Source: Bacteroidota bacterium (GTDB lineage: Bacteria; Bacteroidota; Bacteroidia; Bacteroidales; GWE2-29-8). Taken from it: a stretch of DNA of 33,499 nt. The stretch is taken from the NCBI GenBank assembly GCA_030706235.1, contig JAUZOY010000005.1, positions 1 to 33,499 on the forward strand, given 5' to 3'. Every line of letters starts with the position of its first letter. Within the stretch, counting starts at the first letter, position 1. Below the pieces are notes generated by a model. The model did not search any database and was not told the DNA's origin. It saw only the letters and a program-made list of their open reading frames with translations. Positions 1-33,499 of the stretch are shown here, piece after piece. A program made the translations under genes and the position numbers.

Positions 1-154
1 CAATAGTCATATTGCCAACTCCGGCTCTGCAGATCATCTCTGCTGCTGCACTGCCAACTCCACCTAAACCAACAACAAGTACATGAGAATTTCTGAGTGT
101 TTCAATGTTTTCTTTTCCTATCAGAAGTTCTGTCCTCGACAACCAATTATCCAT
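1..154 (-). CDS. tcdA: tRNA threonylcarbamoyladenosine dehydratase-like E1 protein, N-terminal part
   Basis: Reading the minus strand from the ATG at 154 gives 51 codons that run off the left edge, so only the N-terminus is present. It has the opening typical of the TcdA/CsdL branch of the ThiF/MoeB/E1 superfamily: an RTELLIG stretch and then the dinucleotide-binding glycine loop VVGLGGVGSAAAEM near residues 31-44. Family members adenylate a carboxylate with ATP; TcdA cyclises t6A37 in tRNAs to ct6A in the cytoplasm. It lies 28 bases downstream of pyrG on the same strand and may be cotranscribed. The E1-like fold is clear. The choice of TcdA over MoeB or ThiF rests on the RTELLIG start and is an inference, because the adenylation and cysteine regions are outside the window. 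Confidence 0.72.
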   Translation of the reverse strand, partial: MDNWLSRTELLIGKENIETLRNSHVLVVGLGGVGSAAAEMICRAGVGNMTI

Positions 155-182
155 TATAAAGAAATTAAATAATGATTAACCG

Positions 183-1793
<1,611 letters not shown>

Positions 1794-1812
1794 TTATTAT
1801 GCGATTTTTGTG

Positions 1813-1820
1813 CAAAAATA
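1813..1820 (-). promoter_or_regulatory. putative pyrG -7 promoter element
   Basis: Minus-strand TATTTTTG matches the Bacteroidetes -7 consensus TAnnTTTG and lies 23 bases before the pyrG ATG. No convincing -33 TTG is seen at the usual distance, so this is a partial match. Confidence 0.4.
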
Positions 1821-1826
1821 GCTATT

Positions 1827-2507
1827 TTATCGGAATTCGAAGCCGTCGTAGCAAAGTTTGTATTCCCCATTATATTTGAAAATAGACATAAAATAAATCT
1901 GTATAATAGGAACATTTATTTCTTTATTATTAAAAGCAAAAGTGAAGATATGATTATTTCCTACCTGATGTTGTAAAAAATCATCGCTGTATTTTGTATG
2001 AATGCCTTTATAATACCTTATATACCAACCGGCGTAAGCTAATCTATTAGAAGGATCCTTAAAAAAATATTCTCCAAGAGAAAGATTCTGTTTAGTAAGT
2101 TCTTCTTTAAAATTTTTGTTATATGTATATTTTACCTGATAAAAGGCATATGGATTTACACAATTATTATGTTGATGCAGATATTTAATAACATCGCTAT
2201 CATTTTCTATTTTTGCATGAAGTGTATGGTTTTCAAAAAAATAAGGATTAGAATGATTTAGCCCATATGGATCACAAAGACATCTAATATCTATAAATGG
2301 AAATAAGATATATTTCTGCATTTCGACAGAATCATTACAGGAAATTATTTTTTTAATATAATTAAATAATTCCGGTTTTTCTTTTTCAAAATTAATTGTA
2401 TCAAATTTATAGTTAAGCATTTCATTGAAACTTACAAATTGAGCTTTACAACTAAATATTAAAACATTAAAAAACAAAATAATAAATAATAAATACTTGT
2501 ATTTCAT
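1827..2507 (-). CDS. putative secreted lipoprotein of unknown function
   Basis: This 226-residue protein starts with a short basic head and a hydrophobic stretch ending in LIFSC (Cys20), which looks like a lipoprotein signal peptide with a lipobox. An AQ after the cysteine gives a second possible signal peptidase I type cleavage. The mature part is rich in Tyr, Phe and Asn and carries several cysteines (including an RCLCDPYG segment) but no domain I recognise. It would sit in the envelope or periplasm. It is transcribed toward pyrG with a 36-base gap and divergently from the SUMF1-like gene at 2817. I cannot assign a function. The coding call rests on length, a sensible signal peptide and the absence of a competing frame. 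Confidence 0.75.
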   Translation of the reverse strand: MKYKYLLFIILFFNVLIFSCKAQFVSFNEMLNYKFDTINFEKEKPELFNYIKKIISCNDSVEMQKYILFPFIDIRCLCDPYGLNHSNPYFFENHTLHAKIENDSDVIKYLHQHNNCVNPYAFYQVKYTYNKNFKEELTKQNLSLGEYFFKDPSNRLAYAGWYIRYYKGIHTKYSDDFLQHQVGNNHIFTFAFNNKEINVPIIQIYFMSIFKYNGEYKLCYDGFEFR

Positions 2508-2816
2508 ATTTTTAAAAAAATGATAAATGTTTTTTATAAAAGTTTAAATAAAAACTAAAATTTTGCTAAAGTATTATATTTTTTGATTTATTAGACAGAA
2601 TTATAAATAATTCTATGTTAGGTAATTTTACTCATTTTAGTTTTATCAATATAAAGTCAAAATTATTATTGTTCAGTAAATCAAATAAATAAATAAAAAT
2701 TAATAAATGATATTATTGTGATGGAATATTTTATTGACAAATAATAATTTTTGTTGTATTTTTGTTGCAACTTTGTATTAAATTTTAACATAATTTTAAC
2801 TTAAACAAAAAAAATC
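2508..2816. other. AT-rich divergent intergenic region
   Basis: This 309-base, very AT-rich stretch lies between two divergently transcribed genes. I see a good plus-strand promoter at 2734-2764 and no convincing ORF or RNA gene. The minus-strand promoter is not clear (a near match TACTTTAG is present). Confidence 0.6.
2734..2764 (+). promoter_or_regulatory. putative Bacteroidetes promoter of the SUMF1-like island
   Basis: TTG at 2734-2736, a 20-base spacer, then TATTTTTG at 2757-2764 fit the Bacteroidetes sigma-factor consensus (-33 TTG, -7 TAnnTTTG). Transcription would start near 2771, giving a leader of about 45 bases before the ATG at 2817. Confidence 0.6.
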
Positions 2817-4406
2817 ATGAAAGGAAAAGTCTTCAAGTTTACAAAAAGAAATCTTATTCTCTTTGTAAGTGCGATGTTATATCTTTTAGGATTAACATCA
2901 ATGGCGAACAATCTTCAAATTGGAACACCAACAAAATCTAATGACACATTATTTTTTACAATTGCGTGGGACAATAGTTGGAGAGTATCAACAGGGCCAA
3001 GCAACTATGATGGTATATGGTTGTTTGTAAAGTATCAGGATTGCGGTGGAAACCGAATCTGGAACCACGTTAATGTAGTAGCAGCCGGAACAAAAGGAGC
3101 ACCTGCAATAGCATTAACAACTACAGTACCTGCAGATAATAAAGGAGTATTTATATACAGATCTGCAGACGGACAGGGCAATATTGCAGCTACAAATTAT
3201 TTCTTTAAAATGGCAGCAGGGGCAGTAGGTACGTATAATTACAAAGTTACCGGTATAGAAATGGTTTACATTCCACAAGGAACATTTGATTTAGGAGATG
3301 GAGTACAGGTAAATGCATTTAAAAATGGTGCTGTAGTAGCTCCATATTCTGTAAATAGTACTGCTGTTATTGCAGCAACAGCACTTGGAGCAACAGCAAA
3401 CAATGTACAACTACCAGCAGGTGCTGCCGGAGTTGGTTTTCCAAAAGGTTATGATCCTTTCTGGATTATGAAATATGAAATCAGCATTGAACAATATGTT
3501 AATTTCTTAAATTCATTAACTTATTCACAACAATCTACAAGAATTTATCCTACACTTCCAAATGCTGCATCAGGAACATTCCCGACTGGATATCCAAACT
3601 TAGCCGGTTGGACAGGAATAGCAATAAATACTCCTGGAACAAATAACATGATACCGGCAGTATTCTCATCAGATTGTACAGCTGGTAACTTTGATAACTT
3701 TAATGACTGTCAGACATCAGCAATGCCAAATTTAAGCTGGCCTGACTTAGCATCTTATCTTTGCTGGGCAGCATTAAGACCAATGACTGAACTTGAATTC
3801 GAAAAAGCTTGTCGTGGAACATTACCTATGTCTGCAAATGAATATGCATGGGGAGATAACAATTTAAATCCTGTAACAGCAGCATCGATATCTAATCAAA
3901 GTCAGACAAATATGGTTTCTAACCTTGCATCTTTGGGACTTTGTAATTATGCGTCTAATCTTACCGGACCATACAGATGCGGAATGCTTGCTAAAGCAAC
4001 TACAGTAAGAAATACAGCAGGAACAACATATTATGGAGTAGCAGACATGAGTGGAAATGTAAGAGAAATGGTTGTAGGAGTAACAAGTGGTAACTGCGTA
4101 GGAGCAGGTCCGACAACATTTATCGGAACTCTAGGTACAGGAACGCTTGACGTTGTAAATGGTGAAGCAGACGTGGCTACTATGGTATGGCCTTCATGGA
4201 CACCTGCTTATACTCCGAACACCCCTGTAGCTGCAGCATATACTGCAACTTTAGGTATCGGAACAAGAGGTGGTGGCTGGAATGATGCAGTTGCTCAGTT
4301 GAGAATCTCAGACAGAAACTATATGAATACTACAGCCGCAGGAAGCTGCTGGTTAAGAACCGGAGCAGGAACACAGACAGGTGGTCGTGGTGTAAGACAA
4401 CCTTAA
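2817..4406 (+). CDS. secreted SUMF1/FGE-fold protein (paralogue 1), probably non-enzymatic
   Basis: The 529-residue protein has a signal peptide (hydrophobic segment about residues 13-30, cleavage likely near SMA-NN). An N-terminal beta-rich domain of about 110 residues (WDNSWRVSTGPSNYD, WLFVKYQDC) is shared with the next gene. The rest is a SUMF1/formylglycine-generating-enzyme fold: MVYIPQGTFDLGD, KYEISIEQYVNFLN, RPMTELEFEKACRG, YAWGD, GVADMSGNVREM, RGGGWND, LRISDRNY and a final GGRGVR. Real formylglycine-generating enzymes bind copper through two cysteines just after the RGGS-type motif; none is present in that segment here, so catalysis is doubtful. A lectin-like or scaffold role is an inference. 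No T9SS C-terminal tail is seen. It heads the 15-kb island behind a good promoter and is followed 96 bases later by its paralogue. Confidence 0.85.
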   Translation: MKGKVFKFTKRNLILFVSAMLYLLGLTSMANNLQIGTPTKSNDTLFFTIAWDNSWRVSTGPSNYDGIWLFVKYQDCGGNRIWNHVNVVAAGTKGAPAIALTTTVPADNKGVFIYRSADGQGNIAATNYFFKMAAGAVGTYNYKVTGIEMVYIPQGTFDLGDGVQVNAFKNGAVVAPYSVNSTAVIAATALGATANNVQLPAGAAGVGFPKGYDPFWIMKYEISIEQYVNFLNSLTYSQQSTRIYPTLPNAASGTFPTGYPNLAGWTGIAINTPGTNNMIPAVFSSDCTAGNFDNFNDCQTSAMPNLSWPDLASYLCWAALRPMTELEFEKACRGTLPMSANEYAWGDNNLNPVTAASISNQSQTNMVSNLASLGLCNYASNLTGPYRCGMLAKATTVRNTAGTTYYGVADMSGNVREMVVGVTSGNCVGAGPTTFIGTLGTGTLDVVNGEADVATMVWPSWTPAYTPNTPVAAAYTATLGIGTRGGGWNDAVAQLRISDRNYMNTTAAGSCWLRTGAGTQTGGRGVRQP

Positions 4407-4409
4407 AAA

Positions 4410-4494
4410 CTATTCTTTATACTTCAAATATTCGGAAATCAACCTGAATTTTGAATTTTGAATTTTAAATTTAGAATTAATAAATAAAGAATAG
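4410..4494 (+). repeat. 11-bp inverted repeat and 8-bp tandem repeat between the SUMF1-like genes
   Basis: CTATTCTTTAT (4410-4420) is perfectly complementary to ATAAAGAATAG (4484-4494), bracketing most of the 96-base spacer. Between them the octamer TGAATTTT is tandemly repeated. The right arm ends 8 bases before the ATG of the next gene, so folding could mask its translation start. No T-tract suggests a terminator. Confidence 0.45.
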
Positions 4495-4502
4495 GAAAAA
4501 AT

Positions 4503-6197
4503 ATGAAAGAAAGTAAAAACAGATTTATAATGAGTAGTTTTAAACTACTCATTATAAGCATTGTGATGTTCTTTGCCTTCGGAGCAAAAGCAAACAATGT
4601 ACAAATAGGGACACCAACAGTTACCAATGATGTGATAACTTTCACAGTACAATGGGATAACAGTTGGCGTGTTGCTACTGGACCCTCCAACTGGGATGCA
4701 GTCTGGCTTTTTGTAAAATGGCAGGATTGCAATAACCAGAGGAAGTGGACGCATGCAGATCTTGTAGCAGCCGGGTGTTCTGTAGTATCAGGAGCAGTAA
4801 CAATGACTTCAACAGTAACATCCGATAATAAAGGGATGTTTCTATACAGACAAGGGACAGGACAGGGTAATATACCATCAACAACAGTAAATCTAAAGCT
4901 TAATACAGCAGGGATACCCGGCTGGGTAGCAGGAGGTACGAATATGAACTTTGAAGTATTTGGTATAGAGATGGTCTACATAACCCCTGGTAGTTACGAT
5001 TTAGGCGATGCATCAGAGTATGCAGATGGATGGTGTGATGCATTTAATAATTATACAGTAACGAATGAAACTACTGCAATAGCAGCAGGTATGCTTGGAG
5101 CAAATGCAACGCATGCAGCTATACCGGCAACATTTCCAAAGGGCACTGGGCTTGGGGTAGGAGCCAATCCAATTTATTGCATGAAATATGAAATAACAGT
5201 TCAGCAATATGTTGACTTTCTGAATGAGCTTACTTATTTACAACAATCATCAAGATTAATGGTATCTCCCAATTCAGCAGCAGGTTCATGGGCATATACA
5301 AGGACAAATGCAGGTGGTTATAATTATGGTGGAATTGTAATCAGTTCCCCTGGAACAAATAACATGATACCGGCTGTGCTGGCCGCAGATTGTAATTCAG
5401 GTAATTATGATAACTTTGATGATTGTCAGACATATGCAATGAATTATTTATCATGGGCGGATCTCGGAGCATTTTTAGACTGGGCATGTCTCAGACCTAT
5501 GTCAGAACTGGAATTTGAAAAGATATGCAGAGGATCAGTACCAAGGGTAGCGGGAGAATATGCCTGGGGTGATGTAAATATAAATTATATTACGCCGGCA
5601 TCCTTAAGTAATTCAGGGCAAAGCAATGAAGTTTCATCATTATCTAGTCTTGGATTATGTAATTATGGTTATAGTACAGTTGGTTCGCTGGGCGGTCCTA
5701 TGAGGGTCGGAATGCTTGCAAAAGCGACAACTGTCAGAAATCAGGCAGGAACAACATATTATGGAGTAGCTGATATGAGTGGAAATGTAGCAGAGCAATG
5801 TGTTGGTGTTGGCGCAGGGGCAAACGGAGCAGTTGTACATAATAGTGCAACAACGTATTTTACCGGTAAGGAAGGAGATGGAAATGTTGATGCCAACGGT
5901 AATTTTGACGGAGCATTAGTTGCAGACTGGCCAACGATCGTAGCAGGAACAGATATGGGTATTGGAATTCGAGGAGGTCATTTTTATTGTAGGACTGATG
6001 CTAATTATACAACAGCAAATGGAGTAACAAGTTCTATATATGCCTTAAGGGTAAGTGACCGAATATTTATGTATAATTCAGGTGGAGGTGTAAACCCATG
6101 GTGTAATAATGGTTGGGGTGGTTATGGTACATACAGTTCAGGTCTTGACCAGAGACTATTTACAAATGGAGGAAGAGGGGTAAGAAAAGCAAATTAA
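4503..6197 (+). CDS. secreted SUMF1/FGE-fold protein (paralogue 2), probably non-enzymatic
   Basis: The 564-residue protein is collinear with the preceding one. It has a signal peptide (residues about 10-30, ending GAKA-NN), the same N-terminal beta-rich domain (WDNSWRVATGPSNWD, WLFVKWQDC), then the SUMF1 fold with MVYITPGSYDLGD, KYEITVQQYVDFLN, RPMSELEFEKICRG, YAWGD, GVADMSGNVAEQ, GIRGGHFYC, LRVSDR and a terminal GGRGVRKAN. One cysteine follows the GG motif (GGHFYC), in the place of the first FGE copper cysteine; the second is missing. It is longer than paralogue 1 mostly through Gly/Tyr/Asn-rich insertions near the C-terminus. Two in-frame starts are possible, ATG 4503 and ATG 4530 (residue 10); the second begins inside a perfect 16-bp hairpin. 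It is probably cotranscribed with the gene before it. Function unknown. Confidence 0.85.
   Translation: MKESKNRFIMSSFKLLIISIVMFFAFGAKANNVQIGTPTVTNDVITFTVQWDNSWRVATGPSNWDAVWLFVKWQDCNNQRKWTHADLVAAGCSVVSGAVTMTSTVTSDNKGMFLYRQGTGQGNIPSTTVNLKLNTAGIPGWVAGGTNMNFEVFGIEMVYITPGSYDLGDASEYADGWCDAFNNYTVTNETTAIAAGMLGANATHAAIPATFPKGTGLGVGANPIYCMKYEITVQQYVDFLNELTYLQQSSRLMVSPNSAAGSWAYTRTNAGGYNYGGIVISSPGTNNMIPAVLAADCNSGNYDNFDDCQTYAMNYLSWADLGAFLDWACLRPMSELEFEKICRGSVPRVAGEYAWGDVNINYITPASLSNSGQSNEVSSLSSLGLCNYGYSTVGSLGGPMRVGMLAKATTVRNQAGTTYYGVADMSGNVAEQCVGVGAGANGAVVHNSATTYFTGKEGDGNVDANGNFDGALVADWPTIVAGTDMGIGIRGGHFYCRTDANYTTANGVTSSIYALRVSDRIFMYNSGGGVNPWCNNGWGGYGTYSSGLDQRLFTNGGRGVRKAN
4525..4557 (+). repeat. perfect 16-bp inverted repeat over the start region
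   Basis: TTATAATGAGTAGTTT at 4525-4540 is perfectly complementary to 4542-4557, with one central base. The hairpin starts 22 bases after the ATG at 4503, contains the alternative ATG at 4530 and encodes part of the signal peptide. A real loop would open the central few pairs. It could regulate translation or stabilise mRNA; no T-tract follows. Confidence 0.6.
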
Positions 6198-6215
6198 TCA
6201 ATTTAAGAATTGATT

Positions 6216-6223
6216 TAAATTTG
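6216..6223 (+). promoter_or_regulatory. possible -7 element before the giant gene
   Basis: TAAATTTG fits TAnnTTTG. Transcription from it would begin near 6230, placing the 6235-6279 hairpin at the 5' end of the giant-gene mRNA. No -33 TTG is seen, and AT-rich sequence makes chance matches likely. Confidence 0.25.
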
Positions 6224-6234
6224 AAATAAAAAGG

Positions 6235-6279
6235 TTTTAATAAGATTCCACCTAATTATAAGATGGAATCTTATTAAAA
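6235..6279 (+). repeat. 16-bp perfect hairpin between SUMF1-like gene and giant repeat gene
   Basis: TTTTAATAAGATTCCA (6235-6250) pairs perfectly with TGGAATCTTATTAAAA (6264-6279) across a 13-base loop. A smaller 8-bp hairpin (6196-6215) overlaps the preceding stop codon. The stem is AT-rich and no clean T-tract follows, so it may be a weak or bidirectional terminator, an attenuator or a 5' UTR stabiliser. It lies 30 bases before the TTG start at 6309. Confidence 0.55.
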
Positions 6280-6308
6280 TTAAGTAAATTAAAAAAGAAA
6301 ATAATAAT

Positions 6309-7691
6309 TTGAAGAGAATAATCTTCATATCAATATATATAATTACATTCTTATTAGTAAATAAGAGCAGTTCTTTATTTGCTCAGACATTTGGAGGAAA
6401 CTCGGGAGATATCTGGAAACAGGATGTTTCAAATGTAGCATGTACTGAACCAAATATAGCAGTAGGAGGGGATCAGAATATAACAACGGCATCAACATTA
6501 TTTTTAGTTGGATGTATTACACCAAATCTTTCTTTAGGAGGAAATAACAGTGGCTTTAAAGCATCAACTTTATTTCAAACTTCATGTGTTTTTCCAAATA
6601 TTTCATATGGTGGCAATGAAGATGGTAATGCTCAGAGGATATTGAATTTAATAACATGTCCAGGAATACCTAATATAGCTTTAGGTGGAATTACTTCATT
6701 GACAATAGAAAATAATGTATATCTTAAAATTTGTCCGACGGCATCAGATTGGGCTGCATTAGCATATGGAGGAGATAATGACGGACATGGAAAGAGCAGA
6801 AAAATAAATGTAACATGTCCTGTTCCACCAAATATTGCTATGGGAGGAACTGAAGATAATTGTTCACCAGAGAGTAATGTCGCATTAAAAGTATGTCCAT
6901 ATTTTGACTGGTCATATAATGCAATGGGTGGAAATAATGATGGACATTCAATAAGTACATTAGTATTATTTGGGTGTTCAATACCAAATTTAGCATATGG
7001 AGGAGCAGAAGACAGTACAAAATCAGAATCTATTTTATCATTAAAATCATGCAATGAGCCGAATATTGCAATTAGCGGTGATAATGGAGATGGAATATCT
7101 GAATCTGATATAAGTTTATTAACATGTACTGTAGAAAATATAGCTTCAGGAGGTTATAATAGTGGAAATTCGAAAGGGAAGACATATTTAAATCCATGTA
7201 CACCGGTAGTAACGCCACCTCAAGGTGGTATGGCAAACGGAGGTAATGATGATGGGTTATCAATATCTACGCTGGTTATGGTTGCCTGTACTACAGTTAA
7301 TTTAGCCTCAGGGGGAAACAAAGGAGGATTCATAAATTCGATATTAAATTTATTTAATTGTTCTCAACCTCCGAATTTAGCTTTGGGAGGTAATAGTGAC
7401 GGTTATATTTGCAAAATAGAAGAAGAATTGATATGTCCGGCATTTGACTCAACAGCAGTTTCAAGTGGAGGAGATGAAGACGGGTATAGTAAGGCTAGAA
7501 TAAGTAATTTGACATGTGTATTACCGTATAATGTTACAAGCGGAGGGTATCAGGATGGTACATCGACAAATATTATAAATCAAATAACCTGTACCTGGCC
7601 TAATATTGCTTATGGAGGAGATGGTTATATTACAACTACAAGTAATGTACAGTATTTAAATTGTCCGGGTTACTATGATATATCATATTGA
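6309..7691 (+). CDS. N-terminal fragment of giant GGxxDG repeat surface protein (ends at in-frame TGA)
   Basis: This ORF of 460 residues starts at TTG 6309; a TAA at 6285 in the same frame leaves no ATG upstream. It has a clear signal peptide (KRIIFISIYIITFLLVN, cleavage after LFAQ) and then about 17 tandem units of 23-28 residues, each with a GGxxDG-type motif and a cysteine (CTEPNI, CPVPPNI). It stops at a TGA at 7689-7691, exactly where unit 18 should read the second-to-last glycine of YGG; the frame then stays open to 17951. I read it as the 5' part of one interrupted gene, not an independent protein. If translated alone it would be exported to the periplasm but has no T9SS tail for surface display. 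Its function is unknown. Confidence 0.8.
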   Translation: MKRIIFISIYIITFLLVNKSSSLFAQTFGGNSGDIWKQDVSNVACTEPNIAVGGDQNITTASTLFLVGCITPNLSLGGNNSGFKASTLFQTSCVFPNISYGGNEDGNAQRILNLITCPGIPNIALGGITSLTIENNVYLKICPTASDWAALAYGGDNDGHGKSRKINVTCPVPPNIAMGGTEDNCSPESNVALKVCPYFDWSYNAMGGNNDGHSISTLVLFGCSIPNLAYGGAEDSTKSESILSLKSCNEPNIAISGDNGDGISESDISLLTCTVENIASGGYNSGNSKGKTYLNPCTPVVTPPQGGMANGGNDDGLSISTLVMVACTTVNLASGGNKGGFINSILNLFNCSQPPNLALGGNSDGYICKIEEELICPAFDSTAVSSGGDEDGYSKARISNLTCVLPYNVTSGGYQDGTSTNIINQITCTWPNIAYGGDGYITTTSNVQYLNCPGYYDISY

Positions 7692-10600
7692 GGAGTAGGA
7701 AGCGGGAATAATAAAAATAAAGAATACAATATAACCTGCTATGAACCAAGTATTGCATATGGAGGAGACGATGATGGAGGAAAATCATCAGATATAATAC
7801 AAGTAACATGTCCTTTATTACTTGATATATCTCATGGAGGATATGATGATAGTCTGACATGGAAGGGTAAAATAAATAATATAGTATGTATTACACCAAA
7901 TTTAGCATATGGAAATGTTTCAGATGGTTATACATCATCAGTTTTGAATTTAAAAATTTGTTCATTACCACCTAATATATCAATAGGAGGTAAAAATGAT
8001 GGGTATTCAACGAACAGTACAATGTTACTTGGAGCATGTATTGAACCACTTGCAGTTGGAGGGTATAGTGATGGGACATATCAATCAACAGTAACAATAT
8101 GTTTGAATGATAATAATATAGGATTAGGGGGAAATGGAGACGGTTGCAATACAAATGGTTTATTATTAACAGATAATGCATGTAATCAATATGTATTTGG
8201 AGGGAATAGTGATGGTTATTCGGAAATCAATCTTTTACAAAAAATTTGTATAGAGCCAACGGTAGCGTATGGAGGAAATGGTGAAGGTTCGTCTTTTGGT
8301 GTAATGGCAGTGAAAAGTTGTATTGAACCTTCAATAGCAACTGGGGGAACAGGGGATGGATATATAGTTTCCATATGCCAACAAATAACATGTGCAGAGC
8401 CATCAATAGCCTATGGAGGGGTGGAAGACGGACATAATAAAGGTAAGATAACAAATATAGTATGTTTTGAGCCGAGTATTGCATATGGTGGTGATGGAAG
8501 AGGATATTATGAATCAGTAAAAATTGTAAAAATATGTACTGAGCCGACTATAGCTTATGGAGGGGATAATGATGGTTATAGTTACAATGAATTGGATAAT
8601 AAGAATTGTAATGAACCAACAATAGCATATGGTGGTGATGGAATAGGGTATAATGAATCAGTACAAATTGTAAAAATATGTACTGAGCCAAATATAGCAT
8701 TTGGTGGAAATATAGATGGTTTTTCAACGGGAACATTAAATGTAATAATTTGTACTGAGTCTAATATAGCGTATGGCGGGATAAAGACAGGATATTCAAA
8801 AGGGAAATTGTTAAATATAACCTGCAATGAACCAATGATAGCCTATGGTGGTGATGGAGATGGATTTAATAATTCAGTAATAAGTTTGAAGAATTGTGGT
8901 GTACTGCCAAATATCGCAATAGGAGGAGATAAAGACGGATCAGGAGAAAATAATGCTGAATATTGTATAAATGCAGATAATTTGGCCGCAGGAGGAACAT
9001 CTGATGGCGGTTCAACAGGTATATTAACAGGAGTAAACTGTTTTGCGGTAGGTCTTGTAGGATTCGGAGGATATGGTGACGGTATTTCGCAATCATACCT
9101 GCAGACGTGTTATAATGAACAGGATTTAGGAAAGGGAGGTATATCTGATGGTACAGGAACTTCAATATTAAATTTGAAAGTTTGCCCGATGACAGGATTT
9201 ATGCTTGGAGGAGTAAGTGATGGATCTAATACGAGTATGTTAAATCTGACAGTATGTCTTGATCCAAGTTTAGGAATAGGAGGAAATGAAGATGGATACA
9301 CTAAAGGCAGATTATCAAATATTACTTGTATAGAACCAAGTATAGCAACCGGAGGAGACGCAGATGGGTATTATCAAAGTATATTGCAGTTAAATAATTG
9401 CATTACTGCTGATCCGTCAATTGGAGGCATAGGAGATGGATTAAGTAATGGAATACTATCAGCCAATGTCTGTGTAGAACCAACAATTTCATACGGAGGA
9501 ATTGAAGATGGACATTCAAAAGGTAGGTTAATTCAAAGTCCATGTTTCGAACCTAGTATAGCCTATGGAGGAAATTATGATGGAATGTCTACAGGTTTAT
9601 TAAATTTGGTAAACTGTAGTTTTTCCAATATTGCAATGGGAGGAGATGAAGACGGATATGTGAAAGGCAGGTTGTCAAATATAACATGTTTCGAACCAAG
9701 TATAGCCTATGGAGGTGATTATGAAGGAAGTTCAACAGGCATTATAAGTCAGATTGTATGTATTGAGCCTACAATAGCCTATGGAGGTAATTTTGAAGGG
9801 ACTTCAGCAGGAATATTAAATCAATTGGCTTGTATAGTTGATTCAAATATAGCAAAAGGAGGTTTTGCAGATGGAAATGCAAAGGGTAGACTTATTAATA
9901 ATGTATGTACAGAGCCGAATCTTGCTTTGGGTGGAAATTATGATGGAGGCAATGAGAACAATAGAATTGTAATAACATGTCCGGTACCACCAAATATTGC
10001 TGTGGGAGGAATAGATGCAGGTTTTGCAGAATCAGACAGGCTATATTGTATAGATGGAAATACTATAGCAAAGGGAGGTGATTATGATGGTTATTCAGAA
10101 TCAACGTTATCTCAGTTAAATTGTTTCTTGGTTTTGAATTTTGCTGTAGGAGGGAATCAGGATGGGAATAATGAAGGATATCTGAAGTATTGTTATAATG
10201 AACAGGATTTAGCAAAGGGAGGAAATTATGATGGTACGTTTAACCGGGATTTAATACTAAATCCATGTCCTGCATTACCAAATATGGCACAAGGAGGAAT
10301 CAGTGACGGAAGTTCTACAGGAATTTTGAATCAAACAATTTGTTACACAGGTCTGGGAATATCATTAGGAGGTAATTATGATGGTACTCAGACGTCTATA
10401 TTACAGCAAATTACTTGCATATTAGATAATGTATCATACGGAGGATTTGAGGATGGGCATAGTAAAGGAAGAGTAAGCAATATAATATGTATAGAGCCTA
10501 CAATAGCATTGGGCGGATTAATGGATGGAACCGGAGAAAATGATTTGATACAGAAAACATGTGTGGATTTCAGCAATACATTGGGTGGAGATGACGGAGG

Positions 10601-13600
10601 AAATTCTGAAGGTGATTTAAGTCAGTTAAATTGTAATCAACTTAATATATCATATGGTGGTAATAGTGACGGATATTATACAGGTAATATTAATATGATT
10701 ATATGTAGTGAACCAAATCTTGCAATTGGAGGAAATACTGACGGATATTTCAGTAGCGAAATTGATTTAAAGAATTGTAATGAACCAAATATTGCTTCAG
10801 GTGGATATAACGACGGAAATACAAAATCAAGAATATCAAACGTAGCATGCATAGAACCAAGCATTGCAACAGGTGGAGATAATGATGGCTATAGAGAAAA
10901 GATTTTGAATCAAAATGTTTGTAATGAACCAAATATGGCAATAGGTGGAAATAGTGACGGATATTATAATAGTGAGCTTGACCTTAAAAATTGTAATGAA
11001 CCAAACATATCATATGGTGGAAATTATGAAGGTACTTCGATAGGGGTATTAAATCAGAAAATTTGTATAGAACCAATCATTGCTTATGGAGGAGATGGGG
11101 ACGGATATATTGAAAATGAGCTTGATATTGCAAACTGTGAATCACTTAATCTTGCAAGCGGAGGATTCGATGATGGGAATGCAAAAGGAAGACTATCCAA
11201 TGTTGCATGTACTATTATTAATCTGGCAGTAGGAGGTTTGTATGATGGTTATAGTGAGCAATCAATAAAATTATGTTATAATGATCAGGATTTGGCTAAG
11301 GGAGGAAACGGTGATGGAATAAATCAGGGATTATTAAATCAAAAGACATGTACTTATGAAAATCTTGCATTTGGAGGTAATGAAGATGGTTATCTGGTTA
11401 GTACACTGAAAATTTGTTTTAATGAACAGGATATTGCCAAAGGAGGTAATTGGGATGGGTATTTTACCGGGGAAAAGGATCTTATTGTTTGTCCTGTTCC
11501 TGAAAATATTGCCTTAGGAGGAGATATTGACGGGTATTCAAGTAATATGTTAACATTAAAATTTTGTGCATTTGATGTGATTTATGTGGGAGGAAACAGT
11601 GATGGAAGTAATCAATTTGATATGATAAATATTGCATGTCCTGTAACTAATATAGCAATTGGAGGGGATGGAGAAGGATATAGTGAAGATATCTTGAAAT
11701 TAAAGAATTGTGTTGATACCAGTCTTGCAATTGGAGGAATAAGCGGATCAATAAAAGGGAGATTGAATCAGAGAGTTTGTATGGATCCCGAAATAGCAAA
11801 AGGAGGAATCGATGCAGGATATTCAGAAGGAGAATTGAATCTTATAGATTGTAATCTTTTAAATATTTCATTAGGTGGAGATCATGATGGATATAGCAAA
11901 GGAAAGTTATCAAATATAGTTTGTATAGAACCATCAATAGCTTTAGGAGGAGATAATGACGGATATTCAGATGGAGATTTAGGTTTAATGATTTGTACAG
12001 ATCCTGTATTGGCAATAGGGGGAAACAGTGACGGTTTTAATATTGGAGAGCTTGATCTTAATAATTGCAATGATCCTAATCTTGCTTCAGGAGGTATAAA
12101 TGACGGTCATGCAAAAGGAAAGTTAATTAATAATGTATGTATTGAACCAAGCATCGCAATGGGAGGAGATAATGACGGATATTCAGACGGAGACCTGTCA
12201 TTATTACCATGTATTGAGCCAACGATATCATATGGAGGAACTGAGGATGGTTATACAAAGGGAAGACTGATTAACAAAATATGTTTTGAACCTACAATTG
12301 CTTTTGGAGGGAATGCAGATGGATTTAATAATAATACTGTAACATTGGTTGCCTGTGAAGCTGAAGCAAATCTTGCTTTAGGTGGCGATAAAGATGGATT
12401 TTCTACAAATACACTTTCTCAATTAACATGTGTTGATCCATTAGCAATAGGAGGAAGTGATGATGGTAATAATACATCAGTACTTAATTTAACAAATTGT
12501 ATAGGGAATATAGCAATCGGTGGTAATTCAGATGGATATTTTACCGGCAGTATTGTAGATTCAGTATGTTTATCTTTGAATTTTGCAGTTGGCGGTAATT
12601 CTGACGGATCAAATACCAGTGAAATTGATTTGTTGATGTGTACAGGAAATCTTGCATTAGGTGGAAATCAGGATGGATTTTCAATAAACACTCTTGCGTT
12701 AATCGGTCCATGTATAGATGCAGTATCAATGGGAGGTAATGATGATGGTTCAATTGAAGCAAGACTTAATACTTCAAATTGTTTATCACTGAATACCGCA
12801 TTCGGAGGTAATGAAGATGGTAATGCAGAAAATGACCTTAATCTTTTAGTCTGTACACCACCTGAAAACCTCTCAAAAGGAGGTATATATGACGGAACAT
12901 CATTCAATACTGTTTACTTAAATCCATGTACATTTGTTGATCCATTAGCTTCAGGTGGTTCGTCAGATGGATATTATGTAAGCGATCTGAAGCAATTAAC
13001 CTGTACAATAGAAAATATTGCATTAGGTGGTGGAGAAGATATGCATGATTATGAAGGAGATTTGAATCTGCTGGCATGTTCAGTATTCAGTATATCTTAT
13101 GGAAGTACAGAAGATGGTTATAAAGAAGGGCTATTGAGTCAGTTAAATTGTAATCAGCCTAATATAGCAATGGGAGGAAATGAAGACGGCTATTCAGATG
13201 GTGATTTGAATTTATTAATATGTACAATACCAAATCTTGCAATGGGAGGAAATGAAGACGGCTATTCAGATGGTGATTTACTTCAGACCTCATGCAATAT
13301 ATTTAATCCTTCGTTCGGTGGTATAAGTGATGGGTATAATCAAGTACAGTTGGATCAGAAAACATGTGTTGAAGTCAATATAGCATATGGAGGAAATGAA
13401 GATGGCTATTCAGACGGAGATTTGAACTTAATTACATGTACATTACCAAATGTTGCATTAGGAGGTACTCCTGGTGACGGATACGCTGTAAACGGAATGA
13501 ATCTTATAAATTGTACAGAGCCGAATATTGCATTAGGAGATATAAATGATGGATATAAAGAAAGTAATCTAAGTCTGATATCATGTAATCTTCTCAATCT

Positions 13601-15170
13601 TGCACTTGGAGGAGATGGAGATGGATATAAGGAAAGTAACCAGATACAGGTTAACTGTGGCATGCAAAACCTCGCACTTGGAGGAAATGAAGATGGATAT
13701 GAAGAAGTTAATTTGCCAACAGGAAACTGTGTTTCATTAAATCTTGCAATAGGAGGAAATGAAGATGGATATGAAGAATTGTTATTACAGCAAGCTCCTT
13801 GTGCGCCTGAACCAAATCTTGCAGCCGGAGGATCAGATGATGGTTATAATGAATCAGCAATGATTTTAACAACATGTAATGATAATGTTTCGCTGGGTGG
13901 TAATAACGATGGAAATTCAGAGAATAATTTATTACAAATGATTTGTTTAGGCAATCTTGCAGTTGGAGGTAATGAAGATGGGGGATCAGAAAATGATATA
14001 ATATTATTGAACTGTAATGATAATGTTGCAGTAGGAGGGAATAATGACGGATATTCTGAAGGTTCATATTTACCTGTAATATGTGCAGAACCTAATATTG
14101 CATTGGGAGGTTGGGTGCATGATGGTTATGCTCAAGGGTCTGTTCAACTTTGTTATAATGATCAGGATATAGCAAAAGGTGGAGTAGATGCAGGATATTC
14201 AGAAGGGGATATTAATTTAGGTCCATGTCCGAATTTAAATATTGCAACAGGAGGTAACCAGGATGGTTCGTCAGAAACCGATCTGAATATGATAACATGT
14301 CCTGCACTGGAAAATATTGCAAAAGGAGATATATCTGATGGCTATGGAGTTTCAGTAGTAAATCTCAATCCATGTACATTTGTTGATCCGTTAGCTTCAG
14401 GAGGCTCTGAAGATGGAACATCATTATCAGGATTGAATTTATTAACATGTACTACAATAAATATTGCATATGGAGGAAATGAAGATGGAAATTCAGAAGA
14501 AGATATCATGCAATTAACATGTGTTGATCCGAATATTTCATTGGGAGGAATATATGATGGGTATAGTGAAAATGCTCTGAATCAGACAAATTGCAATCAG
14601 GTGAACATTGCCTATGGAGGAATAAATGAAGGATTTGATATAAAGACCTTAGTTTTGCTTACATGTACTATTCCTAATTTAGCATATGGAGGAGATGTGG
14701 ATGGATATTCAGATGGAGACTTGTCACAACTCACATGTGTAGAACCGGTAATATCATATGGTGGTGTTCATGACGGATATTCTAAGGGTAAGTTGTCAAA
14801 TATAGTATGTACTGATGTAAATTTCTATGTTGGTGGTATACAGGATGGCAATTCAGAAAATGATCTGAACTTATTAAATTGTAATGCGATGAATATTGCA
14901 CATGGAGGAGATGCAGATGGACATAATACTATTACATTAAATTTATTGACCTGCACTATTCCTAATATTGCATTAGGAGGTAATGAAGATGGATATGAAA
15001 ATATAGATCTTATATTAAATCCGTGTCTGATTCCGAATTTAGCAAAAGGAGGAAATAATGACGGTCAGGATTACGAAGTATTGAATCTATTAACTTGTCC
15101 TATGTGGAACATTTCATATGGAGGATTAGTAGACGGCTATTCACAGGGATTACTTACATTGAAATATTGT
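6390..15170 (+). repeat. giant protein repeat array, about 121 consecutive 23-25-residue units
   Basis: By hand I divided the translation into about 121 consecutive units, mostly 24 residues (72 bp), with consensus AxGGNxDGYSxxxLxLxxC followed by xEPNI or similar. Almost every unit has exactly one cysteine at the same place. Two more units occur at about 16220-16360. DNA copies are mostly diverged, but some neighbours are nearly identical (a 41-base exact repeat at 13167 and 13239). Certain unit types recur, such as those with KGRLSNI before the cysteine or CYNEQDLAKGG. The regular period suggests a solenoid or beta-helix, which is inference. Confidence 0.93.
7689..7691 (+). other. in-frame TGA nonsense codon at a conserved glycine of the repeat
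   Basis: The frame reads TCA TAT TGA GGA GTA GGA, where sister units read TAT GGA GGA (YGG). A single G-to-T change from GGA explains it. All 84 codons from 7692 to 7943 are open in the same frame and encode further typical units (CYEPSIAYGGDDDGG). This makes 6309-17951 one 3881-codon gene split by one stop codon. Confidence 0.9.
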
Positions 15171-17951
15171 CAGTCTCCATATCACTTCAGGACAATTGCC
15201 AGCGGTACATGGAGTGACCCATCAATTTGGCAGGTAAGTACCGATTCGGTTGTCTGGGGCGTTTATCCTTGTTATTATCCGCCAAACTCTTCAGATTCAA
15301 GTATTGTAATTAGAAGTCCTCATAGTGTAAATGTAGGCCAAAATGTTAGTGCAGATCAATTATATGTTATGTCCGGAGCATTTTTAAATATTAATCCTGG
15401 TAAGACATTAACTATTACAGATGGCAGTAAAGGAACAGATATGAAAGTATATGGTAAGGTAATAAATAACGGAGGACAGATAGTTGCATCAGATACAAGT
15501 GTAGTAAGGATATATTTCAGGAATGGAAGTGAATATACACATCAATGTGATGGTCTGGCAATACCAAAAGTTGTATGGGAAACAGGTTCATTGTGTCATG
15601 TTACAGGAGTATCAGGTGCATATCCGAGTGGTATGAATCAATATTTCTATGACTTTATGTGGGATAATACATCCCCAACTGGTAATATGAATGGTCATAT
15701 GTATGTTTCTCATAACTTTAATATAAAACAAAAGAATTTCAATACAGGTACTGATACCATAACTCTTGGAAATGATGCAACAATAACAAATGAAACAGCT
15801 AATAGAGAAGTAATAGGAAATATTGAAATAAAAATGTTAGTTGGAACTAATGCATCCTCATTCGGTGGATTAGGATTAAGTATTGCTGCTGGAACAGATA
15901 ATCTTGATAGTGTGAGAATAATAAGAAGAACCGGTGCAGCGCTTGGAATAATAAATTCTTGGGGAAAAACTTCAATAGCAAGGAATTATAGGATTATTAC
16001 AAAGAATTCACCATCAGTAAAGAGAACACTTACATTTAACTGGTTTACAACAGATGATAATGCAAAAGATATGACAAAGATGACTTTATGGAAATCAGTT
16101 AACAATGGATTTATATTTGATTCTATAGGAGGAATCTGGAATGTAAGCGGAACAAGAAGTCTAACATGTAAAACATTTACTACTGGTGATTGGACAGCAA
16201 GTGATATTGTTCCTCCGTCTATCAATTTAGGAATTGGGGGAATTAATGATGGACAGGATCTTGGAAATACATCATCAGTAGTATGTCCTCCTCCTGTAAA
16301 TATTGCTTTGGGAGGTATCTATGATGGAACTTCATATAATTCAATTTTCTCTAAAGCTTGTTGGACAGCAATGCATTACAGAACAAAGAGCAGTGGTGTA
16401 TGGAGTAATCCTGCAATTTGGGAAGTAAGTACGGATTCACTGAATTGGGGAATTTATCCGTCTAATTTTATACCAAGTAGTGCAGATTCTAGTATTACGA
16501 TCAGACATAATATAACTCTTGCTCAGGATACAACTGCAGATCAGTTGTGGATTATGCCAGGAGATACATTTACCATTAATTCAGGTGTAAAACTTAAGAT
16601 TGCATCAAATATAAAGAATGACGGATTGAATGTAGAAGGAACGGTTTATAATAAAGGAAATGTTATTCTAAATCCTGGCGCAGTAATGAATGTTAAAGGA
16701 GGAGGACAATATAATCATAATATTGATGGAGGATCAATACCTATTGCAAATTGGAGTAAATATTCTTTGTGTAATATAACGGGTGTTACTACAAAATATC
16801 CTTCAAATATGAATCAGACATTCTATAATTTATGGTGGAATAATAATCAGCCATCATCAACTGATTCAATAATTGGAAACATGCATATTGCAGATACCTT
16901 ATGGATTAAGCAGACTAATATGAATACTGGTAAAGATACTATATTCCTTGATACGCTTGCTACATTGTTAGGAGAAACAAGCATTAATCATATAATCGGA
17001 ACGGTATCAAAGAGAGAAAATGTAGGTTGGGGATCTTTCAATGAAATGGGATTAAACATACAAAATACAAGTAATAATCTTGGTTATGTTTCAGTTATCA
17101 GAAAGAGTGGGCCAAAGGGAATAGTAGATATTGGTGGTAAGACATCAATTGCAGCAAAATGGAGGATAAAAGTAGATAATCAACCAACAAGTGGAGTAAA
17201 TGTAAAATTCTTCTGGTATCCGTTTGAAGATAATGGAAAAGATACCACAAATATGATGTTATGGAAGTCAACGAATGGAGGATTGACATATAAGACAGTT
17301 CAATCGGGATATAATGTATCAAATACTAATCCAAGAAATGTTACATATTTAACTACATCATTCTCTGACTGGACAGTAAGTGATGAGGATCCATTACCAA
17401 TAACTTTACTTGTATTTAATGCAAAGAGAAATGGAAAGGTTGTAGATCTTTCCTGGACTACTGCTTCTGAAATCAATAATGATTTCTTTACGATTGAAAG
17501 ATCCAGAGATATGTCAGATTTCGAAGGAATAATTAATATTAAAGGAAAAGGAACCACTTCAGTAATGAATTATTATGCATCAACAGATGAAAATCCATTT
17601 AAAGGTATTTCATACTATAGGTTGAAGCAGACAGATTTTGACGGTAAATATACATATAGTGATATAAGAATGGTCAGATTTGAAGATGGTACGTTTGGAA
17701 TATCAAAACCATTCCCGAACCCGGCTTCTGATAAAATTTCATTTATAATTAAATCTGAAGAAGGTGATAACTTGAATATCTCAATTTATGATCAACTTGG
17801 TCAGCTTATATTAACAAAGAATAATTATGAAGTAAAACCGGGTGAACAGGTTGTAACTACTGACGTTAGTACATTGAGTAATGGAATATATAATATTGTG
17901 ATAAAGGGAAGAATAGTTTCAAATTCTTCAAGATTTACACTTATGAAATAA
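7944..17951 (+). CDS. main part of giant GGxxDG/Cys repeat protein with T9SS type A sorting tail
   Basis: The ORF track begins at a TTG at 7944, but the same frame is open back to the TGA at 7689, so this is the 3' part of the gene starting at 6309. Layout of the 3335 residues: about 100 repeat units (1 to ~2409); a beta-rich module (~2412-2755, HFRTIASGTWSDPSIW); two repeat units (~2760-2808); a second copy of the module (~2810-3150, HYRTKSSGVWSNPAIW); a fibronectin III-like segment typical of T9SS cargo (~3153-3245, VDLSWTTASEINNDFFTIER, YYRLKQTDFDGKY); and a Por-type C-terminal sorting domain (~3253-3335, FPNPASDKI, LGQLILTK, LSNGIYNIVIKG). T9SS would carry it across the outer membrane and anchor or release it, but this fragment alone lacks a signal peptide. 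Adhesin or structural surface roles are guesses. A strong terminator follows at 17988. Confidence 0.88.
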   Translation: MNLKICSLPPNISIGGKNDGYSTNSTMLLGACIEPLAVGGYSDGTYQSTVTICLNDNNIGLGGNGDGCNTNGLLLTDNACNQYVFGGNSDGYSEINLLQKICIEPTVAYGGNGEGSSFGVMAVKSCIEPSIATGGTGDGYIVSICQQITCAEPSIAYGGVEDGHNKGKITNIVCFEPSIAYGGDGRGYYESVKIVKICTEPTIAYGGDNDGYSYNELDNKNCNEPTIAYGGDGIGYNESVQIVKICTEPNIAFGGNIDGFSTGTLNVIICTESNIAYGGIKTGYSKGKLLNITCNEPMIAYGGDGDGFNNSVISLKNCGVLPNIAIGGDKDGSGENNAEYCINADNLAAGGTSDGGSTGILTGVNCFAVGLVGFGGYGDGISQSYLQTCYNEQDLGKGGISDGTGTSILNLKVCPMTGFMLGGVSDGSNTSMLNLTVCLDPSLGIGGNEDGYTKGRLSNITCIEPSIATGGDADGYYQSILQLNNCITADPSIGGIGDGLSNGILSANVCVEPTISYGGIEDGHSKGRLIQSPCFEPSIAYGGNYDGMSTGLLNLVNCSFSNIAMGGDEDGYVKGRLSNITCFEPSIAYGGDYEGSSTGIISQIVCIEPTIAYGGNFEGTSAGILNQLACIVDSNIAKGGFADGNAKGRLINNVCTEPNLALGGNYDGGNENNRIVITCPVPPNIAVGGIDAGFAESDRLYCIDGNTIAKGGDYDGYSESTLSQLNCFLVLNFAVGGNQDGNNEGYLKYCYNEQDLAKGGNYDGTFNRDLILNPCPALPNMAQGGISDGSSTGILNQTICYTGLGISLGGNYDGTQTSILQQITCILDNVSYGGFEDGHSKGRVSNIICIEPTIALGGLMDGTGENDLIQKTCVDFSNTLGGDDGGNSEGDLSQLNCNQLNISYGGNSDGYYTGNINMIICSEPNLAIGGNTDGYFSSEIDLKNCNEPNIASGGYNDGNTKSRISNVACIEPSIATGGDNDGYREKILNQNVCNEPNMAIGGNSDGYYNSELDLKNCNEPNISYGGNYEGTSIGVLNQKICIEPIIAYGGDGDGYIENELDIANCESLNLASGGFDDGNAKGRLSNVACTIINLAVGGLYDGYSEQSIKLCYNDQDLAKGGNGDGINQGLLNQKTCTYENLAFGGNEDGYLVSTLKICFNEQDIAKGGNWDGYFTGEKDLIVCPVPENIALGGDIDGYSSNMLTLKFCAFDVIYVGGNSDGSNQFDMINIACPVTNIAIGGDGEGYSEDILKLKNCVDTSLAIGGISGSIKGRLNQRVCMDPEIAKGGIDAGYSEGELNLIDCNLLNISLGGDHDGYSKGKLSNIVCIEPSIALGGDNDGYSDGDLGLMICTDPVLAIGGNSDGFNIGELDLNNCNDPNLASGGINDGHAKGKLINNVCIEPSIAMGGDNDGYSDGDLSLLPCIEPTISYGGTEDGYTKGRLINKICFEPTIAFGGNADGFNNNTVTLVACEAEANLALGGDKDGFSTNTLSQLTCVDPLAIGGSDDGNNTSVLNLTNCIGNIAIGGNSDGYFTGSIVDSVCLSLNFAVGGNSDGSNTSEIDLLMCTGNLALGGNQDGFSINTLALIGPCIDAVSMGGNDDGSIEARLNTSNCLSLNTAFGGNEDGNAENDLNLLVCTPPENLSKGGIYDGTSFNTVYLNPCTFVDPLASGGSSDGYYVSDLKQLTCTIENIALGGGEDMHDYEGDLNLLACSVFSISYGSTEDGYKEGLLSQLNCNQPNIAMGGNEDGYSDGDLNLLICTIPNLAMGGNEDGYSDGDLLQTSCNIFNPSFGGISDGYNQVQLDQKTCVEVNIAYGGNEDGYSDGDLNLITCTLPNVALGGTPGDGYAVNGMNLINCTEPNIALGDINDGYKESNLSLISCNLLNLALGGDGDGYKESNQIQVNCGMQNLALGGNEDGYEEVNLPTGNCVSLNLAIGGNEDGYEELLLQQAPCAPEPNLAAGGSDDGYNESAMILTTCNDNVSLGGNNDGNSENNLLQMICLGNLAVGGNEDGGSENDIILLNCNDNVAVGGNNDGYSEGSYLPVICAEPNIALGGWVHDGYAQGSVQLCYNDQDIAKGGVDAGYSEGDINLGPCPNLNIATGGNQDGSSETDLNMITCPALENIAKGDISDGYGVSVVNLNPCTFVDPLASGGSEDGTSLSGLNLLTCTTINIAYGGNEDGNSEEDIMQLTCVDPNISLGGIYDGYSENALNQTNCNQVNIAYGGINEGFDIKTLVLLTCTIPNLAYGGDVDGYSDGDLSQLTCVEPVISYGGVHDGYSKGKLSNIVCTDVNFYVGGIQDGNSENDLNLLNCNAMNIAHGGDADGHNTITLNLLTCTIPNIALGGNEDGYENIDLILNPCLIPNLAKGGNNDGQDYEVLNLLTCPMWNISYGGLVDGYSQGLLTLKYCQSPYHFRTIASGTWSDPSIWQVSTDSVVWGVYPCYYPPNSSDSSIVIRSPHSVNVGQNVSADQLYVMSGAFLNINPGKTLTITDGSKGTDMKVYGKVINNGGQIVASDTSVVRIYFRNGSEYTHQCDGLAIPKVVWETGSLCHVTGVSGAYPSGMNQYFYDFMWDNTSPTGNMNGHMYVSHNFNIKQKNFNTGTDTITLGNDATITNETANREVIGNIEIKMLVGTNASSFGGLGLSIAAGTDNLDSVRIIRRTGAALGIINSWGKTSIARNYRIITKNSPSVKRTLTFNWFTTDDNAKDMTKMTLWKSVNNGFIFDSIGGIWNVSGTRSLTCKTFTTGDWTASDIVPPSINLGIGGINDGQDLGNTSSVVCPPPVNIALGGIYDGTSYNSIFSKACWTAMHYRTKSSGVWSNPAIWEVSTDSLNWGIYPSNFIPSSADSSITIRHNITLAQDTTADQLWIMPGDTFTINSGVKLKIASNIKNDGLNVEGTVYNKGNVILNPGAVMNVKGGGQYNHNIDGGSIPIANWSKYSLCNITGVTTKYPSNMNQTFYNLWWNNNQPSSTDSIIGNMHIADTLWIKQTNMNTGKDTIFLDTLATLLGETSINHIIGTVSKRENVGWGSFNEMGLNIQNTSNNLGYVSVIRKSGPKGIVDIGGKTSIAAKWRIKVDNQPTSGVNVKFFWYPFEDNGKDTTNMMLWKSTNGGLTYKTVQSGYNVSNTNPRNVTYLTTSFSDWTVSDEDPLPITLLVFNAKRNGKVVDLSWTTASEINNDFFTIERSRDMSDFEGIINIKGKGTTSVMNYYASTDENPFKGISYYRLKQTDFDGKYTYSDIRMVRFEDGTFGISKPFPNPASDKISFIIKSEEGDNLNISIYDQLGQLILTKNNYEVKPGEQVVTTDVSTLSNGIYNIVIKGRIVSNSSRFTLMK
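15180..17391 (+). repeat. duplicated beta-rich module with intervening repeat units
   Basis: Residues encoded at about 15180-16209 and 16371-17391 are two diverged copies of one module of about 340 residues. Both begin with HxRTxxSGxWSxPxxW and VSTDSxxWGxYP, share YPSxMNQxFY, WIKQxNxNTGxDTI-like, KTSIAxxxRI and end in DWTxSD. Two 24-residue repeat units separate them. The opening resembles G8-like beta-strand modules of other T9SS proteins, which is a tentative comparison. Confidence 0.75.
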
Positions 17952-17987
17952 AGATCTTTCATTAATTCTGATTTTTTTGTTTAAATA

Positions 17988-18013
17988 AAACCCGTATTAG
18001 CTACGGGTTTTTT
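17988..18013 (+). terminator. rho-independent terminator after the giant gene
   Basis: AAACCCGTA pairs with TACGGGTTT across the 5-base loop TTAGC and is followed by TTT. It lies 37 bases after the TAA stop and is GC-richer than its surroundings. Confidence 0.9.
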
Positions 18014-18328
18014 AAAGGTGTTCAGGCATGGACGGTAACTATGGGGTGAAAGTTTGCTACTTTAAAATGTCATGTTGCAAGAGTTAGACAAGGAATTGGT
18101 TGAATTAAATTGGATGAAGAATTTACGTGATAGTGTGTTTGTATATTTACACGAAGTAGCACAAAGAAATGATGTACTTACAGTGTAATTTTTATTGCAA
18201 AAAAGAAGTAAATATTAAAATTGGGGGAAAGATTAAGAAGAAAGAGCTTGTAGGTTTCAAAAAAAGGAAGACCTAAATCTCACAGACGGGTTAAAAAAAG
18301 AAAGAGCTCACATGTGAGGTCTTATATT
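18014..18328. other. intergenic spacer with possible coding remnants
   Basis: This 315-base stretch lies between the giant gene and pntB, which converge. It contains a 38-codon ORF at 18072-18188 (plus; starts MLQELDKELVELNW, charged, no recognisable family). A short open frame near 18256-18330 has a basic, AT-hook-like KKGRPKSHRRVKKRK stretch that lacks a start and follows a stop. These may be decayed gene ends or chance. The right end holds the pntB terminator hairpin. Confidence 0.4.
18290..18323 (-). terminator. putative terminator of the pnt operon
   Basis: Six bases past the pntB stop the minus strand forms a near-perfect palindrome centred on CTCACATGTGAG (18307-18318), extended by AAGA/TCTT with one mismatch, then a TTTCTTTTTTT run. 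The 3' T-tract on the minus strand supports termination of pntB transcription. Confidence 0.75.
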
Positions 18329-19744
18329 TTACATTGCTTTTATTTCAGCAATAAGTTTTTGAAGTACGTTTTTGGCATCGCCGAAAAGCATGCGGTTTTT
18401 TGGATGGTAGAACAGATTGTTGTCAATAGCTGCATAACCTTTTGCCATACTTCTTTTGATAACAATAATGTTTTTTGCATCTAGTGCTTTAATAATAGGC
18501 ATACCATAAATCGGACTTGAAGGGTCTTCTTCAGCTGCAGGATTAACAACGTCATTTGCACCAATAACGATTACTACATCTGTATTAGCCATTTCTGCAT
18601 TTGCTTCTTCCATTTCCTTGAGTTTGGTGTAAGGGACATCAGCTTCAGCGAGAAGTACATTCATATGTCCGGGCATTCTTCCGGCTACAGGATGTATAGC
18701 ATACTTAACATCAACACCTTTATCTTCGAGCAGAATTTCAAGGTCATGACATGCATGCTGTGCCTGGGCAACAGCAAGGCCATAACCTGGTATGATATAA
18801 ACTTTCTGAGAGTAGGTAAGAAGTACTGCTGCATCCGACAGAGTAATCTCTTTTATATGTTTTTCAACACCTTCGTCTGAACCTGCTGCACTTCCGCCAA
18901 AACCTCCGATAATTACATTCATAAGAGATCGGTTCATAGCTTTACACATAAGAATTGTAAGTATTGTACCTGCAGAGCCAACAAGAATCCCACCGGTAAG
19001 CATTGCCTGGTTATTGTATAAGAAACCACCGCATGCTGCAGCAACCCCTGTAAATGAATTTAAAAGAGAAATAACAACAGGCATATCAGCACCTCCTATT
19101 GGCATAACAAATGATATTCCGTATAGAAGGGATAGCACTGTAAGAATATAAACTATAGTCATAGACGGCATTTCTTCCTGAAACATTATAAATACTATCA
19201 TTGCAATTATTGCTGCAATTCCTATAATATTTATTATTTTAAGGTAGGAAATTTTTGAATCATTAATTCTTCCGTCGAGTTTGCCAAATGCTATCATACT
19301 ACCGGCAAAAGATACACTCCCAATAACTAATCCGAGAAGGATAGAGAGTGTAAGACCGTTCATCATTCCTGATTCAGCGATTATATCCGGATTAATCCGT
19401 GGAAATTCCATTATAGAGATAAGAGCTGCGCATGCACCACCCATTCCGTTGAAAAGAGAAACCATTTGTGGCATTGCAGTCATTTTAACTTTCTTAGCTG
19501 CTAATGTACCCAGAAAAGAACCAATAGCAAGAGCAAGAAGAATCAGAGGAATATTCCCGATAGCATGTCCATCTGTTCTATGAAAAAGAATGGTAGTGAG
19601 AATAGCAAGCCCCATCCCCAAAGCGGCAATGTAATTTCCATTTTTTGCAGTCAGAGGATGACTTAATTTTTTGAGACCTACAATATAACAGATTGAAGCA
19701 ATAATATATGATATCTGAAGAATAGAATCATTAATTGTTCCCAT
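18329..19744 (-). CDS. pntB: proton-translocating NAD(P) transhydrogenase subunit beta
   Basis: The 471-residue protein matches PntB in length and layout. An N-terminal membrane domain of several helices (YIIASICYIVGLKKLSHP, GNYIAALGMGLAI, GGACAALIS, GGADMPVVISLLNSFTGVAAA) is followed by the NADP(H)-binding domain III from about residue 295 (YIIPGYGLAVAQAQH, HPVAGRMPGHMNVLLAEADVPY, VIGANDVVNPAA, SMAKGYAA). With PntA it couples hydride transfer from NADH to NADP+ to proton entry across the inner membrane, supplying NADPH. It is the last gene of the pntAA-pntAB-pntB operon, 7 bases after pntAB, with a terminator just downstream. Confidence 0.98.
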   Translation of the reverse strand: MGTINDSILQISYIIASICYIVGLKKLSHPLTAKNGNYIAALGMGLAILTTILFHRTDGHAIGNIPLILLALAIGSFLGTLAAKKVKMTAMPQMVSLFNGMGGACAALISIMEFPRINPDIIAESGMMNGLTLSILLGLVIGSVSFAGSMIAFGKLDGRINDSKISYLKIINIIGIAAIIAMIVFIMFQEEMPSMTIVYILTVLSLLYGISFVMPIGGADMPVVISLLNSFTGVAAACGGFLYNNQAMLTGGILVGSAGTILTILMCKAMNRSLMNVIIGGFGGSAAGSDEGVEKHIKEITLSDAAVLLTYSQKVYIIPGYGLAVAQAQHACHDLEILLEDKGVDVKYAIHPVAGRMPGHMNVLLAEADVPYTKLKEMEEANAEMANTDVVIVIGANDVVNPAAEEDPSSPIYGMPIIKALDAKNIIVIKRSMAKGYAAIDNNLFYHPKNRMLFGDAKNVLQKLIAEIKAM

Positions 19745-19751
19745 ATTTTAT

Positions 19752-20063
19752 TTATTTCTTTTTATTTTTTTTATTAAACATTTCAAGCATTCGGTCAGTA
19801 ACGACAAACCCCCCTACAACATTAAGTGTCCCCAGAATAACAGCCAAAAAGCCAAGAGAGAGAGAGAGAATATCATGAGCATGGCCAAGAACTATGATAG
19901 ATCCGATAATAACAACACCATGAATTGCATTTGCTCCTGACATCAGCGGAGTGTGAAGCATTGCAGGAACATGTGAAATAACTTCAATACCGAGGAAAAT
20001 AGAAAGTATAATAATGAAAATGGCTTCACGGTATTGATATATAAAATTCAAAGTTTCTTCCAT
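19752..20063 (-). CDS. pntAB: NAD(P) transhydrogenase subunit alpha 2 (membrane part of PntA)
   Basis: This 103-residue protein is the separate membrane portion (4TM_PNT_C type) that forms the C-terminus of PntA in E. coli. Hydrophobic helices are seen at AIFIIILSIFLGIEVI, IHGVVIIGSIIVLGH and LSLGFLAVILGTLNVVGGFVV, with the conserved HTPLMSGANAIHG loop between them; it ends in a basic tail. It helps form the proton channel with PntB in the inner membrane. The split gene arrangement resembles Rhodospirillum rubrum and many other bacteria. It sits 15 bases after pntAA and 7 before pntB, so the three are surely cotranscribed. Confidence 0.96.
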   Translation of the reverse strand: MEETLNFIYQYREAIFIIILSIFLGIEVISHVPAMLHTPLMSGANAIHGVVIIGSIIVLGHAHDILSLSLGFLAVILGTLNVVGGFVVTDRMLEMFNKKNKKK

Positions 20064-20078
20064 AAATTTTAATATAAA

Positions 20079-21206
20079 TTATTGGTTTATAATTGTATTT
20101 AAGATTTTTTCATTAACTATTTCACCATTATGGGTAACACAAGTACCTTTAACAAGATCATCTTCAAAATTCAGATTTAACTGACCATCTTTGTTAATAA
20201 TAAGTTTCATGAAGTTAACCAGATTTTTGCCATACATCTTACTTGCATCTACAGGCATTTCAGATGGGTATGAGGATTTGCCGACAATTTTCACCCCATT
20301 GTGAATGTATAACTGGTCATTTTTAGTCAGTTCGCAGTTTCCACCGTTGACTGCTGCAAGGTCAATAATTACAGAGCCTGGTTTCATATTCTCTACAGTT
20401 TCTTTTTTAATTAGCACAGGTGCTTTTTTTCCTGGAATCTGAGCAGTTGAAATGACTACGTCAGATTTTGCGGCATGTTCCTGAATTAAAATTGACTGTT
20501 TTTGTTTAAATTCTTCAGATTGTTCTACTGCATAACCACCTGCTGACTTTTCTTCCATAGCACCTTCAACTTCAATAAATTTAGCACCAAGGCTCATAAC
20601 TTCTTCTTTTACGGCAGATCTGACATCAAAGACTTCAACTACAGCACCGAGTTTACGTGAAATAGCTACTGCTTCAAGGCCGGCAACTCCGGCACCGAGA
20701 ATAAGAACTTTAGCAGGTGTAATAGTTCCGGCAGCGGTCATAAACATAGGGAAGAATTTTGGTAGAAGGTTAGCTGCTTCCAATACAGCTTTATATCCGG
20801 CAACCGTAGCCATAGATGATAATATATCCATGGATTGTGCACGGGTAGTACGTGGAAGCATTTCAAGGCTGAAAGAAGTGATATTTTTTTCAGCCATAAT
20901 CTTTATTAAGTCTGAATTAAAATAGGGATTCAAAACTCCAATGATCACTGAGTTTTCTTTCATGGCTCTTATATCTTCCGGTTCAGGGGGATTGATCATG
21001 ACAATACAATCGCACTGAAGAATATCCTCTCTTGAAACTATTTTTGTTCCTATACTTTCATAATCTTTATCAGAGAGATATACTCCTTCCCAGGCATTTT
21101 TTTCAATAAGAACGTCAGTTTTTAAATTTATAAGGTTAGAAATGCTTTCAGGCAGAAGAGCAATTCGTTTCTCATAATCTTTTTCTTTAAGAATACCTAT
21201 GGTCAT
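20079..21206 (-). CDS. pntAA: NAD(P) transhydrogenase subunit alpha 1 (NAD-binding part of PntA)
   Basis: The 375-residue protein is the soluble NAD(H)-binding domain I. It has an alanine-dehydrogenase/PNT N-terminal domain (MTIGILKEKDYEKRIALLPE), the conserved RAQSMD segment (about residues 122-127), and a Rossmann fold with GAGVAG (171-176) followed by EVFDVR. The mobile-loop region with ISTAQIPGKKAP and the VIDLAAVNGGNCE segment are typical of transhydrogenase. It lacks the membrane helices, which the next gene provides. Alanine dehydrogenase is excluded by the following pntAB and pntB. A TATTTTTG element lies 30 bases upstream of the ATG. Confidence 0.96.
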   Translation of the reverse strand: MTIGILKEKDYEKRIALLPESISNLINLKTDVLIEKNAWEGVYLSDKDYESIGTKIVSREDILQCDCIVMINPPEPEDIRAMKENSVIIGVLNPYFNSDLIKIMAEKNITSFSLEMLPRTTRAQSMDILSSMATVAGYKAVLEAANLLPKFFPMFMTAAGTITPAKVLILGAGVAGLEAVAISRKLGAVVEVFDVRSAVKEEVMSLGAKFIEVEGAMEEKSAGGYAVEQSEEFKQKQSILIQEHAAKSDVVISTAQIPGKKAPVLIKKETVENMKPGSVIIDLAAVNGGNCELTKNDQLYIHNGVKIVGKSSYPSEMPVDASKMYGKNLVNFMKLIINKDGQLNLNFEDDLVKGTCVTHNGEIVNEKILNTIINQ

Positions 21207-21235
21207 TATTTAAGTATTTAATCAAATATTTTATG

Positions 21236-21243
21236 CAAAAATA
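21236..21243 (-). promoter_or_regulatory. putative pnt operon -7 element
   Basis: Minus-strand TATTTTTG fits the Bacteroidetes -7 consensus and lies 30 bases before the pntAA ATG. The -33 element is not evident. Confidence 0.4.
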
Positions 21244-21351
21244 ATAAAATATATTCAGCTCTGTATATTTGGTTAAATTTCTATGCCGGTTTTATCAGAT
21301 TAAGTATAGCCATTTATGTGTATAATAATTGGATAAGCATATCCGGTAATG

Positions 21352-21473
21352 ATTGAAGTGAAGTGGTTTCGCGCAAAGAGAATTGAGAATTTATTGAAGT
21401 GGGTTCACGCAAAGTGCGCAAAGAAAAGCGCAGAGAACGCAAAGAAAATGGCTAATGGTTAATGGTTAATGGT
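21352..21473. repeat. intergenic CGCAAAG direct repeats and TAATGGT heptamer array
   Basis: Two related segments, ATTGAAGTGAAGTGGTTTCG followed by CGCAAAG (from 21352) and ATTGAAGTGGGTTCACGCAA (from 21393), are followed by more CGCAAAG/GCGCAAAG/CGCAGAG copies. Three exact tandem TAATGGT heptamers occupy 21453-21473. They lie between the pnt operon and the methyltransferase gene. Similar TTAATGGTTA text appears near 23909 and, inverted, near 177-192. Confidence 0.7.
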
Positions 21474-21491
21474 TGAATCCAGTGCCTATGT

Positions 21492-22283
21492 TTAAAATCT
21501 GATTATGAAATTTTGTTTACTCAGTTCTTTTTTAAAAAATACCAATCCAAGGTGAAAAAGGTCAATAGAGACTGTTACATCAGGGTGATTTTTGATTTCA
21601 TTCCATGCTTGTTCCATTTCATCTGACCAATGAATGTCATCAAAAATCATAATAGATTCATTGTCGATATGTTTCAGACAAGTATTGAAATATTTTAAAG
21701 TAGGATCTTTTCTATGGTTTCCATCAAAAAAAATAAGAGAAGGATTACTGGTTTTAGTCAGAATCTGAGGCAGAACATCATCAAAAGTTCCGTTTATAAT
21801 ATGAATATTTTTATACTTTAGTTTTTCAATATTTTTATTAGCTAAAGCGGCAGTTTCGGGACAGCCTTCAATGCTGTAAACGGGAACAGTTTTACATGGA
21901 GTAGCAAGATACATTGCGCTGATACCGACAGAAGTTCCAAGTTCGATTATAGATGAAGGCTTAAAATAGTAAACAATTCTTGACAACAAACCTGCATATT
22001 TTGGACTTTGGGCATATGCGGTGATTTTTTTAATTTTTCTTGAACGTTTATTATTTATCAAAGAGCCGGCTCCATAATCGGAGACATTAATTTTGTTATT
22101 ATCTGCTAAAAGAATTGTACGCAAAGATTCTATTAATGTGTGATCGTAGAATGATGTATCATTGTGTAATATATCTTCGCAAAGTTTGAATACAAATGGT
22201 GAATGTATTTTATAAATTGTAACAGAAGTAAATTTATATTTAATAAATCGAAAAAGAAGTTTAATTTTATTTATTAATGACAT
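21492..22283 (-). CDS. class I SAM-dependent methyltransferase
   Basis: The 263-residue protein has a Rossmann-like SAM-binding core: motif I as SIIELGTSVGISAMYL (glycine loop near 114-120), the acidic end of strand 2 in VYSIEGCPE (about 137-143), and LIFFDGNHRK (about 183-192) as the motif seen in O-methyltransferase/Methyltransf_24-type enzymes. A FDDIHWSDEMEQAW segment follows. The N-terminal ~100 residues are not conserved in anything I recognise. It is cytoplasmic; the substrate is unknown and could be a small molecule or a sugar. It lies 43 bases after the DUF4249-like gene on the same strand, so it is probably the last gene of a three-gene unit. Confidence 0.85.
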   Translation of the reverse strand: MSLINKIKLLFRFIKYKFTSVTIYKIHSPFVFKLCEDILHNDTSFYDHTLIESLRTILLADNNKINVSDYGAGSLINNKRSRKIKKITAYAQSPKYAGLLSRIVYYFKPSSIIELGTSVGISAMYLATPCKTVPVYSIEGCPETAALANKNIEKLKYKNIHIINGTFDDVLPQILTKTSNPSLIFFDGNHRKDPTLKYFNTCLKHIDNESIMIFDDIHWSDEMEQAWNEIKNHPDVTVSIDLFHLGLVFFKKELSKQNFIIRF

Positions 22284-22326
22284 AGGTTACCCTAAAAAAA
22301 TTAAAATGCTGATAAGAGGGATATTA

Positions 22327-23328
22327 TTATTGAAAGTTTAGATTTTTGGTATAATATCCGATTTTAATAGAATCCAGAGTAGCGCTATTAAAATCTTTTT
22401 CTTTTAATTCATAGATGTATCTTGATGAGAAAATACCGATTCCTCCATTGCTGATATTTGAGAATGAAGGTCTTTCCTGAACAATACTATTAGAAGGTTC
22501 GTTTAACATCATATAAGTGTTAAGGTCATCGGTTCCAACCATAAAAATAAACTTAAGACTGGGTGATGAACGTTTTACATCATGATTTACTTTAATGTTG
22601 TTTGCTAAGAATTTAAAAAAGTCAGTTCCATAGATACCTATTGACATTTCATCTCCTCCTGTAAGATTATCTGACCTAACTTTGCCACATGACATATCAA
22701 TGCTATCCCTGGTTATTACATTTGTTATAATATTAGTTTCATAATAATAGAATCGAAGTTTTACTTCATAAAGTCTTCCGTAAGGACTGGAAAACCATTT
22801 TATATTATGAGCATAAGAGCCTTCTAATCCGAATACTTTTTGAATTACTAATAAATTATCTATGTCGAATTTGCTGATAACGTTAGTATTGGCAGTGAAA
22901 ACATTCCCTGACTTTTTATTTACAATTCTGAGAGTGTATTGTTTATCTACAGGTTTAAAATTATCTGCTCTATATACTATTTCATCAGGAGAATAGAAAG
23001 TGCCGCTAATTTTGTTATGAATAGTATCCCTTATAAGTTTTATGCTTTTACCATCGTTTGAATCAATAAAAACATCAATTTCATCTGTAACATAGTTTGA
23101 AGCACTCATATCTTTTGCAACAGTTAAAGTATTTGAAGTAGTGAGGAAGGCTTTATTTATTCTAATATACTGGGTAGATTTATTTGCTTCAAGTAAACCA
23201 TATACAACAGGAATTTCTCTACTGTTGGGGGCAATTAAGTTTACATCATTTTTACAACTATTAAATAAAATAGCAGAAATAAAGAAAATAAGGATTAAAT
23301 TAAATTTATTTTTGATTATTAAATTCAT
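22327..23328 (-). CDS. DUF4249-like lipoprotein
   Basis: This 333-residue protein starts with a hydrophobic signal ending in a lipobox, LFNSC (Cys25), and should be anchored in the envelope. The mature N-terminus, with IPVVYGLLEANKSTQYIRIN, resembles the Bacteroidetes DUF4249 family, whose members begin with a beta-rich domain and are often found near TonB-dependent receptors. No receptor is in this window. The remainder is rich in beta-strand-like Tyr/Asn/Ser segments without catalytic motifs. It follows the CoA-binding protein by 11 bases and precedes the methyltransferase. The family assignment is from memory of the N-terminal pattern and is moderate; lipoprotein status is stronger. Confidence 0.7.
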   Translation of the reverse strand: MNLIIKNKFNLILIFFISAILFNSCKNDVNLIAPNSREIPVVYGLLEANKSTQYIRINKAFLTTSNTLTVAKDMSASNYVTDEIDVFIDSNDGKSIKLIRDTIHNKISGTFYSPDEIVYRADNFKPVDKQYTLRIVNKKSGNVFTANTNVISKFDIDNLLVIQKVFGLEGSYAHNIKWFSSPYGRLYEVKLRFYYYETNIITNVITRDSIDMSCGKVRSDNLTGGDEMSIGIYGTDFFKFLANNIKVNHDVKRSSPSLKFIFMVGTDDLNTYMMLNEPSNSIVQERPSFSNISNGGIGIFSSRYIYELKEKDFNSATLDSIKIGYYTKNLNFQ

Positions 23329-23339
23329 ATATTTACCAA

Positions 23340-23795
23340 TTATTTAGGCATTTGGCCAAAAAATGATTTGATTTTACGATGTAATAAATGTATTCCTTTC
23401 GGTAACATGTACATTAAAATACATTGACCGAAAATAGGATTAATATTATTTCTGAAAGCAATTTCTAATGCTTCATCAGATTCTGATTTTTGCTGGATCC
23501 AGATATTTTTTATTCCAATATCTATAGCATCTTTAATAATACCGGAGGTATTATGAGGTTTTGTAAGAATAATTATTCCATCAGATTTACAGGGAATATT
23601 TTTAATGTTTTTATAACATTTATCATTTCCTATATTTTGAGCATTTGGGTTAACAGGGACGACATTGTATCCTTTTTCTTTTAATTTTGTATAAACAATA
23701 TTACCAAACTTTTTAGGATTTTTAGAAACTCCAATAATAGCATAGCTTTCAAGCTTACAGAATGATTCTATATCTTTTGCTGATATTTTACTCAT
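23340..23795 (-). CDS. CoA-binding protein (YccU-like)
   Basis: The 151-residue protein is a single CoA_binding_2 Rossmann-type domain. Visible features are YAIIGVSKNPKKFGN (nucleotide-binding loop near residues 17-28), GYNVVPVNPNAQNIG (about 48-61), IIILTKPHNTSGIIKDAIDIGIKNIWIQ and a final FGQCILMYM. It resembles the N-terminal CoA-binding domain of succinyl-CoA synthetase alpha, standing alone at the size normal for this family. Its physiological role is not established. It is probably the first gene of a unit with the DUF4249-like protein and the methyltransferase, and has a TAACTTTG element about 50 bases upstream. Confidence 0.88.
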   Translation of the reverse strand: MSKISAKDIESFCKLESYAIIGVSKNPKKFGNIVYTKLKEKGYNVVPVNPNAQNIGNDKCYKNIKNIPCKSDGIIILTKPHNTSGIIKDAIDIGIKNIWIQQKSESDEALEIAFRNNINPIFGQCILMYMLPKGIHLLHRKIKSFFGQMPK

Positions 23796-23844
23796 TTTTA
23801 TAATATTGTTGAAACAACAAATTCGGTTTATAAATTAAAAATTA

Positions 23845-23852
23845 CAAAGTTA
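23845..23852 (-). promoter_or_regulatory. putative -7 element for the CoA-binding protein gene
   Basis: Minus-strand TAACTTTG fits TAnnTTTG, 50 bases before the ATG at 23795. No clear -33 TTG is present. Confidence 0.35.
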
Positions 23853-23917
23853 AAACAAATTTTGTTATTAATTATTTTTAGAAGCAGTTTGAATAATCAG
23901 AACAATTGTTAATGGTT

Positions 23918-23960
23918 AAATAAAAAAGCCCTGACAAAATCATTAAATTGCCAGGGCTTT
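23918..23960 (-). terminator. rho-independent terminator of pta-ackA
   Basis: On the minus strand AAAGCCCTG pairs with CAGGGCTTT across an 18-base loop and is followed by TTTTTTA. It begins 20 bases after the ackA stop codon. Confidence 0.9.
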
Positions 23961-23979
23961 AATAAAAAAATATTAAATA

Positions 23980-25182
23980 TTAATTTACAAGATCCAAAGT
24001 ATCCTGAGCGATTACATATTCTTCGTCGGTAGGATAAACCATTACTTTAACTTTTGAATCAGGTTGAGAAATGACTTCCGCTTTTGAATACAGATCTTTA
24101 TTTGCGACTTTGTTAAAATGCAAACCTAAGAATTCCATATCGCTACATATATTTTCACGGATTTCCCATCCGTTTTCTCCGATACCTCCTGTGAAAATTA
24201 TTAAATCAACTCCGCCCATAATTGCAGCGTATGAACCAACATATTTTTTAACTCTGTAGTAGAACATTTCGAAAGCCAGTTTTGCTCTTTCATCATTTTC
24301 GAGAAAAGCTTTACCTTCAATATCCCTCATATCAGAAGAAAAGCCTGAAATTCCTAGAAGTCCGCTTTTTTTATTAATGAGGTTATTAGCTTTATCAAGA
24401 GTAAGTTTTTCTCTGTCCATTATATATAATAATGCACCGAGGTCAAAGTCACCGCAACGAGTTCCCATCATAAGACCTTCAACAGGAGTAAAGCCCATGG
24501 AAGTATCTACGGATTTTCCATCTTTAATAGCAGCAATAGAAGCACCGTTACCAAGATGGCAGGTAATTATTTTAGTATTTTCAAATTTAAGACCTAGATA
24601 TTCGCAAGCTTTTTGAGCTACATATTTGTGGCTTGTACCATGGAAACCATATCTTCTGACTTTATATTTTTCATAAAGTTCATAAGGGACAGGATATAAA
24701 TATGCATAAGCAGGCATTGTTTGGTGGAATGAAGTATCGAATACTGCAACCTGAGGAATACCCGGTAAAATTTTTTGCATAGCATAAATACCTTTAAGAT
24801 TAGCGGGATTATGCAGAGGGGCTAATTCTGAACATGCTTCAATATTTGCGATAGCCTCAGGAGTAATAAGTGAACTTTTTTTGAAGAATTCGCCGCCATG
24901 AGCAACTCTGTGACCAACCGCAGATATTTCATGCTTATCTTCAATGACACCATACTTTTTATCCATAAGGATATCGAGAATAATATCAATTCCAACTGTA
25001 TGATCAGGTATGTTTTTAATGATGGAGAATTTTTCCTTACCAGGACGTTTATGAGTAAGTTCGCTATCTTTCATGCCAACTCTTTCAACTATTCCTTTGG
25101 CAAGTACGTTTGCATTGTTGTCCATATCAAAAAGTTGATATTTGATGGATGAACTACCGCAATTTAAAACTAGAATTTTCAT
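23980..25182 (-). CDS. ackA: acetate kinase
   Basis: The 400-residue protein has the standard length and the ASKHA-fold motifs of acetate kinase: MKILVLNCGSSSIKYQLFD at the N-terminus, VGHRVAHGGEFF, VFDTSFHQTMPAYAYLYPVP, RRYGFHGTSHKYV, CHLGNGASIAAIKDGKSVDT, GLMMGTRCGDFD and IIFTGGIGENG. It interconverts acetyl phosphate plus ADP with acetate plus ATP in the cytoplasm. It lies 45 bases after pta on the same strand and ends just before a strong terminator, so the two form a pta-ackA operon for acetate overflow with ATP gain or for acetate activation. No residue appears to be missing. Confidence 0.98.
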   Translation of the reverse strand: MKILVLNCGSSSIKYQLFDMDNNANVLAKGIVERVGMKDSELTHKRPGKEKFSIIKNIPDHTVGIDIILDILMDKKYGVIEDKHEISAVGHRVAHGGEFFKKSSLITPEAIANIEACSELAPLHNPANLKGIYAMQKILPGIPQVAVFDTSFHQTMPAYAYLYPVPYELYEKYKVRRYGFHGTSHKYVAQKACEYLGLKFENTKIITCHLGNGASIAAIKDGKSVDTSMGFTPVEGLMMGTRCGDFDLGALLYIMDREKLTLDKANNLINKKSGLLGISGFSSDMRDIEGKAFLENDERAKLAFEMFYYRVKKYVGSYAAIMGGVDLIIFTGGIGENGWEIRENICSDMEFLGLHFNKVANKDLYSKAEVISQPDSKVKVMVYPTDEEYVIAQDTLDLVN

Positions 25183-25227
25183 TTATATAATTATCTATTA
25201 ATGTATTAATTTATTCTCAACTTAAAA

Positions 25228-26229
25228 TTATTTACCTGCAGCTTGATTAACAGTAATTGCGATAAGATTTACAATGTCATCTACAGAGCAACCTCTTGAA
25301 AGATCATTTATTGGAGCAGCCATTCCCTGCATAATAGGTCCTACAGCTTCTGCACCGGCTAATCTCTGCACCAATTTGTAGCAAATGTTACCGCATTCGA
25401 GATTTGGGAAAACAAGAACATTAGCTTTTCCTGCAATATTACTTCCGGGAGCTTTGCTTTTACCAATTGCTTCAACAATAGCAGCATCAGCCTGAAGTTC
25501 ACCGTCAATTTTAAGATTAGGGTCCATTTCTTTAGCGATTCTGGTTGCATTAACAACTTTATCAACTAAAGGATGTTTTGCACTGCCTTTTGAAGAGAAA
25601 CTAAGCATTGCTACACGAGGGTCAATACCGGCAATTGCACTTGCTGTTTTTGCAGAAGTTACAGCTATTTCAGCCAGCTGTTTTTCATCAGGGTCAGGTG
25701 TAGATGCACAATCAGCAAAGACCAACATTCCGTTATCACCATATGTTTTATCTTTGAGAATCATTATGAAAGCACCTGAAACAACAGAGATTCCGGGAAG
25801 TGTTTTAACAATCTGATAAGCTGGTCTTAGAACATTCCCGGTTGCATTCATTGCGCCTGCAACTTCACCGTCAGCATCACCTGCTTTAATCATAAGTACA
25901 GCAAGATAAAGAGGGTCTTCAACCAATTTTGCAGCTTCTTCATGAGTAAGACCTTTGCTTTTTCTCAAATCTAAAAGAAGTTTGATATAAGATTCTTTTT
26001 TAGGATGATTTAGGGGATCAATAATAGTTGCATTTGGGATTTCGCTGAGATTTAGTTTCTTAGCAAGATCATTTATTTCATTTGGGTTTCCTATAAGAAT
26101 AATCTGAGCAAGTTTTTCTTTCAAAGCAATATTTGCTGCTTTAATTGTCCTTTCTTCCGTACCTTCCGGTAAAACAATCCTTTTGTTGTTTTTTTGAGCA
26201 CTTAATCGTATTTTTTGTAATAAATCCAT
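25228..26229 (-). CDS. pta: phosphate acetyltransferase (short form)
   Basis: The 333-residue protein is a single PTA_PTB domain, the short form without the N-terminal regulatory DRTGG part. It has KRIVLPEGTEERTIKAA near the N-terminus, YLAVLMIKAGDADGEVAGA, the FADCASTPDPDEKQLAEIA stretch, AMLSFSSKGSAKHP and GKANVLVFPNLECGNICYKL near the C-terminus. It converts acetyl-CoA and phosphate to acetyl phosphate and CoA. Its partner acetate kinase follows immediately. A TAGGTTTG element about 60 bases upstream could be the -7 box of the operon. Phosphate butyryltransferase is a less likely alternative given the sequence and its ackA neighbour. Confidence 0.97.
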   Translation of the reverse strand: MDLLQKIRLSAQKNNKRIVLPEGTEERTIKAANIALKEKLAQIILIGNPNEINDLAKKLNLSEIPNATIIDPLNHPKKESYIKLLLDLRKSKGLTHEEAAKLVEDPLYLAVLMIKAGDADGEVAGAMNATGNVLRPAYQIVKTLPGISVVSGAFIMILKDKTYGDNGMLVFADCASTPDPDEKQLAEIAVTSAKTASAIAGIDPRVAMLSFSSKGSAKHPLVDKVVNATRIAKEMDPNLKIDGELQADAAIVEAIGKSKAPGSNIAGKANVLVFPNLECGNICYKLVQRLAGAEAVGPIMQGMAAPINDLSRGCSVDDIVNLIAITVNQAAGK

Positions 26230-26288
26230 TTTGTAAAACGTTGTTGTATAGTAAATTGTGCGATTGTTAATAAATATAAACTGTTCAA

Positions 26289-26296
26289 CAAACCTA
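26289..26296 (-). promoter_or_regulatory. putative pta-ackA -7 element
   Basis: Minus-strand TAGGTTTG fits TAnnTTTG and lies 60 bases before the pta ATG; the -33 element is not clear. Confidence 0.35.
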
Positions 26297-26454
26297 CATA
26301 AAATTTCAATACGTTCTTATAAAAATAATTAAAAAAATTTGTTCTTGTAATTTACAATTAATCAATACATAAAAGAAATATAATTATTGTAGAAAAAGGA
26401 GAACAGATGACTAATTTGAGAGTTGGAAACTATATTAATTTTCAATTTTTTTCG

Positions 26455-26462
26455 TACCTTTG
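26455..26462 (+). promoter_or_regulatory. putative -7 element for the T9SS type B protein
   Basis: TACCTTTG fits TAnnTTTG and lies 58 bases before the ATG at 26521. No TTG stands at the expected -33 distance. Confidence 0.4.
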
Positions 26463-26520
26463 AAAAATAATATTACTGCACATGCATTATATAAACTTAT
26501 ATCAGCATTAAAATTCAGAG

Positions 26521-29154
26521 ATGAAGAAATTCTGTTTAATAATATTTTTCATTTATTTCTTTGTGCACGCATTTGCAACGCATAACAGGGCAGGTGAGAT
26601 TACATACAGGTGTCTTCATGATAGAGTTTATCAAATAACTATTATAACTTACACTTTTACAGAAAGTCCGGCCGACAGACCTACACTGGATATATTTTTT
26701 GGTGATGAAGATTCAACAGGAGCTGTTGCTACAACAATAAACAGAGTTAATGGTCCTAATGGAGATGGTGAAATAATATCAGGCACTAAGATAAAAAAGA
26801 ATATATATATAGCTAATCACACATATAATACAAATGGTGAATTTCTTATTCGTTTTGAAGATCCGAATAGAAATGCAGGAGTCATAAATATACCAAATTC
26901 TGTTGCTGTTCCATTTTATGTAGAAACCAAATTAATAATAAATCCATTTTTAGGTAGTGATAATTCTCCGGTTTTGCTTAATCCTCCAATAGATAATGCA
27001 TGTACGCATCAGATCTTTGTGCATAATCCCGGTGCATATGATCCTGATGGAGACAGTCTTACATATGATTTAATAAAATGCAAAGGAGCTGACGGAACAG
27101 ATATACCAGGTTATACATATCCTTCTGCTAACAAATCATTTAAAATTGATCATAATACCGGGACTTTGATATGGGATAGTCCGGAAATGCAGGGAGAATA
27201 CAATGTAGCAATACTTATCAGTGAATACAGGTATGGATTTTTAATTGGTTCAATTATAAGGGATATGCAGATAACTGTTGCTGATTGTAACAATCATCCG
27301 CCGGTTATAATAGCAATTAATGATACTTGTATTGAAGCCGGAACTTATTTTAACAGAAAAGTAAAAGCTTATGATACGGATCATAATTTTGTTACACTGA
27401 CATGTTCAGGAGAAGTTATCCAGAGTAAAAATGCAAACTTTACTGCTACTTCGGGAAGGGATACAGTTATATCCAATTTAACATGGCAAACACTTTGCAA
27501 AGATGTCAGAAAGCAACCTTATTTTTTCTACTTTAAAGCTGTTGATGATGGAAAACCTAATTTAATAGATTTTAAATCTTTAAGTATAACCGTAGTTTGT
27601 CCGTCAGTAAAAAATCTGAATTCTTTACCACTTGGAAATTCAATGCATCTTAACTGGAACAGAAGTGTATGTTCAGGTGGTAGAGGATATAAAATTTACA
27701 GAAGAACAGACTCATATGATTTTAAACATGGGTACTGTGAGACGGGTGTTCCTGATTATACAGGATTTAGTTTAATAGGATCAGTTAATGATTTAAATGA
27801 TACTACTTTTGTTGATAATAATAATGGAGATGGTCTTATACATGGAGTAACGTATTGTTATCTGGTAATTGTATATTATGCTGATGGTTCAGAAAGTTAT
27901 GCTTCAAATGAAACATGTAATTCACTGATTAAAGATGTGCCGGTTATAACAAATATCAGCATAAAAAGTACAGATGAGAAAAACGGATCAGTTATTGTAT
28001 CATGGACTAAACCGCAGCAAATTGATACAATAAAATTTCCTTCTCCATATAAATATCTGATTTATAGGTCTGCTGATGTTGATGGTTTTAAATCTTATAC
28101 ATTGGTTGATTCACTTAAGCATATTTCTGATACAACATTTACAAATAATAATCTTGATACCAGAAATCATAGTTACAAATTCAGGATAGATTTTTATTGT
28201 ACATCTAATTCAGTCCCATTATTTATAGGATCAACGTATAAAGCATCATCTGTTTACTTAAATATAAGTCCTACAGATCATGTACTTATTCTTAAATGGA
28301 GTGCCACAGTTCCGTGGACTAATAAAAAATATGTAATATTTAAAAAGAATGAGCAAGGGCTGTTCGATTCATTGACAACAACAATAAATACAAGTTATAC
28401 GGATTCAAATTTAATAAACAAGAAGGAATACTGTTATTATATCAAAACAATAGGTGAATATTCCGATAATACAATTTTCCATCCTTTAATCAATTTTTCA
28501 CAAATAGCATGTGAGGAGCCAATAGACAATATTCCACCTTGTCCTCCGGAATTAAAAGTGAAAGTTGATTGCAATGTACCTGAGAATGATCTATACTGGA
28601 CTAATATTGATAATAAATGTTCAAAAGATATAGCGAGTTATAAGGTATATTATAAAAATTTTAAAGATGGGGATTTTCAAAGAATTGCAACTGTTTTAAC
28701 ACGTTCAGATACTCAATATGTTCATTCTGAAAATAAAACAATAGCGGGATGTTATGCGATAATGGCAATTGATTCAGCTAATAATGAAAGCAGACTAAGC
28801 AATATAATCTGTATTGATATTGACAGTTGTAAAAAATGGGATTACAATCTTCCTAATGTATTTACACCGAATAATGATGGAATAAACGATTACTTCAGAC
28901 CATTTCCATATAGTTATGTTGACAAAATAAATATTAAAATATTCAATCGTTGGGGAACCCTTGTATTTCAATCGGATAATCCAGAAATTAACTGGGATGG
29001 TAAAGATCAGTTCACAAAAAGAGAATTGAGTGATGGAGTTTATTTTTACATTTGCGACATTTATGAGTTAAGATTATCAGGAGTCCAAAGCAGGACAATA
29101 AAAGGTTTTTTTCACATAATAAAAGAAAGCAATTCACATAATATAAATAATTAA
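26521..29154 (+). CDS. secreted surface protein with gliding-type (T9SS type B) C-terminal domain
   Basis: The 877-residue protein has a signal peptide (CLIIFFIYFFVHAFA, then THNRAGEITYRC, a start common among Bacteroidetes T9SS proteins). The N-terminal ~260 residues include a cadherin-like segment (NPGAYDPDGDSLTYDL). Several fibronectin III-like domains follow from about residue 365 (MHLNWNRSVCSGGRGYKIYR; VIVSWTKPQ; LILKWSA; NDLYWTN). The C-terminus from about 780 is a CHU_C/gliding-motility-associated domain: FTPNNDGINDYFRP, IKIFNRWGTLVFQS, WDGK and LSDGVYFYI. Such proteins cross the outer membrane through T9SS and attach to the cell surface; the specific role (adhesion, gliding, biofilm) is unknown. 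The stop is 11 bases before ribE, which suggests read-through transcription rather than shared function. Confidence 0.9.
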   Translation: MKKFCLIIFFIYFFVHAFATHNRAGEITYRCLHDRVYQITIITYTFTESPADRPTLDIFFGDEDSTGAVATTINRVNGPNGDGEIISGTKIKKNIYIANHTYNTNGEFLIRFEDPNRNAGVINIPNSVAVPFYVETKLIINPFLGSDNSPVLLNPPIDNACTHQIFVHNPGAYDPDGDSLTYDLIKCKGADGTDIPGYTYPSANKSFKIDHNTGTLIWDSPEMQGEYNVAILISEYRYGFLIGSIIRDMQITVADCNNHPPVIIAINDTCIEAGTYFNRKVKAYDTDHNFVTLTCSGEVIQSKNANFTATSGRDTVISNLTWQTLCKDVRKQPYFFYFKAVDDGKPNLIDFKSLSITVVCPSVKNLNSLPLGNSMHLNWNRSVCSGGRGYKIYRRTDSYDFKHGYCETGVPDYTGFSLIGSVNDLNDTTFVDNNNGDGLIHGVTYCYLVIVYYADGSESYASNETCNSLIKDVPVITNISIKSTDEKNGSVIVSWTKPQQIDTIKFPSPYKYLIYRSADVDGFKSYTLVDSLKHISDTTFTNNNLDTRNHSYKFRIDFYCTSNSVPLFIGSTYKASSVYLNISPTDHVLILKWSATVPWTNKKYVIFKKNEQGLFDSLTTTINTSYTDSNLINKKEYCYYIKTIGEYSDNTIFHPLINFSQIACEEPIDNIPPCPPELKVKVDCNVPENDLYWTNIDNKCSKDIASYKVYYKNFKDGDFQRIATVLTRSDTQYVHSENKTIAGCYAIMAIDSANNESRLSNIICIDIDSCKKWDYNLPNVFTPNNDGINDYFRPFPYSYVDKINIKIFNRWGTLVFQSDNPEINWDGKDQFTKRELSDGVYFYICDIYELRLSGVQSRTIKGFFHIIKESNSHNINN

Positions 29155-29165
29155 TTTTTAAAAAA

Positions 29166-29765
29166 ATGTTTACCGGTATTGTAGAAACAACAGGGAAAGT
29201 AGTAGGTATTAAAAAAGAAAAAAGTAATATTCATTTTACTATCCAGTCTCCTATATCCAAAGAGCTTAAAATTGATCAGAGTCTTGCACATGATGGTGTT
29301 TGTCTGACAGTGGTTGAAACAGATACTGAAAAAAGTACACATGTAGTTACAGCAGTAGCAGAAACACTTAACAAATCCAACATGATTTTTTTGAAAGATG
29401 GGGATTTGATCAACCTTGAAAGAAGTATGAAAATGGATGGAAGAATGGATGGACATATAGTTCAGGGACATGTAGATCAGACGGCGATCTGTCAATCAGT
29501 AGAAGAAACTGACGGAAGTTGGAAATATGTTTTTGAATATGATCCTAAAGCAGGAAATATTACTGTTGAAAAGGGTTCAATTTCAGTAAATGGTGTTAGT
29601 CTGACTGTAGTTGATTCTGCAGAAAACACTTTTTCTGTAGCTATTATTCCGTATACTCATGAAAATACAAATTTTAAGAATATAAAGATAGGGACTGTTG
29701 TGAATATTGAATTTGATATTCTTGGAAAATATATTGCAAAATTGCTTCCGCTATATATGAAATAA
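29166..29765 (+). CDS. ribE: riboflavin synthase, alpha subunit
   Basis: The 199-residue protein begins MFTGIVETTGKV and consists of two lumazine-binding repeats, as expected for trimeric riboflavin synthase. The first has HDGVCLTVVE (about 42-51) and the second, after DGHIVQGHVDQT (about 95-106), has SVNGVSLTVVDS (about 139-150) and AIIPYTHENTN. The enzyme dismutates two 6,7-dimethyl-8-ribityllumazine molecules to riboflavin. Length is slightly under the family norm of about 200-215. No other rib gene is in the window. It is also called ribC in some species. It has no obvious promoter of its own and lies right behind the surface-protein gene. Confidence 0.97.
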   Translation: MFTGIVETTGKVVGIKKEKSNIHFTIQSPISKELKIDQSLAHDGVCLTVVETDTEKSTHVVTAVAETLNKSNMIFLKDGDLINLERSMKMDGRMDGHIVQGHVDQTAICQSVEETDGSWKYVFEYDPKAGNITVEKGSISVNGVSLTVVDSAENTFSVAIIPYTHENTNFKNIKIGTVVNIEFDILGKYIAKLLPLYMK

Positions 29766-29781
29766 CAAATATGCATTAATG

Positions 29782-29811
29782 TTTGCAGATTGATAAATTT
29801 TCATATTTTTG
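29782..29811 (+). promoter_or_regulatory. putative promoter of tRNA-Ala
   Basis: TTTG (29782-29785), an 18-base spacer and TATTTTTG (29804-29811) fit the Bacteroidetes consensus, with the -7 box ending 11 bases before the tRNA. Transcription would start just before the mature 5' end. Confidence 0.65.
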
Positions 29812-29822
29812 CAAATAATTAA

Positions 29823-29896
29823 GGGGAATTAGCTCAGTTGGCTAGAGCGTTTGACTGGCAGTCAAGAGGTCGACGGTTCGATTCCGTTATTCTCCA
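29823..29896 (+). tRNA. tRNA-Ala (anticodon GGC)
   Basis: A complete 74-base cloverleaf folds by eye: acceptor GGGGAAT/ATTCTCC, D-arm GCTC/GAGC with a 9-base loop, anticodon stem TTTGA/TCAAG with loop CTGGCAG (anticodon GGC), a 5-base variable loop, and T-stem GACGG/CCGTT with loop TTCGATT. The third acceptor pair is G3-U70, the alanine identity element, and the discriminator is A. The 3' CCA is not encoded (ACCT follows), so it must be added by the CCA-adding enzyme. Confidence 0.95.
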
Positions 29897-29906
29897 CCTG
29901 AAAATG

Positions 29907-29943
29907 AAAGAGTTATAGCAATTAAAAGTTATAGCTCTTTTTT
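29907..29943 (+). terminator. terminator after tRNA-Ala
   Basis: AAAGAGTTATAGC pairs with GTTATAGCTCTTT (13 bp including two G-U wobbles) around the loop AATTAAAA, followed by TTT. It starts 11 bases after the tRNA. Confidence 0.85.
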
Positions 29944-30038
29944 AATTGCCAAAGTCCAATATAAGTAATGGTGCGATGGGGTATTTTGGAGCGTTTGCTA
30001 TAGATTCAAAGACTAAATTTTTATAATAAGATGGATAT

Positions 30039-30075
30039 AAAAAAGTTACTAACTTTCAAAAGAGTTAGTAACTTT
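30039..30075 (-). terminator. rho-independent terminator of glnS
   Basis: AAAGTTACTAACT pairs perfectly with AGTTAGTAACTTT (13 bp) around an 8-base loop. On the minus strand it is followed by TTTTTTATAT, so it terminates glnS, whose stop codon is 23 bases away. About 95 bases between this and the tRNA terminator hold nothing recognisable. Confidence 0.88.
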
Positions 30076-30097
30076 AAAATGTATTTAGAGATTAGGA

Positions 30098-31786
30098 TTA
30101 TTTGTTTTTTGCCCAGTTATCTCTTAGTCCTGTAGTACGGTTGAATATCAGATTTTCACTTGAAGAATCTTTATCGGAACAGAAATATCCGATTCTTTCG
30201 AACTGATAGTTTGTTCCGGGTTTGGAGTTCAAAAGGAAAGGTTCTACGTAGCATGTTTTAACTTCAAGAGAATTGTGATTTATATTAGTTCTGAAGTCTT
30301 CGGCATCATCAGGATTTTCATTGATAAATAATCTGTCGTAAATATTAGCTTTAGCTTTTATGCAATGTTTTTCTGAGACCCAATGAATAGTTCCCATAAC
30401 TTTTCTTCCATCAGTTGAATAACCGCCTTTAGTCTGAGGATCATATGTGCAATGGATTTCAGTTATTTCTCCGTTTTGATCTTTAACGACTTCAGTGCAG
30501 GTTATATAATAAGCATAACGAAGACGAACTTCAGCACCGGGAGAGAGTCTGAAAAATTTCTTAGGAGGATTTTCCATAAAGTCATCATGTTCGATGTATA
30601 GAACTTTGGAGAAAGGTACTTTCCTTTTGCCCATAGTTTCGTCTTCAGGATTATTTATTGCATCGAGTTCTTCAACAAGATCATCCGGATAGTTAGTGAT
30701 CACAACTTTAAGTGGGTTCAATACAGTCATAACTCTCTGAGCTCTTTTGTTAAGGTCTTCTCTTACACAGAATTCGAGCAGAGAGACATCAATAATATTA
30801 TCACGTTTTGCAACTCCTACTTTCTCTGCAAAGTTACGTATTGATTCAGGAGTATAACCTCTACGTCTGAGACCTGAGATAGTCGGCATTCGTGGGTCAT
30901 CCCATCCGGAAACGAATTTTTCTTCTACAAGCTGAAGCAGTTTTCGTTTGCTCATTACAGTGTAAGAAAGATTTAATCTGGCAAATTCAATCTGTTGAGG
31001 GTGAAAGACTTTTAACTGATCAAGGAACCAGTCATACAAAGGGCGGTGAACTTCAAACTCAAGGGTACATATTGAATGAGTGATTCTTTCAATAGAGTCA
31101 GAAACGCAATGTGCATAGTCATACATTGGATAAATACACCATTTGTCACCGGTACGATGATGATTTGCATATTTAATTCTGTAGATAGCCGGGTCACGCA
31201 TGTGCATATTAGGAGAATCCATACCAATTTTAGCTCTCAGAATTTTGGAGCCTTCAGGAAATTCTCCGTTTTTCATTCTTTCAAACAGATCGAGGTTTTC
31301 TTCAATACTTCTGTTTCTATATGGACTTTCTATACCAGGTTTAGTAGGTGTACCACGATATTCACTGATTTGTTCGGCAGAGAGATCACATATGAAAGCT
31401 TTGCCATCTTTGATTAACTGAACGGCAAAATCATATAATTGCTGAAAATAATCAGATGCATAGAACATTCTGTCTTCCCAGTCAAAACCAAGCCAACGGA
31501 CATCTTCGATAATTGAATCGACATATTCTATATCTTCCTTTGCGGGATTTGTATCATCGAAACGAAGGTTGCATTTACCATTGTATTTCAGTGCTGTACC
31601 GAAATTGAGGCATATTGATTTAGCATGGCCTATATGCAGATATCCGTTAGGTTCCGGCGGAAAACGTGTATGAACTCTACTATTATGTTTGCCTGTACGG
31701 TTGTCTTCTTCAATTATTTGTTCAATGAAATTGAGTGAAGGTTTGTTTTCTTCCTCTTTGAGAATATTTGACTTTGATTTGTCCAT
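30098..31786 (-). CDS. glnS: glutaminyl-tRNA synthetase
   Basis: The 562-residue protein is a class I synthetase of the GlnRS type. It has [18 protein letters not shown] (HIGH at 51-54), [47 protein letters not shown] (KMSKS-like VMSKRK at 277-282), [15 protein letters not shown] and a C-terminal beta-barrel anticodon-binding part. It charges tRNA-Gln directly, so glutamine incorporation here need not rely on the GatCAB transamidation route. The N-terminal ~35 residues are a polar extension. The length is usual for bacterial GlnRS. GluRS is excluded by the [12 protein letters not shown] version of the signature. It is a single gene with its own promoter element and terminator. Confidence 0.98.
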
Positions 31787-32095
31787 TAATTATTGATAAT
31801 TAGATTCAAAACTTATATTACATGAAATGTAAACAGACAAAGATACAAAAAAATATTAAATTGGATTAAGAGCTTGCCTATGACCTTCCTTTTACAGGTG
31901 ATGGGCGAAAATGGTGTTTGAAGCAAATTTTATATACAATTAACATTGTTGATTATTAGTAGTATTAACATGAAAAGAGATTATTAAGATGTAAATGTCA
32001 TTTTTTTGATATGTTTAACAAAAAAAAGTGTAATATTGTATCAAAAAACATTTAAATGTGAAATTATCAAGTTTAAAAAATGAAACAATTTAACA
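31787..32095. other. intergenic region between divergent glnS and pirin gene
   Basis: This 309-base AT-rich stretch holds a minus-strand -7 element for glnS at 31838. I see no ORF, tRNA, riboswitch or repeat, and no clear plus-strand promoter for the pirin gene. Confidence 0.5.
31838..31845 (-). promoter_or_regulatory. putative glnS -7 element
   Basis: Minus-strand TATCTTTG fits TAnnTTTG, 52 bases before the glnS ATG; no -33 TTG at the standard spacing. Confidence 0.4.
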
Positions 32096-32806
32096 ATGAA
32101 AACAGTAATACACAAAGCAGATACCAGAGGTCATGAAACCTATGGATGGCTGAACACTTATCATACATTTAGTTTTTCGGATTATTATGATCATGAAAGA
32201 GTTCATTTTGGTGCATTAAGGGTATTGAATGATGATTATATATCTGCAGGAGCAGGATTTGGGATGCATCCTCATGATAATATGGAGATTGTAACAATAC
32301 CATTAGCAGGGGTTCTTGAGCATAAGGATAGCATGGGTCATACACAGACCATCGCAAGAAATGATGTACAGATCATCAGTGCAGGAAGCGGAATAAAACA
32401 TTCTGAATATAATAAAAGCAAAGACTCTTCCTTGAATCTTTTGCAGATTTGGGTATTTCCTAAGGAAAAAAATATAAAATCAGGTTATGATCAGGAGACT
32501 TTTAATGAAGAAGAAAGGAAAAACAAGTTTCAGATAATTGTTGCTCCGGATAATTCAATAAAATCTTTATGGATAAATCAGGATGCCTGGTTTTCAATTG
32601 GTAGTTTTGAAAAGGGCAGATCAACAAAATATGATCTGAAGATGGCAGGTAATGGGATGTATATGTTTCTGATAGAAGGAAAAATAGAAGTAAATGGTAT
32701 TGAAGCCGGAAGGAGAGACGGCATTGGTATTTGGGAAACTGATGAATTGGAAATAAATACAATAGAAGATAGTGAGATTTTGATTATTGAGGTGCCTATG
32801 AAATAG
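32096..32806 (+). CDS. pirin family protein
   Basis: The 236-residue protein is a bicupin of the pirin/YhhW family at normal length. The N-terminal cupin carries the metal ligands His58 and His60 in GMHPHDNMEIV and His102 and Glu104 in GSGIKHSEYN, matching the usual HxH...HxE set. A TYHTFSFSDYYD segment and LQIWVFPK are also typical. Some relatives oxidise quercetin; others have no known substrate, so the reaction is uncertain. The C-terminal cupin is degenerate as usual. It is transcribed alone or with the following fusion gene, which begins 24 bases after its TAG stop, the only TAG among the complete genes here. Confidence 0.94.
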   Translation: MKTVIHKADTRGHETYGWLNTYHTFSFSDYYDHERVHFGALRVLNDDYISAGAGFGMHPHDNMEIVTIPLAGVLEHKDSMGHTQTIARNDVQIISAGSGIKHSEYNKSKDSSLNLLQIWVFPKEKNIKSGYDQETFNEEERKNKFQIIVAPDNSIKSLWINQDAWFSIGSFEKGRSTKYDLKMAGNGMYMFLIEGKIEVNGIEAGRRDGIGIWETDELEINTIEDSEILIIEVPMK

Positions 32807-32829
32807 TTGAAAGTGTAAAAAGTTAAACG

Positions 32830-33499
32830 ATGGATTGGATAGTTGTACAGGAGATTATTGCTGGTGTTCTGATTATAGGAGCATTGTATTATGTAGGAAG
32901 AAATATATACAAAAGTTCAATTGAGAAGAAGGGTGATGTATCTGTTTGTAATAGTTGTTCAGCGGATTGTAATAAATGTCCTTTTCATACAAAAGAAAAT
33001 AAAATCAAAGTAAGTAATTTTGCCAAACAACATAAAAATAATAACGATAAAATAATGTTAGACAGATTAAATTTGGAGACAATATTGTTTCTTGATATTG
33101 AAACAGTTCCTCAATATAGTCAATACGAAGAAGTGCCTGAAAAACTCAGGTCGCTTTGGGATAAGAAAGCATCCCATATTTTGAAAAAAGAAGAAGAAAC
33201 ACCTGAGAATATTTATACCCGGGCAGGAATATTTTCTGAATTTGGAAAGATAGTATGTATATCTGTGGGAATATTTCAATTTGGAGAGGGTGGTAAGGAA
33301 AAGTTTAGGGTAAAATCATTTTATGATCATGATGAGAAAATATTGCTTACCGGATTTTCAGAAATGTTAAACAAATGTATGTCTGATAAATACAATATAC
33401 TTTGCGGACATAATATAAAGGAGTTTGATATTCCATTTATAGCAAGAAGATTAATAATAAATGGGTTGCCGTTGCCTTCGATTATTGATATTGAAGGAA
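32830..33499 (+). CDS. fusion of FeoB-associated-like Cys-rich membrane segment with PolB-type 3'-5' exonuclease (partial)
   Basis: This ORF is missing from the ORF track because it runs off the right edge. From ATG 32830 one frame stays open for 223 codons. Residues 1-28 form a membrane helix (VQEIIAGVLIIGALYYVG). A Cys-rich patch follows at 40-51 (CNSCSADCNKCP), like FeoB-associated Cys-rich proteins. After a polar linker, Met76 (33055) begins what looks like a normal start of the predicted 3'-5' exonuclease family related to PolB (DNA_pol_B_exo2): LFLDIETVP (first DEDD acidic motif), RAGIFSEFGKIVCISVG, and CGHNIKEFDIPFIARR (second motif). Usually these would be two genes. Here no stop separates them, so either a true fusion or internal initiation at 33055 is possible. 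The C-terminal catalytic motif is outside the window. Confidence 0.8.
   Translation, partial: MDWIVVQEIIAGVLIIGALYYVGRNIYKSSIEKKGDVSVCNSCSADCNKCPFHTKENKIKVSNFAKQHKNNNDKIMLDRLNLETILFLDIETVPQYSQYEEVPEKLRSLWDKKASHILKKEEETPENIYTRAGIFSEFGKIVCISVGIFQFGEGGKEKFRVKSFYDHDEKILLTGFSEMLNKCMSDKYNILCGHNIKEFDIPFIARRLIINGLPLPSIIDIEG

Follow-up and report, generated by a model that had tools for sequence, protein, structure and literature searches.

An open reading frame joining a FeoB-associated segment to a 3'-5' exonuclease at the end of a Bacteroidota contig: most likely read-through private to one genome, or an error in the sequence

The window, the whole stretch of DNA that was analysed, is one entire contig of 33,499 bases (G000:C335) from a Bacteroidales genome assembled out of metagenome data. 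At its downstream end a reading frame opens at ATG 32830 on the forward strand and continues to the contig end with no stop, with 223 codons open. This frame joins a FeoB-associated segment to an exonuclease, which ends at residue 148 of about 240 because the window is the whole contig. The fused frame starts 23 bp downstream of a pirin gene, with which it possibly shares a transcript. As sequence the fused frame is real, and the observation was confirmed. The features of the locus are as follows.

32096-32806, + strand: pirin/quercetinase-like gene, 236 aa (PF02678, 110 bits; PF17954, 91 bits)
32830-33499, + strand: fused open reading frame, ATG start, at least 223 codons, ending at the contig end
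32836-32913, + strand: predicted single membrane helix, residues 3-28 (AlphaFold2 helix, hydropathy)
32947-32979, + strand: Cys motif C-x2-C-x3-C-x2-C, residues 40-50 (Cys 40, 43, 47 and 50)
32983-33054, + strand: 24-codon linker FHTKENKIKVSNFAKQHKNNNDKI, codons 52-75, leader-like and of low confidence in the fold model
33055-33057, + strand: ATG at which the exonuclease probably starts natively; A at -3, -6 and -12
33055-33499, + strand: first 148 of about 240 residues of a DEDD 3'-5' exonuclease of the PF10108/PF03104/PF13482 type
33094-33102, + strand: exonuclease motif I, D89-I-E91, D and E invariant in 32 sequences
33409-33429, + strand: exonuclease motif II, HNIKEFD, residues 194-200, with N195, F199 and D200 invariant in 32 sequences

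By score, the N-terminal part belongs to the FeoB_associated family (PF12669; curated cut-off, 27 bits). Residues 1-75 gave 30.3 bits and the whole open reading frame gave 27.4 bits, with residues 8-51 matched. A profile of stand-alone Bacteroidales proteins, built from 26 sequences with the window sequence among them, gave this part 65 bits. The layout is that of the family, an N-terminal membrane helix followed by a Cys-rich motif (CNSCSADCNKC), and the segment resembles stand-alone FeoB-associated proteins in its one N-terminal helix, basic stretch and four Cys. Acidic residues precede the helix and K/R residues follow it, and the positive-inside rule predicts an N-out, C-in topology. The Cys spacing is common to many stand-alone PF12669 proteins of Bacteroidales and differs from the published motif spacing for FeoB-associated proteins, Cx3-5Cx2-3Cx6-8C (PMC8749426).

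FeoB-associated sequences are normally either free small open reading frames, often just downstream of feoB, or the C-terminal part of FeoB, whereas the window copy lies away from feoB and runs on into an exonuclease. A feoB gene was present within about 1.5 kb at 28 of the 30 best-scoring PF12669 loci and at 8 of the 16 loci nearest the window sequence, two sets that share several genomes. Adjacency to feoB is typical but not obligatory, and at the window locus the neighbors are pirin and the exonuclease. The feoB gene of the window genome is on another contig (C327, L190:3742-6276, - strand, 844 aa), and no PF12669 partner was found beside it. By eye, this feoB apparently carries a FeoA-like N-terminus. 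The window copy is the sole PF12669 match in its genome. Because the small open reading frame has no stop of its own, no free Cys-rich protein would come from it if the DNA is correct. Whether FeoB-associated open reading frames are translated at all has been described as an open question (PMC8749426); in an mliR mutant of Bizionia argentinensis the transcript of one of them was decreased (PMC9478572).

From residue 76 onward (residues 76-223) the protein is the beginning of a PolB/DnaQ-like DEDD 3'-5' exonuclease, with 45-57% identity to the other 31 aligned sequences and to numerous proteins of Bacteroidota. The DxE of exo I and the Asp of exo II that characterize DEDD exonucleases are present as D89, E91 and D200; the exo III Asp, for which relatives have D at alignment column 303, falls past the contig end. 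The fragment, cut by the contig end, scored below the cut-off for PF10108 and PF13482 and just above it for PF03104, while a full-length relative (L003) exceeded the cut-off for both PF10108 (66 bits) and PF13482 (58 bits). AlphaFold2 placed a helix at residues 3-28, gave residues 30-76 low confidence and modeled an exonuclease domain with confidence from about residue 77. The top Foldseek matches of this domain, the exonuclease region of DNA polymerase epsilon and RNase T (probability, 1.00; E, about 1e-3), indicate an RNase H-like fold. In sequence, in fold, in the position of its start and in the exo I and exo II residues, the window protein resembles the stand-alone PolB-related 3'-5' exonucleases of Bacteroidota; this likeness covers the N-terminal part, the C-terminal third being beyond the contig end. 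Because each segment independently matches its own family, both are real beyond chance.

Stand-alone relatives start at the equivalent of Met33055, whereas the window frame has 75 further in-frame codons before it. In the alignment of 32 sequences Met33055 falls on the start Met of the relatives. Its distance to the motif I Asp is 13 residues, which is also the mode among the 103 relatives with a Met (range, 6-16); the Met closest to 13 was picked in each relative, which biases this comparison toward 13, and the alignment shows the position directly. The native start of the exonuclease is thus probably Met33055, a conserved position. In Flavobacterium johnsoniae initiation is promoted by A at -3, -6 and -12 (PMC6847099); all three are present here, in an initiation context of the Bacteroidota kind. 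The original prediction had described a FeoB-associated-like N-terminus with a membrane helix, continuing without a stop into a PolB-type exonuclease whose usual start would be the Met at 33055. Its naming of both halves was right, and the uninterrupted frame and the start position also held; its interpretation as a whole is partly supported.

The linker between the two parts is 58% A and 7% G, compared to 21-26% G in the flanking coding parts. None of 1,782 overlapping, codon-aligned 72-nt segments from four other genes of the window was as extreme, and the leaders of two neighboring genes had similar compositions (A, 0.53; G, 0.07-0.10). The linker resembles a leader in which this frame is open by chance; at its composition the probability of 24 open codons is about 8%. 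A Lys/Asn-rich flexible tether would also give A-rich DNA, and the composition is therefore compatible with a selected fusion. A separate promoter within the linker was also considered. The sequence TAATTTTG at 33015-33022 (+ strand) fits the Bacteroidota -7 promoter box. This match is weak because the window contains 71 occurrences of the pattern, against an expected 48; no TTTG box was seen at the usual distance from it, and it was not relied on.

The same two-domain architecture was sought in other Bacteroidota, and no second case was found. When 109 exonuclease relatives were read upstream, 108 had an in-frame stop, mostly 30 codons or fewer before the aligned region, and the remaining one reached its contig end; none had a PF12669-like open reading frame upstream. 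PF12669 matches were obtained in 139 of 393 Bacteroidales genomes and, phylum-wide, in 64 of a sample of 396 (sets that overlap slightly, about 780 genomes altogether), nearly all of them in frames of 38-168 aa, and in neither set did such a frame continue into an exonuclease. Frames of 200 aa or more (in G042, G092, G256, G327, G343, G362, G516, G616 and G627) were fetched and searched as candidate further fusions, and none contained an exonuclease. The exonuclease itself was present in 228 of the 393 Bacteroidales genomes; apart from the fused one, every frame listed was 168-284 aa long. The stand-alone Cys-rich profile had no match in the fetched flanks of the 109 exonuclease loci and 19 pirin loci. 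Nor were the separate genes ever adjacent in the 51 genomes with both positions readable, as counted by hand from listings; they were on separate contigs, except in G016 and G311, where 568 kb and 1.4 Mb of one contig lay between them. The family's one other genome gave no match to the exonuclease, to PF12669 or to pirin. Among the papers searched, none mentioned PF12669 together with an exonuclease.

Other PF12669 fusions are known. Fusion of the segment to FeoB has been described (PMC8749426), and PF12669-like segments were also observed in frames of 906-970 aa in three genomes (G362:C61, L192; G042:C23, L193; G516:C1, L206), presumably FeoB C-terminal fusions. In another genome (G092, contig C12, L191:1449-2102) a membrane helix and Cys segment are fused in frame to two HMA/CopZ-like domains in a protein of 218 aa. 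The Cys segment resembles PF12669 at 20.7 bits, below the cut-off, and the gene lies directly downstream of feoB. Such cases show that the segment can be joined to other domains, as in the window frame. However, their partners are metal related, and a nuclease partner was seen only in the window; functionally, the HMA fusion is more plausible than the exonuclease join.

Several explanations for the join were weighed. If the frame had arisen from an indel within the A-rich linker, or from a misjoin close to the contig end, the two open reading frames would be separate in the organism. This artefact is a serious rival, although on balance we consider it unlikely. The linker lies 445-517 bases from the contig end in a 389-contig, 88% complete assembly, and no other part of that assembly yielded the remainder of the exonuclease. 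The other two frames of the linker hold two stops (33011 and 33053) and six stops (33000, 33015, 33033, 33039, 33042 and 33048), so that a small open reading frame shifted into either would end about 6-24 residues past the last Cys, matching the usual tail of PF12669 proteins (1-29 residues). One of these stops overlaps the exonuclease ATG (TAATG at 33053). However, the linker is without a long homopolymer (longest A run, 5), there is no direct sign of a break, and both halves are similarly AT-rich. That the upstream frame is open by chance, and is not a FeoB-associated protein, is extremely improbable. A few relatives (e.g., L094, L095 and L007) do have upstream frames open for 48-84 codons without a Cys motif, and an open frame by itself is therefore not very rare, but a chance frame was rejected on the score above the curated PF12669 cut-off, and the match to the stand-alone profile and the start Met, helix and Cys spacing in register also argue against it. 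The original prediction had offered, as its alternative, loss of a stop between two neighboring genes with internal initiation. This was the closer of its two readings. Its ancestral pair is unsupported, because the two genes are not side by side in relatives, pirin loci included; no ancestral pair with an intervening stop was found, and the adjacency is private to the window genome.

The original prediction had also raised the prospect of a new membrane-tethered exonuclease, for which the survey gave no second instance. A genuine, selected fusion in which the Cys-rich segment holds the exonuclease at the inner membrane, perhaps in an iron- or redox-responsive manner, would be consistent with the continuous frame and the four retained Cys, with a predicted topology that places the enzyme in the cytoplasm, and with the fusions of PF12669 segments to FeoB and to HMA domains. 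Set against this, the join is a singleton in all searches, the native start and its A-rich initiation context are retained at 33055, and the partners are functionally unrelated. A selected tether is thus unsupported, and we regard it as quite improbable. The more specific proposal, a cytoplasm-facing, anchored DEDD exonuclease that depends on metal or redox state through its four Cys and is accompanied by a soluble form from 33055, seems very improbable. Were the fusion genuine and in use, it would represent a nuclease placed at the membrane under a metal-responsive tag, with two products from one frame.

Because the join was in no other genome checked and the exonuclease start is kept, a fusion by read-through that is private to this genome, or an error in the sequence, is the most likely account, ahead of a new kind of membrane-bound nuclease. 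Among these possibilities we favor, as reasonably probable, a lineage-private, in-frame juxtaposition without a stop in which the exonuclease still starts at its native ATG at 33055. A stand-alone FeoB-associated open reading frame would have moved directly before the exonuclease gene, 23 bases behind pirin, with the two frames in register and no stop to separate them. The exonuclease would then initiate at ATG 33055 through an A-rich leader that doubles as linker, giving a normal soluble enzyme, while any ribosome starting at ATG 32830 would, if the DNA is correct, necessarily read through to give a membrane-anchored, cytoplasm-facing exonuclease as a by-product or second form. The two products may coexist and are not mutually exclusive. 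We infer initiation at 33055, as we do the relative amounts of the products, their topology and the lack of selection for tethering; the open frame, the membership of its halves in two families, the place of the native start, a base content like that of a leader and the absence of the fusion elsewhere are direct observations. This juxtaposition accords with an exonuclease that stands alone in 109 relatives and with PF12669 proteins that are alone, often beside feoB, or in FeoB-like frames. Against it, there is no close relative in which conservation could be checked, the sole other genome of the family missing both genes, and the window frame is the genome's only PF12669 copy yet yields no free Cys-rich product. 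The evidence mainly shows that the A-rich leader of a Bacteroidota gene can pass for an in-frame linker, and caution is warranted since gene callers that take the longest open reading frame will annotate such joins as fusion proteins.

Two further frames in the window deserve mention. A 3,335-aa open reading frame spans 10 kb at 7944-17951 (+ strand). The other, at 26521-29154 (+ strand), encodes an 877-aa secreted-looking protein whose C-terminal end, NVFTPNNDGINDYFRPF..., resembles by eye the C-terminal sorting domain, of the gliding-motility type, that serves type IX secretion in Bacteroidota.
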